Shown here: positions 1 through 64,000 of the stretch, piece after piece
Numbering within the stretch: the stretch's first letter is position 1
How the letters are laid out: each line of letters opens with the position of its first letter
Assembly: GCF_000014005.1 (NCBI RefSeq)
Contig: NC_008009.1
Span: forward strand, 2,294,001-2,358,000
Length of the DNA: 64,000 nucleotides
Direction: 5' to 3'
Origin: Candidatus Koribacter versatilis Ellin345
GTDB lineage: Bacteria > Acidobacteriota > Terriglobia > Terriglobales > Acidobacteriaceae
Position numbers and translations under genes: made by a program
The notes under the pieces: model-generated
Database searches by the model: none
Seen by the model: only the letters and a program-made list of their open reading frames with translations
What the model was told of the DNA's origin: nothing

Positions 1-1257
1 TCTACCACGAGTCCGGGCGCCAGCATCACGGCGTACAGCACAGGGGCCAACACGGCGGCGAACGCGCTGTATGCGCAGGCAGTGGCGCCGAGTGGGAATG
101 CTGTGTACGGAAACGAAACCGCGGCTACTGGAACAGGCGCTGGAGTACTTGGCCGCTCACTTTCGGTGTCCGGGTACGGTGTGTATGGCGTGAACGCTGC
201 GACGACAGGAACGGCGGTCGGCATTCGCGGAACGTCGGCATCGAGCGGCGGCATCGGCGTGTATGGAACTGAGACGGCGACAACGGGAACCGCAACGGGC
301 ATCTACGGCACAACGGCATCGCCAGCCGGCTTCGGGATGGAAGGCATCAACCTGGCGACGACGGGGTCGGCGGTGGGCGGCTTCGCGCGTTCTGCTTCGA
401 CGTCAGGTGTGGGCCTTCGCGGTTACGCGAGTTCTGCGACCGGCACGACGACCGGTGTGTTGGCACAGGTCGCGAGCTCTTCGGGAACCGCAGCAATACT
501 GCAAAACACAGCCAGCGGAGCTCTTCTCCAAGGCCAATCTGGTTCTGGATTAACGACCGTGTTCTCGATCGACGGCAGTGGAAATTTCAACGCGAACGGT
601 GAATTCTTCTCACCGAATTCGCTTGTGAATGTCGGGTGGGGATACTTCGCGCCGACACCTTTGAACTTCTACGCCATGGAGGCAATCAGCACGAGCAATG
701 CCTCCGGACATCCAACCGCGATCATCAAGAACAACGACAACACGAATGCCGGCAGCCAGGCGTTGGAAGTGGACGGGCCGGGATTTGGCGGCCAGTGCAC
801 GATTGACGTGAGTGGAAACCTGTTCTGCACCGGAACACTCGCTCCCGTGATAGCCGGTCCGAACGGCCAGAAGACGGCGCTGTACACCATGCAAACTACC
901 GAAAACCTGATGGAAGATTTCGGTCGGGGAGCTTTGGTGAATGGCGTCGCGAAGGTCACGATCGATCCTAAGTTTGCGACTGCAGTCAATGCAGGCGACT
1001 ACCACGTGTACGTAACCCCGGGCGGAGATTGCGAAGGCCTCTTCATCACCAACCGCACGGCAACGTCTTTTGAAGTGCACGAACTCCGCGGTGGCAAGTC
1101 GGCGATCAGCTTCGATTATCGGATCGTGGCGCACCGCAAGGGCTTTGAAACCGACCGCATGCCGGACGTAACGCAACGGCTGGCGCGGAAGTCCGAAATT
1201 GAGGGACAAACGGAAGCCAGAACCAGGGCGCTGCCGCCGGCAGAGCCACAGAAGTAG
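1..1257 (+). CDS. Fibre-like repeat protein, 5' end outside window
   Basis: The frame is open from base 1, so the true start lies upstream; 418 residues are visible. About the first 150 are tandem glycine/threonine-rich repeats with cores such as GVYG, ATTGTA and SSGG, of the kind that form beta-structured fibres. The C-terminal part (roughly residues 290-390) is a non-repetitive globular region with acidobacterial relatives ('TENLMEDFGRGALVNGVAKV'). It is related to the larger protein encoded on the other strand at 5789-7969, whose intact N-terminus has a signal peptide, so this one is probably secreted or surface exposed too. The secreted protein starting at 1324 follows within 70 bases on the same strand and may be co-transcribed. 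Function unknown. Confidence 0.8.
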   Translation, partial: STTSPGASITAYSTGANTAANALYAQAVAPSGNAVYGNETAATGTGAGVLGRSLSVSGYGVYGVNAATTGTAVGIRGTSASSGGIGVYGTETATTGTATGIYGTTASPAGFGMEGINLATTGSAVGGFARSASTSGVGLRGYASSATGTTTGVLAQVASSSGTAAILQNTASGALLQGQSGSGLTTVFSIDGSGNFNANGEFFSPNSLVNVGWGYFAPTPLNFYAMEAISTSNASGHPTAIIKNNDNTNAGSQALEVDGPGFGGQCTIDVSGNLFCTGTLAPVIAGPNGQKTALYTMQTTENLMEDFGRGALVNGVAKVTIDPKFATAVNAGDYHVYVTPGGDCEGLFITNRTATSFEVHELRGGKSAISFDYRIVAHRKGFETDRMPDVTQRLARKSEIEGQTEARTRALPPAEPQK

Positions 1258-1323
1258 GCGCAACCCATGAAAAGGAAAATCACGACAAAGCCCGCCGGGA
1301 AACGGCGAAAGGAGTTTCGAGCA

Positions 1324-3267
1324 ATGAGGAACATGAGGAACAATACGATTGTCCTCCTCGCGTCATGGGTCGTCTGGTGTGCGATTGCGTTGGTGATGGC
1401 GATGCCAGCAGGCGCGCAGGAACGAGAGACGGTACGGGACCGAGACGACAAGCTGAAAGGGACGGTATCGGAATCGCAACTCGATGCCGCGTTACAGCGT
1501 GGATTGCCGGGAAGAGTGATGACTCCTATGCCGGCGAATGCCAAAGCCACAGTTGAGAAGAGCGGGGGACTGCGGGGAGCGCCCGCGCGAAGCGTGGAGA
1601 TGGCGGACATCCCGCAGAAAACGACGACGAGTTCGATTCCGGGACTTGCCGATGGCGGGCGGCCATTGTCGGGACTAACGGAAGATGAGTACCAGGCGTT
1701 GAAGCGGCTGGTTGCGATGCGGGCAGCGCGCGGCGAAGTCGGTACCAAACCGTCAACCCTGGCGTTGCGGGGCGGCGTGAAGGCAATAGTGCGGCCGGTG
1801 CAAATGACGCAGATAACGCCCAATGCCGCGACCGCTCATGCCAGCTTCTTTTATGGGCAGAAAGAAAATGGACTGGATCCGCCGGACATGGGCCTGGCGA
1901 CGAGTGAAAACTTCGTCGTACAGGTGGTGAATGCATCCATTGCCGTGTACGCCAAGAACGGCGTGCTGCAGGCGGGATTCCCAAAGGATGCGGACACATT
2001 CTTCGGGGTGGCGGCGGGCACGTTCATCTTCGATCCGCGAGCGTTCTACGACTGGGCGAACCATCGGTTCTTCGTGCTGATGGACACCTTTACCAGTGGC
2101 ACGGCTGGCGGCAGCCTTTACTTTGCGATCAGCAAAACCCAGGATCCGCGCGGGGGATGGTGGATTTACCATTTCACGCCTGCCGGTCTCGGCGCCGGAA
2201 TTTGCGGTGACTTCCCAACCCTCGGACATGACACGACGAATTGGGGAACATACGCAACCAAGGGCGGAATCTACATCGGCGTCAACCTGTGGACTACGAG
2301 CAGCGACTGCGGCGGGGCCAGCTTCTCCAATAACGCGGTTTACCTGTTGCCTAAGGACGCGTTGTACGATGGCGGGGGATACGGCTACTGGTACTTCACA
2401 GGCTTCAATCTTGGCGGGGTAAACATGGACACCCTGCAGCCAGTCAACGTGACGGACCGTGCAGACAAGCCGAGTACGATCTTCCTGATGAATACGCAGA
2501 ACTATAACTTCGGCGGTGGACATTGCTCGAGCGCCTGCAATGAAATGGTGCTCTGGGGAATATCGGGACCGACAGCCGGAACGGTTCCTGATCCACACAA
2601 TCCATTTGCGTTCCTGCAAGGTGGAAATGGACCGATCGTGACGTCGAAAGTTCTGACCACATTGCAAAATTTCACTTTCCCAGTGAATGCGGCGGAGCCA
2701 GGGTGCACTACGTCCGGTTCTCCGTGCGTGGATACGGACTATGTATTCATTTCCGGAGCGGTGAAATACCACGCTGGAGAGATCTTTGGTTCGTTCAACA
2801 CGGCTGTGGCAAGCAGTCCGGCAACCACGGGGCCGATCTGGTTCGACGTGCATCCATCAACCGACAACAATGGTCAGGTGACGAATGCCGTAATCCGCCA
2901 GGAGGATTGTTTCCTCTGCGGCGGCTGGGCCAATAGCGGCTCCGCCTACTACGCAAACCTGCAGCCAGACCAGGAAAACAACGTGGTCATGATCTACAAC
3001 TACTCCGACAATCTGACATATCCCAGGAGCCAGTTGACGTCACGCCGAGTCACCTACGGCGACTCACTCATGGATGGTGCAGGCAGCTATTTCAACACCG
3101 GGGGCACGGGATTCATGTCGGGCAGGTGGGGAGACTACACGGCCACCGCGCCCGATTTCACGATTGCGAATCGCGGGCTGATTTGGATGTCTGGCGAATA
3201 TGCGACGCCGAGCGGTTGGGCGACCATCATTGGCTGGACACAGTATCTCAACTCGGATGACCAGTAG
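1324..3267 (+). CDS. Secreted protein of unknown function (647 aa)
   Basis: Start chosen at 1324 because an AAAGGAG site ends 9 bases before it and the protein then opens with a normal signal peptide (basic n-region, hydrophobic 'IVLLASWVVWCAIALVMAM', cleavage near AGA-QE). An in-frame ATG at 1267 would add 19 basic residues and lacks a ribosome site. After a charged linker (about residues 30-170) there is a large domain rich in Gly, Asn, Tyr and Trp, with repeated 'F.PRAFYDWANHRFFV' and 'GDYTATAPD' type segments that suggest a beta-propeller-like fold. No catalytic motif recognised. It follows the fibre-like gene on the same strand. Confidence 0.8.
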   Translation: MRNMRNNTIVLLASWVVWCAIALVMAMPAGAQERETVRDRDDKLKGTVSESQLDAALQRGLPGRVMTPMPANAKATVEKSGGLRGAPARSVEMADIPQKTTTSSIPGLADGGRPLSGLTEDEYQALKRLVAMRAARGEVGTKPSTLALRGGVKAIVRPVQMTQITPNAATAHASFFYGQKENGLDPPDMGLATSENFVVQVVNASIAVYAKNGVLQAGFPKDADTFFGVAAGTFIFDPRAFYDWANHRFFVLMDTFTSGTAGGSLYFAISKTQDPRGGWWIYHFTPAGLGAGICGDFPTLGHDTTNWGTYATKGGIYIGVNLWTTSSDCGGASFSNNAVYLLPKDALYDGGGYGYWYFTGFNLGGVNMDTLQPVNVTDRADKPSTIFLMNTQNYNFGGGHCSSACNEMVLWGISGPTAGTVPDPHNPFAFLQGGNGPIVTSKVLTTLQNFTFPVNAAEPGCTTSGSPCVDTDYVFISGAVKYHAGEIFGSFNTAVASSPATTGPIWFDVHPSTDNNGQVTNAVIRQEDCFLCGGWANSGSAYYANLQPDQENNVVMIYNYSDNLTYPRSQLTSRRVTYGDSLMDGAGSYFNTGGTGFMSGRWGDYTATAPDFTIANRGLIWMSGEYATPSGWATIIGWTQYLNSDDQ

Positions 3268-3405
3268 CGAACCTTGCAGCCAACCGGGGGGCGGAGAAAT
3301 CCGCCCCTTTTTCTTTGCGCTGCAAAACACTGGCAGAAGTCGCAGTTGATTGGGGGGCGACGATCATTCTAGTTTTCGGTTGGGTTTCCAGAGGAAGGAG
3401 AAACG

Positions 3406-4017
3406 GTGGCAGACCACGCGAGCGTAACTGAGGTGTCGGCGGAGGAAGCACTACAGAAGCTGTTGGAGGGCAATGCGCGATTTGTGCGAGGTGAGGCACG
3501 ATTTCCGACCGTGTGCAAGGAGACACTCGCGGCCTTGGCGCGAGGCCAGCATCCGTTCGCGACGATCTTGGGTTGCAGCGATTCGCGAGTGCCACCGGAG
3601 TTGCTCTTCGATGCGAACTTCGGCGAACTGTTTATCATTCGCGTGGCGGGGAACGTGATTTCGAATGAGGTGAAGGGAAGTTTGCAATACGCGGGCGCGC
3701 ACCTGCGGACGCCATTGTTCGTCGTGCTCGGACATCAGAAGTGCGGGGCGGTGGCGGCGGCGCTTCATTATCGGAAGCACGCGGAAGAGGAGCGGTCGTA
3801 TATCCAGATTCTGGTTGAGAACATCGCAGCGGGATTGCCGCCCACACTCGATGGAGCAGACGATGAAATGGACGCCGCGGTTGAGGCGAATGTGCGTTGG
3901 TCCGTAGAGCAGATACGGCGCACGCCGGAATGGGAGAACGCAGTGAAGGCCGGGGGGAAGATTCATGGCGCGGTATTCCAGATTACTTCGGGCGAGGTGA
4001 GATTCCTCGACGTTTAG
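3406..4017 (+). CDS. Beta-class carbonic anhydrase
   Basis: 203 aa, usual length for the bacterial beta class, which interconverts CO2 and bicarbonate in the cytoplasm. Zinc ligands are visible as Cys57 (CSDSR), His110 and Cys113 (GHQKCGA); Asp59-Arg61 form the expected catalytic dyad. The GTG start at 3406 is supported by AAGGAG 5 bases upstream. The stop overlaps the stop of the convergent methyltransferase gene by 4 bases. Transcribed alone as far as can be seen. Confidence 0.95.
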   Translation: MADHASVTEVSAEEALQKLLEGNARFVRGEARFPTVCKETLAALARGQHPFATILGCSDSRVPPELLFDANFGELFIIRVAGNVISNEVKGSLQYAGAHLRTPLFVVLGHQKCGAVAAALHYRKHAEEERSYIQILVENIAAGLPPTLDGADDEMDAAVEANVRWSVEQIRRTPEWENAVKAGGKIHGAVFQITSGEVRFLDV

Positions 4018-4499
4018 GGTTGGAGCGCCTGGTATTTCCGGAGGAGTTCGTAGAGCACGACGCCGCCGGCGGTAGCGACGTTGAGCGAAGTCTTCTCGCC
4101 GCGCATGGGGATGCGCATGTGCACGTCGGCGAGGGCGAGAAGTTCGGGCAGAAGACCGCCGACTTCGTGACCGAAGACAACACAAACAGGGAAGCGCGGC
4201 TGCCAGTCGAAGAGATCAGTCGCTTCGGGATTGGTTTCGATGGCGGCGAGCTGAAATCCTTCCGCGCGAAGATGCTTTGCCATTTCAACAGCGTCCCAAC
4301 CGTGCTCCCACGGGACAGTTTCTTCCGCGCCCAGAGCGGTTTTTGAGATCGCTTTTTTCGGCGGATGCGCTGTGATTCCACAGAGACAGAGCTTTTGCAG
4401 GTTGACGCCGTCGGCGGCGCGAAAAAATGCGCCAACGTTGTACATGCTGCGCACGTTGTCGAGAAGCACGGCAACGGGGAGACGGCTGGGGTCTGACAT
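4014..4499 (-). CDS. TrmH/SpoU family RNA 2'-O-methyltransferase
   Basis: 161 aa, the size of a minimal SPOUT methyltransferase with no extra RNA-binding domain. Motif I is the N..R..YNVGAFFRAAD segment (14-30), motif II VVFGHEVGG (107-115), motif III SLNVATAGGVVLYELL (about 137-152). These form the knotted SAM site and carry the catalytic Arg. Longer readings of this frame upstream are antisense to the next gene; the ATG at 4499 shares its A with the stop of the upstream gene (TGATG), so translation is probably coupled. The RNA target (tRNA or rRNA) cannot be read from sequence. Confidence 0.9.
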   Translation of the reverse strand: MSDPSRLPVAVLLDNVRSMYNVGAFFRAADGVNLQKLCLCGITAHPPKKAISKTALGAEETVPWEHGWDAVEMAKHLRAEGFQLAAIETNPEATDLFDWQPRFPVCVVFGHEVGGLLPELLALADVHMRIPMRGEKTSLNVATAGGVVLYELLRKYQALQP

Positions 4500-5671
4500 C
4501 AGAGCAGGGAACCCGGCAATGCGGTCAGCGCCTGGTCGAGGTCGTCGATGAGATCGGCGGTGTCTTCGAGGCCAACGGACATTCGCAGGAGCGATTCGGG
4601 AGCGCGCGTGTGCGCGCCCTCGATGGAGGCACGATGCTCGACCAGTGTGTGGGTGCCTCCCAAGCTGGTGGCGCGGATGATTAGCTGAAAGCGTGAGGAA
4701 ACGAGGAAGGCTTCCGCACGTGCGCCACGAATTTCGAAAGAGAGCATGCCACCGAAGGCACGCATTTGCCGCTTGGCGATTGCGTGACCGGGATCGTTCG
4801 TTAGGCCCGGGTAGCGAACCTTCGACACCGCTGCGTGCGCTGAGAGAAATTCGGCGATCTTCTGTGCGTTTTCGCAATGGATGCGCATGCGGGCCGGGAG
4901 GCTTTCGATACCGCGCAGAATCAGCCAGCAATCGAACGGGGAGAGAACGGCGCCGCCGTTGTGTTGGAAATCGCGAATCTTGTGGGCGAGGTCGCCGGCC
5001 CGCTTGAGGATGACCGCGCCACCCATGGCGTCGCTATGGCCGGAGAGGTATTTCGTGAGCGAGTGGACGACGAGATCGGCGCCGAGTTCGAGCGGGCGCT
5101 GCAATGCCGGCGTGGCGAAGGTGTTCTCGCAGGCGAAGAGCGCACCGTGCTCGTGGGCAATCGCAGCGATGGGTTCGATGGCCACGACTTCGATCAGCGG
5201 GTTGGTTGGCGTTTCGAGCCAGAAGAGCTTTGTGCCTGGTCGAACCGCGGCACGAGTCTCGTCAAGGTTGCGCATGTCAACTACGGTGTGCTGGATCCCG
5301 TAGCGCGTGAAGATGCCGTTGATGAGTTCGCGGACGCCGTAATACATGTCGCGATGAAGCACGACGTGATCGCCGGGCGAGAGAATTTGAAAGACCGAAA
5401 ACGTGGCGCCCATCCCGGAACTGAAGGCGATGGCTTCTTCGCCCACTTCAAGCGCGCTCAGGCAGGCTTCGAGGGCCTTGCGATTGGGGTTGGCGTCGCG
5501 GATGTAACTGTAGCCGCGGGAGAAGGCACCGTCGGTATCGCGCTCGAACGTCGTGGAAGGATAGATGGGCATAGCGACCGCGCCGGTGGAGGGATCAACA
5601 TTCCTGCCGGCATGGACGGCTATCGTTTGAAAGCCGTGAGACTTCTTTATGGAATCGGCCATGGGAGCCAT
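4499..5671 (-). CDS. Cystathionine gamma-synthase/lyase family PLP enzyme
   Basis: 390 aa, full length for the Cys/Met metabolism PLP family. The PLP lysine is K207 in SLTKYLSGHSD; the phosphate-binding SSGMGA (84-89) and substrate motif RATSLGG are present. Family members make or cleave cystathionine or O-acylhomoserine; which reaction cannot be told here. Oddity: the usual DNTFATP has Glu in place of Asp (CENTFATP, E182), the residue that normally contacts the PLP ring nitrogen. Two possible starts (5671, 5662), neither with a clear ribosome site. First gene of a two-gene coupled unit with the methyltransferase. Confidence 0.9.
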   Translation of the reverse strand: MAPMADSIKKSHGFQTIAVHAGRNVDPSTGAVAMPIYPSTTFERDTDGAFSRGYSYIRDANPNRKALEACLSALEVGEEAIAFSSGMGATFSVFQILSPGDHVVLHRDMYYGVRELINGIFTRYGIQHTVVDMRNLDETRAAVRPGTKLFWLETPTNPLIEVVAIEPIAAIAHEHGALFACENTFATPALQRPLELGADLVVHSLTKYLSGHSDAMGGAVILKRAGDLAHKIRDFQHNGGAVLSPFDCWLILRGIESLPARMRIHCENAQKIAEFLSAHAAVSKVRYPGLTNDPGHAIAKRQMRAFGGMLSFEIRGARAEAFLVSSRFQLIIRATSLGGTHTLVEHRASIEGAHTRAPESLLRMSVGLEDTADLIDDLDQALTALPGSLL

Positions 5672-5673
5672 TC

Positions 5674-5711
5674 TAAAAGAACAAGGACCACAGCGTGCGT
5701 GCCGTGGTCCT
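5674..5711 (-). terminator. Intrinsic terminator of the fibre-protein gene
   Basis: On the minus strand an 8 bp perfect stem (AGGACCAC / GTGGTCCT) with a 12-base loop is followed by TTGTTCTTTT. It lies after the stop at 5789 and just before the start of the PLP-enzyme gene, so it should isolate the two. Confidence 0.7.
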
Positions 5712-5788
5712 GTGGTCTCGCCATGCAGTGAGCTACCTGGGTTCGGCAGCCTTGGATCCAGTGGTTGCCGTCCACACGGGTGGACGAT

Positions 5789-7969
5789 CTAGTTCCCGGC
5801 CTTCGCTTTTGCTGCGGCTGCTTTGATATGAGCCTGGTAGTGCTTGAGGGCGGTGGGATTGTGGGCTAACGAGACCTGCTGGTCTGCGGTCGCGCCGAAG
5901 TATTCAGGGTGAAGGTAGAGGCCGCGCTCGGCGGCGTCTTTCGCGACTTCGACGTCGAGCGGATTGTGGGCGGCGTAGGCGTCGTGACGAACGGCCGTGA
6001 CTTGCCACGAGACTTCGACGTTCGGTTTGTTGGTCTTGATCGTGAATTGGTGCATGGCAATTTTGCTGCCGACGATGGCCTGCGCAAATTCGCCGACGAC
6101 GGTGAGTTGATAACGGAAGTCGGCATTGAGCGCTTCAAACCACTCGGGCAGACGTACCACGGCCACGCCCGCCCCATTGGTGGTGATGTTGCCAGAGTAG
6201 ATATTCATCATCTCGGAAGACTCGACGCTGGCGTGGTAGAGGAACTTGTTGGCGGGATCGAGGGGATGATCGATCTTGAAGTCCTTGGTGCCGGCGGTGA
6301 TGGAGCCGCTTACGGAAATATTTCCAAGGAAATACGCAGCGAGTCCCTTGGGAGAACCACCGGAAGAGATGATGCCGGCGCCGCCCGTATAGGTGGAATT
6401 GACGCCATCGCCGCCGTAAACTTCCATCCCGTTGCCTCCAAAGTAGGTGTCGGAAGCGCCGCCCTGGAAGATGGCGGCGTCACCTGCTGACTTGCCGGTC
6501 CCGTCTGCTCCGGTGGCGGAAAAGGCGTCGTTGCTAGCGGAGAAGTTTGCGGGAAGGCTGGCGCTGAGACCCGCTTCGAAGACCCCGGAACCGTCATGCA
6601 CGTCAAGCGCCTGGTAGCCGGGATGGCTGATGTAGATGAGACCTGTGGTAGTTACGGGGCCGGTGTAGAGCACACCGCCGGAACCGATGAGAACTTCGTC
6701 GGTGTTGTTCTCACGGAAATGCAACGTGCCACCAGTCGGCCGGTTGACGAAGACATCGTCGTTCTGTTGGAGCAGAGCGTAGCTTTGGCATCCACTGGGA
6801 TCGCCGAAACTAATGCCGGCAGAGGGAGCACCGCATCCTACATCGCCGATGAGAGCGGTTTGGCCTTTCCCTGTAAACGTGCCGCTGCCGTAACCGTCCA
6901 CGGAGAAGACTTCCGTACTCGATGCGCCGGCTTGGCCGCTGAGAAGTTTGCCGCCGGTTGCAGTGTTCTGAAATACAGCAGCGATACCGTTCGGACTCGC
7001 CGCGGATGCAACCAGACCCTTGGTTTGTCCAGTAGCGGAGATCGCGGTGCCGTAGATCGCTACGCCGCTGGTGGAGGCGGTGCTGCCGCGGAATCCGTTG
7101 GCTGTGCCGGTGGTGGAGGTGTTTTGTCCGAAGACGCCATAGCCGCTGGGGGAAGACGAGACGCCTTTCACGCCAGTGCCAGTACCGGTGGTTGGAGTTG
7201 ACACGCCGTACACCGCAATGCCGCCGGATGAACTCGTACTTCCACGCACGCCAATTGCAATTCCCGTAGTCGCCGAATTCGTTCCGACCACTCCGTAGGC
7301 AGCAGCGTTGGTCGTACTGCTTTGAACGCCGTTGCCTGTCCCTGCATTGGCGACGAGCGCATTGCCGGTGCCGTTCTGGGTGACGAGGACAACTTGATTG
7401 GTGGTGGTGTCAACGAAATTTGTGGCGGTGCTAGAGAGGGCGCTGCCCTTTGCGGGGGAGTCCTGTTTCTTCGCTGTAGCGGTCGCAGGCCCTTGCGCGA
7501 CTCTTTGCTCAACGACGGACGCAAGCTTGTCAGCGGTGACGAACTCGCTGGCGGCGTGCCCAGCGAGAGTCTCGGCCTCAGCTGCTTTCAGTGCGTAGGG
7601 AACACTTACCAGAAGCACACGCGGTTGGTCAGGACGGTCCTCGATGTGAATGCCGAGCCACTGAGCCTCGCCGGAGATGAATAGATCTGCGGGAACGCCA
7701 TCGGGCTTTGTCGCGCCGAGAAGCACGGTGTAGCGGCCATCGGCGTCGAGCTTAACGTTCTGGGTTTCCGTCCAGAGTTGGGATTTATCTTCGGGTCCCT
7801 TATGCAACGTGAAGGTGATGCCGGTCATTCCAGTGACGCCTTTGGCCTGACCCGTGAATCGGATGAGGTGTGGAACAGTTGGGCGAACCTCTGTGGAGGG
7901 CCGAACGTCTTGAGGAAAAGCGGAAACACAGAACAACAGCGCGATGCATACCGCGGAGAGATATCTCAC
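5789..7969 (-). CDS. Secreted fibre-like repeat protein (726 aa)
   Basis: Begins with a signal peptide (MRYLSAVCIALLFCVSAFPQ). Residues about 30-135 form a carboxypeptidase-regulatory-like domain found at the N-terminus of many acidobacterial secreted proteins ('IRFTGQAKG', 'YALKAAEAETLAGH'). Residues about 205-345 are tandem repeats of roughly 18-20 residues with cores GVYG, TTGTGTGV and STSG; the C-terminal 200 residues include the segment 'DFKIDHPLDPANKFLYHASV', typical of these acidobacterial proteins. Probably a surface or matrix fibre; partner unknown. Related to the protein at 1-1257. Confidence 0.85.
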   Translation of the reverse strand: MRYLSAVCIALLFCVSAFPQDVRPSTEVRPTVPHLIRFTGQAKGVTGMTGITFTLHKGPEDKSQLWTETQNVKLDADGRYTVLLGATKPDGVPADLFISGEAQWLGIHIEDRPDQPRVLLVSVPYALKAAEAETLAGHAASEFVTADKLASVVEQRVAQGPATATAKKQDSPAKGSALSSTATNFVDTTTNQVVLVTQNGTGNALVANAGTGNGVQSSTTNAAAYGVVGTNSATTGIAIGVRGSTSSSGGIAVYGVSTPTTGTGTGVKGVSSSPSGYGVFGQNTSTTGTANGFRGSTASTSGVAIYGTAISATGQTKGLVASAASPNGIAAVFQNTATGGKLLSGQAGASSTEVFSVDGYGSGTFTGKGQTALIGDVGCGAPSAGISFGDPSGCQSYALLQQNDDVFVNRPTGGTLHFRENNTDEVLIGSGGVLYTGPVTTTGLIYISHPGYQALDVHDGSGVFEAGLSASLPANFSASNDAFSATGADGTGKSAGDAAIFQGGASDTYFGGNGMEVYGGDGVNSTYTGGAGIISSGGSPKGLAAYFLGNISVSGSITAGTKDFKIDHPLDPANKFLYHASVESSEMMNIYSGNITTNGAGVAVVRLPEWFEALNADFRYQLTVVGEFAQAIVGSKIAMHQFTIKTNKPNVEVSWQVTAVRHDAYAAHNPLDVEVAKDAAERGLYLHPEYFGATADQQVSLAHNPTALKHYQAHIKAAAAKAKAGN

Positions 7970-8123
7970 GTGCGATGCTCCTGCTAAGTTTTTTGAACGA
8001 ATTGCCTGCGCTGTGGGGCATCACAGCGGAAAACCAGGGCACTTAGGGAAAGGGAAATGAGTTTAACCGCACTCCGCGGGAAACGCGATGGCACGTTTCG
8101 GCCAGGCCGTTTCGGTGGCCGGT

Positions 8124-8786
8124 TTAGAAAGGAGAGGGCGAAGAGCTAGTGGCAAGTTCGCGAATGACGTCGAAGATGCTGGCTTCGGCGAGGGCGTCGG
8201 GTTGAATTGCCGCGAGCGCAACGGTGGCGGAGAACTGCGGCGGCTCGCGACGATAGGCGATCTTGAGGAAGTCGTAACTGCGCGAAGCCGTGAGGGCGTC
8301 CATCATGTTTACGATGTCGTGCTGCCAGTCTTTGCGCGTGGTGATGACGACCTGGCCCAGGCGTTGTGCATGCCATTCCCGGTCTTTGGCGGAGCGCTGC
8401 TGCGGTTTGAAACACGTTGCCGACCAGCGATGGTTGAGTAGCTCCAGGTTGGCGGCGGGCGCGCAGTCGAGAGTCGCGGCAAAGGTCGCCGTTTCCTGGT
8501 GCTTGCGTAAGCGGTACCAGAGCCAGCTCAACGGCATCTCGCACGGAGCCATCTGCACGATGAGGTGGGGATCTCGGAAAGTCGCAGTGCCGAGATGAAG
8601 ATCTACCTGAAAGCGCGAGGCCGAATGCCAGTGCACGGAGTCCACGCGGCCATGATGGCGGCAGGCAACTTCGACCCAATTCACGATGCGGCGGGAACGC
8701 TTACGAAGCCAGTGCCGCCACGCGAGATACCAAATGACAAGAAGCGCGACTGCAATCCCGCCGTCAGTTAGGGCCGACCACAACAT
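8124..8786 (-). CDS. Membrane-anchored protein of unknown function (220 aa)
   Basis: One transmembrane helix near the N-terminus (about residues 8-24, GGIAVALLVIWYLAWRHWL) followed by a basic stop-transfer segment RKRSRR and a cytoplasmic domain rich in Arg, His and Trp. No family recognised. It follows the MscS gene on the same strand after a 152-base gap that holds a dispersed repeat, so co-transcription is uncertain. Confidence 0.7.
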   Translation of the reverse strand: MLWSALTDGGIAVALLVIWYLAWRHWLRKRSRRIVNWVEVACRHHGRVDSVHWHSASRFQVDLHLGTATFRDPHLIVQMAPCEMPLSWLWYRLRKHQETATFAATLDCAPAANLELLNHRWSATCFKPQQRSAKDREWHAQRLGQVVITTRKDWQHDIVNMMDALTASRSYDFLKIAYRREPPQFSATVALAAIQPDALAEASIFDVIRELATSSSPSPF

Positions 8787-8864
8787 CTCGAAAGCTAAGA
8801 TGCCGACAGCAGGAATGTAGATGTTCGGGAGTGCCGTGTGGAGATGGGGATGGTTTCGAGGAAA

Positions 8865-8914
8865 GGGGTCCTTCGACTTCGAACGCTTCGCGTTCTCCGC
8901 TCAGGATGACAGAG
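8865..8914. repeat. Dispersed hairpin repeat, copy 1
   Basis: GGGGTCCTTCGACTTCG at one end and CGCTCAGGATGACAGA at the other flank a perfect short hairpin (GAACGC TTC GCGTTC). The same ends flank a different hairpin at 59374-59423, so the ends are conserved and the centre varies. A second partial GGGATGACAGAGG follows directly. Confidence 0.75.
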
Positions 8915-8938
8915 ATCAGATCGGGATGACAGAGGTGG

Positions 8939-9865
8939 TTACTCTGTCGGGGGCTTGTCGAGAACATAGACGTGGGAGATGCCGCCGGGGCGCACGTTGT
9001 TCTTCTGGAAACATTCCTTGATGCGGCGGCGGAGATCGCGGCTGACCGCGTATTGCTTACCGGGCAAAGTTTTGACGAGCATCAGGTAATCCACTTCGCC
9101 GGCGGAAACCTTCTCAATGCCGGGAACTTCAGGGCTGCCGACAATTAAATCTTTGAGCTCGGGATCCTGCTGGATTTCTATGCCGACCTGCTTGAGGAGG
9201 CCGGTGACTTTCTCGCTGGGCTCGTCGTAAGCGACGGAGACATGCATGGCGACCTGAGTCCAATCGCGCGTGAGATTGGTAACGACCGTGATGGAACTGT
9301 TCGGGATGATGTGCAGGGAGCCGTTGCCGTCGCGCAGAATGGTGCGGCGGAGGCTCATGAGTTCGACGACACCGGTCTTGTCGGCGATTTTGATGGTGTC
9401 GCCCACTTCGTACTGATTTTCGACGAGGATGAAGAAACCGGTTACGACGTCCTTCACCAGTGTTTGGGCGCCGAAACCGATCGCGAGGCCTGCCACGCCG
9501 GCGCTGGCGAGCAGTGGTCCCATGTTGATGCCGAACAACGGCAGGACCTGCAACGCTGCGAGCAAGGCAATGATAAAAACGCCCGTGCTGTAGAGGATGC
9601 CAGACAGGGTGCGGATTTGCTGGGAGCGGACGGCGGTGGGAAGCGCTCCGGTTTTGCCCAGGTGCGACAACCGCCCGGTGATGAGCTTCAGTAACCGTGT
9701 GAGAATAAACGCGATGATGAGGACCGCGATCACCTTGGGCAAGTCGCGGCGCACGAATTCAATGAGGTCATCGGCCCACTCGTCCCACAAAGCCTGGAAA
9801 CGGCGGTGAGCATTCCATCCGGCTTGGGCGGCAGCAGCGGGCAGATCGAGGCGGATCACGAACAT
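8939..9865 (-). CDS. Small-conductance mechanosensitive channel, MscS family
   Basis: 308 aa. Three membrane helices (about 42-65, 90-112, 118-150); the third, pore-lining one has the Gly/Ala pattern GPLLASAGVAGLAIGFGAQT. The beta-domain motif FILVENQYEVGDTIKI and the C-terminal alpha/beta domain follow. Opens under membrane tension to release solutes in hypo-osmotic shock. Divergent from the small secreted-protein gene at 9953. Confidence 0.93.
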   Translation of the reverse strand: MFVIRLDLPAAAAQAGWNAHRRFQALWDEWADDLIEFVRRDLPKVIAVLIIAFILTRLLKLITGRLSHLGKTGALPTAVRSQQIRTLSGILYSTGVFIIALLAALQVLPLFGINMGPLLASAGVAGLAIGFGAQTLVKDVVTGFFILVENQYEVGDTIKIADKTGVVELMSLRRTILRDGNGSLHIIPNSSITVVTNLTRDWTQVAMHVSVAYDEPSEKVTGLLKQVGIEIQQDPELKDLIVGSPEVPGIEKVSAGEVDYLMLVKTLPGKQYAVSRDLRRRIKECFQKNNVRPGGISHVYVLDKPPTE

Positions 9866-9952
9866 TGCAGGCGGATTATAGCAACCGGGGCGAATTGCGA
9901 ATCGAGGGTGAATCCGCTGCTTATAATGTGAGGAGAACTCATAGGGGCAACT

Positions 9953-10300
9953 ATGAATCTTCGCGCTTTCATCGTGTCGACCGCTCTTCTTTTCACGTTC
10001 CTACCCGCGCATACGCAGGAACCAGCCACCGAACCCGATCCCCAGTTCACCGCGCAGCGCGGGAGTCCGAGCACGTGGTCGCAAGACCAACTACGTAAGA
10101 TGCAAAAAGCCCAGACCGTGGAACGCCAGAAAAAACTCAAAGAAGACACCGACAAGCTGCTCAGCCTGGCGACGGAATTGAAGGACTCGGTGGACAAGAC
10201 GAACCAAAACGTGCTCTCACTCGAGGTGATACGGAAGGCGGAAGAGATCGAGAAGCTGGCGAAGAAGATCAAGACGAACATGCGCGACGAAATTCGCTAA
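9953..10300 (+). CDS. Small secreted coiled-coil protein (115 aa)
   Basis: Signal peptide (1-21) and a mature part that is mostly charged helix (about 45-115, rich in Lys/Glu with heptad-like spacing). AGGAG-like sequence and a GGGGCAACT spacer precede the ATG. No family recognised. Followed by a strong terminator. Confidence 0.75.
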   Translation: MNLRAFIVSTALLFTFLPAHTQEPATEPDPQFTAQRGSPSTWSQDQLRKMQKAQTVERQKKLKEDTDKLLSLATELKDSVDKTNQNVLSLEVIRKAEEIEKLAKKIKTNMRDEIR

Positions 10301-10331
10301 TCGCCGAAAGTCCTGGGAACCGACCAATGAA

Positions 10332-10364
10332 AAGCGCCATCCGTTTTGGATGGCGCTTCTTTTT
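10332..10364. terminator. Bidirectional intrinsic terminator
   Basis: An 11 bp perfect stem (AAGCGCCATCC / GGATGGCGCTT) with loop GTTTT and a CTTTTT tail on the plus strand, and TTTTCATT on the minus strand. It separates the convergent genes ending at 10300 and 10378. Confidence 0.9.
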
Positions 10365-10377
10365 GCCTGAGTGAAAG

Positions 10378-12879
<2,502 letters not shown>

Positions 12880-13285
12880 TGTGTTTCCTCCAGGAAAGGC
12901 CAAGAAGGGCCCTCCATCGCAAAAGTTCGTTACCGGATCTCCGCCGAGTGTTAAGTGGCGGGCGCAGGTGGGCCAAACTTGCAGCACCTACGATTTTCTC
13001 CCATGGCCAGCCCGTTGCACACGTTTTGATGCGCGTGTCTCATTCGGCTCTGACCAAAATCGGAATTTTCCCGAACCCGGGAACCCTGCGGCCATGAATC
13101 CGGACGCCGGGATGGCAACGCGCTTCCACTTCAAGACCGAAGTGTTTTGAGGCTTGGCCGCGTCGTGAGATGGATTACCGGCAAACATGCGGGTCGTCGC
13201 ATCTCCAAAGGCGTGTCTTTATAACATTTCGCTCAAAGCGTGGTCAATTGCGCTGGAAGGGGAACGCGGAGCACACTGAATTTGC
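12880..13285. other. Gene-free divergent region
   Basis: Intergenic stretch between the divergent pyrophosphatase gene and the gene at 13286; it must hold both promoters. The only structure I see is a small perfect hairpin TTCCCG AACC CGGGAA at 13068-13083. No riboswitch or small gene recognised. Confidence 0.6.
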
Positions 13286-14140
13286 ATGCCCACGGCGAGT
13301 CACTTGCGGCGCGAGATCATTGTCCGAAACCAGCGACGGGTGCGGAACGGCGCGGAAGTCGGAGTCAAAAGCTATGGCCGCGATGAGGTCGTGGTGTATT
13401 CCGAGTCGCCGGATGGGCGATCGCATGGGAATTTTTTCCCTGAGAGCTACGCCGCGATCCTCAAACGCCCGGAGTGGCGGCGCCGCCTCGCCAAAGTGCA
13501 TACCGGCCGCCGAAACCTGCCTAACACCGAAAAGTGGAAGGAACTGGATGCCTGCACCAGCTCCGATGCGCTGCTGATGAACATCTTCTGCCATCCGGAA
13601 ACGCTGGCGGAAGGGAAGTTGCGGAGATTGATGAGCGTCGATATGGAGGCGGAGCCGGAATTCGGCGTGAGAGTAGCCGCGCCACTGCAGAACGGGCATC
13701 GCGATCGTACCGAAGTGGATATGCGCTGGGGCGACCTGCTGGTGGAAGCCAAGCTGACCGAGACGGATTTCCAGTGCTGCCGCGAGGAACTGGTCGAGCG
13801 GTACCGCGATTTTGACGAGCTCTTTGACGCGAAGTCGCTGGCGCGCGGCGAAGCTGGGTACGCGAATTATCAGTTGATCCGCGGAGTACTCGCAGCCGCG
13901 TCGAACGACGATCGTTTCTGCGTGATCGCTGATGCGCGGCGTCCCGATCTGCGCGAACGCTGGTTCGCCGTGATGCAGAGCGTGCGAAGCTATGACCTTC
14001 GCATGCGCTGCCAGATGCTGACCTGGCAGGAGATCTGCGCGGTTCTGCCGGAGATTCTGCAGCAGTGGCTGGGAGAGAAGTACGGAATTTTCACGCCGGG
14101 CACGGAGCCGACGATGGATGCGGAGGAGTGGTACTGGTAA
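13286..14140 (+). CDS. Putative PD-(D/E)XK nuclease-like protein
   Basis: 284 aa, no signal peptide, charged and cytoplasmic. Residues 143-156 (E143, D145, then E154-A-K156 in 'WGDLLVEAKLT') match the D...ExK active-site pattern of PD-(D/E)XK nucleases, on strands predicted from alternating hydrophobics. Family assignment is by motif only. It stands alone, 115 bases before tRNA-Asn and the accessory array, with no methylase partner, so a restriction role is not supported by context. Confidence 0.55.
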   Translation: MPTASHLRREIIVRNQRRVRNGAEVGVKSYGRDEVVVYSESPDGRSHGNFFPESYAAILKRPEWRRRLAKVHTGRRNLPNTEKWKELDACTSSDALLMNIFCHPETLAEGKLRRLMSVDMEAEPEFGVRVAAPLQNGHRDRTEVDMRWGDLLVEAKLTETDFQCCREELVERYRDFDELFDAKSLARGEAGYANYQLIRGVLAAASNDDRFCVIADARRPDLRERWFAVMQSVRSYDLRMRCQMLTWQEICAVLPEILQQWLGEKYGIFTPGTEPTMDAEEWYW

Positions 14141-14255
14141 TCCCACGTTCGTCGCCGGGAAATGCAGCGAGAGTCTTTGACGAGTTTGCGCGCCGTCGCT
14201 TACAATAAAACTCGTTACAATTCAGACGCGCACCGTCCTGGTGGGCACGCCAAGT

Positions 14256-14330
<75 letters not shown>

Positions 14331-14373
14331 TTTCTTTTCTGCAACTTACTGGAAAATTTGCCGCTGCTGAGCG

Positions 14374-14478
14374 GTTAGCGTTGCGTTGGAATTCATGTTG
14401 GGTATTTTAAGCGCGTCGCTCGGTATTGCAGCGCGTGAGGCGGATTACTAGCGGTAAGGGGATTTATCGCTAGTAATC
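14374..14478 (+). repeat. Array repeat, copy 1 (right arm 14441-14466)
   Basis: Arm reads CGGATTACTAGCGGTAAGGG then GATTTA. In this copy the arm is the left half of a perfect 11 bp inverted repeat, GATTACTAGCG (14443) with CGCTAGTAATC (14468). GTTAGCG, also present beside the copy near 17971, lies at 14374. Sits 35 bases after the stop of the WG-repeat gene on that gene's strand. Confidence 0.75.
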
Positions 14479-14512
14479 GAATCGGTTGCATTTCGGAATG
14501 GCTGAGAGCCTG

Positions 14513-15575
14513 TCAGAACGCGGTATTACGTGCTTCTGGCATTACGAAATCTGTGCAGTAGTCGAAGCGGGGAGTGATTACGATTTTGCCGCTCCGATTG
14601 ATATATCCGCAATTTCCGCCTCCCAATTGAAGTATTGCCATCCCCTGCGAAAATGGAGCTACCGAAGAAAGAGGCGGGACATCAACTTGAATAGCGACTT
14701 TGTCGGAGCGGTCTATGTACGCGCACTCGTTGCCGAGCTGCACCACTTAGAAGTCCTTCGGAGAACTTGAATCCCTGGCACCCAATCGAGTTCAAGTATC
14801 TTGAACGAGTCACCGCTTTGCCGCTGCGATCAATGATCCAATAGTGCTGATCCCGCCCAACAACAGCAACTCCCTCCGAAAAGTCCACAGCGCCATCAAA
14901 TTCCGCTTTTATAGCGAGATTGCCGCTCGCATCGATGTAGCCCCATTTGTCACCAATATGCACCGACGCAAGGCCGTCAGAAAAACGTCCCGCCCCGTTG
15001 CCGAGTTCAACAGTGCGGAGAGGATTTCCGGCGGTGTCGATGTACTGCGTTTTGCCATTATGAGATACTGCAGCGAACCCTTCTTCAAACAGTGTCGCAG
15101 TGTCAAATTTCAGCGCAATACGCACCGTGCCACTCGTATCAATGTAACCGTACATTTCCCCGATTCTTACCGGCGAGAGTCCTTCGGAAAATGCACCAGC
15201 ATCCCGGAACTGCGGCTCAATCACTACTCTTCCTGAGGGATCCACGAAGCCATACCGTTTTGCGACCATCACGGTGGCAAGTCCTTCCGAGAAATTCCCA
15301 ACGCTGTCAAAGCGCGGCGCAATCTTCGGCGCTCCGGTTTTGTCGATGAAACCCCAATGCCCATTGAGTTGTACTGCTGCCATGCCTTCGGAGAACCCAC
15401 GTGCACGTTCGAAATCGAGAGCGTAGACGCGATTACCCGCAGTGTCTACAAAGCTGCACTTTTCTTGAATGCAGACCATTGCTCGCGGCTGGTCGCTGGA
15501 AGTTGGCTGCTGTGCATTTACCGTAAATGCCGAGATTGCGGTAATGATGAGAAACGACGGTTTAGCCCCGTTCAC
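14513..15575 (-). pseudogene. WG-repeat secreted protein, frameshifted
   Basis: Signal peptide (1-22) then at least seven WG repeats of about 38 residues (pattern GYID..G...I.P.FD....FSEGLA.V). After 'FKFSEGL' near 14747 the frame breaks: the repeat resumes in another frame ('VQLGNECAYIDRSDK') and runs to a stop at 14513. Removing one A from CTTCTAAGTGG restores a continuous repeat. Either a true single-base insertion or a sequencing error. WG proteins are often periplasmic or extracellular; no specific role known here. First cargo gene of the array. Confidence 0.75.
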
Positions 15576-15627
15576 AATGTAGATGACACCACAGATGGCG
15601 CCGTGGTTCCAGATTACTGTTGATAAC

Positions 15628-15682
15628 AGGGCTTACCACTAGTAATCGTGCCACATCGGATTACTTGTGAGAAGGCGATTAA
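15628..15682 (+). repeat. Array repeat, copy 2 (best stem-loop)
   Basis: Left arm GGCTTACCACTAGTAATC, loop GTGCCACATCG, right arm GATTACTTGTGAGAAGGC; 14 of 18 positions can pair. The right arm is the conserved part of the family. Its outer end is where the IS110 element begins, so this copy probably belongs to the zinc-ribbon gene now 1.4 kb away. Confidence 0.8.
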
Positions 15683-15746
15683 TGAGATGGTCCGCCGCCG
15701 AGTACGATCTTTCGGCTCGGCAGATTCCAACAGGAGGATCATCTCA
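15683..15746 (+). promoter_or_regulatory. Transposase leader hairpin covering the ribosome site
   Basis: TGAGATGGTCC (15683-15693) can pair with GGATCATCTCA (15736-15746) over 11 positions with one G-U; an inner stem GCCGAG / CTCGGC closes the middle. The right strand of the stem contains the end of AGGAGG and the A of the ATG, so folding would hide the transposase start. Confidence 0.6.
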
Positions 15747-16777
15747 TGCGTATCGTAGCGGTCGGTATCGATCTCGGTAAAACCGTGTTTCACCTGGTGG
15801 CGATGGGAGAGCGCAACCGCGTGCTGGTGCGGCGGAAGTTCTCGCGTCAACAGCTGTTGGCTTACACGGCCAACCTCGAGCCCACTTTGATCGGCACCGA
15901 AGCCTGTGCCGGCGCCCATTTTCTCGCGACAGCCCTATGTGCGCAGGGACACGACGTGCGCCTCATGGCAGCCCAGTTCGTGAAGCCTTACCGTAAGTCG
16001 AACAAGAGTGACTTTCTCGATGCCGAGACGATCGCCGACGCGGTGCAGAAGGAGAACATGCGCTTCGTGCCAGTCAAGACCGACGAGCAACTCGATCTGC
16101 AGGCTATGCACCGCGTGCGCACTCGCCTGGTGCAGCGGCGCACGGCACTGATCAACGAGATCCGCGGGTTCCTGCTGGAGCGCGGCATCATCTTTCCCGC
16201 GAAGCCGATTCACCTGCGCAAGCAACTTCCGGGTGTACTGGAAGACGCGACCCAGAACCTGACGCCGAGGCTGCGCTGGCTGCTCTCTGAACTTGCGGAG
16301 GAGTGGAAGGAGTTGGAAGCTAGGATCATCGCTATCAGCGACGCCATCGAGCGGATCAGCACCAGCGATCCACTCTGCCAGCGTCTGCGCCAGATCCCAG
16401 GCTTCGGGCCGCTGGTTTCGACAGCAACCGTGGCCGCTATCGGCAACGGGTCGTCGTTCCGCAAGGGTCGCGACTTCGCGGCGTGGCTCGGTGTTGTTCC
16501 CCGACAGTACTCCACGGGTGGCAAGACGGCGCTCTACGGCATGAGCAAACGCGGCAACCGTTATCTACGACAGCTGCTGATCCATGGCGCGCGTGCTGTC
16601 CTGATCCGGGTGAAGTACGACACCGCAGGGTTGGGGCAGTGGATCCACAAGCTGGCCGAGCGTGCACCGCGCAACAAGGTGATCGTCGCGATCGCCAACA
16701 AGCTGGCGCGTATCGCCTGGGCGGTACTCGCGAAGGGTGAGCCTTACCGCCATCAGCCCTTGGCGGCCGCAGCGTAG
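15746..16777 (+). CDS. IS110 family transposase
   Basis: 343 aa and intact. N-terminal RuvC-like DEDD domain with D9 (GIDLGKT), E52 (GTEACAG), D89 and D92 (KSDFLDAE); C-terminal Transposase_20 domain with HhH-like QIPGFGPLVSTATVA and the conserved Ser in YSTGGKT (S256). These enzymes work with an element-encoded guide RNA that pairs with donor and target DNA. AGGAGG 8 bases upstream fixes the start. No frameshift or stop, so the copy may be active. Confidence 0.95.
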   Translation: MRIVAVGIDLGKTVFHLVAMGERNRVLVRRKFSRQQLLAYTANLEPTLIGTEACAGAHFLATALCAQGHDVRLMAAQFVKPYRKSNKSDFLDAETIADAVQKENMRFVPVKTDEQLDLQAMHRVRTRLVQRRTALINEIRGFLLERGIIFPAKPIHLRKQLPGVLEDATQNLTPRLRWLLSELAEEWKELEARIIAISDAIERISTSDPLCQRLRQIPGFGPLVSTATVAAIGNGSSFRKGRDFAAWLGVVPRQYSTGGKTALYGMSKRGNRYLRQLLIHGARAVLIRVKYDTAGLGQWIHKLAERAPRNKVIVAIANKLARIAWAVLAKGEPYRHQPLAAAA

Positions 16778-16995
16778 TTCGGCCGTGGAAAAGACGCTGC
16801 GCTTGGAAAGCAAACACCGCTTTCCACTTTCCCACCGCCGCTGCGGCGGCTGGTGATCAACCAGTTCTACCAGGGTCTGCGGAGGAAGAAGAAGGACGAG
16901 AAAACAGTCAAACGGCGCGCCGGAAAACCTGTTGTTGATAACGGTCTCACTGACCGAGCGATTTATCAGGACCGGCGCGCGCGGATCATCATCGA
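16778..16995 (+). other. IS110 right-end non-coding region, candidate guide RNA
   Basis: No credible gene. Several hairpins are visible: GGAAAG...CTTTCC at 16805-16825 and CCGCCGCTGCGGCGG near 16835-16849. IS1111-group elements encode their guide (bridge/seek) RNA downstream of the transposase, which fits this position. RNA assignment is inference. Confidence 0.4.
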
Positions 16996-17099
16996 GGCCC
17001 GGAGAATCGAATCTCCACATTGAGGCCGGATACATTTGCGCAGACTGTCATTCCGTCCATCACTCTACCTCTTGCAGTCCGGCGGCGGACCATACATTC

Positions 17100-17318
17100 T
17101 CAACAGCTATCGTTCAGGAGCCTGTCTGACTCCACCTGTTCCGACTCGGAGCACTGAGGACAGAGAACGCGAAGCGTCGGAGTCTCATCCTTCATCCGCT
17201 TCGCTTCATCGTTCAGGGCGATGTCAATTCCGCACCTGCTGCACTTGCCAAAGTACGGTCGATAGCGGTGGCCATGTCGTTCACCCTTAGGCCACAGCCG
17301 ACAGATGACGAATTCCAT
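17100..17318 (-). CDS. Small zinc-ribbon-like protein (72 aa)
   Basis: Start taken at ATG 17318 (MEFVICRLWPKGERHGHRYR); a TTG further up would run through the array repeat. Two Cys pairs, CSRCG at about 27-31 and CPQCS at about 54-58, give a Cys4 zinc-ribbon pattern; the C-terminus is acidic. Role unknown. Array cargo whose own repeat appears to be copy 2, now separated from it by the IS element. Confidence 0.6.
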   Translation of the reverse strand: MEFVICRLWPKGERHGHRYRPYFGKCSRCGIDIALNDEAKRMKDETPTLRVLCPQCSESEQVESDRLLNDSC

Positions 17319-17322
17319 ATTT

Positions 17323-17344
17323 TTCACTTGTGATAAGGGGATTT
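17323..17344 (+). repeat. Array repeat, copy 3 (right arm only)
   Basis: TTCACTTGTGATAAGGGG then ATTT matches the family arm. The left arm is missing because the start of the zinc-ribbon gene occupies its place. Lies 54 bases after the TspO-like stop on that gene's strand. Confidence 0.65.
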
Positions 17345-17397
17345 CTCGCCAACTATCGCCTGGTTCGAGACGAAAACTGGTTCCGGCCCTCCCCAAA

Positions 17398-17886
17398 TCA
17401 GTTGGGATTTAGGCGCCAAACACGACAGCCCCACCAAGTCGCCCACAAAAGGTAGAACAGATAGAGTAGATACCAAACGAAGAAAGGATTGCCGAGACGG
17501 TGAAGCACTAGCGCGAGCAGTAACGCACAGGCTAGATACGGCATGAAGAGCAGAAAACTTAATCGAAGGCTCTTCCTCCGGAAGAAAACCCAGTTCCACC
17601 CTGCATTCAAGACCATGAGTATGGCCGTTAGGGCGACCCCGATTTCCGTCAAAGGGATTGTGGGCTGAGTGCTCAGCAGCGAGCTAATAAGAAAAAAGAA
17701 GAGCACGTAATAGGCGACACCGATGAGTGTCCAGACCCAAAATGGTGGAGCTAGTCCGGGCATTCTTAGCTCTGCGAGGACAGCCCTGACCCGGGTACCC
17801 GATGCCAGCCCTTCAGCAATCGCGGCGATGAGACACGTAATGAGTGCCCACAAAAACGGCTGCTGCGCTGGTAGGGTGGTGAACAA
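17398..17886 (-). CDS. TspO/MBR-like membrane protein
   Basis: 162 aa with five hydrophobic helices. The TspO signatures are recognisable: 'MPGLAPPFWVWTLIGVAYYV' at the start of helix 2, LNAGWNWVFF in helix 3, and LLWATWWGCRVWRLN at the end. TspO proteins bind tetrapyrroles and take part in stress and porphyrin handling in the membrane. It is a diverged member, so ligand binding is inferred. Array cargo; G+C visibly below the surrounding core genes. Confidence 0.7.
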   Translation of the reverse strand: MFTTLPAQQPFLWALITCLIAAIAEGLASGTRVRAVLAELRMPGLAPPFWVWTLIGVAYYVLFFFLISSLLSTQPTIPLTEIGVALTAILMVLNAGWNWVFFRRKSLRLSFLLFMPYLACALLLALVLHRLGNPFFVWYLLYLFYLLWATWWGCRVWRLNPN

Positions 17887-17955
17887 AGCAGTTGGAGACT
17901 ATCATCTCTATGCACAAGGCTGGAAAAGAACTCGAAGACAGTCACCGTCCCGATT

Positions 17956-18023
17956 GTTAGCGAGAACAGGCCTTACCACAACTAATTGGGCCACATTGGG
18001 GTTACTTGTGAGAAGGCGATTTA
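17956..18023 (+). repeat. Array repeat, copy 4
   Basis: Left arm CCTTACCACAACTAA (17971), right arm TTACTTGTGAGAAGG (18002), 12 of 15 pairs, loop of 16 bases. GTTAGCG at 17956. The stop codon of the next gene (TAA, 18002-18004 on the minus strand) lies inside the right arm, so the repeat encodes that protein's last residues (KSPSHK). Confidence 0.8.
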
Positions 18024-18508
18024 CTAATGGTCATCCTCGAAGGAGCTTGCTCCGAGAAAGCTGAACCAACAAGACGGACACCACGCCATAACAAAAACGG
18101 GACTGGCCACAGCAGCAGCGGAGACAGAGGGAGATTGCCGACGCCATAAGCTGCTGCAAAACTCGAGGCGAAGGGGCTGCGTCCAGGAACCAATGCCAGC
18201 AAAACGAGGTAACAGAAAAAGCCGACAAACACTGTAGTGAACAACGACACTCCATAAGGCTTCGACGTGATCAGCGCGAAGCAGGCAACGGACATTGCAA
18301 CCAGCAATATGAGGTTGACCACGTTCATTCCAATCAGGACCTGGTACATGTAGGGCGCCTCCGGCAACGACAACGGACGGCGCAACAGGGGCAGTTCATC
18401 GTGACCCAACATCCAGAAGCTCCACAGCACAAGTAGAGCGGTCACGCATCCAACAATTCGGATTGGCCATACCCATCTGTTCATACGGGATTGTTCCCTC
18501 CCGCTCAT
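18002..18508 (-). CDS. Integral membrane protein of unknown function (168 aa)
   Basis: Four hydrophobic helices (about 14-33, 55-78, 85-108, 125-145) joined by short loops, with a basic C-terminus. No family recognised. Start could be 18508 or 18484; both have weak upstream AG-rich sequence. Its 3' end runs into array repeat copy 4, as cassette genes often run into their recombination site. Confidence 0.65.
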   Translation of the reverse strand: MSGREQSRMNRWVWPIRIVGCVTALLVLWSFWMLGHDELPLLRRPLSLPEAPYMYQVLIGMNVVNLILLVAMSVACFALITSKPYGVSLFTTVFVGFFCYLVLLALVPGRSPFASSFAAAYGVGNLPLSPLLLWPVPFLLWRGVRLVGSAFSEQAPSRMTISKSPSHK

Positions 18509-18527
18509 CGCACTCTACCCTGAGAGT

Positions 18528-18593
18528 GTTGGCGTAACAGCCCATACCACCAACTATTTTGGCACCGGACGATTACTTGCGGGAAGGAGATTT
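18528..18593 (+). repeat. Array repeat, copy 5
   Basis: GTTGGCG at 18528, left arm CCCATACCACCAACTATT, right arm GATTACTTGCGGGAAGGAGA at 18571. Pairing is weaker than in copies 2 and 4 but the arm sequence is clear. Lies between the 168-aa membrane gene and the DoxX gene. Confidence 0.7.
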
Positions 18594-18779
18594 CACAACC
18601 GCTGAACAGGGGATCATCATAATCTCGCGGAAAGCGGACGCTTACGCTTACTTCCAAAGCGGAACCGCCAACTTGGCCTTTATCTTGATGACGTTTTCAA
18701 CCGGCGCGGGTATCGTGATTACGACATTCCATCCCATTTGGCCACCTGCCTCAGCCTCGTAGCAGACTGGAGAATACGA

Positions 18780-19229
18780 ATGATCCGCAAATTACTTGCT
18801 ACTTCCGACGATTCCGTACTCACAGCCCTTCGGCTCGTCCTCGGCATCGTGATGTTCGCGCACGGCGCTCAAAAAGTGCTGGGCTGGTTCGGCGGTTATG
18901 GATATTCCGGCACCATGCAATTCTTTACGGGCACGCTGCATATTCCAGCGCCGCTGGGTATCCTTTCCATGGTGGCGGAATTCGCCGGCAGCTTGGGCTT
19001 AATCGTCGGGTTGCTCGGACGCGTCGCCGCGTTGGGCATACTTGTGAACATGGTAGTAGCCGTTTTGAAAGCTCATGCACCGAACGGGTTCTTCATGAAC
19101 TGGGCCGGAAATCAGAAAGGCGAGGGATTCGAATTTCACCTACTGGCCATCGTGATCGCGCTGGCGATCCTGGTCCGCGGTTCCGGCGCGTTCTCGATCG
19201 ACCGGTGGATCACACGCGACCGTGTGTGA
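18780..19229 (+). CDS. DoxX family membrane protein
   Basis: 149 aa, four transmembrane helices, the full DoxX length. The 'LRLVLGIVMFAHGAQKVLGW' first helix and 'LGRVAALGILVNMVVAV' are typical. Family members are linked to quinone-dependent or redox functions, usually not pinned down. GGAG 8-11 bases before ATG 18780 sets the start. It is the only array cargo gene on the plus strand. Confidence 0.85.
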   Translation: MIRKLLATSDDSVLTALRLVLGIVMFAHGAQKVLGWFGGYGYSGTMQFFTGTLHIPAPLGILSMVAEFAGSLGLIVGLLGRVAALGILVNMVVAVLKAHAPNGFFMNWAGNQKGEGFEFHLLAIVIALAILVRGSGAFSIDRWITRDRV

Positions 19230-19312
19230 AACTGGCTGGCATTTAACTTGCCGTCAACAGGCTCATCGTAAGGATGGGCTTTTCATTCGCAAGTGCGGTC
19301 ACGCTTCGACCA

Positions 19313-19365
19313 GCCTTTACCACAATCTATTTTTCCCGCAGCGGGTTACTCGGCAAAAGGCGACT
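19313..19365 (+). repeat. Array repeat, copy 6
   Basis: Left arm GCCTTTACCACAATCTATTT, right arm GGTTACTCGGCAAAAGGCGA at 19344. GCCTTT/AAAGGC pairs at the base. Most diverged of the copies. Lies about 100 bases after the HAF-protein stop on that gene's strand. Confidence 0.6.
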
Positions 19366-19467
19366 GTCACCACTTATACGGAGTCAATGCCGTGCGGCAT
19401 GACATGGCCGACCAGCTTGCGTGCGGCGTTCAGGCCTGCCCCCGAAACGCTAATTTCGCCTTACACG

Positions 19468-20352
19468 TTACCGGCACTTCATGACAAACCCTTGTGTCGC
19501 GCCGGAATAGTAATAAGCGTACCCCACGCGGTCGCCAAGGTCGTTGATGCCGGTGTACACCGTGTACAGCAACGCGCCCTTCGGGGCAGGATAGGCGTAC
19601 GTGTAATAGATCCCATTCTTGTACGTATAGGCGTAGAAGTCATTGCCGTTCTCGAAGTAGCCAACGATGGACTCGTACTTGTTGATAGCAGATGCCCACA
19701 TCGCGGTTGAGCCAGGTTTCGGCCCAAAGTTTGTGAGCTGGCCATTTTTGTAACGGAACACAAAGGCATCCGTGGCGGTGCCGTACTCGCCAATCACCTC
19801 GCCGGTATTGCTGATCCCCGTCGCACTCGCGTTCATGCTATTCGGTGGCGCAATCTCCGTCCACGTTGAGCCGTGCTTTACGAATGCATGGTTTAAGCCG
19901 GTAGGAATGAGTTCGAAGTAGCCCACCAGGTCGCCCGCATTGTTGATACCTGTCAGAAATGTCGATGCTGCACCTGGGTAATCTACTTGGGTGAACGTCC
20001 CGTTCTCATACAGGAAGCCGTGAGAATAGGGATAGGGTACGTCCCCCACCAGCACGCCATACGTGCCGGCGATCTGGCCCTTGTCATTGCTGGCTGCGAA
20101 CTGCGTCTCTGTCGCTCCGGGGTATTGGTAGGTAGTGAACACTCCGTTATTCCAGCGAAACCCGACGATCTGGGGAACATTTGGATCGGAATGGTGGAAG
20201 TAGCCGACTACGGTTCCGTAACGGTTGATGCTTCCGGTATAAATCGTTCCTCCTTGCACCAGGATATCGGTGCGTACACAAGTTTGCGCGAAGCCGAACG
20301 AGCCGAGGAACAAGGAAAGAGCGAGGCTTACGAAAAGGAATGAGCGGCGCAT
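19468..20352 (-). CDS. Secreted HAF-repeat protein
   Basis: 294 aa. Start at 20352 chosen for GGAG 8 bases upstream and a clean signal peptide (MRRSFLFVSLALSLFLGSFG). The mature part is five or six HAF-type repeats of about 45 residues, with the pattern I...G...VGYF....HAF....G.....YPGA, as in extracellular repeat proteins common in Acidobacteria. The repeats probably form a beta-propeller-like surface; ligand unknown. Array cargo. Confidence 0.8.
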   Translation of the reverse strand: MRRSFLFVSLALSLFLGSFGFAQTCVRTDILVQGGTIYTGSINRYGTVVGYFHHSDPNVPQIVGFRWNNGVFTTYQYPGATETQFAASNDKGQIAGTYGVLVGDVPYPYSHGFLYENGTFTQVDYPGAASTFLTGINNAGDLVGYFELIPTGLNHAFVKHGSTWTEIAPPNSMNASATGISNTGEVIGEYGTATDAFVFRYKNGQLTNFGPKPGSTAMWASAINKYESIVGYFENGNDFYAYTYKNGIYYTYAYPAPKGALLYTVYTGINDLGDRVGYAYYYSGATQGFVMKCR

Positions 20353-20451
20353 GCGATTCTCCGGAGCCACCGGGACGGACATGGCGAGTTGCCGCGATTA
20401 GAACTCTGGGGAGTTCCGCAGGTTGTCTGGCCAGCAGCTTTGTTGTCCGAG

Positions 20452-20475
20452 CGGATTACTTGTGAGAAGGCGCGA
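20452..20475 (+). repeat. Array repeat, copy 7 (right arm)
   Basis: CGGATTACTTGTGAGAAGGC is identical to copy 2 over 20 bases. No good left arm. Lies 37 bases after the stop of the gene at 20512-21042 on that gene's strand and is the last copy in the window. Confidence 0.75.
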
Positions 20476-20511
20476 GCTACTTCGGCAAGTTGGCGCTGCG
20501 GTGACCGTGCG

Positions 20512-21042
20512 CTACTCACTCGCGTTCACCAGCGGAATCAGCGACGACAATTGCAGATTGATCATCAGGTCAATGTGGCGATCGATCTGGAACCATAAGG
20601 CCGTCTTCTTTGGGGAGATGACTTTTTCAAACGCGGGAACATACTTGAGGCGCAGGGCGTGCAGTTCCTGGTCGACGGCCGTGGAGCGCTTCATGTAATC
20701 CTGCGCCTGGGCCTCGGTCATGGTGTCGTAATTCGCGGCGTATTCCTTGATCAGCGCCCAGCGTTCGTCGTTGGGCTTGATCGCCTCTTTCCGGTACTGA
20801 TCGAAGATAGGCCAGAACTTGGTGGCTTCGTCGGCGGTGAGGGTCATGTTCTGCGCCATGAGTTCCTTGCGGTTCTCACGCAGGTTAGCGCGAAGCATCT
20901 CGATGTCTTTGTCGTTGATCGAATCCGGCTGGGTATTAGCGCCGCTTTGCGAAGAAGGCTGCGGTGCTTGAGCAAATGTCAACACGCTGGAAAGGAGAAG
21001 GGTGGCGGCGGCAAACGAGAACGCAGTGACAACTCTCTTCAT
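20512..21042 (-). CDS. Secreted helical Spy/CpxP-like protein
   Basis: 176 aa with signal peptide (1-25). The mature part is helical and contains 'NMTLTADEATKFWPIFDQYR', resembling the LTxxQ-type periplasmic Spy/CpxP proteins in size and character, though the exact LTxxQ motif is not there. Possible periplasmic chaperone or stress role, by resemblance only. Last gene associated with an array repeat. Confidence 0.65.
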   Translation of the reverse strand: MKRVVTAFSFAAATLLLSSVLTFAQAPQPSSQSGANTQPDSINDKDIEMLRANLRENRKELMAQNMTLTADEATKFWPIFDQYRKEAIKPNDERWALIKEYAANYDTMTEAQAQDYMKRSTAVDQELHALRLKYVPAFEKVISPKKTALWFQIDRHIDLMINLQLSSLIPLVNASE

Positions 21043-21193
21043 GGGGGAATCTCCTGGCGCGCTAGGGTAGCAGGTTTTCCGACCTCGCCTGACGACTTCC
21101 GGCGACTATTCTTCCTGCGCCGCCAGCTTGCATAGCAGCGGCCGAGATCCATTCGTAAACGATGCCGGGTGTTGGTGCCGGTAGAAGCAAAGG

Positions 21194-21589
21194 CTAAGCG
21201 ACGGCAGTTCTTGCTTCGCGTTTTCCGCCGATCATCAAGCCGATCCAGCAGCTAATCGGCCAGATCGCCATCCACGAGAGGGAATACCAATGTGGCCAGC
21301 CGGAATTCCATCCGCTGATGGTGAAACCAAGTCCCATCACTTCGCCGAGGATGAAGAACCAAAACACGTGTTTTCCGGGACTGCCGGGAGCGAAGCGGGC
21401 GCAAACCCAGGCGCTAAGAATTGAAGCGATGGTGAAGCAGGCGGTGCTCGCCACCAACGGGTTTGTTGAGGGGATGTGACCTCTCACGAAGTCGCCGGGG
21501 AAAATCAAACTGAGTAATGGATCGCTCGCGAACACGAGGGCCATCGAGAGGATATAGCTGCCAACCACAACCGCGATGGATTTCAGCAT
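21194..21589 (-). CDS. Small integral membrane protein (131 aa)
   Basis: Four hydrophobic segments (about 5-30, 45-68, 77-95, 104-122) and a short basic C-terminus. Family not recognised. Alone between two intergenic gaps. Confidence 0.65.
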   Translation of the reverse strand: MLKSIAVVVGSYILSMALVFASDPLLSLIFPGDFVRGHIPSTNPLVASTACFTIASILSAWVCARFAPGSPGKHVFWFFILGEVMGLGFTISGWNSGWPHWYSLSWMAIWPISCWIGLMIGGKREARTAVA

Positions 21590-21690
21590 GCGAATGCCTC
21601 CACTTGCCAGCCAACTGGATCAGGAATGAGTGGCAAGAGGATAGCGGCTGGGTGGACACTTGGCTAGCGCTTTTGGGGAGTTCGTCACAA

Positions 21691-21720
21691 AGAAATCGAG
21701 CCGGAAGGAAAGCTTCCGGC
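21691..21720 (-). terminator. Possible terminator after the PilZ-like gene
   Basis: Minus-strand stem GCCGGAAG / CTTCCGGC with loop CTTTC, followed by TCGATTTCTTTG. Stem is strong; the T-tract is interrupted. Lies 36 bases after the stop at 21756. Confidence 0.45.
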
Positions 21721-21755
21721 CGCGATGGGAATTCAGTTTTTTGGAGCTCTGGCGG

Positions 21756-22163
21756 CTAGCCTTTGGCCGCGCCAGGAATCAATCGGCGGGCGAAGCGAAT
21801 AACCGATTCAAGAGCGTCGCTATCATCACCAAGGCCCTGAGCGCGAAGCTGTTTCAACGTATCGTCCATGCGCTTCTGGTTCTCGCGATCAAAATGGACG
21901 AACCGGAAAGCTTGCACGCCGTTGCGAATCGTCAACATCTCGATCACCGTGCTGATGGTGCCGGACACCGCGGTCATCTTCATTTCGGCCAGCGTACCGT
22001 GGGTATAGCGCTTGCCGAGCCGCATGGTGCCGCCAGTCGCGGATAAAACCGCAAGATTTCCGGCGATACGTTCACCTTCGATGGATAAGAGGACTTTTTC
22101 GTTAGCGGACAGTTTGTAGCGGGAAGCCCTTTTGGGATGCTGGGGCCCTTTTTTCAATACCAT
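21756..22163 (-). CDS. PilZ-like protein
   Basis: 135 aa. Start at 22163 has GGAGAG upstream; a longer frame to 22199 has none. Basic N-terminus (KRASRYKLSANEKV) then a small beta-barrel-like domain with LSATGGTMRLGKR in the position of the D.S..GG motif of PilZ domains. The c-di-GMP binding Arg pair is not clean, so ligand binding is doubtful. Confidence 0.5.
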   Translation of the reverse strand: MVLKKGPQHPKRASRYKLSANEKVLLSIEGERIAGNLAVLSATGGTMRLGKRYTHGTLAEMKMTAVSGTISTVIEMLTIRNGVQAFRFVHFDRENQKRMDDTLKQLRAQGLGDDSDALESVIRFARRLIPGAAKG

Positions 22164-22308
22164 ACCGTGCTCTCCGGGACATGAAGAAGCGAACTGCATA
22201 ACCCATGGCAGGCGGACGCTCGGGGAGAGTCCTGCTTCCGGGGGTAACTCTTGAGTGGTCAGATTGTACCGCGAAGCGCAAGAGATGACAGCAGGGTTTA
22301 TAAAACCG

Positions 22309-24789
22309 TTAGCGTGTATCGGTAGTAACCAGCATGGGGAGCGCGATGGTGGTGACGTCGTCGGGATTGTCGCGGAGTTTCACGTACAAAGTCTTGTTTT
22401 TCGGACGCGGGATCGGCAGGGCATTGGCCAGAAACCCGTCGGGGACTTCGACGGAGTTGGTGAAGTCCTGGTCGGCGCTCACCGAGTCAATCAGGTAGAG
22501 CTTTTCACCGAGCAGGGAGCACTGCTTTTCCGGCGCGCCCGAGCAGTGGATGCCCTTGAGCTGCGGTACGCGGACCAGCGAGACCAACGGCTGCCAATCT
22601 CCGGCGACCCCCGCAGCCGTCACCGGGCGGAACTTTAAGGGGCCGAAGGCCGAAGGCCCGAGATGGCGCATCGGATTTAGCACCGCAACCAGCGTTTTGG
22701 CATCCTGCATGGTTAGATTGCCATCCTGCGCCGTAAGAACGACGCGGAAGGCGTCGTCAGCCGTCGCGACTTCAATCTTTTCGTCGGCGGCAAAAGTGTT
22801 TGGCATCTTCGCTTTCAGAACGAAGCTCAACTCGGCATCTTGCGGAAGGTCTTCAGGATTGCCAAAGCGGATGTTCGAAGGCGCGGCGTCAGCTTCCGGC
22901 TGCACCGTTTTGTTCGCGAGCGTGACCTGCGGACGCGGCGAATCCACGCGGACTTTCACATCGAGGGTGCGGCCGTCGGTGAGAGCAGCGTGCGCGGTGA
23001 GCGCCTCGTCGGGCTTGGTGCTGAGCTGCGAATTCTCCGCGGCGGCGAGCTTCAGTTCATCCTGCTGATTGGCTCGCGAGAGGCCCTTCGGAGTGAACTT
23101 CACACCTTCGAGCTCCAGGCGGGCGACCTGGTCGAGGCGGGTGCCCTTGAGAATGCCTTCGGTATCGCCGGCGTGGATGTTAAACACATCGAGGCGTCCG
23201 GCTTCGGAATACGTGTGGAGCGCGATGGTATCGGGTTCGCGGACGCCGTGCTTCACCACGGCAATCTCCAGCCGGCCTTCGCTTTCGCCTTTCAACGGAA
23301 CGTGCAGCTCAAGTTCATCCGGCTTGGAACGCTTCCAAGTCGCCGTGAGCTTGGCGCCTTTCTCGTCGTGGACGGTGACTTCCTTCACGCAGGCCGCGTC
23401 ATCGAGTGAGAGATGCAGCGTGTCTTCGCGGCCGACGATCAACGCACTGGCATCCTTCGATGCAACCACCAGCTTCGAGGAGCGCGGGCTGCGGAAGGAG
23501 AAGTGCGGGCCTTCAAAGTTCTGGAATCCCCACGTCCCGCGCAACGTGCCGGAAAATTCTTCGTCATAACTGGCGGGCTTGAGTTCAGACGTATCTACCA
23601 CGAGACCGCCGCGCGTGGCGTCGGGATGAGCATGGAGGTCAATCTCTTCGTCGTTGGAATTCTCCACTCGCAACGTGAGGTCGTGTGCCAGATCGGTGGC
23701 GAAGATCAGGGGTGCGCCGTCAACCGGCAGCACCAGATGTGGCTCCGCGATGCAGAAGATCGCCTTTTGGTCCACCAGGTGGAGCGGCGGCGGAACCGCA
23801 TTGATGATCGGCGGTAGACCCACGACGATGACAGACTTGGGGTTTCGGAAGGACGGCGGATTATTCAAGCGAAGGTTTAAGGTATCCTGCTTTGGCACTG
23901 CAAGGGCAGGGATGTACTGAAATTGCGCGGTATGAGCGTTAGCCAGGATGCGGGCCACGTCCATGACTGCCCCGATGTAAGGGCTGTAGTAGCCAAAGCG
24001 CGCCTGCGGCGTGTAGCCGATCTGCGACATCAGATCGCCCGTAGGCCCAGAGGTGATTGTGCTCACCATGCTCTCCGTGTGGGCATCGTCGAGGACCAAC
24101 TGTTCCGTACCTTGGGTGAGACACGGCACCTGCTGCGCCGTCGGCTTATCGAAGCACTGGTTGTCCACCTTCATGTTCAAGCTGCGCGCCAGGAGTTGGG
24201 TGCGTTCCTTGAACTGGTCGTGGTCGGCGGTAGGAATGTCTTTGATGTCGGCCAGGTATTTGTCGAGCCGCGCGCGGTCCAGCGAAGCCTGCCACAAATC
24301 TTGCGAGGCGCGAACGAATGCGCCGGGGCGTCCGCGGACGGCGCGACGCAGGGTGCTGAAGCCGCCGCCGGTGTCAGGGGCAAGGAAGATCAGCGCCTGC
24401 TGGGCTTCCGCCGGCACGGTAATGAACAAGCCTTCGTCGTGCACGTGCTTGTCCCAGGTTTCGACGCGCGTGAACCACGATTCCGGCGGTGGGTTCGTGG
24501 AGCCGCGAAGGAACACCACGATCATCAGGTAATGGACCGATTGGCTGTCGGGGAGGTCGGGATGCACCCATAGGCGATCGCCGGGCTGGAGGTTCGGCAC
24601 TTCGGAGATCGGCAGCGTTTTGCCGGCGCGCTCCACATGGACGTCAACTTTCGGTCCAGTGAGGTCGAAGGCGGCAGCATCTGCCCAGCAGAGATTGTTC
24701 GCAGCAAAGATGGCGAAAAAGCAGAGAAGAGTTCGAGCCGTCGAGCGAAAAAAGTCCATCAACGAAAACATCCTGCCCAACACGGCCAT
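22309..24789 (-). CDS. Large secreted protein of unknown function (826 aa)
   Basis: Hydrophobic signal region 'TARTLLCFFAIFAANNLCWA' follows three possible starts (24789, 24771, 24759); AGGA before 24759 favours the last. The remainder is a long chain of beta-rich, Ig-like segments with many Val/Thr/Asp alternations and no catalytic motif recognised. Eight or so Cys residues, consistent with extracytoplasmic disulfides. Neighbours give no clue. Confidence 0.7.
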   Translation of the reverse strand: MAVLGRMFSLMDFFRSTARTLLCFFAIFAANNLCWADAAAFDLTGPKVDVHVERAGKTLPISEVPNLQPGDRLWVHPDLPDSQSVHYLMIVVFLRGSTNPPPESWFTRVETWDKHVHDEGLFITVPAEAQQALIFLAPDTGGGFSTLRRAVRGRPGAFVRASQDLWQASLDRARLDKYLADIKDIPTADHDQFKERTQLLARSLNMKVDNQCFDKPTAQQVPCLTQGTEQLVLDDAHTESMVSTITSGPTGDLMSQIGYTPQARFGYYSPYIGAVMDVARILANAHTAQFQYIPALAVPKQDTLNLRLNNPPSFRNPKSVIVVGLPPIINAVPPPLHLVDQKAIFCIAEPHLVLPVDGAPLIFATDLAHDLTLRVENSNDEEIDLHAHPDATRGGLVVDTSELKPASYDEEFSGTLRGTWGFQNFEGPHFSFRSPRSSKLVVASKDASALIVGREDTLHLSLDDAACVKEVTVHDEKGAKLTATWKRSKPDELELHVPLKGESEGRLEIAVVKHGVREPDTIALHTYSEAGRLDVFNIHAGDTEGILKGTRLDQVARLELEGVKFTPKGLSRANQQDELKLAAAENSQLSTKPDEALTAHAALTDGRTLDVKVRVDSPRPQVTLANKTVQPEADAAPSNIRFGNPEDLPQDAELSFVLKAKMPNTFAADEKIEVATADDAFRVVLTAQDGNLTMQDAKTLVAVLNPMRHLGPSAFGPLKFRPVTAAGVAGDWQPLVSLVRVPQLKGIHCSGAPEKQCSLLGEKLYLIDSVSADQDFTNSVEVPDGFLANALPIPRPKNKTLYVKLRDNPDDVTTIALPMLVTTDTR

Positions 24790-24923
24790 GGAGGACCGTT
24801 GCTTTATTGTAACGGCCACAAGAGGATCGCGGGCCGACGAATCCGTAAGATTAACGGCACGTTGATGCGAAGGGTTAAGAAGAATGAGCGACCGGCCGGG
24901 GCCGCCCACTCCGTTGGAAGCAA

Positions 24924-25196
24924 CTATTTCCGTCGGCCGCCGATCCAGCCGATGATCATCCCCGCCACGGTTCCCACTGCAAATGCTGCGACCAAAGATT
25001 CGACGGGATGACGCTTGATACGCTGCTGCGTGTCTTCCATGAATTCTTCCGTGGCATCACAGCCGTGTTTGATGGCGCGCTTGGCCACGCCAATGCCATC
25101 TTCGAAAGCCTCGGTCATCGCCACTGCGGCTTTTGAGGCACGCTTTGCCGTACCCGCAACGTGCTCACTGGTTTTATCGAGAACGGATTCCAACAT
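24924..25196 (-). CDS. DUF883/ElaB-like membrane-anchored protein
   Basis: 90 aa: amphipathic charged helix (1-65) then one C-terminal membrane helix (FAVGTVAGMIIGWIGGRRK), preceded by RIKRHPVESL, the typical layout of the ElaB/YqjD/DUF883 group that anchors to the inner membrane and, in E. coli, contacts ribosomes. AAGGAG 6 bases upstream supports the start. Confidence 0.75.
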   Translation of the reverse strand: MLESVLDKTSEHVAGTAKRASKAAVAMTEAFEDGIGVAKRAIKHGCDATEEFMEDTQQRIKRHPVESLVAAFAVGTVAGMIIGWIGGRRK

Positions 25197-25239
25197 AAGA
25201 ACTCCTTGGCTGAGATTTGGTAGAGCAGTCCGATGAGAG

Positions 25240-25752
25240 TCAGAGCCGCGATGCAGTCAGGCGCTCCTCCTCGAGGCGCTCATGCTTGGAGCGAGTCGCG
25301 ATGCGCAGCACCCGCGGATGCTCGAGCCGTTCCCAATCCGCGTATTGCATGCGCATCAGTTCCCGATGGGAACCGGCGTTGAAGGCGATTTCAGGATCCT
25401 CCTCAAGTTTGCTGTCGACGTAGACGTTGAGTCCGTAAAGCGTTCCGAAGGGTGGCATGGCGCCGAGCTCACAGTCGGGGAACACGTTCTGGAACTCTAC
25501 TTCGGTCACCAGGCGGATTTCGTAGGTACCAAGTTCATCCTCCATTGCTTTCAAATCCAGGTGCCTCGATGCAGGCACCACGGCCATTGCAAGCTGGCCG
25601 TCCACTTTCACCATGACGGTCTTGGCGATCTCCTTTCCAGGAATATGCGTGATGGCAGCCGTCGCCGCAGCGGTGAAGGCGCGCGAGTGGCTGATGAGGA
25701 CATAGCGAATGTCGTTTTTGTCGAGGAAAGCTTTCAAGCGTTGGACTGGCAT
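25240..25752 (-). CDS. YbaK/EbsC-type aminoacyl-tRNA deacylase
   Basis: 170 aa, one YbaK/ProX domain. 'AKTVMVKVDGQLAMAVVPAS' contains the conserved catalytic-lysine strand, and GAMPPFGTLYGLNVYVD the conserved GxxxPfG loop. Such proteins hydrolyse mischarged tRNAs. GGAGG 5 bases upstream. Same strand as the DUF883-like gene downstream with a 43-base gap. Confidence 0.85.
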   Translation of the reverse strand: MPVQRLKAFLDKNDIRYVLISHSRAFTAAATAAITHIPGKEIAKTVMVKVDGQLAMAVVPASRHLDLKAMEDELGTYEIRLVTEVEFQNVFPDCELGAMPPFGTLYGLNVYVDSKLEEDPEIAFNAGSHRELMRMQYADWERLEHPRVLRIATRSKHERLEEERLTASRL

Positions 25753-26038
25753 ACAGCCTCCTTGAGAGGTTGGCTGGACCCTGCGTGAGAACGACGTGAA
25801 AAGATCGGTCGCTCCGCACGGAGGAGGGCCTCGGCGTGGATCGACTGAGATGAATATGAGGCTGCGCGCTGAAGATGGCCGAAGAGATTCGAGAGTAGGT
25901 ACCGGATTGGGAAGGCGCCACTTGTGAGGAAGATGCGGAAAGTTCGTCTGGTTTTCGTTTCGACACGAAGCAAAGCGCTACACTAGCTCCCCGACTGCTT
26001 CAGGATCGTGTCTACACCAACCAATTCGGGAGGCGATC

Positions 26039-27979
26039 ATGTTCTCACTACGTCGCATTGCAATACTCGCCCTGTGCACTCTGTTTGTTTTGCCTGCGTT
26101 CGGGGAAGAGAAGTTCACGACCGAGTTGATTCCGCGCTCGGTGTTGTTCGGCAACCCAGAACGGGCCGATCCGCAAATCTCGCCGGACGGGAAACAGCTT
26201 GCGTATCTCGCGCCGGTGAATGGCGTACTGAATGTGTGGGTGCGTACGCTCGGCAAGACTGACGATCGTGCCGTGACCAGCGACACCAATCGCGGCATCC
26301 GAAATTTCATTTGGCAATACGATGACCAACACCTTCTCTATCTTCAGGACGCGGGAGGCGACGAGAACTGGCGCCTCTATCAAACTGATATCGCCACCAA
26401 GCAGACGAAAGATCTCACTCCGTTCGACAAAGTTCGCGTGGATATCGTCGCCTATTCCTGGAAAACGCCCGACGCGATCCTCGTCCAGATGAACCAACGC
26501 GACCCGAAGGTCTTCGACGTGCACCGCGTTGATCTTAAGACCGGCAAGGTGACGCTCGACACGCAGAACCCTGGCGATGTGGCGAGCTGGCAGGCCGACA
26601 ACTCTCTCGAAGTTCGCGCTGCGCAGGTATCAACCGACGACGGCGGGACCATCATCCGCGTGCGTAACGACGTCAAGTCGCCATGGCGCGACCTGATGAA
26701 ATGGGGACCCGATGAGACCTTCGGCGGCGTCGGTGGGTTCACGCCCGACAATCGTTCGCTGTGGGTGATGACCAGCCTCGATGCAAACGCCGCGCGTTTG
26801 CTGGAGATCGACATCGCCAGTGGCAAGCAGAAGGTGGTTTCGGAAGATCCGCAGTTCGACGTTCGGGCGACGATCAACAATCCTAAGACGAATGCACTCG
26901 AAGCCATCAGCTATGCCAAAGACAAAACCGATTACATCTTTGTAGATCCCAAGGTAAAGAGCGACTTCGCCGTGCTTTCCAAGGTGCATGATGGCGAGAT
27001 CGACAGCCTTTCGCAAAGCCTCGACGACAATCGCTGGATCGTCGGCTACATCAGCGACGACGCTCCTGAGTACTGGTACCTCTACGATCGCCCGACGCAG
27101 AAAGCTACGCTGCTCTTCAGCAACCGTCCGCAACTGGAGAAGTACAAGCTCTCGAAGATGCAGCCGATCGAGTACACCGCGCGCGACGGCATGAAACTCT
27201 ATGGCTACTTGAGCACGCCGGCCGGCATGGAAGCAAAGAACCTGCCGATGGTCGTCTTCGTTCACGGTGGCCCGTGGGGCCGCGACGAGTGGGGGTACAA
27301 CCGCTACGCGCAGTGGCTCGCCAATCGTGGATATGCAGTGCTACAAGTGAATTTCCGCGGTTCAACCGGCTATGGCAAGAAGTATGTCAATGCTGGAGAT
27401 CGTCAATGGGCAGGATCGATGCATACCGATCTCCTCGACGGCAAAGACTGGGTTGTGAAGCAGGGCATCGCCGATCCTGCGAAAGTTTGCATTATGGGCG
27501 GCAGCTACGGCGGCTATGCAACTCTGGCCGGCGTGACCTTTGCGCCCGATGCATTCGCCTGCGGCGTGGACATCGTTGGTCCGTCGAACCTGAACACGCT
27601 ATTGAAGACGATTCCGCCTTATTGGTCCACGATATTGTCCACCTTCCACAAACGCATGGGAGATTCGGAAGCGGTGCTCACTTCGCAGTCGCCGCTCTTC
27701 AAAGCCGACCAGATCAAGGTGCCGCTGCTGATCGGGCAGGGCAAAAATGATCCCCGCGTAAACGTGGCGGAGAGCAATCAGATCGTGGCCGCTATGCGCA
27801 AGAACAATAAGCCGGTGGAATACTACATCTTCCCCGACGAAGGCCACGGCTTCGCCAAACCAACCAACAACATGGCCTTCAATGCGGCGTCAGAGGAGTT
27901 CCTCGCCAAATACCTCGGAGGCCGTGCCGAGCCGCCAAGCGAGGCAGAAAGCAAGCTGCTGGCCAGCATCAAGCAGTAA
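26039..27979 (+). CDS. S9 family (prolyl oligopeptidase-type) peptidase
   Basis: 646 aa with signal peptide (1-21), so probably periplasmic or exported. An N-terminal beta-propeller (about 40-385) gates the C-terminal alpha/beta-hydrolase domain with catalytic triad Ser489 (GGSYGG), Asp571 (NDPRVN) and His603 (DEGHGF); HGGPWG forms the oxyanion region. Cleaves short peptides, in related enzymes as acylaminoacyl or dipeptidyl peptidase. GGAGG 6 bases upstream of the ATG. Confidence 0.93.
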   Translation: MFSLRRIAILALCTLFVLPAFGEEKFTTELIPRSVLFGNPERADPQISPDGKQLAYLAPVNGVLNVWVRTLGKTDDRAVTSDTNRGIRNFIWQYDDQHLLYLQDAGGDENWRLYQTDIATKQTKDLTPFDKVRVDIVAYSWKTPDAILVQMNQRDPKVFDVHRVDLKTGKVTLDTQNPGDVASWQADNSLEVRAAQVSTDDGGTIIRVRNDVKSPWRDLMKWGPDETFGGVGGFTPDNRSLWVMTSLDANAARLLEIDIASGKQKVVSEDPQFDVRATINNPKTNALEAISYAKDKTDYIFVDPKVKSDFAVLSKVHDGEIDSLSQSLDDNRWIVGYISDDAPEYWYLYDRPTQKATLLFSNRPQLEKYKLSKMQPIEYTARDGMKLYGYLSTPAGMEAKNLPMVVFVHGGPWGRDEWGYNRYAQWLANRGYAVLQVNFRGSTGYGKKYVNAGDRQWAGSMHTDLLDGKDWVVKQGIADPAKVCIMGGSYGGYATLAGVTFAPDAFACGVDIVGPSNLNTLLKTIPPYWSTILSTFHKRMGDSEAVLTSQSPLFKADQIKVPLLIGQGKNDPRVNVAESNQIVAAMRKNNKPVEYYIFPDEGHGFAKPTNNMAFNAASEEFLAKYLGGRAEPPSEAESKLLASIKQ

Positions 27980-28055
27980 CCGACGCCACTGCGTTTGCGA
28001 CAGGCGTATCCTTTTATCAAGGAAATCGCCTGTTGCTCGCAGTGCGAGGTATCTC

Positions 28056-28520
28056 ATGCCTGACCTCACGTTGAATATCAATGGGAAGGACCTGAAGGTC
28101 TCGTCCCCGAATGACGAGCCGCTGCTCTCCGTCCTCCGCAACCGTCTCGATCTCACCGGCACCAAGTACGGATGTGGCGAAGGCCAATGCGGCGCTTGTA
28201 CTGTGCTCATCAATGGCCGCGCCATGCGCTCGTGTCTCACACCGGTCTCGGCCGCGGTAGGGAAGAAGATTGTTACCGTCGAAGGTCTAGCCGCTGATGG
28301 GAAATTGACGAAAGTTCAGCAAGCGTTCGTCGACGAGGAAGCCTTCCAGTGCGCTTACTGCACAAGCGGCATGGTGATGGCTGCAACTGCACTTCTGGCC
28401 ATAAACGCGAAGCCCAGCGAAGAAGAAATCATCCGCCATATGGAAGGGAATGTCTGCCGCTGCGGAACGTATCCGCGCATCATTGCGGCGATCCAGCGGG
28501 CCGCGGGAGGTGCGCGATGA
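28056..28520 (+). CDS. Molybdenum hydroxylase small subunit, 2x[2Fe-2S]
   Basis: 154 aa. Plant-type cluster ligands Cys40, Cys45, Cys48, Cys60 and the second cluster Cys98, Cys101, Cys133, Cys135, the full set of the xanthine-oxidase family small subunit; closest in layout to isoquinoline 1-oxidoreductase alpha (IorA). Passes electrons from the molybdenum subunit. Start at 28056 supported by GAGG. Stop overlaps the next start (ATGA), so the two subunits are coupled. Confidence 0.93.
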   Translation: MPDLTLNINGKDLKVSSPNDEPLLSVLRNRLDLTGTKYGCGEGQCGACTVLINGRAMRSCLTPVSAAVGKKIVTVEGLAADGKLTKVQQAFVDEEAFQCAYCTSGMVMAATALLAINAKPSEEEIIRHMEGNVCRCGTYPRIIAAIQRAAGGAR

Positions 28521-30664
28521 CAAGCGACGCGCTCGAACTGGAACTCAAGCAGCACGACGTCAACGACAAGCTGCACTGGTTCGAACTCGACCGGCGCGAT
28601 TTTTTGCGTGTCTTCGGCGGTGGGATGTTGATTTGCCTCTCGCGCGTTCCGGGAGTCGCGCAAGAGTCGGGGCGTCGCGGGGGCGGTCATGAGCTGCCGA
28701 AGGAAGTTTCGGCGTGGCTGCATATCGATGCCGATGGAAAGGTGACGGTCAATACCGGCAAGATCGAGTGCGGACAAAATATTCGTACGTCGCTTGCCCA
28801 ACAAGTTGCGGAAGAACTACACGTTCCAGTCGACTCGATCGCGATGATCATGGGCGACACCGACCTCGTTCCCTGGGACGCCGGAACATTCGGCAGTCGC
28901 TCTACGCCGACCATGGGTCCGCAACTCCGCACCATGGCCGCCGCCGCGAGTGCAGCCCTCATCGACCTCGCCGCGCAAAGATGGGGCCTCTCCGGGGACT
29001 TCACCCTTAGCACCCTCGACGGCAAGATCACCAATCCGAGAACCAAGGAAACACTCACCTACGGTGAACTCACGCGAGGCCAGCAAATCTCGCGGACAGT
29101 TGAGGGCGATCCGGACCTGACGCCCGCCATTTATTGGCACGTCGCCGGCAAGCCGGAGATTAAGGTCAACGGCCGCGACTTCGTCACCGGCGCGCACAAA
29201 TACCCGTCTGACATCCAGCGCCCCGGCATGATGTTCGGCAAAGTCCTCCGTCCCTCCGCCTACAAAGCCACGCTCGCCTCGGTGAATACCACAGCTGCCG
29301 AGAAAATTTCCGGCGTTAAAGTCGTTCGCGATGGTGATTTCGTCGGCGTGGTTGCGCCCGATGCGCACACCGCTGAGCAAGGTCTTAAGGCGCTCACCGC
29401 GAAGTGGAACGAACCGCAAGGGCCATCGAACGCGAACATTTTCGAATATCTCAAGACCAATCTTGATGGCGATCCCGAGGCTGAAGGCAAACCTCTCGAC
29501 AAGGTGACCGCCAACGTCAACATGGCGCGACGCTATACGCTGCAGTACATCGCGCACGCGCCGCTAGAGCCGCGCGCTGCCGTCGCCGAGTGGAACGGTG
29601 ACAAGCTCACGGTGTGGACAGGAACCCAACGTCCCTTCGGCGTGAAGGATGAACTCGTCGAGGCATTCCACATTTCGCCGTCGAACGTTCGCGTCATCCA
29701 GCCCGACATGGGATCCGGCTACGGTGGAAAGCACACCGGCGATGCTGCTATCGAAGCCGCGCGTCTCGCCAGAGCAGCGGGAAAGCCGGTGCGTGTCGTC
29801 TGGACGCGCGAAGAAGAATTCTGCTGGGCCTACTTCCGCCCTGCCGGCGCCATCGAGATTCGCGGCTCTGCGCTCAACGACGGCACGCTCGCTTACTGGG
29901 AGCACCACAACTACAATTCCGGCCCCGCCGCCATCGGAACACCCTATGAGTCCCGCGATAAGTCCATCGTTTTTCATCCGGTGAAGTCGCCGCTCCGCCA
30001 AGGTTCGTATCGGGGGCTCGCCGCCCCGGGCAACAATTTCGCGCGCGAATCCGTGATGGACGAACTCGCCCACGAGTTGAAAATGGATCCGCTCGCCTTC
30101 CGCCTCAAGAACCTGAAGAACGAGCGCCTCATCGCGGTGAGTAACGCCGCCGCCGAAAAATTCGGTTGGGCAAACCGCAGATCAACGCCGGAACTCGGTC
30201 AAGGCTTCGCGTGCGGCACTGACAAAGGTGGCTACACCGCCGCATGTGCTGAAGTCGCCATCGATCCGAAGACTAAGAAAGTGAAAGTCCGTCGCGTGGT
30301 GCAGGCGTGGGAGAGCGGTGCGGTGATCAATCCCAACGGCCTGCGCAACCAGATCGAAGGCGCGATCGTGCAGGCGATCGGTTGGGCACTCTTCGAGGCG
30401 ATTCTGTTCTCGAACAGCAAGATTGAGAACCCGCACTTCGCGCAGTACCGGCTGCCACGTTTCAGCGATGCCCCAAAAATCGAAATCGTTTTGCTCGATC
30501 GCAAGGACCTGCCATCGGCCGGCGCCGGTGAGACAGGGAACAACGTGCTCGCACCGGCAATTGGCAATGCCATTTTCGCTGCGACCGGCGTTAGACTGCG
30601 CCACCTGCCGATGTGTCCGGAGCGCGAGATACCGGGCGTTGAAGCATGGCCGTTCAAGTCCTGA
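28517..30664 (+). CDS. Molybdenum hydroxylase large subunit, IorB-like
   Basis: 715 aa. Tat signal RRDFLRVFGGG (residues 26-36) suggests export of the folded complex. Molybdopterin-binding segments GTFGSRSTPTMG and MGSGYGGKHTGDAA and the catalytic Glu in GAGETGNN near the C-terminus match aldehyde oxidase/isoquinoline 1-oxidoreductase beta subunits. Hydroxylates an aldehyde or N-heterocycle; substrate unknown. No cytochrome c or FAD subunit is adjacent. Start fixed by the 4-base overlap with the small subunit. Confidence 0.92.
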   Translation: MTSDALELELKQHDVNDKLHWFELDRRDFLRVFGGGMLICLSRVPGVAQESGRRGGGHELPKEVSAWLHIDADGKVTVNTGKIECGQNIRTSLAQQVAEELHVPVDSIAMIMGDTDLVPWDAGTFGSRSTPTMGPQLRTMAAAASAALIDLAAQRWGLSGDFTLSTLDGKITNPRTKETLTYGELTRGQQISRTVEGDPDLTPAIYWHVAGKPEIKVNGRDFVTGAHKYPSDIQRPGMMFGKVLRPSAYKATLASVNTTAAEKISGVKVVRDGDFVGVVAPDAHTAEQGLKALTAKWNEPQGPSNANIFEYLKTNLDGDPEAEGKPLDKVTANVNMARRYTLQYIAHAPLEPRAAVAEWNGDKLTVWTGTQRPFGVKDELVEAFHISPSNVRVIQPDMGSGYGGKHTGDAAIEAARLARAAGKPVRVVWTREEEFCWAYFRPAGAIEIRGSALNDGTLAYWEHHNYNSGPAAIGTPYESRDKSIVFHPVKSPLRQGSYRGLAAPGNNFARESVMDELAHELKMDPLAFRLKNLKNERLIAVSNAAAEKFGWANRRSTPELGQGFACGTDKGGYTAACAEVAIDPKTKKVKVRRVVQAWESGAVINPNGLRNQIEGAIVQAIGWALFEAILFSNSKIENPHFAQYRLPRFSDAPKIEIVLLDRKDLPSAGAGETGNNVLAPAIGNAIFAATGVRLRHLPMCPEREIPGVEAWPFKS

Positions 30665-30727
30665 TGGGGCGAGTTCCGCGACCCAAGGATTGATTTCGAA
30701 TAAAATGCCGCCCTCAGGGGTCTCGCG

Positions 30728-33145
30728 ATGAACTTCCGTTACGCGCTACGTCAAGCTATTCGAAGGCCGGCTTTTTCGCTGGCCGTCATTCTTACCGTTG
30801 CGCTCGGAGTTGGCGGTGTAACCGCGATCTTCACGATCGTTCATGCGGTATTGCTGAAGCCGCTTGCCTACAGGGATCCGTCTCGCCTAGTGGCCCTCCG
30901 CCATGGCGCAACCCCGATGCGATACGAGGAGTTCGCAGCGGGTGCCAGGACTTTGGATTCGCTCGGTGCATATGCCGGAGGGCAGGACGAGTTGTCGCTT
31001 ACCGGTTACGGCGAGCCGCAGGTCTTGAAGGCGGCGCGCGTCTCGGCAAATTGGCTTGGAGTGGTTGGGGTTTCGCCAATGCTGGGACGAAGCTTCTTCG
31101 ACTCCGAAGACCGAGAAGGCGGCCCGAACGCTGCGATGATCAGCGCCGAACTCTGGCATCGCGTCTTTCACGATGACAGACATATCCTCGGACAAACCAT
31201 CGCGCTCGACGGCTCGACCTACGTTGTCATCGGAGTGCTTCCACCGCGTTTTCAATTCCCGATCGAGAAGACCGACATTTGGGTCACGCATCCGGAGCAG
31301 TGGCTGCGCATTCCACGGGTGATGCAGCGCAATAGTCCGACCCTGAACCTTTTCGCGCGCCTCAAGCCGGGAGTGGACCTTGCCACCGCCGATGCGGAAT
31401 TGCAGGTCCTGCAAAAGAATTACATCCAGGCACATCCCGGCATGCTCGACGCGAAGCCCGACACCCCGGTGCACTGGGAGCAGATGAAAGACCTGCTCGT
31501 GAGCGACATCGCAGGCAAGCTGTGGATGCTCCTTGGCGCCGTGACGCTCGTGCTATTGCTGGTGTGTTCCAACGTTGCCAGTCTGTTGCTGGTAAGAGCA
31601 TCGGCTCGGTCTCACGAATTTGCGGTGCGTGCAGCGATCGGCGCCAGCCGCGCGAGGATCGTCGCGCAACTGCTTACTGAGAGCCTGCTGTATTCGTTTG
31701 TCGGCGGTGCCTTAGGTCTTCTGCTGGCATGGATCGGCGTGGCATTCCTCAAGCAGCTGCCGGGAATGGATCTGCCACGCTCGGGCGAAATTCAGATCGA
31801 TTTCTCCGTGCTGGGTTTTGCGCTGTTCCTCTCGCTCGTCACGGGGTTGATATTCGGCCTGATGCCGTCGCTGAGCGCATCGCGCACCGATCTCAATCGT
31901 GTGCTGCGGGCCAGCGGCGAAGCCGGCATCGCGTCAGACGGACGCCGTCGTTTTCTGCGCCTCAGCCTTCGCAGCGTTTTCGTGTTAAGCCAGGTTGGAA
32001 TCTCGGTCGTACTGCTGATCGGCACCGTGCTGTTGATCCGCAGTCTGGCGAATGTATACCGCGTGGATCCGGGATTTGAAAGCGCGCGGGTGGTGACGAT
32101 GAGTTTGGCGCTCTCACCGCAGCGCTACGATACCGCGGCGAAACAAGTGTCGTTTTACGAGGAGATCGTACGTCGGGTGCAAGCGCTGCCAGGCGTGCAG
32201 GGAGCTGCGGTCACGCGTACGGTCCCGATGGCCGGTTTTGCGATGTCGCCCATCCAGGTGGCGGAACGAGAGTTCTTGCCGCTCAACCAGCGGCCGCTTG
32301 CAGCGTTGCAGAGTGTGACTCCTGGCTATTTATCAACCATGAGTATTCCGCTCCTCCGCGGGCGCGATATCGGTAACCACGACCGGCAGGACGCGCCACC
32401 GATTGCGCTCATCAGCGTGGCACTGGCGAAGCAATTCTGGCCGCAGTATCCCGCGGGGCCAGACCCCATCGGACAGCATCTCGTATTGGGCACCAAGCAG
32501 GAGCGGTTCGAGATTGTCGGTATTTGCGGCGACGTCCACCAGGCAGGCCTGGATACGGATGTTGGACCGGAGATGTACACCGCTTTGGCGCAGCAGCCGC
32601 CGGTGCCGGCGACGTTCGTCGTGCGTACCGCCAGCGATCCTCTCGCGATGACCGGCGCAATTCGCGCGCAGATCCTGCAGGTTGACCCTGATCAAGCAGT
32701 GAGTGACGTTGCCACCATGGGCGCGGTGATCGACGAATCAGAAGGGCAGTTGCGGACCATGATGCGGCTGCTCGCGATATTTGCCTGCGTCGCCATGGTG
32801 ATTGCCGTCGTGGGCTTGTATGGCTTTACGGCGTATGCGGTGGAGCAGCGGGAGCGGGAGATCGGCATTCGACGCGCATTGGGTGCCAATCGAGTGGATG
32901 TGCTCGCGCTCATCTTGCGGCAAACTCTCTTCCTGACCGTTGCCGGTTCGGTCGCTGGCGTCGGTGCGGCGATGTTCCTCAACCGCTTGCTGACGGACAT
33001 GCTCTTCGAGGTGAAGGGAACCGATGTTCTGACGTATGTGACGGCGGCGCTGCTATTCGTGACCGTGGCGGTGGTAGCAAGTTACGGTGCAGCCAAACGC
33101 GCAGCAACCATCGATCCAATCATTGCGATTCGCTCGGCGAACTGA
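30728..33145 (+). CDS. ADOP/MacB-type ABC permease
   Basis: 805 aa. First helix 17-43, periplasmic MacB_PCD domain, three helices with the FtsX signature ('VCSNVASLLLVRASARSHEF'), then the whole unit again (helix near 415, PCD, FtsX 'REIGIRRALGANRVDVL'). This is the duplicated layout of the acidobacterial orphan permease (ADOP) family. No ATPase gene lies next to it, as usual for ADOPs; substrate unknown. It is 63 bases after the hydroxylase, same strand. Confidence 0.9.
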   Translation: MNFRYALRQAIRRPAFSLAVILTVALGVGGVTAIFTIVHAVLLKPLAYRDPSRLVALRHGATPMRYEEFAAGARTLDSLGAYAGGQDELSLTGYGEPQVLKAARVSANWLGVVGVSPMLGRSFFDSEDREGGPNAAMISAELWHRVFHDDRHILGQTIALDGSTYVVIGVLPPRFQFPIEKTDIWVTHPEQWLRIPRVMQRNSPTLNLFARLKPGVDLATADAELQVLQKNYIQAHPGMLDAKPDTPVHWEQMKDLLVSDIAGKLWMLLGAVTLVLLLVCSNVASLLLVRASARSHEFAVRAAIGASRARIVAQLLTESLLYSFVGGALGLLLAWIGVAFLKQLPGMDLPRSGEIQIDFSVLGFALFLSLVTGLIFGLMPSLSASRTDLNRVLRASGEAGIASDGRRRFLRLSLRSVFVLSQVGISVVLLIGTVLLIRSLANVYRVDPGFESARVVTMSLALSPQRYDTAAKQVSFYEEIVRRVQALPGVQGAAVTRTVPMAGFAMSPIQVAEREFLPLNQRPLAALQSVTPGYLSTMSIPLLRGRDIGNHDRQDAPPIALISVALAKQFWPQYPAGPDPIGQHLVLGTKQERFEIVGICGDVHQAGLDTDVGPEMYTALAQQPPVPATFVVRTASDPLAMTGAIRAQILQVDPDQAVSDVATMGAVIDESEGQLRTMMRLLAIFACVAMVIAVVGLYGFTAYAVEQREREIGIRRALGANRVDVLALILRQTLFLTVAGSVAGVGAAMFLNRLLTDMLFEVKGTDVLTYVTAALLFVTVAVVASYGAAKRAATIDPIIAIRSAN

Positions 33146-33163
33146 GAGAGCAGTGCTGCTCGT

Positions 33164-33961
33164 CTACCTCTTCTGCTGGATGAGCCTTGCGGTCATCACG
33201 ACGCCGTCGCGGTCGTCGCTGAGCTTGATCGGGAAGACCAGCACGTTCCACTGCCAGTAGGCGCTTTTGACGGGGAGGTGCGATGCGCCACGAATGCCAC
33301 GCCGGTCGATGTAGGTCTCGCGGGTGTCAGCGACCTGGCGGATGATCTCGCGCCATTCGTCACTGATTTGCGGATAGGTGTCGAACAAGTTCTGGCCGGG
33401 AAACCAGGAGCGTTTCTTGTCGAGAACGGAAGCGGCGTAATCGTTCACGTATTGCCAATTGCCGTCGCGGTCCATGATCTCAAGGACGACGTCTTCACCC
33501 ATCGCCATCGCAATGCGCGAATAGAAGAAGTCGCGGGCGTCCACAACCACGGGTTTGCCGCGACGCTTGGCTTCAAAGGAACGCAGGGCGTTCACGAGGT
33601 CGTCGACGGAACTGTAACCCTTGAGCAGATGCATGTCGGCGACGCCGCCGAAACGGCGCTCGAGGGTGGCGGAGAGGATGATGATCGGAACTTGTGGGCG
33701 CTTCCTGCGCAACGAGTCGGCGACTTCGGTGCCGAACTTGCCATGGCCGAGGTGGTAGTCGAGGACGGCGATGTCGATTTGATCGAGCTTGGCTTCGGCT
33801 TCTTCGATCGAGGCCGAGGTGACGACTTCGTAGCCCTTCTGGCGAAGTATCGCAGCACGAAGGACGAGGTTTTCTTCGCTATCGTCGAGCAGCAGCACGC
33901 GGATCGGCTTGGGGCCAGACGTGATCGAGACAACGGTATTGGACGACGTGGGTTCGGTCAT
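33164..33961 (-). CDS. Response regulator with PAS output domain
   Basis: 265 aa. Receiver domain about 20-135: acidic pair D26/D27, phosphoacceptor D68 (VLDYHLG), S97 and K114. A PAS-like domain follows (about 150-255: 'VVLEIMDRDGNWQYVNDYAA'). No DNA-binding, kinase or GGDEF domain, so it probably acts by protein contact. Start at 33961; a GTG 17 codons upstream is possible. No sensor kinase nearby. Confidence 0.8.
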   Translation of the reverse strand: MTEPTSSNTVVSITSGPKPIRVLLLDDSEENLVLRAAILRQKGYEVVTSASIEEAEAKLDQIDIAVLDYHLGHGKFGTEVADSLRRKRPQVPIIILSATLERRFGGVADMHLLKGYSSVDDLVNALRSFEAKRRGKPVVVDARDFFYSRIAMAMGEDVVLEIMDRDGNWQYVNDYAASVLDKKRSWFPGQNLFDTYPQISDEWREIIRQVADTRETYIDRRGIRGASHLPVKSAYWQWNVLVFPIKLSDDRDGVVMTARLIQQKR

Positions 33962-34031
33962 GGGGGACAGGGCCGAGCGAATCAAAAACTGTACGGCAAG
34001 CAGCGCAACCACTCAACGTCTTTTCTGGCAG

Positions 34032-35045
34032 CTACTCACTTTTCTTGGATGCAAGATTTCGCAGTTCCTTCACAATTTCCGGCAATCTCGTCTGGATTTG
34101 CCAGGAACGGATCCACTGCTTGTGGTCGTATGACGGCGAGCCGCCAATGCGTTTGCCGGGCTCGATGTCGTTCTGCACACCGGTTTGGCCGGCCGCGATT
34201 ACCCCGTCACCAATGTGTAGATGTCCGGCGACCCCGACTTGACCCGCAAGAATTACGTTTTTGCCGACGTGGCTGGAACCGGCGAGTCCAACCTGTGAGC
34301 AGAGCAGGGAATGTTCGCCGACGGAGCTGCCGTGGCCGATCATTACGAGGTTGTCGATCTTGGCGTCGGCATAGATGTGAGTCTCGCCGATTGAGGCCCG
34401 GTCGACGGTGGAGTTGGCTTGTACTTCAACGTTGTCGTCGAGGATGGTAGTGCCAGATTGGGCGATCTTGTACCAGCCGTCGGTGTCGCGGGCGAAGCCG
34501 TAGCCGTCGGCGCCAATTACCACGCCGTTCTGCAGGATGACGTTGTTGCCAATGCGGCAGTGCTCGCGGACAACCGCGTGCGCGTGCGCGAAGAAATTGT
34601 CGCCAATAGTCACGCCTTCGTAGATGACGACGTGCGCGCGAAGAACGCAATTCGCGCCGATGGCAACGTTGTCCTCAATCACCACGTAAGGGCCAATCGA
34701 AGCGTTCGCGCCCACCTTCGCCGTGGGAGAGATGACCGCGGTGGGGTGAATGCCCGGAGCGTACTTTGGCGCTTGGTAGAAGAGCTCGATCGCCTTCGCG
34801 AACGTGAGGTACGGATTCTTGCTGCGGACGAGCGGCGCGCGACCGGCGGTGAAGTCGTCGGAGACGATGATCGCGCCGGCGTGCGTTGTCTTCGCGGCCG
34901 CAGCGTAGCGCGGGTTCGAGACGAAGGTGATATCTGTGGGCCCGGCTGCTTCGATGCCGGTGACGGCGGTGATCTCAACCGCGTCAGGGTCGGGACAGTT
35001 GTCGAGGGTGCAGCCGAGGCGGCGGGCGATCTCGGAGAGCTTCAT
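34032..35045 (-). CDS. lpxD: UDP-3-O-acylglucosamine N-acyltransferase LpxD
   Basis: 337 aa, normal length. N-terminal uridine-binding domain (1-95), left-handed beta-helix of hexapeptide repeats (about 100-285) and a short helical tail. The catalytic His lies in '[20 protein letters not shown]'. Third step of lipid A synthesis, adding a hydroxyacyl chain to the glucosamine amine; implies an outer membrane with LPS. No other lpx gene in the window. Confidence 0.95.
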
Positions 35046-35076
35046 AGAATGATTCTACTTGCGGAGGGAAATCGTA

Positions 35077-35109
35077 TTCACCGCAGAGACACAGAGGGGC
35101 AGAGGTGAA
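35077..35109. repeat. CACCGCAGAG-type dispersed repeat, short copy
   Basis: TTCACCGCAGAGACACAGAG and then AGAGGTGAA, a compact copy with TTCACC/GGTGAA ends. The same sequence opens the 54648-54782 element. Lies directly upstream of lpxD. Confidence 0.65.
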
Positions 35110-35133
35110 TAGAGTGTGGCTCAAGTTCGCGTT

Positions 35134-35541
35134 CTAGTTTTCGTAGTAGCCGGACGATGCCGAGGGTGGAAAGAAGCGCTCCGCGATGGCGTCGGCAACC
35201 CAGATCGCGATGAAGAAGAATAGGAAATCCCCCAATCCAAGCAATCCGATATTTCCCCGGCTCCGCGGTAAGGGGATCATGGAAAAGAGCGGGATGTGTA
35301 GCGCTAGTAACAGAACGACCAAGACCCAAAACCAGAGGTGCTTCCGCAACTCCCACCGAGATCCGACCGCGAGCGCGACACTTCCCAAGATAATGGAGGT
35401 CGTCAGTCCCAAGTTTTCTTTCCCCAAGAACAGGGAGAATAAGGACACGGAAAAGACGATCACCACGATGATGAGGTGAAGAGTGTAGTTGGGCCGGCGT
35501 TTTGCTTTGGGCGGCTCGTAGTCGAACATGTCCGGCGACAT
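35134..35541 (-). CDS. Small integral membrane protein (135 aa)
   Basis: Four to five hydrophobic segments (about 20-38, 42-58, 65-85, 95-118) after a charged start. Family not recognised. Start at 35541 preferred because the upstream 36 codons are low-complexity and have no ribosome site; 35649 remains possible. Confidence 0.6.
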   Translation of the reverse strand: MSPDMFDYEPPKAKRRPNYTLHLIIVVIVFSVSLFSLFLGKENLGLTTSIILGSVALAVGSRWELRKHLWFWVLVVLLLALHIPLFSMIPLPRSRGNIGLLGLGDFLFFFIAIWVADAIAERFFPPSASSGYYEN

Positions 35542-35744
35542 TATTGCCGATTCACCTACAACCGGAAATGGAAGACTTTCTGGACTCGCAGCAGGTCCCG
35601 GTCGTCTCCCACGTTCGTTCCTTTCAGTTCCGATAAGTGGGACAGACATCGTGACAAGACACAGGTAAGTTTGCGCATGTGGGGCAGTGGCTCCCTGCGG
35701 TAAGCAGCTCTTTCACAACTTACAGACCAACTCGCAAGTTCAAT

Positions 35745-35854
35745 GTTTTGAATATTTTGCCTCTAACCCGTTTATCTTGAATATTTTGCGGATCATGCGT
35801 TAGCTAAGTCCCGCGTTTTGAAGATTTTGCAATTTCGCTTGGGGGAGGGGGTAC
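35745..35854 (-). repeat. C-rich-headed direct-repeat element, copy 1
   Basis: On the minus strand, 43 bases after the stop of the gene at 35897, GTACCCCCTCCCCC is followed by three direct repeats of GCAAAATATTCAA (35815-35830, 35775-35789, 35745-35760; the first reads GCAAAATCTTCAA). Spacing is about 41 and 29 bases. The same layout follows another gene at 54373. Confidence 0.7.
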
Positions 35855-35896
35855 TACTTGGTTATAGGGATATAGACCGAGGAGATCCCCTGGCAG

Positions 35897-36364
35897 CTAT
35901 TCCGTAAAAAGCGGTTCTTGCGCGGTTGCGTCCGGCTTGCGCCGCACTTTTTCCCCGATTACGCCGAGGACGGACATCTCGGTCAGCGCGGAGCGGGGGA
36001 CGAAGATGCGCTGGGTGTTGGAGCGGGTGTCGGGTGGGTTTATGAGGAAGCCGTCGGCGGTGACCTGCATGAGGTCGTTGGGCATCAGACCTTCGATCAC
36101 GTCGTTGTCGCGGAATTTGAGGCGGACCCAAAGGCCCTCGGCGCGCGGACGGGTCGTGAACGTTTTGCGGGTTAGATCTTCGGAGTCGCTGAAGTCGCGG
36201 ACGAAGTAGACGCCCTTGATGTCGCGGAGTTCGATCATCACCACGTTGCCGGCCGTGTTCAGAAGCTCGACTTTGCCGTCGGCAATGAAGTGGGTGCCGA
36301 CGAAGCCGCTAAGGCTGTCGCGATCCAGCTTCCGGACGATGACTTTTTTGTGCGTGGAGGCCAT
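35897..36364 (-). CDS. Conserved cytoplasmic protein of unknown function (155 aa)
   Basis: No signal peptide or helix. 'VIVRKLDRDSLSGFVGTHF', then DIKGVYFVRDFSD and a second half 'LWVRLKFRDNDVIEGLMPND', suggest two small beta-barrel (Sm- or PRC-like) units. I recognise the type from acidobacterial genomes as a conserved hypothetical. ATG 36364 chosen; the frame runs further without a ribosome site. Confidence 0.6.
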   Translation of the reverse strand: MASTHKKVIVRKLDRDSLSGFVGTHFIADGKVELLNTAGNVVMIELRDIKGVYFVRDFSDSEDLTRKTFTTRPRAEGLWVRLKFRDNDVIEGLMPNDLMQVTADGFLINPPDTRSNTQRIFVPRSALTEMSVLGVIGEKVRRKPDATAQEPLFTE

Positions 36365-36674
36365 AGTGCTGCGATGCCGGGCACCCCAATAGATTGCGGT
36401 ACTCCGCCGGTTCGATTTTCGCACCTTTTGCGCGCCTTATCTCCTATCAAATCAACTTTGTAGCCAAATCGTTAACGCTGTGGTATCGTGACGCTGTTGC
36501 CGCGTCTTCGGTGCATTTTTACCAAGTAGTGCAGTTTCAACCACTTAGATAGGCAGACCGAGCTCCCCAGGGAGCCAATAAAAGGGAAATTCCCCGACGG
36601 AACCGAGTGTCGTACTGTGCACGGCACCGAATAACGAGGCGTGAGTGTACCGCCCGGCAGGGGACGTAAGATCA
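36365..36674. other. Gene-free divergent region
   Basis: Separates two divergent genes and must hold both promoters. One imperfect inverted repeat, AAGTAGTGCAG...CAACCACTT, is near 36525-36548. No small gene, riboswitch or RNA recognised. Confidence 0.5.
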
Positions 36675-38378
36675 ATGGCTGATTACATTTACGCAATGGA
36701 AACCCGGTTCTCGCCTGATCAGCAGAAGGCTGTGAACCTGATAACCGACGTCGCGCGCGCCCACGACATGAATATTTACCTGACGGGCGGGGCGCTCCGA
36801 GACCTCCTCACCGGTTTCCCCATCCGCGATATCGACCTGACGGTCCAGGGAAACCCCTTTAAGTTACAGAAAGATTTAGAGAAAGCTGGCGCTGCGGTGC
36901 ATGGCACCGAGGAGGACAGCAAGACCCTCCACCTGCTGCTGCCAGGAAATGTCCGCGTGGAAGTCAGTATGTCGCGGTCGGCTACCTACGAGAAGCCAGG
37001 CAAGCCGCCCAAGGTTGAGCCTGCCACGATTAACGAAGACCTCCGCCGCCGTGACTTTACCGTCAACGCGATGGCGCTCTCGCTGAACCCGGGGTCGAAG
37101 GGCTTGCTCGCCGATCCGTTCAACGGCGTCGCGGACATCGAACTCAAAGTCCTGCGGATCCTCCACAACTACGCGTTCTACGAAGAGCCATCGCGGCTTC
37201 TGCGTGCCGTGCGTTTCGCTGCGCGGTTCCACTGGCCGTTGGAAGAGCGGACCCAGGCACGGTACGACGCGGCCAAAGAGAACAGCTACATCGAGTACAT
37301 CAACAAAGACGCGGTTGGCTATGAGTTGGAGCAGGTCGCGCGCGAGGACAATCCGATTGAGATTGTGCGCGCGATGGAGAAGGAAGGCTGGCTGAAGGTA
37401 CTGCATCCGCATTGGACAGTGGCCAAGCTGGAGTCTCCGGAACTGACGCAGTTGCTGAAGGTGCGCCAGCAGATGCTGGACTTCGGCATCAACGTGGATG
37501 CATCGCCGGCGGTCATGTATTTCATGACCAGGAAACTCGGCGACAAGGACATTGCTGACATCCAGAAGCAGATTCCGCGTCGGGACTTCGTGCACTCGTG
37601 GAAGCACCTGGACGATGGCGCCAAAGATTTGGCGAAGCGGTTATCGGGGAAGGAAGCGAACACCGTTTCCGGCACCTGGAAGCTGTTGAGTTCGGCGTCG
37701 CCAGAGGCGTTGCTCTTCCTTGCAATTATTGGGCGCAATGCGTCGGTACAAGACAAGATCAAGAACTTCTTCGGCAAGTGGCGCCAGGTACGCGAGAAGC
37801 TGCCGTTCCCCGAAATGGCGGAACTGCTGATCACGCCGCAGCTGCCCGACTATCCGAAGATTGCGGATGAAGCGTTCCTGATGCTATTGGACGGCAAACT
37901 TCGTTCGCACAATGACATCATCAAGTTCCTGAAGCCGTACGCGCCACCACCGCCACCCCCACCGCCTCCGCCCCCGGCAAAGCGCGGACGCAAGGGGGCA
38001 TTGGCCGCCGCAGCGAAGACTCCGGTTGCCGCTGCGGGTGCGCCAGGCGAACCGGCCAAACGTGGACGAAAGCCGAAGGCGGGAGCCCCGCCAGTTGCCA
38101 CAGCGCCACCGGCAGCTCCGGTTCCGCCTGCGGCAGTTCCGGCAAAAGCAACGGCGCCAGGTCCAGTAAAAAGTGCGCCAGCCAAAGCGGCTCCGGAAGT
38201 GAAGAAAGCGCCAGAGGCCAAAAAGGCCCCTGCGCCCGAGCCAAAGAAAACGGCCAAGCCCGAACCGCCAAAGAAGGCAGTGAAGGTAGCACCGAAGAAG
38301 CCTGTTTCGAAGCCGGCCCCTAAGAAAGCAGCGCCGGCGAAGAAAGTGACGAAGGCTCCAGCGAAGAAAAAGAAGTAA
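36675..38378 (+). CDS. tRNA nucleotidyltransferase with histone-like tail
   Basis: 567 aa. Class II nucleotidyltransferase head: GGALRD (38-43), catalytic DxD at D52/D54, NEDLRRRDFTVNAMAL, and the RLLRAVRFAARF helix; then a helical region to about 415. This adds CCA to tRNA 3' ends or poly(A) to RNA. From residue 424 comes a run of 11 prolines and about 130 residues of Ala/Pro/Lys with two KRGRK AT-hook-like motifs, much like histone H1 tails. ATG 36675 chosen; a GTG at 36645 with GAGG upstream is an alternative. Both tRNAs in this window encode CCA, so its role here is repair rather than maturation of those two. Confidence 0.85.
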   Translation: MADYIYAMETRFSPDQQKAVNLITDVARAHDMNIYLTGGALRDLLTGFPIRDIDLTVQGNPFKLQKDLEKAGAAVHGTEEDSKTLHLLLPGNVRVEVSMSRSATYEKPGKPPKVEPATINEDLRRRDFTVNAMALSLNPGSKGLLADPFNGVADIELKVLRILHNYAFYEEPSRLLRAVRFAARFHWPLEERTQARYDAAKENSYIEYINKDAVGYELEQVAREDNPIEIVRAMEKEGWLKVLHPHWTVAKLESPELTQLLKVRQQMLDFGINVDASPAVMYFMTRKLGDKDIADIQKQIPRRDFVHSWKHLDDGAKDLAKRLSGKEANTVSGTWKLLSSASPEALLFLAIIGRNASVQDKIKNFFGKWRQVREKLPFPEMAELLITPQLPDYPKIADEAFLMLLDGKLRSHNDIIKFLKPYAPPPPPPPPPPPAKRGRKGALAAAAKTPVAAAGAPGEPAKRGRKPKAGAPPVATAPPAAPVPPAAVPAKATAPGPVKSAPAKAAPEVKKAPEAKKAPAPEPKKTAKPEPPKKAVKVAPKKPVSKPAPKKAAPAKKVTKAPAKKKK

Positions 38379-38396
38379 CGTAGCGACAAGCGAAAA

Positions 38397-38424
38397 AAGG
38401 CGTGCTTACGAGCACGCCTTTCGT
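38397..38424 (+). terminator. Intrinsic terminator
   Basis: Stem AAGGCGTGCT / AGCACGCCTT with tetraloop TACG, then TCGTCGTTTG. Starts 18 bases after the nucleotidyltransferase stop. An A-run in front makes it work in reverse too. Confidence 0.8.
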
Positions 38425-38463
38425 CGTTTGCGGTGTCTATAGATTGGCGGGAGGATTTGCAAT

Positions 38464-39063
38464 TTGAGGCGTTGGACTGCATTGCTCGTGGTCGCGGTCT
38501 CGATGCTCGCTTGCGCGCAGGCGCCGGTTGATCGGGATCTGCTCACGAAGAAGCTTGTTGCGGCGGCCTCGGCGCGTGCGCAAGTGCACGTGCGCTACAC
38601 CGGCGAGTACGTGAAGATTGACTATCCCAACGGAGATGTTCCGGCCGATACCGGCGCTTGTACCGACGAGATCATTCGCATCTATCGCGCAGTCGGAATT
38701 GATCTACAAAAACAGGTGCACGAGGACATGGCGAAGCACCTCGCCGACTACCCGATGCACGGCAGACGGACCGACACGAACATCGATCACCGCCGCGTGC
38801 CAAACCTGATGGTGTTCTACTCGAAGTTCGGCGAACGTCTGAGTACCGCGCGCACAGCGGAATATCTGCCGGGCGACATTGTGGCGTGGAACCTCGATGG
38901 CAAGCACACGCACATTGGGATGGTCGTTGATCAGAAGAGCTTGTTCGGGCGCTACAAAGTCCTGCACAACATCGGTGAAGGGCCGCAGATCGAGGATGTG
39001 CTCTTTGACTGGAAGATCATTGGGCACTACCGGTATTGGGGAACGTCGCAGACAACCCAGTGA
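38464..39063 (+). CDS. Secreted DUF1287 protein
   Basis: 199 aa with a short signal peptide (1-19). 'GACTDEIIRIYRAVGIDLQ' (about 61-79), DHRRVPNLMVFYSKFG and LPGDIVAWNL...HIGMVVD are the family core; Cys62 and the His of HTHIG resemble an NlpC/P60-like Cys-His pair, so a cell-wall amidase or related activity is possible. TTG start at 38464 with GAGG 9 bases upstream. Separated from the gene before it by a terminator. Confidence 0.75.
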   Translation: MRRWTALLVVAVSMLACAQAPVDRDLLTKKLVAAASARAQVHVRYTGEYVKIDYPNGDVPADTGACTDEIIRIYRAVGIDLQKQVHEDMAKHLADYPMHGRRTDTNIDHRRVPNLMVFYSKFGERLSTARTAEYLPGDIVAWNLDGKHTHIGMVVDQKSLFGRYKVLHNIGEGPQIEDVLFDWKIIGHYRYWGTSQTTQ

Positions 39064-39069
39064 AGCCCA

Positions 39070-40167
39070 CTATGCCGGCTGCTGCTGCGTCATGCAGTGG
39101 ATGGCGCCGAGACCCCAGATGAAATCGCCGCAATAGATCGGAACAACGCGGCGTGAGGGGAACAACTGCTGAATCGTGGTTAGCGCGGGAAGATCATTGA
39201 CCGAATTAAACACCGGTACCAGCACGCGTTTGTTGGCGATGTAGAAGTTTGCGTAGCTGGCCGGGAGACGTCGCCCTTCGAACCAAACCGGATCCGGCAT
39301 TGGCAGTTTGGCAATCTTTAACGGGCGACCATCCTGGTCGGTCATGTGTTGCAGGCGCTTGTAGTTTTCCAGCAGCGGCGCATGGTTCTCGTCGTCGCGG
39401 TGGTTCTCGCAGGCAACGACGATGGTGTGCTTATCCACGAAGCGGGCGAGGTCGTCCACGTGGCCGTGGGTGTCGTCGCCGGCAATGCCCTTGTTGAGCC
39501 ATAGAGTTTTGGTGCAGCCGAGATAATCGGCGAATACCTGTTCGAGTTCATTGCGCGAGAGATCCGGATTGCGCGCCTGAACATCACTCAGCAGGCATTC
39601 TTCAGTGGTGAGAATGGCGCCGGCGCCGTTGACGTCGATACTGCCGCCTTCGAGGACGACGCGCTTGGCCTTGCCGTTGACTTCGGTCGTCGGCTGCCAG
39701 TTCTCTACATTCAATTCGGTGAGGATCTGCTGCGGGATAGCGTCATCGCGCCGCCAGTCGTTGTATTTCGCCCAGGAGTTGAAACGCCAATCCATGGCGG
39801 CGAGTTTCTTGCCGGCTTTCACGAAGATTGGGCCATAGTCGCGGGTCCAGATGCGATTGGTGGGGTAGTGATGGAATTGGATGCTGCCGTCGGAGCCTTC
39901 AGCGATAACCTGCGCGCGGGTGAGGAACTTGCGGGCACGCTCCTCGCCGGCTTCGTGGTTGACGAGGATGTTCACGCGCTCGTCGTGTGCGAGGTGGCGG
40001 ACGATCTCGGCCATCACCCACTCGATGGGTTCGAATTTCCCCGGCCAGTCGCTGCGGTTGTGCGGCCAGGCGATCCACGTCGCGTAATGGGACTCCCACT
40101 CGGCAGGCATGCGGTAACCGAGAGCGGCAGGAGAACCGGGGGTGGGCGCGACATTCTTCCATTTCAT
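39070..40167 (-). CDS. aguA: Agmatine deiminase
   Basis: 365 aa. Guanidino-modifying fold with 'NRIWTRDYGPIF', EGGSIDVNG, DDTHGHVDDLARF and the nucleophile Cys358 in GAIHCMTQQ at the C-terminus. Converts agmatine to N-carbamoylputrescine and ammonia. Its ATG shares one base with the stop of the gene upstream (TAATG), so translation is coupled. Third gene of the agu operon here. Confidence 0.93.
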   Translation of the reverse strand: MKWKNVAPTPGSPAALGYRMPAEWESHYATWIAWPHNRSDWPGKFEPIEWVMAEIVRHLAHDERVNILVNHEAGEERARKFLTRAQVIAEGSDGSIQFHHYPTNRIWTRDYGPIFVKAGKKLAAMDWRFNSWAKYNDWRRDDAIPQQILTELNVENWQPTTEVNGKAKRVVLEGGSIDVNGAGAILTTEECLLSDVQARNPDLSRNELEQVFADYLGCTKTLWLNKGIAGDDTHGHVDDLARFVDKHTIVVACENHRDDENHAPLLENYKRLQHMTDQDGRPLKIAKLPMPDPVWFEGRRLPASYANFYIANKRVLVPVFNSVNDLPALTTIQQLFPSRRVVPIYCGDFIWGLGAIHCMTQQQPA

Positions 40168-40823
40168 TAAATTAACTTCTTCCCAAGCGTATTGACCCAT
40201 GCGCAAAAGTCGTCGGCTAAACCAGGTGGATTTGCCTGCTTCGTCTGGTATAGAACTGCATCGTAGTACTCCAAGTCGTGGATGATCACCGGAACAGGTT
40301 TGCCTATTTTGCTCACGAGCACAGGGGAGGCATGCAACTGTTGTACGGCTGCAATCACTTGAGCCATGAACAGGCGGTTGATCTGCTCTCCGAGAGCGAT
40401 TGTGCGCTCAAAATCGTTGTCCTCGTCGGCCCTGGTGTAGGACAGCCCAGCTTCGTCAATCCAACGTCGTATGAAGTCGGAATCAGAAGAATCTCCGAAG
40501 ATCACGCGTCGAGACTTAGGCCAGAATGCGTAGTTCCAGGCAGCTTCCTCAGACGATGATGCGGAGAGTCGTCCGCCAGCCTTCACGTTCTTCACCATCA
40601 CTCTAATCCGTTCGCTGGGAGTTCCGGATTTATCGATACCGATCGGAATGGCCTTCCAGTACTGAAGAGTGTTGTATTCGAAGGTCAGCGTGGGTTTTCG
40701 CGGATCGTCTTGATCATCATGAACGCGCGCGGAGACTGCATAGATGTCTGCCGCTATCTGTTCTGGCCAAGCTTGGATCGCATCTCGCATCCGCTCGAAT
40801 AGAAGTTGGCTAAGCGACGCCAT
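40167..40823 (-). CDS. Unknown protein inside the agmatine operon (218 aa)
   Basis: Cytoplasmic, no signal peptide. N-terminal helix 'LSQLLFERMRDAIQAW', then a beta-rich domain with Trp/Tyr. It vaguely resembles SMI1/DUF4303-type proteins but I cannot assign it. GGAG before the ATG; 12 bases after the amidase gene and 1 base overlap with aguA, so it is made with the pathway enzymes. Confidence 0.75.
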   Translation of the reverse strand: MASLSQLLFERMRDAIQAWPEQIAADIYAVSARVHDDQDDPRKPTLTFEYNTLQYWKAIPIGIDKSGTPSERIRVMVKNVKAGGRLSASSSEEAAWNYAFWPKSRRVIFGDSSDSDFIRRWIDEAGLSYTRADEDNDFERTIALGEQINRLFMAQVIAAVQQLHASPVLVSKIGKPVPVIIHDLEYYDAVLYQTKQANPPGLADDFCAWVNTLGKKLI

Positions 40824-40835
40824 TATCCACTCTCC

Positions 40836-41747
40836 TTAGCGGTTCTCGTCGTCGAAGCGATGGGTAATTTTGCCGTAGGAGTCGATGCGGCGGTCGCGCA
40901 AGAATGGCCAGTTGCGGCGGACATCTTCCATGCGCTTGACGTCGATGTCGGCGAGGAGGATTTCTTCTTTATCGTGCGAGGCCTCGGCTATGACCTGGCC
41001 GAACGGATCGGCGATGAACGACCCGCCCCAGAATTCGAGGCCCGCACCCTCAGCGCGATTGCCCCGTATGTCGCCATATTCTTTGCCGACGCGATTGACC
41101 ACGCCAACATACACGCCGTTGGCGATTGCATGCGAGCGCTGGATGGTACGCCAGGCATCGTGCTGCGACTCGCCGAACTCGGCTTTCTCCGCCGGGTGCC
41201 AGCCAATCGCCGTGGGATAGAAGAGCACCTGCGCGCCCTGGAGCGCGGTGAGGCGCGCGCCTTCCGGATACCACTGGTCCCAACAGACGAGCGTGCCGAT
41301 GGGTCCGAACTTGGTTTCAAAAGTCTTGAACCCAAGATCGCCCGGCGTGAAGTAATACTTCTCGTAATAGAGCGGATCGTCGGGGATGTGCATCTTTCGG
41401 TAGATGCCTTTGAGCGCGCCGGCCTCGTCGAGAATGGCGGCGGTGTTGTGGTATAGACCGGGGGCGCGACGCTCGAAGAGGGAAGCGACGACGACAACGC
41501 CGAGTTCGCGCGCGAGATCGCCCATTTTCTTCGTCGCCGGGCCGGGGATGGATTCGGCGAGTTCGAAGAGCGCGGTGTCTTCGCGCTGACAGAAATATTG
41601 CGTCTGGAAAAGTTCGGGCAGACAGATGACGGTCGCGCCCTGCTTCGCGGCGTCGCGTACGCGGTCGAGGGCTTTGGCCATATTTTCTTCGGGCACGGGG
41701 CCGCAGGACATCTGGATCAAACCGATGGTGAACTTCTCAGCAGGCAC
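40836..41747 (-). CDS. aguB: N-carbamoylputrescine amidase
   Basis: 303 aa nitrilase-superfamily enzyme with triad Glu45 (LPELFQ), Lys118 (YRKMHIPDD) and Cys155 (LVCWDQWYPE). 'QSQHD'-like substrate loop reads GESQHDAW, as in AguB. Releases putrescine, CO2 and ammonia from N-carbamoylputrescine. GTG start at 41747 set by GGAGG 6 bases upstream. First gene of the operon aguB-unknown-aguA. Confidence 0.93.
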   Translation of the reverse strand: MPAEKFTIGLIQMSCGPVPEENMAKALDRVRDAAKQGATVICLPELFQTQYFCQREDTALFELAESIPGPATKKMGDLARELGVVVVASLFERRAPGLYHNTAAILDEAGALKGIYRKMHIPDDPLYYEKYYFTPGDLGFKTFETKFGPIGTLVCWDQWYPEGARLTALQGAQVLFYPTAIGWHPAEKAEFGESQHDAWRTIQRSHAIANGVYVGVVNRVGKEYGDIRGNRAEGAGLEFWGGSFIADPFGQVIAEASHDKEEILLADIDVKRMEDVRRNWPFLRDRRIDSYGKITHRFDDENR

Positions 41748-41789
41748 GCGATTCCTCCACCGCAATTCTGTAGCATAACAAAACCAAAT

Positions 41790-41918
41790 CTTTAACCACG
41801 AAGGGCACAAAGGCGCACGAGGGTTTTTTTAAAAAATTTGATGAATGTAGAGTGGCTGAAGATGCGAAGCCAGCCCACCAAATCGCTTCGTGAACCTTCG
41901 TGCACTCCGTGGTTAAAG
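41790..41918. repeat. Inverted-repeat element, about 130 bp
   Basis: Ends are CTTTAACCACGAAGGGCACA (41790) and, inverted, GCACTCCGTGGTTAAAG (to 41918); 21 of the outer 24 bases match. The centre has TTTTTTTAAAAAATTTG. No coding capacity. Lies between aguB and the DHS-like gene; similar in size to the element at 54648. Confidence 0.75.
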
Positions 41919-42020
41919 AAGTTGCATTTGACGTTCTCCGTCGAAGAAATTAACTTGAAACGTTCTGATTCCACTCGCATTCCTTCCTGAGCAGCGAGCA
42001 ATAGAATTCCGAGGTGAAAA

Positions 42021-43094
42021 GTGTCTGAGCATAACCATCACGATGAAGGCGCTGGTATCGAGCGCGAACTGCACGATCCGATTTCCGACAAGCTGGTTGC
42101 ACTTGAGCCGCTCGACCTTTCGAAGATCCACACTGTCGACGACATGGTGCGCGCGATGGCGAAGACGGCGTTTACGGGACGCCAACTTGGTCTCGCCGCC
42201 GATGTACTCGAGGCGATGGCGCGCGACAAAGAGGCGTTTGTCGTGATGACGCTGGCCGGCGCGATGACCGTGGCGAAGCAGGGATTGATCGTCGCCGACC
42301 TGGTGGATGCGGGGATCGTGAAGACGATCGTTTCTACCGGCGCGCTGATGGCGCACGGCCTGGTGGAAGCTGCGGGCAAGTCGCACTTCGTGTACGACGA
42401 GAAGATGAACGACGTCGAGCTTTACGAAGCTGGGTACAACCGCGTGTACGACACGCTGGAGCCGGAGACGAACTTGAACTTCGTCGAAGGTATCGTCGCG
42501 AAGATTCTCGAGAAGTGGGACGCCGACGAGGTGATGTGTTCGTACAAACTGAACCGCGAGATCGGGCGCTACCTGCACGAGCACGTGGCAGGGCGCGGGA
42601 TCCTGAAGTCGGCGTTCGAGAAGAATGTGCCAGTGTTCGTGCCTGCGTTTACGGACTCAGAGATGGGATTGGACGTTGCTCTGCACAACCGCAAGCGCAT
42701 TAAAGAAGGGCGGAAGACGATCGACTTCAACCCGTTCCTCGATCTCGAATACTTCGCTGAGAACCTATTGAAGCAGGTGCGGCTGGGAATTTTCACCATC
42801 GGCGGCGGCGTGCCGCGTAATTGGTCGCAGCAGTTCGGGCCGTTCATCGAGCTGCGGCATCGTCGCGGTGGGGAAGACCTGCCGTTGAAGCGCTACCACT
42901 ACGGACTCCGCATTTGTCCAGAGCCGGTGCACTGGGGCGGTTTGTCGGGCTCGCCATACAGCGAGGCGATTTCGTGGGGCAAGTTCGTGCCTCCAGCGGA
43001 GGGTGGCAAGTTCGGCGAAGTGTTCGTGGATGCCACCGTAGGGCTGCCGATGATTGTGGGCGCGGTGCTGGAGAGGCTGAAAAAGAACAAGTAG
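42021..43094 (+). CDS. Deoxyhypusine/homospermidine synthase-like protein
   Basis: 357 aa, whole deoxyhypusine synthase fold. NAD-binding segments TIVSTGALMAHG and 'FTIGGGVPRNW'; the Schiff-base Lys is K321 in EAISWGKF. Bacteria lack eIF5A, and bacterial members are reported to make homospermidine from putrescine or spermidine. The putrescine genes on either side favour that here; still an inference. GTG start after GAGGTGAAAA. Confidence 0.88.
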   Translation: MSEHNHHDEGAGIERELHDPISDKLVALEPLDLSKIHTVDDMVRAMAKTAFTGRQLGLAADVLEAMARDKEAFVVMTLAGAMTVAKQGLIVADLVDAGIVKTIVSTGALMAHGLVEAAGKSHFVYDEKMNDVELYEAGYNRVYDTLEPETNLNFVEGIVAKILEKWDADEVMCSYKLNREIGRYLHEHVAGRGILKSAFEKNVPVFVPAFTDSEMGLDVALHNRKRIKEGRKTIDFNPFLDLEYFAENLLKQVRLGIFTIGGGVPRNWSQQFGPFIELRHRRGGEDLPLKRYHYGLRICPEPVHWGGLSGSPYSEAISWGKFVPPAEGGKFGEVFVDATVGLPMIVGAVLERLKKNK

Positions 43095-43208
43095 GGAAGT
43101 CCGACACAGAATGACGACGCCTGGCAAATATGTCAGCCGTTTTGTTCACCGATTCAAACGTCGCGATATTGATAGACATCCGGCGGAGACTTCGGCAGCA
43201 TACAGAGC

Positions 43209-43964
43209 ATGTCGACCTCGACGTTTGGGTTTACATCCCAACCCGCAGAAGCCAGTCAGACCGAGGCACCAGGGGCCGCCGCTCATTCCAAGGTGCGTTG
43301 GCTTGAACTTGGCCTCGTACTGCTCGTTACCATTTTGCCATCCATCGTTAGCAGCGTATTCACTCTGCACGTGGGCAAGCCGATAGAGGGAGTTTCAAGC
43401 GCTCGCTATGTGTTGGGGTGGCTACATCAGGCAGGTGGGTTATGTCTGCTCGGCTATGTTCTGCACCGTAGCGGCCGGGGGTTTCAGTCGATCGGATTGC
43501 ACTTTGCGGTTCGCGGTGTTGGAGTTGGCCTGCTCGTCTTACTCTGGGCCTATCTGCTGAATGTTGTTGTCCGCATCTCGATAAGTCCCGTCATTAAGTC
43601 TTTGGCAGGCATAGGCTTCGCGCATCGCGACATGAGCGGGCTCTTTACCATCGCAAGCCCGGGGATTTTGGTGATTTATTTGCTCGTGAATGCCTGGTAT
43701 GAAGAGCTAATCGCGCGGGCTTACTTCATGACAGAACTTACTGCCCTTACCGGCTCTGCGTGGCTGGCCGTAGTGCTGAGCACGATCGTGCAGGCAAGCT
43801 ACCATCTGTATCAAGGTTGGTACAACGCTTTCAGTGTGGGACTGATCTTCTTTGCCTATTCTCTTTACTATGCCAAAACGCGGAACATCTTCCCGGTAAT
43901 TGTCGCTCATACTTTGCAGGACCTGGTCGCAGGCCTGATCTACTGGCATCGGCTACATCGGTAA
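43209..43964 (+). CDS. CPBP family intramembrane metalloprotease
   Basis: 251 aa, about seven membrane helices. Motif 1 EE(165-166)LIAR170, motif 2 His199 (QASYHLYQG), motif 3 His234 (IVAHTLQD) form the CAAX/ABI protease active site in the membrane. Substrate unknown. It lies between polyamine genes but shares no evident role with them. Confidence 0.88.
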   Translation: MSTSTFGFTSQPAEASQTEAPGAAAHSKVRWLELGLVLLVTILPSIVSSVFTLHVGKPIEGVSSARYVLGWLHQAGGLCLLGYVLHRSGRGFQSIGLHFAVRGVGVGLLVLLWAYLLNVVVRISISPVIKSLAGIGFAHRDMSGLFTIASPGILVIYLLVNAWYEELIARAYFMTELTALTGSAWLAVVLSTIVQASYHLYQGWYNAFSVGLIFFAYSLYYAKTRNIFPVIVAHTLQDLVAGLIYWHRLHR

Positions 43965-43983
43965 TTGGCAAGACAAGAAAAGA

Positions 43984-44004
43984 GGCGCGATCTCTCGCGC
44001 CTTT
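43984..44004. terminator. Bidirectional intrinsic terminator
   Basis: Stem GGCGCGA / TCGCGCC with loop TCTC, then TTTC; A-rich on the other side (GACAAGAAAAGA). Separates the convergent genes ending at 43964 and 44027. Confidence 0.8.
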
Positions 44005-44026
44005 CATCACTTCGATACTTATCTAA

Positions 44027-44584
44027 CTATTCGAAAATCAGAATCGCAGCTGCGATCGTGGTGGTCCACAAGGCCTTCTTGTCGCCAACCGCCGATTGCG
44101 TGGTGTTCATGGTGCGCACGATCTTGTTCGAGAGACGATAGACTTCCTTCTTCTCGTCCCAGCTCTTGTCGGGGTCGAACTCGACATCCAGCGTGGTGGC
44201 GAGCATTTCGGCGGCAAGTTCCTCAGCGTAGTCGCCGGCGATGTCGTCGGTTTCGCCAAAAGAGTGGTGTTCGCTGAGATAGCCGTAGGTGCTGTGATCT
44301 GCCGGTTGCGCCAGGCCGATGCTCGAAGCGACAAGGCGGTGCGGCTCGCGAGTGGAGTTCTCGGCCACAACGGCAAAAACGACCTCGCCGGGGCTGAGAT
44401 ACTTCAGGCCTTCCTTGCGCGAGATCAATTTGCAGTTGGGCGGAAAGATCGACGATACCCGAACGAGGTTTTGCGCCGCGATGCCGGCGTCACGCAATGC
44501 GAGCTCAAAGCTGGTGAGCCGCTCCTTATGTTTCCCTACACCCTTGGTGAGGAAAATCCGTTTGGGAACCATGTCTTTGCCCAA
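44027..44584 (-). CDS. Pyruvoyl-dependent arginine decarboxylase
   Basis: 185 aa, usual PvlArgDC length. Self-cleavage site is Ser44-Ser45 in [10 protein letters not shown]; cleavage turns the second Ser into the pyruvoyl group. FAVVAENST and [10 protein letters not shown] are family motifs. Converts arginine to agmatine, the substrate of aguA. Start taken as TTG 44584 because GGAGG lies 7 bases upstream; ATG 44572 lacks that spacing. Separate from the agu operon by 2.4 kb. Confidence 0.92.
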
Positions 44585-44682
44585 ATTTCTACCTCCAGAA
44601 GTTTGATTGAAACAAAAAAATAACACAGTGAATATCGCCGTGCGTCATTTGACAAAAAAATTCGATAAAAAAGTTCGGATTG

Positions 44683-45585
44683 CTACTTCGCACGCTCGAA
44701 AGCGGGAGATTTCAGCTTGACTGCGATATCGATGAAGGCCTGCGCAGCACGGCTCAGGACTTTGTCTTTGCGGTAGACGAGCGCCAGTTCGCGACGGATG
44801 TGGGCGTCGGCGATGGCGATTTCGCAGAGCACGCCGGCCTTCACGTCCTCCACGATGTTCGACTTCGCAATAAAACCAATACCGAGGTTCGCTGCGACGA
44901 AGCGCTTCATCAGTTCGACGGAGTCGAGTTCCATAGAGACGTTGACTTCAAGATGGCGTTCTTCGAAGACGCTCTCCAGGCTGTCGCGGGTGCGGCCGAG
45001 TTTGGGGAGGAGCAGGGGATATTGCGCTGCGTCGGCGATGAGTGCGGATTTGCGCTTCGAGAGCGGATGGCCGGGCGGCGTCATAATGACCAACTCTTCG
45101 CGGTGAATGGGCACTACGGAGAGTCGCTTATCGGAAACAGGCAGCGAAACGACGCCAAAATCGACGGCGTTGAAGTTCACCGCATCGAGGATCTTGGCAT
45201 GCTCGGAACGGCGAATATTGACGCCTACGCGCGGGTATTGCTTCTTGTATTGCGCGAAAACTTCCGGGAGGACATGCAGGCAAGTCGCTTCATTGGCGGC
45301 CACCACGACTTCGCCGCGTGGCACTTCGTCCATCTCTTTCAGCGCGGAGAGAACGTTCTTGCGGGCCTCGAGCGCTTCTTCGACATACTTGAGGAAGTGC
45401 TTGCCAGCGGCGGTCACGGAGACACGGCCGCCCGAACGGTCGAGCAACTTGGCGCCGACTTCTTCTTCCATGGCGCGGATCTGCGCCGAAATGGCTGGCT
45501 GGGTGCGGAAACGTTGTTCAGCCGCACGCGAGAAGCTGCTTAATCGCGCAACGGCCAGAAATGTCTCGAGCTGGTCGAAATCCAT
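44683..45585 (-). CDS. LysR family transcriptional regulator
   Basis: 300 aa. N-terminal winged helix (2-60: QLETFLAVARLSSFSRAAE, TQPAISAQIRAMEEEVG) and a periplasmic-binding-like effector domain (about 90-295). Divergent from the alcohol dehydrogenase at 45745, the usual arrangement for a LysR target, and next to the arginine decarboxylase. Effector unknown. Confidence 0.92.
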   Translation of the reverse strand: MDFDQLETFLAVARLSSFSRAAEQRFRTQPAISAQIRAMEEEVGAKLLDRSGGRVSVTAAGKHFLKYVEEALEARKNVLSALKEMDEVPRGEVVVAANEATCLHVLPEVFAQYKKQYPRVGVNIRRSEHAKILDAVNFNAVDFGVVSLPVSDKRLSVVPIHREELVIMTPPGHPLSKRKSALIADAAQYPLLLPKLGRTRDSLESVFEERHLEVNVSMELDSVELMKRFVAANLGIGFIAKSNIVEDVKAGVLCEIAIADAHIRRELALVYRKDKVLSRAAQAFIDIAVKLKSPAFERAK

Positions 45586-45744
45586 GGACGTGGGAATGAT
45601 ACCGCGAGTCACCGATTCCGCAGGCACTCCAAATTGGGAGAAAGTGTTGCCCCCTTCTGCATTCCGCCCCCGCGTACTAATCTAGTGGAGTGCTGCAGTG
45701 TTCTGTTGAGCAATGTTCCGTAATTTTCCAGGGAGAAGTCCAAG

Positions 45745-46800
45745 ATGATTCCTGCAAGAGGATATGCTGCCCCTTCCGCCACATCACCGTTGTCTCCTTT
45801 CACCTTTGAACGCCGCGATCCCGGCCCTACCGATGTCGTGATCGAGATCCTCTACTGCGGCATCTGCCACTCCGACATTCACACGGTTCGCAATGAGTGG
45901 AGCTCAGTGATGCAGACGACGTATCCATGTGTCCCCGGACATGAAATTGTGGGCCGGGTGACCAAGGTCGGCAAGGATGTGAAGAAGTTCAAGGAAGGCG
46001 ACAGCGTTGGCGTTGGCTGCCTGGTCGATTCCGACCGGACCTGCCCCAACTGCCAGGCTGACGAAGAGCAATTCTGTCCGCACAGCGTATTCACTTACAA
46101 CGGGCCCGACAAAGGCAATCCGGGAAAGCCGACGTATGGTGGCTACGCGAACAGCATCGTGGTGACCGAACATTTTGTTCTGAAGATTTCGCCGAAGCTG
46201 GATCCTGCGGGCGCTGCACCGCTGCTCTGTGCCGGGATCACGACCTACTCGCCGCTGCGGTACTGGAAAGTAGGCAAGGGAATGAAAGTCGGTGTCGTGG
46301 GTCTTGGCGGCCTCGGGCACATGGGTCTGAAATTCGCTCATGCTTTTGGCGCGCACGTGGTGCAGTTCACGACATCGCCGAGCAAGGAAGCCGAGGCGAA
46401 GAGACTTGGTGCCGACGAAGTGGTGCTATCGAAAGACCCGGATGCAATGAAGAAGCAGATGGGGACGTTCGATTTCATCCTCGATACCGTTTCCGCAGAG
46501 CACGACGTTCAGGCGGAGATTGGTCTTCTCAAGCGGAATGGCGTATTGACACTAGTAGGCGCTCCTCCGAAGCCCATGTCGATCCTGGGCTTCAGCCTGC
46601 TCTTCGGACGCAAAACGCTGGCGGGTTCGCTCATCGGCGGATTGAAAGAAACGCAGGAGATGCTGGATTTCTGCGCCGAGCATGGCATCGTTAGCGATAT
46701 CGAGATGACGCCAATTCAGAAGGTCAACGAGGCGTATGAGCGCGTATTGAAGAGCGATGTTCGGTATCGGTTTGTGATTGATATGGCGTCGTTAAAGTAA
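45745..46800 (+). CDS. Zinc alcohol dehydrogenase, CAD/YahK-like
   Basis: 351 aa MDR enzyme. Catalytic zinc: Cys41 (GICHSD), His66-Glu67 (PGHEIVG); structural zinc Cys cluster 'DRTCPNCQADEEQFC'. Rossmann VGVVGLGGLGHMG near 182-194. Reduces aldehydes, typically with NADPH. AGGGAGAAG upstream of the ATG. Likely LysR target. Confidence 0.92.
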   Translation: MIPARGYAAPSATSPLSPFTFERRDPGPTDVVIEILYCGICHSDIHTVRNEWSSVMQTTYPCVPGHEIVGRVTKVGKDVKKFKEGDSVGVGCLVDSDRTCPNCQADEEQFCPHSVFTYNGPDKGNPGKPTYGGYANSIVVTEHFVLKISPKLDPAGAAPLLCAGITTYSPLRYWKVGKGMKVGVVGLGGLGHMGLKFAHAFGAHVVQFTTSPSKEAEAKRLGADEVVLSKDPDAMKKQMGTFDFILDTVSAEHDVQAEIGLLKRNGVLTLVGAPPKPMSILGFSLLFGRKTLAGSLIGGLKETQEMLDFCAEHGIVSDIEMTPIQKVNEAYERVLKSDVRYRFVIDMASLK

Positions 46801-46819
46801 TCGATGCAGAAGAATGACG

Positions 46820-46846
46820 GGCGCGGCACGGAGCCGCGCCTTTTCT
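46820..46846 (+). terminator. Intrinsic terminator
   Basis: Stem GGCGCGGC / GCCGCGCC, loop ACGGA, tail TTTTCT. Starts 20 bases after the dehydrogenase stop; its tail overlaps the stop of the convergent OsmC-like gene. Confidence 0.85.
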
Positions 46847-47327
46847 ATTGCGCGACAGCGTTTACAACTTCAATGATCGCGTGGCAGTGAACAGGGAACT
46901 TCACGGAACGCGCGATGAAGCAGAGGTGATGGGCTTCATCGTGAAGCGCCGCAGCTTTCCCGGGATCTGAGCCGGCAGTGATTTTTACCTTTGGGCAGAG
47001 GTCAACTCCCAGGAATTGGCCGGAGCCGTCGGCGTTTTCTTGCATTACGCCGGTAGCGTTGTCCTCATACCCCACCACCACGACGCCATTTACCGCGCAG
47101 AGATGCAAGTACCAGAGCAGGTGACAGGACGACAGCGAAGACACCAGCAACTCCTCCGGGTTATAGCGCGAGGCGTCGCCGCGAAAGTGTGGGTCGCTGG
47201 AGCCGGGAATGTCCGGCTTACCGGCAGCGGAGTGGATGTGGTCGCGGCGGTAGGCCTTGTAATCGCTGGTGCCGTGACCATCGTTCCCCGTCCACTTCAT
47301 GCTGACTTCGTAGGTATGTTCCTTCAC
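46845..47327 (-). CDS. OsmC family protein
   Basis: 160 aa. 'PEELLVSSLSSCHLLWYLHL' carries the conserved Cys68, and 'AHHLCFIARSVKFPVHC' the second family region, where the usual ACP Cys motif is altered. OsmC/Ohr proteins reduce organic hydroperoxides, but this subgroup is less certain. GTG 47327 has AAGGAG 6 bases upstream. Confidence 0.85.
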   Translation of the reverse strand: MKEHTYEVSMKWTGNDGHGTSDYKAYRRDHIHSAAGKPDIPGSSDPHFRGDASRYNPEELLVSSLSSCHLLWYLHLCAVNGVVVVGYEDNATGVMQENADGSGQFLGVDLCPKVKITAGSDPGKAAALHDEAHHLCFIARSVKFPVHCHAIIEVVNAVAQ

Positions 47328-47426
47328 GACTGACTCCTTACGACCTTCACGAGTTCCTCGACTCCTAGAATGAGTGGATGATCCTAGTCGCTGCAAAGCA
47401 ACTCGATATTTAAACTGGGTGCTGCT

Positions 47427-48197
47427 TCAATCGAACAACTCAGCCCAGGTGGAGGCTCGGTGACCGCGCCAGGTTGGGCCTTCGCGCACGAAATGCCACT
47501 CGGGGTTACGACGCTGATCGCGCAGGGCGGCACAAACTTCGTGAAAAATGGGAACTCCGGAGTCCGCGCACTCGAAGTAATTGAGGAAGTCGTATTCACC
47601 CTGCGGTGCGGGCATGACCTGGTGTTTATAGGTGCGCCGGTAAAGGTGCGGGATGCCGGGAGCAGCCGCAAGGGCGTGGCCATCCTTAAGCTTGGCACCG
47701 CGCCAGTTATAGCGCGGAAGGAAATAGGTGTGACGCTCCATCCAGTCCTTGGCCCACCATTCCGATGTTTTGCACATTGGCACCAGGAAGACATGGGGCA
47801 TCGTGTTTCCTGATTGCTGTCGTACCTGATTTTCGTATGCGAATTGTTGCATAGCCCCGCCAGTGTAGAGGGTGGGCCGGACCACGCCACTGCGTATGCG
47901 AACGTTGGGACCGAACATTTCCGATGCTTCGACGCAGAATGCCCGGACAATGTCTGCGCATTCTGCAGCAACATGAACTACGGCGTCGGCGTGGGAGAGG
48001 CTTCGATCATCGATATTTCCGGCCATCGCCTCCACCTTGCGCAGGAATGCGATCGCACGGTCGGGGTGTCTGCCGTCGGCCTCGAATTCATTCGTTAGAC
48101 CATAACGTTGAGCAAGTTGCGGAATCGCAATCGCTCGTTTCGATACATGCAAGCGGAGAAATAGATAGGCGCCGTGTCGAAGAATTTTGTCTTCCAT
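47427..48197 (-). CDS. Unknown protein (256 aa) beside an ArsR-like regulator
   Basis: Cytoplasmic. A helical N-terminal half with His/Asp-rich 'SLSHADAVVHVAAECADIV' and a C-terminal half rich in Trp, Tyr and His ('WAKDWMERHTYFLPRYNWRG'). No family recognised. Start 48197 or 48242. Divergent from the ArsR-like gene with about 80 bases between, which suggests shared control. Confidence 0.65.
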   Translation of the reverse strand: MEDKILRHGAYLFLRLHVSKRAIAIPQLAQRYGLTNEFEADGRHPDRAIAFLRKVEAMAGNIDDRSLSHADAVVHVAAECADIVRAFCVEASEMFGPNVRIRSGVVRPTLYTGGAMQQFAYENQVRQQSGNTMPHVFLVPMCKTSEWWAKDWMERHTYFLPRYNWRGAKLKDGHALAAAPGIPHLYRRTYKHQVMPAPQGEYDFLNYFECADSGVPIFHEVCAALRDQRRNPEWHFVREGPTWRGHRASTWAELFD

Positions 48198-48280
48198 GGA
48201 ACAAGTGTGCTGGCGCTTAGCAATCCACACTTCGGTCGCCATCGAAGTATGGATGTCGAAGACTCGGATACTATTTGGAT

Positions 48281-48967
48281 ATGGATGCGAGGAACTCAGA
48301 CCTTCGGGCCGCAGCGGTGGCCGCCACCATCGGCGAACCGGCCCGCGCGCGCATGTTGTACTCGTTGATTGATGGCCGTGCTCGTACCAGCACAGAACTG
48401 GCGGTGCTCGCGGAAGTCAGCCCATCGACCGCGAGCGTACACCTTAAGCGCTTGGTGGAACACGAACTGGTAAAGATGCAAGCGCAGGGGAAGCACCGGT
48501 ACTTCAGCTTGTATGGAACAGAGGTTGCGGCGGCGCTCGAAGCGCTGAACGTCATCAGTGGGCCGCGTCCGCAGTTTGCGCCGAATACGCCAGTCGGGTT
48601 ACGGGCGGCGCGCACCTGTTACGACCACATTGCCGGAGCGCTTGGGGTCGCGCTCCACGACCAGTTCCATAGGCTGGGTTGGCTGCGGGGCCAGCGCGAT
48701 TACGAACTCACTACGGAAGGTCGCGAATCCCTCAAGAAATTTGGCATGGACCTGGAATCTGTTTGCGCTCGACGGCGGCGCTTTGCTTACGCATGCGTGG
48801 ATTGGAGCGAGCGGCGTCCGCACCTTGCAGGCGCGCTCGGAGCGGCGGTATTGGAACTAGTTGAGAAAAAGAAATGGGTGCAGCGCGAGCCGGATGGCCG
48901 GGCGCTGGAGGTCACGCGCCATGGCCGTTCGGAGTTCCGAAAAGCCTTCGGTCTTGAAGTCGCTTGA
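48281..48967 (+). CDS. ArsR-like winged-helix regulator
   Basis: 228 aa. N-terminal winged helix (about 8-80) with the recognition helix in 'LAEVSPSTASVHLKRLVEHE' and wing GKHRYFSL. No paired Cys/His metal sites of classical ArsR. The longer C-terminal half (to residue 228) is a second, possibly effector, domain. Start ATG 48281 or TTG 48275. Confidence 0.8.
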   Translation: MDARNSDLRAAAVAATIGEPARARMLYSLIDGRARTSTELAVLAEVSPSTASVHLKRLVEHELVKMQAQGKHRYFSLYGTEVAAALEALNVISGPRPQFAPNTPVGLRAARTCYDHIAGALGVALHDQFHRLGWLRGQRDYELTTEGRESLKKFGMDLESVCARRRRFAYACVDWSERRPHLAGALGAAVLELVEKKKWVQREPDGRALEVTRHGRSEFRKAFGLEVA

Positions 48968-49180
48968 TATCGATAACTGTCAATATATTCAGGCAGCTGC
49001 AGGCATTGATGCCTACCGCGCAGGGTGATACTTTAGAAGGTTCGCCCAGGGCGCTTGAGGCAGCAGGCTTGGCCGTCGGCCCCGGTCGGCACTCCCGTAG
49101 TCACTTCCGCATGTGATATCTGCACTATCCGGATGTTCACGGGACTCGCTACATATATGGAATCCCACCCGGAGGGTTGA

Positions 49181-50626
49181 ATGTCTTATAACGGGCTCCC
49201 ACTGCCTACTGACGGCGAAAAGATCACTTTCAAAGATGGCCGCTTCGCAATTCCTAACAATCCAATCATTCCTTACATCGAAGGCGATGGCACGGGCCGC
49301 GATATTTGGAAGGCTTCCGTTCGGGTCTTCGACGCCGCTGTGCAAAAGGCCTATGGCGGTAAGCGCAAAGTCGCATGGTACGAAGTGTTCGCCGGCGAGA
49401 AGGCAAAAGAGAAATTCAATACCTGGCTGCCCGACGACACCGTGAGTGCCTTCCGCGAGCTGCGGGTTGGCATCAAGGGGCCGTTGACTACGCCGATTGG
49501 CGGCGGAATCCGTTCCCTCAACGTCACGCTGCGGCAGGTGCTCGATCTGTATTCCTGCGTGCGTCCGGTGAAGTACTACCAGGGCATCCCTTCGCCGGTG
49601 AAGCATCCCGAGCGCATGGACATCGTGATTTTCCGCGAGAACACCGAAGACGTATACGCGGGCATCGAGTGGAAGCAGGGAACTGACAAAGCGAAGAAGA
49701 TCATCGACTTCATCAACAAGGAAATGCTCGCAGGCACGAACAAGAGCATCCGCGAAGATAGCGGCATCGGTATTAAGCCGATCTCGGTCACGGGCACAAA
49801 GCGCCTGGTGAAGATGTCGATCGAGCACGCGCTGAAGACCGGACGGAAGTCAGTCACGTTGGTGCATAAAGGCAACATCCAGAAGTTCACCGAAGGCGCG
49901 TTCCGTGAGTGGGGCTACGAAGTGGCCACGCAGGAGTTCCGCGCGCAGTGCGTGACCGAACGCGAGAGCTGGATCCTCGACAACAAGGACAAGAATCCCA
50001 ACCTCTCGATCGAAGAGAACGCGCACATGGTCGAACCCGGCATCGACTTCGCGCCCGACGATTTCAAGCAGGGCGTGTATGCGGAAGTGAAGCAGGTGCT
50101 GGACGCAATCTATGCCAGCCACGGCGATCGCCGCTGGAAGAGCATGCTGATGATCAATGACCGCATTGCGGACTCGATCTTCCAGCAGATCGTGACGCGT
50201 CCGGAAGAATACAGCGTGCTGGCAACACCGAACCTCAACGGCGATTACATCTCCGATGCCTGCGCAGCGCAGGTCGGCGGACTCGGCATCGCACCGGGTG
50301 CGAACATCGGGCGCGAACACGCGATCTTCGAAGCGACGCACGGCACAGCGCCGAAGTACGCCGATAAGGACGTCATCAACCCGGGCTCAGTCATTCTCTC
50401 GGGCGTGATGATGTTCGACTTCCTCGGTTGGGAAGAGGCGGCACGGCTCATCGAAGACTCGATGGAGCAGACAATTCAAAAGAAGACGGTGACCTACGAC
50501 TTCGAGCGCCTGATGGAAGGCGCAAAGAAGGTGACCACCAGTGGCTTTGCCAACTTGATCATCGGCAAAATGGAACACCACGGCGCGACGGACGGAAACC
50601 ATCATCAACACGCGGCACACGAGTAA
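49181..50626 (+). CDS. icd: Isocitrate dehydrogenase, NADP type
   Basis: 481 aa. [14 protein letters not shown] at the start, substrate loop [33 protein letters not shown], metal-binding NDRIAD and [14 protein letters not shown], cofactor loop '[19 protein letters not shown]'. Oxidises isocitrate to 2-oxoglutarate in the TCA cycle. His-rich C-terminus (HHQHAAHE). GGAGGG 4 bases before the ATG. Followed 53 bases later by mdh. Confidence 0.96.
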
Positions 50627-50679
50627 TACGGTTTTAATTCATTTAGGCCGGCGATTGTCGGCCAGGAGCGAAAGAAATC

Positions 50680-51606
50680 ATGCGTCATAAAGTTACGGTA
50701 GTGGGATCGGGCAATGTGGGCGCCACGGCGGCGCACTGGATCGCCTCGAAGGAATTGGCCGACGTTGTGCTGATTGACATCATCGAGGGCGTGCCGCAGG
50801 GCAAGGGCCTCGACCTGCTGGAAGCGATGCCGATCGAGAAGTGCGATTCGCATGTCCTGGGCACCAATGATTACGCCGACACCGCGAATTCGGACATCGT
50901 GGTGATCACTGCTGGTATTCCGCGCAAGCCGGGCATGAGCCGCGATGACTTGCTCAACACGAATTACAAGATCATGAAGGACGTGGTCGGCAAGGTGCTT
51001 CAGTACTCGCCGAATTGCATCCTGATCGTCGTTTCGAACCCGCTGGACGCGATGGCACAGACCGCGTTCAAGCTCTCCGGCTTCTCGCGCAATCGCGTGA
51101 TCGGCATGGCAGGCGTCCTCGATAGCGCCCGCTTCCGCACGTTCATCGCGGAAGAGCTGAAGGTCTCGGTGGAGAACGTGACGGCTTTCGTACTCGGCGG
51201 CCACGGCGACACCATGGTTCCTCTGGCGCGGTACTCGACCGTCGCGGGCATTCCGATCACCGAACTGATCGAGCCCACGCGCCTGGAGCAGTTGATCCAG
51301 CGTACCCGCGATGGCGGCGCCGAGATCGTGAAGTATCTGAAGACCGGCAGCGCATTCTATGCGCCTTCGGCGGCTGCGACGGAGATGGTGGAAGCGATCC
51401 TGAAGGACAAGAAGAAAATCCTGCCCTGCGCTGCGTATCTCGAAGGCGAGTACGGCATCAACGGACTGTACGTCGGCGTGCCATGCAAGCTGGGATCGAA
51501 AGGCATTGAGCAGATCGTGGAGATCAAGCTGACTGCCGACGAGCAGGCTGCGTTGCAGAAGAGCGCAGACTCAGTGAAGGAACTGGTCGGCGTCATCGGC
51601 GTTTAG
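50680..51606 (+). CDS. mdh: Malate dehydrogenase
   Basis: 308 aa, LDH-like [17 protein letters not shown] binds NAD, D34 prefers NAD over NADP, substrate Arg in [12 protein letters not shown], catalytic His175 in GGHGDTMV. Oxidises malate to oxaloacetate. GGAG upstream. Operon with icd likely. Confidence 0.96.
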
Positions 51607-51623
51607 ACATTCACAACGTGTGA

Positions 51624-51654
51624 GACAAAGCCGCTCTTCGGAGCGGCTTTTGTC
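51624..51654 (+). terminator. Intrinsic terminator of icd-mdh
   Basis: Stem GACAAAGCCGCTC / GAGCGGCTTTTGTC with tetraloop TTCG and a built-in T-run; 18 bases after mdh. Confidence 0.9.
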
Positions 51655-51749
51655 ATACAGTCACCGGCATTCGCCGTTCGAAGGAGGCTGCTCACCGATT
51701 TCGCTACTGCAACCGCCAGGGAAGCGCTTAGAACAGTTGTGTGGCGAAC

Positions 51750-52325
51750 ATGATGCACTTTGACTATGGACGACTGATTGGATACGCGTGGGAGACATTG
51801 CTGGGGGTATGGCTTGTTTCCTGGTTCACCGCCAAGCGTACGGTGCGAGCGGAATCCTCGTGGCAGAACTGGGGACGCATGTTCCTGATGTGGGCGGTGT
51901 TCTACTTCCTGTATTTCTCGCCGCCGCGAAGCGCGTTCCTGCACTATCGTCTGGTTCCACAGACGGACGATTGGGTCATCGGCGGCACAGTGCTCACTTT
52001 GGCGGGAATCGCTTTCACCATTTGGGCCCGTTTTGCACTGGGCCGCAATTGGAGCGCAAAGGTAACGATTAAGCGAGAACATGAACTGATTGTCAGCGGC
52101 CCTTATCGCATCGTGCGAAACCCGATCTACACAGGAGTGTTCTTCGCGCTTGTGGGCACTTCGATTGCGCTGGGCCAGGTGAGGCACTTTCTCGTGCTGC
52201 CAGTTCTGCTTGCATCCTGGATCTCGAAGATCGTGACTGAACAGCGACTGCTGACGGAGCAGTTCGGCGAACAGTATGTGGAGTACTGCCGCAAGGTGAA
52301 GGCGTTTATTCCGTATGTTGTTTAG
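51750..52325 (+). CDS. Isoprenylcysteine carboxyl methyltransferase-like protein
   Basis: 191 aa, about five membrane helices. C-terminal ICMT/PEMT signature 'ELIVSGPYRIVRNPIYTGVF' and RLLTEQFGEQYVEYCRKVKAFIP, which bind SAM. Methylates a membrane or lipid-linked substrate; in bacteria the target is unknown. Start 51750, 51753 or GTG 51741; none has a ribosome site. Overlaps the convergent stop by 4 bases. Confidence 0.85.
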   Translation: MMHFDYGRLIGYAWETLLGVWLVSWFTAKRTVRAESSWQNWGRMFLMWAVFYFLYFSPPRSAFLHYRLVPQTDDWVIGGTVLTLAGIAFTIWARFALGRNWSAKVTIKREHELIVSGPYRIVRNPIYTGVFFALVGTSIALGQVRHFLVLPVLLASWISKIVTEQRLLTEQFGEQYVEYCRKVKAFIPYVV

Positions 52326-52582
52326 GGTTTCTTGCCGGTGTTCATCAGCACATCGCGCTTGAGAAACATCAGAGCATAGTTGAAGACAACGGCGATGAAC
52401 GCCAACGCGGGCGCGGTTGGATAGAGCGGCACGAAGCGCCATTTGGCGACCACAATAATTGCCAGGAAGAGCACTCCGTCCACAACCGCCATCAGGAGGT
52501 AGAGTTTTTTGCGCTCGGGCGTGAGAAACGGCTCGGGCTTCGGTTTGTCGGCCTGATACTTCGAATGCTTCTCACGACTCAT
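52322..52582 (-). CDS. Small two-helix membrane protein (86 aa)
   Basis: Basic N-terminus then two hydrophobic helices (about 27-45 and 55-75). Family unknown. Overlaps the end of nth by 4 bases (ATGA), so translation is coupled to it. Confidence 0.65.
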   Translation of the reverse strand: MSREKHSKYQADKPKPEPFLTPERKKLYLLMAVVDGVLFLAIIVVAKWRFVPLYPTAPALAFIAVVFNYALMFLKRDVLMNTGKKP

Positions 52583-53415
52583 GGCTGCGCGCTCTTATGA
52601 ATTTCGACGGTGCTCCACGTTTTGTCGGCGGCGTGGCAAATATTTTCCAGCGAGCAATCTACGCATTTCGGTTTGCGCGCGATGCAGATTGCGCGCCCGT
52701 GATGAATGATCTCGTGCGAAAAATTGATCCACCTGTCGCGTGGAAGAATCTTCATTAAATCCTGCTCGATCGTTTTCGGATCGTTATTTTTCGTCAGTTC
52801 GAGGCGACGTGAGATGCGGTGGACGTGGGTGTCTACCACCACCCCTGCGGCAATACCGAACCACGAACCTAGGACGACGTTGGCGGTCTTACGGGCGGCG
52901 CCGGGCACGGTTAGCAACTTGTCCATCTCGTTTGGGACTTCGCCTCCGAAGTCGTTCACTATGACCTTTGCCGCGCCCACGATGGACTTGGCCTTGTTGC
53001 GGAAGAAGCCAGTGGAGCGGATATCTGGCTCGAGTTGTTCGGGCTTCAGCCCGGCGAATGCCTGGGGCGTGGGATATTTCCGGAAGAGTTCGGGCGTGAC
53101 CATGTTCACGCGGACGTCGGTGCACTGCGCGGAAAGGATCGTCGCGACTAGCAGTTCCCATGCGTTGTGGTGGTGTAGAGCGCACTTTACGCCGGGATAG
53201 GTCGCTTCCAGACGTTTCAGAATTTCCTGCACCCGCTCGGGGGCGATGGGGTTGTAACCCTTGGGCACCGCGCCGCTCGCGGATTTCTTCGCCGGAGCTT
53301 TCGCGAGTTTGGCGGGCGTACTGGCTTTTACTTTCACGTTGAGGGTCACTGCTTTCGCTGGTTTGTCGTGGCGCCCGGCCTTGGAGGGCTGGCGTGTGAT
53401 CTGTCCGCGTGCCAT
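52579..53415 (-). CDS. nth: Endonuclease III
   Basis: 278 aa. HhH motif with catalytic Lys176 (TVPGAARKTANVV), Asp195 (VVDTHVHR), and the [4Fe-4S] ligands Cys244, Cys251, Cys254, Cys260. Removes oxidised pyrimidines from DNA. About 50 extra N-terminal residues, rich in Lys and Ala, precede the domain; they look like a DNA-binding tail. Divergent from the HemQ gene. Confidence 0.93.
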   Translation of the reverse strand: MARGQITRQPSKAGRHDKPAKAVTLNVKVKASTPAKLAKAPAKKSASGAVPKGYNPIAPERVQEILKRLEATYPGVKCALHHHNAWELLVATILSAQCTDVRVNMVTPELFRKYPTPQAFAGLKPEQLEPDIRSTGFFRNKAKSIVGAAKVIVNDFGGEVPNEMDKLLTVPGAARKTANVVLGSWFGIAAGVVVDTHVHRISRRLELTKNNDPKTIEQDLMKILPRDRWINFSHEIIHHGRAICIARKPKCVDCSLENICHAADKTWSTVEIHKSAQP

Positions 53416-53472
53416 GGGTTGCAGATTACAATGGGAGGCGCAGTCCCCACAAATTCAGCACAAGGACCCTAC

Positions 53473-54321
53473 GTGTCTCATCATCCTGCTCCGGTTTCCG
53501 CGGAAATGCCTGCTCATCCGATTACGCTCGAAGGCTACAGCGTGCTGCACCAGATGTTCCGCTTCCGCTGGGCGGCGTGGAACGCGTTGGGCGAAGGCGA
53601 ACGCCTCGGGGTAATCAAAGACGCCGAGCAGACGTTGCGTCCGATGGAAGAGACCGGCCTGACCGCGCTGTTTTCGATGGTCGGACACAAGGGCGACTTG
53701 ATGCTGATCCACTTCCGCAACTCGTTCGATGAACTGAACGAGGCCGAACTGAAGCTCGCGGGCACTCGACTGTACGGATACCTCGAACCGGTGAACTCCT
53801 ATCTCTCCGTGATCGAGCTCGGCCTGTACGACTCGACGGTGAAGCTCTACAAGCAGCTCATGGAGAGGGGCGTCGTTCCGCATTCGGAAGAGTGGGAGAA
53901 GGCGATCCAGGAGACGATCGAGCGGCAGAAGAGCGCGATGTCTCCGCGGTTGTGCCCGAAGATTCCGGACCACCGTTATCTCTGCTTCTATCCCATGGAC
54001 CGCAAGCGCGGGGAGGCGATCAACTTCTATACCGTCCCCATCGAGAGCCGCCAGAAGCAGATGGAAGCGCATGGCATGGTCGGTCGCCGCTACGCCGGTA
54101 AGGTGCAGCAGATCATCAGCGGCTCGATCGGTTTCGACGACTGGGAATGGGGTGTTGACCTGTTCGGCGCCGATCCATTGCAGTTCAAAAAGCTCATTTA
54201 CGAGATGAGATTCGATGAAGTGAGTGCGGTCTATGCGTCGTTTGGAGCATTTTTCATTGGATTACGGGTCAAAATTGACGGCTTTTCGGAGTGGCTCGGC
54301 GGGAAGCTGCCGACACTCTAA
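53473..54321 (+). CDS. Coproheme decarboxylase (HemQ/ChdC)
   Basis: 282 aa chlorite-dismutase-family protein. YPMDRKRGEAINFYTVP, 'MEAHGMVGRRYAGKVQQIIS' (heme-ligand His in HG) and GFDDWEWGVDLF...EMRFDEVSA are the HemQ signatures. Decarboxylates coproheme III to heme b, the last step of the coproporphyrin-dependent route. GTG 53473 preferred (AAGGA 6 bases upstream); ATG 53431 would add 14 residues. Confidence 0.92.
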   Translation: MSHHPAPVSAEMPAHPITLEGYSVLHQMFRFRWAAWNALGEGERLGVIKDAEQTLRPMEETGLTALFSMVGHKGDLMLIHFRNSFDELNEAELKLAGTRLYGYLEPVNSYLSVIELGLYDSTVKLYKQLMERGVVPHSEEWEKAIQETIERQKSAMSPRLCPKIPDHRYLCFYPMDRKRGEAINFYTVPIESRQKQMEAHGMVGRRYAGKVQQIISGSIGFDDWEWGVDLFGADPLQFKKLIYEMRFDEVSAVYASFGAFFIGLRVKIDGFSEWLGGKLPTL

Positions 54322-54372
54322 ACTGGCACCTCGTGTCGCTCGATCTGGCGATGGGGTAACTCGTTATTCAAT

Positions 54373-54470
54373 GTACCCCCTCCCCCCACCCCTCTAGCAT
54401 TTTCAGCAGTTTAGGCTATGCAATGTTCGCAAATTCCTCCATCTAAAGGCAGTTGCGGGTAAATTCCTCC
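54373..54470 (+). repeat. C-rich-headed direct-repeat element, copy 2
   Basis: GTACCCCCTCCCCCC lies 52 bases after the HemQ stop; AAATTCCTCC occurs at 54431 and 54461 (30-base period), with a diverged CATTTTCAGC one period earlier. Same order and orientation relative to the upstream gene as the element at 35745-35854. Confidence 0.65.
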
Positions 54471-54647
54471 AGCCGTAAGAGTTAATGCCTACAGTTGCGA
54501 TAGTCTGCAACTATCGCGCTTTCGGCGATGTTTACTAAATGAGAAAGAGCCTGAGTGGTTCGTGACAATACGCCACGAAAGCAGAGTACGCGGGTGGTGT
54601 CACGGCGTCTGTCCCACGAAAGCGTGGGTTGCGCCGGGGAGTTCTTT

Positions 54648-54782
54648 TTCACCGCAGAGGCACAGAGGGCGCAGAGGTTCGAGATCTGACCGTCACAGCC
54701 CCCGATGGAACTGAGAAACCCGAAGCGCTCCGTCCTAGAAGAAAAGAAATTCCAAACCTCTGTTCCGTGGCTCTGTGGTGAA
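54648..54782. repeat. CACCGCAGAG inverted-repeat element
   Basis: TTCACCGCAGAGGCACAGAG at the left and, inverted, GTGGCTCTGTGGTGAA at the right enclose 80 bases without genes. Related to 35077-35109 and similar in size to 41790-41918. Confidence 0.75.
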
Positions 54783-54904
54783 TATTTCGCCTCGAATTTG
54801 GTCGGTGCTGGCTGGGGTGGGAATGTTCTCCACAACGGGGCACACGGCATACCGTTTCCTGTTCCACTTTGGTGTATTACATTGTGGCGGAGAGGATTCT
54901 CGCC

Positions 54905-57688
54905 TTGATAAACCCCCGGCTCTGTCTCGCACTCCTTCTAAGCGCATTCGCTATCGTCCCAGTTCACGCACAGACTCCTACTGCCAAGCCCGCGGCGGCC
55001 ACGGTTCAGCCGCCGGAAGCCTCTTACAATCCGGTTGCCGATCCGAAGGCCGTGGTGGTGGTGGGCCACGCGCGCTTCACGGTGCTTACGCCGCAGATGA
55101 TCCGGATGGAGTGGGCGGCGGATGGCAAGTTCGAAGACCGCCCGTCGTTTGTGTTTCTGAACCGGCTCCTGCCCGTGCCTGAGTTCACGCAGAAGAAAGA
55201 CGGGCAGCGCGTCACTCTGAAGACTGCCGATGTGGAACTCACGTATAACGCCGACTCCGCCGGCGACGGCAAGTTCACCGCAGAGAACCTCACCGCGACG
55301 ATTCAATTGAACGGCAAGGCGGTGACGTGGCATCCCGGCATGGATGACTCTGGCAATCTACAGGGCACAACGCGCACGCTCGACGGCGCCAAGGGCAATC
55401 AGACGAAAGAACCGATCGACCCCGGCCTGGTTTCACGGGATGGCTGGGTGGTTGTGGACGACTCCAAGCGTCCGCTTTTTGATAGCGACAACTTCACCTT
55501 CGCACAGGGTGAAAAGAGCGAGTGGCCGTGGATTGTGCTGCGCACGGACACTGATCGCCAGGATTGGTATTTCTTCGGATACGGCCACGAGTACAAAAAT
55601 GCTCTCGGCGATTTTGTGAAGGTCGCCGGCCGGATTCCGATTCCGCCGCGGTTTGCGTTCGGCATCTGGTGGTCGCGCTACTGGGCTTATAGCGACCAGG
55701 AGTTAGACAACCTCGTCAGCGGTTTTCATGAAAACGATTTGCCGCTCGATGTGCTCGTGATTGACATGGACTGGCACCTGAACAAAGAGCAGCTGCTCGC
55801 GATGGGCGAGAAAGACCAGTCTGGCCACGAACTGGGATGGTCGGGCTATACGTGGAACCCGCTGCTGTTCCCGGACCCGAAGGCATTTCTCGATGGCATT
55901 CACGCGCAAGGGATCAAGGCCACGCTGAACGTGCATCCGGCGTCGGGGGTGCATCCGTGGGAGAAGGCGTATCCCGAGATGGCGAAGGCGATGGGCATTG
56001 ACCCTGCGACGCGCAAGTGGGTGGCCTTCGACATTACGAACAAGAAATTCGCGCGCAATTACATGGACCTGCTGCACCATCCGCTGGAGCGGCAGGGGAT
56101 CAACTTCTGGTGGCTCGACTGGCAACAGGAGATGAAGACGGGCACACCGGGCGTGAGCCCGACGTGGTGGTTGAACTACGTGCACTTTACCGACCAGCAG
56201 ATGGAAGGGAAGCGTCCGCTGTTGTTCCATCGCTGGGGCGGGTTGGGGAACCATCGTTACCAGATAGGTTTTTCGGGCGACACGATTTCGGTGTGGGATT
56301 CGCTGGCGTTCCAGCCGTGGTTTACGGCGACGGCAGCAAACGTTGGGTATGCGTATTGGAGCCACGACATCGGCGGGCACATGCCGGGCGTGGTGGACCC
56401 GGAAATTATCACGCGCTGGATTGAGTTTGGCGCGTTCAGCCCGATCCTGCGCACGCATACCACGAAGAATCCGGACTCCGAGCGTCGCGTGTGGGCGTAT
56501 CCCGAGCCGTACGCGGACATCATGCGCGAGACCATGCAGCACCGTGAACAGATGCAGCCGTACATTTACACCGAAGCGCGGCGCACCTACGACACCGGTG
56601 TGGCGTTCCTGCATCCGCTGTATTACGACTGGCCGGAGGCGGAGCAGGCGTACAACGTGAAGGACGAGTATGTCTTTGGGAGTCAAATGCTGGTGGCGCC
56701 AATTACGTCGCCGGTGGATCCGGTGACGCAACTGTCAACGCGCAAGGTTTGGATTCCGCAAGGCGAATGGATCGAGCGATCGAGCGGAAAGCACTTCGCC
56801 GGTCCCGCAGATGCGACGCGCAGTTTCGACATTCGCGAGACGCCGGTGTATGTGAAGGCGGGGGCGATCGTTCCGGGCCAGCCGCCGATGCAGCATGCGG
56901 ACCAGCGGCCGGTGGATCCGCTTATCCTGAATGTATTTCCGCTGGCCGATAAGCAGACTAGCGAATACAAACTCTACTCCGATGGCAGCGACTCAGAGGC
57001 GTACAAGCGCGGCGCGTTTTCGTGGACGAAGATCAGCGCTGCGCAGAGCGGCGATGAACTCACGCTGACGATTGCGCCGGTGGAGGGAAGCTATCCGGGG
57101 ATGACGACGGAGCGGGCCTACGAATTGCGCCTGCCATACGATTGGCCGCCGGAAACGGTGACGGCCAACGGGCAATCACTCACTTTCACCGCAAAGGGCT
57201 CACCGAAAATCGGCTGGCGCTATGAAGGGAACACGCTGAGCACGGTGATCACGACGGTGCGCTACTCGGTGCACACGCCGGTGAAGATCGTGGTGAAACG
57301 GGCTGGCGGATCGCTGGCGTCGCGCTCGCAACTGGATGGCTTCGCCGGTGCGATTGCGCGTTTGCAGCTCGCTTACGACACGCTGAACGCGCTGGAAAAC
57401 TTCCGCACACGCGCGACTGATCCGGTGATTGATGCCTGGGAGACCGGGGATCGTTTGAGCTATCGACCGGAGAAGGCCAAAGCCGAGATCGCGCGATTCC
57501 CGAAGGTCTACGCAGATGCGCTGGCGTCGGTGAAAGCACTGGTGGCGAAGGCTGATACGGATGCAGGCGATCTCGATAAGAAGCGCGATGAGTATCATCG
57601 CTCGGCGCAGGATGAGGAGCGGATGAAGAACTTCCGCAACTATTTGAAGCGCGCTGAGAACGCGATCGAAGATGGCGGCGTCAAGTAG
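54905..57688 (+). CDS. Secreted GH31 glycosidase
   Basis: 927 aa. TTG start at 54905 (GAGG 9 bases upstream) gives a signal peptide LCLALLLSAFAIVPVHAQ. N-terminal beta-sandwich (to about 230), (beta/alpha)8 barrel from 'FGIWWSRYWAYSDQELDNLV', nucleophile Asp405 (WWLDWQQ), acid/base Asp459 (FSGDTISVW), then beta domains; the last 110 residues are a helical extension. GH31 enzymes cleave alpha-glucosides or alpha-xylosides; specificity not readable. Ends one base before the convergent YdeI gene. Confidence 0.92.
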   Translation: MINPRLCLALLLSAFAIVPVHAQTPTAKPAAATVQPPEASYNPVADPKAVVVVGHARFTVLTPQMIRMEWAADGKFEDRPSFVFLNRLLPVPEFTQKKDGQRVTLKTADVELTYNADSAGDGKFTAENLTATIQLNGKAVTWHPGMDDSGNLQGTTRTLDGAKGNQTKEPIDPGLVSRDGWVVVDDSKRPLFDSDNFTFAQGEKSEWPWIVLRTDTDRQDWYFFGYGHEYKNALGDFVKVAGRIPIPPRFAFGIWWSRYWAYSDQELDNLVSGFHENDLPLDVLVIDMDWHLNKEQLLAMGEKDQSGHELGWSGYTWNPLLFPDPKAFLDGIHAQGIKATLNVHPASGVHPWEKAYPEMAKAMGIDPATRKWVAFDITNKKFARNYMDLLHHPLERQGINFWWLDWQQEMKTGTPGVSPTWWLNYVHFTDQQMEGKRPLLFHRWGGLGNHRYQIGFSGDTISVWDSLAFQPWFTATAANVGYAYWSHDIGGHMPGVVDPEIITRWIEFGAFSPILRTHTTKNPDSERRVWAYPEPYADIMRETMQHREQMQPYIYTEARRTYDTGVAFLHPLYYDWPEAEQAYNVKDEYVFGSQMLVAPITSPVDPVTQLSTRKVWIPQGEWIERSSGKHFAGPADATRSFDIRETPVYVKAGAIVPGQPPMQHADQRPVDPLILNVFPLADKQTSEYKLYSDGSDSEAYKRGAFSWTKISAAQSGDELTLTIAPVEGSYPGMTTERAYELRLPYDWPPETVTANGQSLTFTAKGSPKIGWRYEGNTLSTVITTVRYSVHTPVKIVVKRAGGSLASRSQLDGFAGAIARLQLAYDTLNALENFRTRATDPVIDAWETGDRLSYRPEKAKAEIARFPKVYADALASVKALVAKADTDAGDLDKKRDEYHRSAQDEERMKNFRNYLKRAENAIEDGGVK

Positions 57689-58273
57689 CTAGCCCTGCTT
57701 GTCGTTCGGACGGCGGAGGGACGGGATTTTCAATCCTTTCGCCGAACACTCGATGAGAATTTCAAGACGCCGCTCTCGGGTGGCGTCTTGTTTTGCACTC
57801 ACCACCCACCACGTGGCCGGCTTGCGATAGGACGGTACCTGCGCCTCCCAGAATTTCCACGCTTTCGCGTTCTTCCGGAAGAGCTTTTCGTGCTCGGGTG
57901 GGAGCTTGGATTCGGCACGCTCGAAGGAATACAGAGCTGTCTTTTTCTGGTCGCGGCTTTCGTAGATTTTCATCCCGGCTGGAGCGACGCGCTTCTGTTC
58001 CATCAACCGCGTCATGGTGGCGAGATTCTTCTGGCTCCAGATGCTGGTTGGCTTTCGCGGCGTGAAACGGATGGTATAGCTGTCGTCGTTGAGACTGTGG
58101 CGGACGCCGTCAATCCAGCCGAAGCACAGAGCTTCTTCGACCGACTCCGGCCAAGTGATGCTGGGCTTCCCGCAGTCTTTCACGTAGAAGCCGACGACGA
58201 GCTCGCGCTCGGCAGCGTGGTGCTTCTCGAGCCAGAGACGGAAGTGCATCGGGGTGGGGAAGAACTGTGGCAT
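57689..58273 (-). CDS. YdeI/OmpD-associated family protein
   Basis: 194 aa. 'SVEEALCFGWIDGVRHSLND', YTIRFTPRKPTSIWSQKN and the C-terminal 'KFWEAQVPSYRKPATWWVVS' are the family marks. Function in bacteria poorly known (stress and antimicrobial peptide tolerance in some). Confidence 0.85.
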   Translation of the reverse strand: MPQFFPTPMHFRLWLEKHHAAERELVVGFYVKDCGKPSITWPESVEEALCFGWIDGVRHSLNDDSYTIRFTPRKPTSIWSQKNLATMTRLMEQKRVAPAGMKIYESRDQKKTALYSFERAESKLPPEHEKLFRKNAKAWKFWEAQVPSYRKPATWWVVSAKQDATRERRLEILIECSAKGLKIPSLRRPNDKQG

Positions 58274-58341
58274 TCCCGGATTGTAGTCTGTACCCGTTGC
58301 GCGATTGACGCACCTTGGCGCGACATTTACCCTGAAGTTCT

Positions 58342-58569
58342 ATGGCAGTGAAATCGATCCAGCTTGGACAAGTCTGGCGGAATGAAGCCGACGGTAAGAA
58401 TTATTTGGTCACGAAGGTTTATAACGAGCTGTTCACGCAGTTTGCAATGCTGCGTCCGGCGGAAGTGAACGCGCCGAATATTGAGACCACGCGCGTAAAA
58501 GTGACGAAAGGCCCGGAAGGGGCGTCGTTGCCGGGATTCGCCTTTACCCAGGACAGCCAGGACTTTTAG
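58342..58569 (+). CDS. Small conserved protein (75 aa)
   Basis: Beta-rich: IQLGQVWRNEADGKNYLVTKVY then VNAPNIETTRVKV. No signal peptide or helix; resembles a small SH3- or DUF-type fold. Start ATG 58342 shortly after the divergent YdeI start. Function unknown. Confidence 0.6.
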   Translation: MAVKSIQLGQVWRNEADGKNYLVTKVYNELFTQFAMLRPAEVNAPNIETTRVKVTKGPEGASLPGFAFTQDSQDF

Positions 58570-58713
58570 CCGGGTAAAAGCATCGGTTCGGACAGGGCCG
58601 CAGATTTCGTGCGACTGAAGGCCCGCGCTACCTCGCAGAGCTGTAATCTGCATCTCACATCCTCAGGAAATAACCACGGGGCGCGGTGAGCGTCTGCGTC
58701 GGAGAGTGAACGT

Positions 58714-59349
58714 TTGCTGCACAACCTGATCGCCGTTCTGGGCGAGTTCATCATTCATGTCATCAGCAGTACCGGATATCTCGGCGTCATGCTGCTGATG
58801 GCGATCGAGTCTGCCTGCATTCCGCTGCCGTCTGAAGTCATCATGCCGTTCTCGGGATACCTGGTGTATACCGGGCGCTTCCAGTTGCTTTGGGTGGCGA
58901 CTGCCGGGGCGATCGGGTGCAACGTCGGATCGGTGATCGCCTACGAGATTGGTTATGTCGGTGGGCGTCCGCTGGTGAACCGCTGGGGACGCTTTATCCT
59001 GCTCAACCATCATGACCTTGATCGTGCGGAGCAATTCTTCAAGCGCTTCGGCGACATCACCGTTTTGGTGGCGCGCCTGTTGCCAGTGGTGCGGACGTTC
59101 ATCGCTCTTCCGGCGGGCATTGCGAAGATGCCGCGGCTGCGGTTTCACGTCTATACGTTCGTTGGGTCGTGGCCGTGGTGCTTCTTGCTTGCGTATGTCG
59201 GAATGAAGCTGGGTGAGAGGTGGGAGACGGATCCGCGGTTAAAGATGTGGCTGCACCGGTTTGATGCCATCATCGTTGCTGCCCTTGTGATCGTCATTCT
59301 CTTGTTCGTGCGGTCGCACTGGAAGAACCGGGTGAAAGCGGAAGCGTAG
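58714..59349 (+). CDS. DedA family membrane protein
   Basis: 211 aa, SNARE-associated/VTT domain. 'ESACIPLPSEVIMPFSGYLV' and RLLPVVRTFIALPAGIAKM with the paired Arg and Gly residues are DedA hallmarks. DedA proteins flip or scramble lipids such as undecaprenyl phosphate. TTG start 58714 with GGAG 8 bases upstream. Confidence 0.9.
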   Translation: MLHNLIAVLGEFIIHVISSTGYLGVMLLMAIESACIPLPSEVIMPFSGYLVYTGRFQLLWVATAGAIGCNVGSVIAYEIGYVGGRPLVNRWGRFILLNHHDLDRAEQFFKRFGDITVLVARLLPVVRTFIALPAGIAKMPRLRFHVYTFVGSWPWCFLLAYVGMKLGERWETDPRLKMWLHRFDAIIVAALVIVILLFVRSHWKNRVKAEA

Positions 59350-59373
59350 ATTTTGGCTGTGGTGGGGCCGATA

Positions 59374-59423
59374 GGGGTCCTTCGACTTCGCGACCTTCGG
59401 TCGCTTCGCTCAGGATGACAGAA
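59374..59423. repeat. Dispersed hairpin repeat, copy 2
   Basis: GGGGTCCTTCGACTTCG and CGCTCAGGATGACAGA flank a different hairpin (GCGACC TTC GGTCGC). Ends identical to copy 1 at 8865. Confidence 0.75.
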
Positions 59424-59427
59424 CTAG

Positions 59428-59457
59428 AAAGCCTCGCCGATAACGCGAGGCTTTTCA
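59428..59457. terminator. Bidirectional intrinsic terminator
   Basis: Stem AAAGCCTCGC / GCGAGGCTTT with loop CGATAAC and TTC tail. Separates the convergent DedA and GGDEF genes. Confidence 0.8.
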
Positions 59458-59475
59458 CTTCTATTCGATTGCGAC

Positions 59476-60432
59476 TTACTTCATCGTGATTCGATTGCGG
59501 CCTGAGTACTTGCTGCGCTGCAGGTAATTCTCTAGCCGGCGGATGAACATCTCCATGGTGTCCAATGGGTCCACGGCTGAGGCGCCGGCGGAGATGGTCG
59601 CGACCAACTGTTCGGTGCCGACCTGGATGTTGGCGCGTTCCACGAGGGCGCGGCAGCGTTCGGCGATGTCGCCAAGGCTGTCAACGGAAGAACTGGGCAC
59701 GAGGATGAGGAACTCATCCACCGACCAGCGTCCGAGGATATCGGCTTCGCTGACGGCATTTGCCAGCGTCAACGAAACCGCGCGCAGGACTTGATCGCCG
59801 ACCGTGTGGCCATAGTGCTCGTTCACAATCCGTAGGTGATCGATGTCGGCAAGGATGGCGCCGAAGGGAAGACCGTGCTGGCGGAATTCCTGGAGTGCTT
59901 TGAAGAGTTCGATTTCGAGATAGCGGCGATTGCCGATGTCGGTCAGAGGATCGAGGAAGCCACGGCTATGGAGTAGCTCGGCGCGCTGGTTGCGGGCTTT
60001 TGAGCTGTTGGCTTCGACGAACATCTCGACTGCGCCGATGATCTGGTTGTTGGCATCGCGAACAGGCGTGACGTGCACGCGGACCGGGACGCGGTGGCCA
60101 TTCTTGTGGTGGAGATAGATTTCGCACTCGTGCGGGACGCCGTGCTCGATCGTCGTCAACAGCGGACACTTGCCGAAACAGAGTTGAGTGCCGGCGTCGT
60201 CCACGTGGTTGAGGATGTTGTCCTGGCAGTAGTGGCCGATGACTTCCTCGGCGCTGTAGCCGGAGATGCGATGCGCAGCGCGGTTCCAGTAGAGGATGCG
60301 GCGGTGGGTGTCCACGAAATAAACGCCCTCGTAGAGCTCTTCCAACAGACGTTGAAAGAACGTGGGGCTGTTCACAAACGCGTCAATTTTGCCTAGTTCA
60401 GTCAGAGTGCTCGGAATGCTCCCGTCCGCCAT
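59476..60432 (-). CDS. PAS-GGDEF protein with degenerate active site
   Basis: 318 aa. PAS domain (about 25-140) with three cysteines in a loop (CQDN, LCFGKCPLL); GGDEF domain from DPLTDIGNRR (161-170), metal Asp196 (ADIDHL). The signature loop reads W-SVDEF (237-241) instead of GGDEF, losing both glycines that hold GTP, and no RxxD inhibitory site is seen. May be an inactive or altered cyclase. Start 60432 or 60480. Confidence 0.85.
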   Translation of the reverse strand: MADGSIPSTLTELGKIDAFVNSPTFFQRLLEELYEGVYFVDTHRRILYWNRAAHRISGYSAEEVIGHYCQDNILNHVDDAGTQLCFGKCPLLTTIEHGVPHECEIYLHHKNGHRVPVRVHVTPVRDANNQIIGAVEMFVEANSSKARNQRAELLHSRGFLDPLTDIGNRRYLEIELFKALQEFRQHGLPFGAILADIDHLRIVNEHYGHTVGDQVLRAVSLTLANAVSEADILGRWSVDEFLILVPSSSVDSLGDIAERCRALVERANIQVGTEQLVATISAGASAVDPLDTMEMFIRRLENYLQRSKYSGRNRITMK

Positions 60433-60595
60433 ATGCTCTGTACCTACACAACAACAGGATTCCAGATTGCTGGCTGTCAATGAGTTCCACCCTAACGGGG
60501 TGAGAATCGGATAGCAAGTACACTCGCCACGCGATTCATCCCACGATTAGGGGACATTATCGTTTTCCGAGATATTTGGAGTTTGGTGAGGAAAA

Positions 60596-60670
60596 TGGAG
60601 CGGGAGACGGGGATCGAACCCGCGACCAACGGCTTGGGAAGCCGTGACTCTACCACTGAGTTACTCCCGC
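60596..60670 (-). tRNA. tRNA-Gly (CCC), CCA encoded
   Basis: Acceptor GCGGGAG / CTCCCGC, discriminator T, genomic CCA. Anticodon stem ACGGC / GCCGT with loop TTCCCAA gives anticodon CCC (complement of 60636-60638). T-arm GCGGGTTCGATCCCCGT is canonical. Confidence 0.93.
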
Positions 60671-60751
60671 TCAGCGATGAAGCCAGTATACAACTGCCGA
60701 AGTGAGCTGCGGGATACAACCTTCCGGCGCAGAAATGGTTCCGATTCAGAG

Positions 60752-61117
60752 ATGCCACTTCAGCGACGGTCTCGCAGATTACTGTCTATTAGCCGATCCA
60801 CTCCCCTGCTGATCGGCCGCAACGACATGCTGGCGATCGCGGGATACTCGGTTTCATCGCCCCGCGAGCCATTGGATGCGCTGATCCTTCTCCAGCAGTA
60901 CGATTACCTTGCGGTTTTGATTGGCCACAGCGTCCATCAGGACGAAGCGGCGGCCATTGCTGAGAAGGCCAGGGACCTCGGGATTGTGACGATTTTCGTT
61001 TACCAGGGAAACGTGTCGGTGCCGCAATGGGCCGATCTGGCAGTGAACAACGATACCGAGACGGGCAGGTTGCTGAATTTCCTCGACGCACAGGGCCGAG
61101 AGCGGAGAGCCTCGTAG
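60752..61117 (+). CDS. Degenerate receiver-like protein (121 aa)
   Basis: Alternating hydrophobic strands and helices (LLIGRNDMLAIAGYSV, YLAVLIGHSVHQDEA, IVTIFVYQG) give the length and pattern of a response-regulator receiver, but the acidic pair and phosphoacceptor Asp are replaced (GHS at the acceptor). Probably phosphorylation-independent. Start 60752; a longer frame would overlap tRNA-Gly. Confidence 0.55.
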   Translation: MPLQRRSRRLLSISRSTPLLIGRNDMLAIAGYSVSSPREPLDALILLQQYDYLAVLIGHSVHQDEAAAIAEKARDLGIVTIFVYQGNVSVPQWADLAVNNDTETGRLLNFLDAQGRERRAS

Positions 61118-61118
61118 C

Positions 61119-61484
61119 TTACGCGGATTTCTCGAGTGCCTCGCACAAGCGCGTGATGGCCTCGCGCTGCTGCTCTCGCAAGCCGGTAAACTCCATCCCG
61201 TAGCGTTCGTCCTCAATATTGCGGACTACGCCGGTAAGCATTAGCGGATGCTCGGAGTAGGGCAGTGTAACCTCGATGGTCACGCTCTCGCCAAGTTGCA
61301 GGGCTGTCGAAATGGAGAGGGCCATGCCGCCCTGGCTGACGTCGCTACCACGGCCTTCCATAAGCTGGAAGGCGCCTCCACGCCAAGCCTTGATCCGGAC
61401 GGCCACGTCGATCTTGTGGCGGTGGAACTGCCGGTCTTTCTCGGATTTCGAACGGAAAGCGGCGAACGGATTCAAACTGGGCAT
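61119..61484 (-). CDS. PilZ domain protein
   Basis: 121 aa single PilZ domain. RQFHRH (18-23) matches RxxxR and 'DVSQGG' (48-53) matches D/NxSxxG, the two c-di-GMP binding motifs. Possible c-di-GMP receptor. Start 61484; the frame extends to 61556 without support. Confidence 0.85.
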   Translation of the reverse strand: MPSLNPFAAFRSKSEKDRQFHRHKIDVAVRIKAWRGGAFQLMEGRGSDVSQGGMALSISTALQLGESVTIEVTLPYSEHPLMLTGVVRNIEDERYGMEFTGLREQQREAITRLCEALEKSA

Positions 61485-61615
61485 CGCAGCCAAGAATCGT
61501 AGGGAAACCCGCATCCAGAGCGCAAGACACGAAGGTAATGCCCCTTTGTGACCCATTACCTAGGTCATTACTCCCTTGAAGCCGGAGTTGATGCTGGATA
61601 TAACTGGCATACTCG

Positions 61616-63424
61616 ATGCGCCACCTGTTTACCTTCGGCCTGATTCTGGCTGCTACCGCGACTGCGTCCTTGGCGCAAATTACCGGCGATGATGCAGCTT
61701 CGCGTTGCTTTCGAAACTCCTATGACGGCCCCATCGCGTGCAGCGAGGCGCTCTCTGGCAATCCTGCGCCCGCGCAGAAGGCCCAGCTTCTCCTGGCGAA
61801 GGGCATGCTGCTCACCCAGGCGGGCGAACACACTACTGCCACCGCGATCTACCGGCAGGCGTTGACGCTGCTCCCGAAGAGTGCCGAGGCACACGTGATC
61901 TATGCCTGGGGATTGGATCGCTCGGGCGAAACCGCGACTGCCGACCTGGAATACAAGCAGGCAGTGCAGTTCGGGCTGATGCGTGGCCACGAAATTGTTC
62001 TGGGCGACACCGGCAAAGCTATGGTCGCGGGCATTGGTCACGAAGGGAATTTCTACTTCACTGCGGGGCAGGGACTCGAGCGCGCCGGACAAAAGAACGC
62101 CGCCAAGGCTTTTTATCTCAAGGCTGCCGTGGACTTCGCGCAGAGGCCGGACCCACTTGTCGTACAGGCTTATGACAACGCGGTCCGCGTGGATACTTCC
62201 GACCCAACGACGCATTGGGAGATTGCGCACTTCTGGCAGCAGTGGGACGGCAGCCACGGCGCTGAGGTGGTCCGCCATCTGAAAGAGTGTGCGCGGCTGG
62301 CCCCAAATAATGCCGAGTATCGTTATGCGCTCGGCCAGGCTTATGCGGCGATTGGTGACACGGCGAATGCGGCGATCGAATACCGGGAAGCAGTGAGATT
62401 GAACCCGGTGAACGGCAAAGCTTCTCACGATCTGCAACTGGCAGCGGTTTCGACAGGAGAGACCGGCGCCATCGCTGCGGCGACGCTTGACTCGCCCGAA
62501 GCTCTCGCGCAACTCAAGACCTGCGTGAACCAGAACGGCGTGCGCGGAGAGTTTGCGTGCCGAAGCGCGCTAAAGGTTGGACTCTCGCCGCACAACTCTG
62601 CAATCGCGCATACGTTCCTGGCGGCCGAACTTCCAACTGCAGAGGCGATTGCCGAATATCGCGAGGCGATCAAGAGCGATCCCAATTACGCGCTCTCGTA
62701 CTACCTGCTGGCGCAGAAGTTCGAAGGCAAGGAATTTCAGTCCGCCGAGGATCCAGTCCTGCTGCTCGACTCCGCCGCAAAGCTTCGGCCGGATTGGATA
62801 GCGACGCGAGAGCAACTCGCCGCAGTGCTGTGGGCACGCAACCGTCACGCCGAGGCGATCAATGCGCAGCGCGAAGCCGTGGCGCTGGATACGGCGGATG
62901 AGAAGCTCGCGGCGCACTTAAAAAAGTATGAAACCGACTTCGCTGCCGAGGCCGAGAAGGTGCAAGTTGCGCAGACTGGTGTGAAATCGGCGCCCAGCGA
63001 TCCTGCAGCGCATCGCGCCTACGGATTGGCGCTGGCTTCCGCGGGCAAAATGGATGACGCACGCAGCGAGTTCCGTACCGCTTTTCAACTGAATCCTAAG
63101 AACGGATGGAAGACCGCGACGGCGATCATGTACGGCGGATTCGCCGACGTCGCCTGCGAGATCTATTCAACGACCAAGCCCGAGGACGCGCCGGATTATC
63201 CGCAGAGCTCGCTCGAACAAGACCTGGCTGCCTGTGGAAAAATGTTCCCCGAACAAACGAAGTATCTTGCGAGCCTCGCCCAGCTTCAGTACAGCCGCGG
63301 CGATGGCGCTGCCGTCCGACAAACCTACGAGATGATCGTGACGATGGACCCGAAATACTTCGACAAGCATCCGGAAGACCGCGAACTTTATGATCACGCA
63401 AGTTCGCAGAAGGGGGCGCAATGA
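61616..63424 (+). CDS. Secreted TPR protein (602 aa)
   Basis: Signal peptide (MRHLFTFGLILAATATASLA). About eight to ten TPR units follow ('AIYRQALTLLPKSAEAHVIY', AAIEYREAVRLNPVNGKAS, ARSEFRTAFQLNPKNGW). Periplasmic or extracellular scaffold. Stop overlaps the next start (ATGA), so it is coupled to the following secreted protein. Confidence 0.85.
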   Translation: MRHLFTFGLILAATATASLAQITGDDAASRCFRNSYDGPIACSEALSGNPAPAQKAQLLLAKGMLLTQAGEHTTATAIYRQALTLLPKSAEAHVIYAWGLDRSGETATADLEYKQAVQFGLMRGHEIVLGDTGKAMVAGIGHEGNFYFTAGQGLERAGQKNAAKAFYLKAAVDFAQRPDPLVVQAYDNAVRVDTSDPTTHWEIAHFWQQWDGSHGAEVVRHLKECARLAPNNAEYRYALGQAYAAIGDTANAAIEYREAVRLNPVNGKASHDLQLAAVSTGETGAIAAATLDSPEALAQLKTCVNQNGVRGEFACRSALKVGLSPHNSAIAHTFLAAELPTAEAIAEYREAIKSDPNYALSYYLLAQKFEGKEFQSAEDPVLLLDSAAKLRPDWIATREQLAAVLWARNRHAEAINAQREAVALDTADEKLAAHLKKYETDFAAEAEKVQVAQTGVKSAPSDPAAHRAYGLALASAGKMDDARSEFRTAFQLNPKNGWKTATAIMYGGFADVACEIYSTTKPEDAPDYPQSSLEQDLAACGKMFPEQTKYLASLAQLQYSRGDGAAVRQTYEMIVTMDPKYFDKHPEDRELYDHASSQKGAQ

Positions 63425-64000
63425 AGCGCGCACTCTTAGCTCTCGTGGCCGGTCTGCTCTTGCCATTAAGCGCATTCGCGCAGTCGAAATCCGGATTGCT
63501 TTTGACGACGGCGGCGGCATCGTCCGATGCCGGGCAAAGCTTCCACTCCTACTGGATTGTTCGCGACGGTTCGCAGGTTCAGGTGACGGAGGGGAACCGA
63601 CTGCTCACTCCTCGCGGGGCGGGGTGGTGGGAACTGGGAATCACGGTCCTGAAACATCCGACCAACGAATCGCGAAACGAAGTGATATGGGCCGGGCCGG
63701 CTGGATCGAAGCACCTGAGGTTCCACGTTATCGCTTTCAATCCTGATGAACCTTGCCCGGACGACATCAATACCTACTCACTGAGTTGGGTGGGTGGCGA
63801 CTACGCGACCGTCCAACATGCTTACGTGAGCAATTGCGGCAAGAAACCTACTTCTGGAATCCAAGGCTTCATGGTTCGCCTTGAAGACCTGACCCACGGA
63901 GAGCAGCAACTGCGAGCGCACATCGCTCTGCGAGATGTTGCCAGCGATCCCGCGGGGGATGCGATGGCGCTCGGTGGCGAGATCGCCAACGCTCGCGGCA
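63421..64000 (+). CDS. Secreted protein, 3' end outside window
   Basis: Begins at the ATG that overlaps the TPR-gene stop and is open to the window edge (193 residues seen). Signal peptide MKRALLALVAGLLLPLSAFAQ, then a beta-rich mature part with Trp/Gly ('GWWELGITVL', YSLSWVGGDYATVQHAYV) and two Cys. Family unknown; probably works with the TPR protein. Confidence 0.75.
   Translation, partial: MKRALLALVAGLLLPLSAFAQSKSGLLLTTAAASSDAGQSFHSYWIVRDGSQVQVTEGNRLLTPRGAGWWELGITVLKHPTNESRNEVIWAGPAGSKHLRFHVIAFNPDEPCPDDINTYSLSWVGGDYATVQHAYVSNCGKKPTSGIQGFMVRLEDLTHGEQQLRAHIALRDVASDPAGDAMALGGEIANARG

Follow-up and report, generated by a model that had tools for sequence, protein, structure and literature searches.

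A class II RNA nucleotidyltransferase of Terriglobia with a disordered cationic tail, and recurrent changes of active-site acids among its homologues

The CCA-adding enzyme of Ascaris suum lacking its 40-residue basic extension is reported to have no measurable affinity for armless tRNA, and the human enzyme carrying this extension as a graft is reported to have a KD of 0.6-0.7 uM (PMC12013499). Among bacterial proteins, the tails of AlgP and PhaF are described as binding DNA, or as thought to do so, and KPAA peptides as binding DNA in vitro (PMC9239181). With respect to the catalytic head, EDxxR is described as the nucleotide-template motif, and a deletion of the flexible loop between motifs A and B as the hallmark of bacterial CC-adding enzymes (PMC7014341). 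Moreover, a signature beginning [LIV][LIV]G[RK][RK]F is given for poly(A) polymerase I (PAP I), and Nrn and CBS domains are given for the native CCA-adding enzyme of Thermotoga maritima (PMC8208693). Searches of an open-access library showed, among the papers listed, nothing on the Terriglobia enzyme family described here or on pseudoenzyme tRNA nucleotidyltransferases.

We analysed a window of 64,000 nucleotides from Candidatus Koribacter versatilis Ellin345, the genome of which is a single contig of 5,650,368 bases. All coordinates are those of the window unless stated otherwise, and all features described are on the forward strand. A reading frame runs uninterrupted from GTG36645 and ATG36675 to the stop codon that ends at 38378. 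Because the N terminus is conserved among homologues, with M1 and D3 invariant across 35 sequences, ATG36675 is most likely the start, giving a gene of 36675-38378 (stop included) that encodes a protein of 567 residues. The folded head (residues 1-420; 36675-37934) comprises a PolyA_pol domain and a helical body, as supported by Pfam, AlphaFold and Foldseek. PF01743 (PolyA_pol) scored 85.7-86.8 bits against a Pfam cut-off of 23, and was the sole domain detected; in the same scan, HD, DHH and CBS domains were not found on the window protein. On the domain score and on motifs A and B, the window protein belongs to the class II RNA nucleotidyltransferases. In the AlphaFold2 model, the pLDDT exceeded 90 across most of residues 1-425, and the best Foldseek matches were the T. 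maritima CCA-adding enzyme (3h38; 1.8e-21) and the Aquifex aeolicus enzyme (4wby; 2.2e-20), with TM-scores among the top matches of 0.35-0.38 by query, the length of which includes the tail, and of 0.47-0.55 by target.

Alignment placed the DxD of motif A at D52-I-D54 (36828-36836), an acidic residue that we take to be the third carboxylate at E96 (36960-36962), and motif B, RRRDFTVNAM, at 37044-37073. At the site of the template motif EDxxR, the window protein has EEPSR (37182-37196), in which the E and the R are kept and the D is replaced by E. D52, D54, E96, motif B and EEPSR are all kept in the window copy. No Rfam element was found in 36000-38700 up to E = 1. Right after the stop codon, at 38399-38418, an eight-pair GC-rich hairpin, GGCGTGCT-TACG-AGCACGCC, was seen by eye; the T-rich stretch downstream of it is weak, and the hairpin was absent from the output of a terminator scan.

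Following the residues PYA, a hinge of 11 prolines is encoded at 37944-37976 by in-frame codons that include all four CCN codons. It leads into a tail of 133 residues rich in Ala, Pro and Lys (37977-38375), in which KRGRK occurs at 37980-37994 and again at 38058-38072. The 144 residues encoded by 37944-38375 include 40 Pro, 39 Ala and 31 Lys, and have a net charge of +30; AlphaFold2 modelled residues 431-567 with a pLDDT of about 50 and without secondary structure, consistent with a predicted disordered tail. A first-pass annotation of this DNA had described a CCA/poly(A)-family head fused to a disordered, strongly basic, histone H1-like tail, which is borne out by the frame, the composition and the AlphaFold2 model, and the positions and counts that it gave for the 11-proline run, the roughly 130 residues that follow and the two KRGRK motifs were confirmed. 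Tandem Repeats Finder (TRF) picked up the proline run alone in the tail DNA and no KPAA-type array, and an artefact of tandem-repeat DNA was rejected since the repetitive part is confined to this run. The annotation had also proposed that the 11 prolines would stall ribosomes without EF-P. Dependence on EF-P is conceivable; the genome has two EF-P-family matches (L300 at genome position 4267914 and L301 at 1358201), and the run, therefore, need not be a problem.

With the tail as protein query against its own genome, we obtained the self-match only, for which composition correction may be the reason. By contrast with this protein search, a DNA pattern for the Lys motifs was found at 12 places. 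By eye, the proteins that also have AKP-type stretches include one that is uL22-like, one that is DNA ligase-like and a small acidic-plus-basic one. These similar Lys-rich stretches on other proteins make the tail finding less specific. The uL22-like ribosomal protein (L149/L150, near genome positions 1515645-1515682) ends in an AKKAPAKK tail. Near genome positions 676911-677020 (L143-L146), a protein combines an acidic central part with a long tail of AKKAPAKK type, a layout that resembles the acidic-block tails of some relatives of the tailed enzyme.

Relatives were sampled from 151 genomes of the class Terriglobia, 148 of which match at E <= 0.001, many via a paralogue alone; strong matches, with E below 1e-40, were counted in 120 genomes. 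We read 109 class homologues first and left out L041, L091 and L094, which are cut or incomplete, so that 106 were counted; a further 11, seven complete and four cut by contig ends, were read later. The codes f1, f2 and so on denote GTDB family groups without names, f1 being the family of the window. A protein was scored as tailed if at least 50 residues with enough Ala, Lys, Pro and Arg followed the head, and the f5 proteins L053 and L074 were counted as having no tail because their apparent tails came from matches that ended early. The tree was a quick one under one model, in which 55 of 108 inner branches had SH-aLRT values of at least 95. Outside the class, 64 homologues were collected, 49 from a scan for the conserved head pattern and 15 from a search of the phylum; the 49 include L211, from an Acidobacteria MAG not assigned to a class.

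All 29 sampled f1 members, the window protein included, have a proline hinge followed by a tail of 76-270 residues with a median net charge of +40. Tails in two of the 29 are not net positive (0 and -18), and both of these have acidic blocks; blocks of at least four Asp or Glu residues lie between the hinge and the basic tail in five members altogether (L011, L017, L023, L027 and L029). An early Arg/Lys patch was matched by a loose expression in 26 of the 29 tails. The 11-proline homopolymer itself is not conserved in f1: SPPAPPP is present in 21 of 29 members and at least six consecutive prolines in nine. The head-tail frame is open in all 29, and synonymous exceed non-synonymous changes in close tail pairs; on these grounds a frameshift or read-through between head and tail was rejected. 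The presence of hinge and tail in 29/29 also excludes a chance tail. Of the conditions that the annotation gave as refuting its finding, neither the frameshift nor a tail missing in all relatives holds, and it was shown that the composition of the tail is conserved within the family of the window, while its sequence and length are poorly conserved.

In the other families, a Lys-rich tail of 60-117 residues is present in 27/27 f6 members, and the single f11 member has a tail of 132 residues. The C-terminal extensions of f4 are 30-140 residues long, eight of 17 being scored as tailed, and four of the six complete f4 members in the later set have a tail. The C-terminal ends of the 26 f5 members, 11-30 residues long, are Pro-rich and near neutral (20 residues in one later f5 member), and a tail is absent from f7 (five members), f2 (one) and f10 (one). 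In total, 65 of the 106 class homologues are tailed by our rule, for which the quick tree needs six changes. In the Granulicella aggregans protein (L160) 239 residues with a net charge of +48 extend past the match, and in the MAG protein L159 the 239 residues past the match have a net charge of -4. None of the 21 proteins of the paralogue set has such a tail. The description of the tail as unusual on a CCA/poly(A) enzyme is not fully supported, in that PAP I and the Ascaris enzyme have basic tails, a tail is the rule in f1 and AKP-type stretches sit on other proteins of this genome. The tails have a higher evolutionary rate than the heads. For long tails, 10 close pairs gave a dN/dS of 0.08-0.25; four pairs with an altered DxD, some of them with short tails, gave 0.24-0.49. 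These values are limited by low-complexity alignment and by synonymous saturation, and three further pairs were saturated. Judged by these ratios, the tails look translated and constrained.

Comparison of the heads revealed a second feature that the first-pass annotation missed, along with the absence of the DHH-CBS half: erosion of the active site. Motif A deviates from DxD in 17 of the 106 class homologues and contains a non-acidic residue in 13, which requires at least seven changes on the tree; two of the 11 later homologues likewise have a non-acidic motif A. These 15 homologues are L078, L080, L082, L086, L093, L096, L103-L105, L107, L109-L111, L307 and L313; motif A reads GLE in L111 and NLD in L104. 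Position 96 is acidic in 53/106 class homologues compared to 64/64 outside the class (Asp in 62, Glu in two). In f6, the template motif is NQPxR or similar (e.g. L034, L037 and L040) and position 96 is Ser, both in 27/27 members. In the homologues from outside the class, [ED]DxxR is present in 64/64, and Glu is the first residue of motif A in three.

We defined the whole acidic set as DxD, an acidic position 96 and [DE][DE]xxR. This set is kept by 41 of the 106 class homologues and by seven of the later 11, compared to 64/64 outside the class, where the head-pattern scan that yielded 49 of the 64 may favour intact heads and the 15 from the phylum search are free of that bias. By family, the set is kept in 25/29 f1, 8/17 f4, 7/26 f5 and 1/1 f2 members and in none of the f6 (0/27), f7 (0/5) and f11 (0/1) members. 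Comparing families, we saw no link between tail and active-site erosion: f6 is tailed and eroded, f1 is tailed and mostly intact, and f7 is untailed and eroded. Altered motifs are common to relatives of the same genus (L109/L111, L103/L104, L080/L086 and L027/L029), which argues against sequencing error. Six Acidobacteria MAG records (L162-L167) have GDAVRD for GGAVRD as well as ExE at motif A.

Among pairs with an altered DxD, head dN/dS was measurable in three of five, the other two being saturated, and was 0.089, 0.108 and 0.082; it was 0.101 in a pair with one altered member and 0.029-0.085 in 12 intact control pairs. Three pairs of HD-type paralogues from the genome pairs with altered copies had values of 0.103, 0.160 and 0.175. 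Altered heads are, in total, slightly less constrained than intact ones and about as constrained as the paralogue, and they are not decaying pseudogenes.

The paralogue in the window genome, L001, is its one additional PolyA_pol protein and has an HD domain. Its nearest match is the Geobacillus CCA-adding enzyme, and because the flexible loop is retained in the alignment with that enzyme, L001 is predicted to add CCA unaided. Moreover, CCA is encoded in 30/30 distinct tRNA genes read, of 44 matches. Given the encoded CCA and an HD-type paralogue with the loop, the tailed enzyme is probably dispensable for tRNA maturation. Of the 21 paralogue-set proteins read, 20 keep DxD and the remaining one, L250, is a protein of another kind; the DxD of the HD-type paralogue is intact in 17/17 genomes with an altered tail-type copy.

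The 15 phylum homologues from outside the class comprise ten frames of 771-911 residues and five of 395-587 residues, some of the latter cut by contig ends; an AKP-rich C terminus was found in none of the 15. The DHH-DHHA1-CBS half that is absent from the window protein precedes PolyA_pol in three of the four phylum relatives scanned with Pfam, all three of them long, and the short L296 has PolyA_pol alone. Short forms also exist outside Terriglobia, in L296, from another class, and in Chloroflexi records such as L186 and L209. The DHH-CBS half may have been lost in Terriglobia, or the class may have inherited a short form; loss within Terriglobia appears likely, and the basic tails would have been gained, once or several times, after the short form arose.

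In up to 56 of 79 flanked loci (L033-L111), a gene that by eye is xerD-like precedes the enzyme gene in the same direction, as its immediate neighbour in most loci of the other Terriglobia families, and this conserved synteny supports that the homologues form one orthologous group. The window locus has no xerD-like neighbour and is flanked by a DUF6982 gene upstream and a DUF1287 gene downstream. In many f5 loci, the second gene upstream resembles the DUF6982 gene of the window, as judged by eye.

The first-pass annotation had suggested that the tail tethers the enzyme to RNA, ribosomes or the nucleoid, each of which is plausible. Our preferred reading, to which we assign a probability of about 0.5, is that the enzyme is probably active on RNA 3' ends and that its tail would tether RNA non-specifically. 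According to this reading, the protein would be an HD-less class II nucleotidyltransferase of the A-adding or T. maritima-type lineage without the DHH-CBS half, in which a disordered cationic tail behind a hinge acts as a sequence-independent electrostatic tether that may capture RNA, i.e. tRNA or other 3' ends, and keep it near the active site, a role modelled on the Lys/Arg extension of the Ascaris enzyme. With tRNA maturation covered by the paralogue and the encoded CCA, the enzyme would serve to repair or tail RNA 3' ends, or simply to bind RNA. Head homology and fold, the family-wide hinge and charge, the constrained tails, their absence from the paralogue set, the encoded CCA, the loop of the HD-type paralogue and the Ascaris and PAP I precedents speak for this reading. 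It is opposed by the poor conservation of tail sequence and length, and by the acidic blocks in five tails and the two tails that are not net positive; also, AKP tails bind DNA in the case of AlgP and sit on other proteins of this genome, so that a ligand cannot be read from the sequence. Since f2, f5, f7 and f10 have no tail, a tail is not a general requirement of the head, and the loss of acids in many relatives argues that 3'-end synthesis is not the sole function kept.

This loss bears on a different explanation, namely that much of the Terriglobia group is non-catalytic and has been retained for binding RNA or as a scaffold; the tail would contribute to the binding surface, and the window copy would represent an earlier, still acid-complete stage. 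We consider it possible, if somewhat unlikely. The non-acidic DxD in 13/106 and 2/11 homologues, arising through at least seven changes in the former set, would be expected, as would the intact paralogue DxD in all 17 altered-copy genomes and altered heads (0.082-0.108) that compare with HD-type pairs (0.103, 0.160 and 0.175); however, the altered pairs are slightly less constrained than the 12 intact pairs (0.029-0.085). Similarly, the acidic set in 41/106 and 7/11 class homologues against 64/64 outside fits this explanation, with the reservation that 49 of the 64 controls came from the head-pattern search and could be biased to intact heads. Moreover, the window protein keeps all acids, motif B and EEPSR, f1 keeps the acidic set in 25/29, the conserved motif B (RDF) fits continued nucleotide handling, and a change from Asp to Asn or Glu is no proof of lost activity in vivo. 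In a wider form, which we put forward tentatively, an A-adding-type enzyme of Terriglobia, freed by the HD-type CCA enzyme and the encoded CCA, has been repeatedly becoming a non-catalytic RNA-binding protein, without the DHH-CBS half, with cationic tails in some families and at least seven losses of motif A acids; its head would have stayed under strong purifying selection, and the window protein would belong to those members of the group in which the acids are still complete.

The tail could instead be a composition-driven extension of little function, lengthened through slippage in GC-rich DNA and tolerated by the cell. The spread of 76-270 residues within one family, the poor sequence conservation, the faster evolution of tails than heads and the several families without a tail all suit this explanation, which we nevertheless regard as unlikely given that tails are present in 29/29 f1 and 27/27 f6 members, nearly all of them strongly basic, with a tail dN/dS below 1, albeit from low-complexity alignments. 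It is improbable that the tail binds DNA, in the manner proposed for AlgP and PhaF with their KPAA tails, and in this way keeps the enzyme close to nascent RNA: the Lys/Pro/Ala make-up is shared with histone H1-like bacterial tails, the peptides of which are reported to bind DNA in vitro (PMC9239181), but the head has the fold of an RNA enzyme and the tail is not a tandem-repeat array according to TRF. Localisation of the enzyme to ribosomes or sites of translation through the tail is very unlikely; the AKKAPAKK tail of the uL22-like protein (by eye) hints at it, but the likeness is one of composition alone and includes no ribosome-specific motif.

The tail alone is moderately interesting and, if it alone holds, would be a modest extension of the basic tails known on such enzymes; it is the repeated loss of acids in well-preserved orthologues that merits testing. 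If true, the Terriglobia copies, which grade from acid-complete to acid-poor and include tailed and untailed forms, would be a natural series for studying how an essential RNA polymerase fold persists once its original task is done by others, and whether an RNA 3'-end enzyme can be redirected to new substrates by a low-complexity cationic tail. It would also be a warning to annotators that not every Terriglobia gene named as a CCA tRNA nucleotidyltransferase need encode an enzyme that adds CCA.

Among the known systems, the closest solved relative is the T. maritima CCA-adding enzyme (3h37/3h38/5hc9), with a sequence match of 2.2e-47 over residues 28-371 and a Foldseek match of 1.8e-21; the Nrn/CBS half described for the native form of that enzyme (PMC8208693) is lacking in the window protein, which instead has a basic tail at its C terminus. 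Among NCBIfam models, the best is that of the A-adding enzyme (Aquifex 1vfg/4wby; NF041569), matched over its C-terminal half only and with 141.5 bits, below the curated cut-off of 1440. This cut-off is strict because the long phylum relatives, at 575-817 bits, miss it too. In comparison with the A-adding enzyme, the window protein lacks the DHH-CBS half, has EEPSR for EDxxR and has a basic tail added. A bacterial CC-adding enzyme was rejected, there being no deletion before motif B relative to the T. maritima CCA-adding or Aquifex enzymes. Similarly, a canonical PAP I was rejected because the first six positions of its signature are present in none of 109 tail-type and none of 21 paralogue-set proteins.

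Escherichia coli PAP I (PcnB) resembles the window protein in combining a class II head with a basic C-terminal tail; its similarity to the window head is weak (1.8e-9; 56.6 bits), and its tail, unlike that of the window protein, is short and Arg-rich. AlgP and PhaF of Pseudomonas share with the window protein a long, disordered, H1-like C-terminal domain of Lys, Pro and Ala (PMC9239181), but they are other kinds of protein and have regular KPAA repeats, which the window tail does not have. Finally, the Ascaris suum enzyme is a CCA-adding enzyme with a tRNA-binding, basic C-terminal Lys/Arg extension (PMC12013499). That extension has 40 residues with RPKKRGKKRR, whereas the tail of the window protein is AKP-rich, has 133 residues and follows 11 prolines; and, unlike in the Ascaris case, its host is a bacterium with CCA encoded in the tRNA genes.
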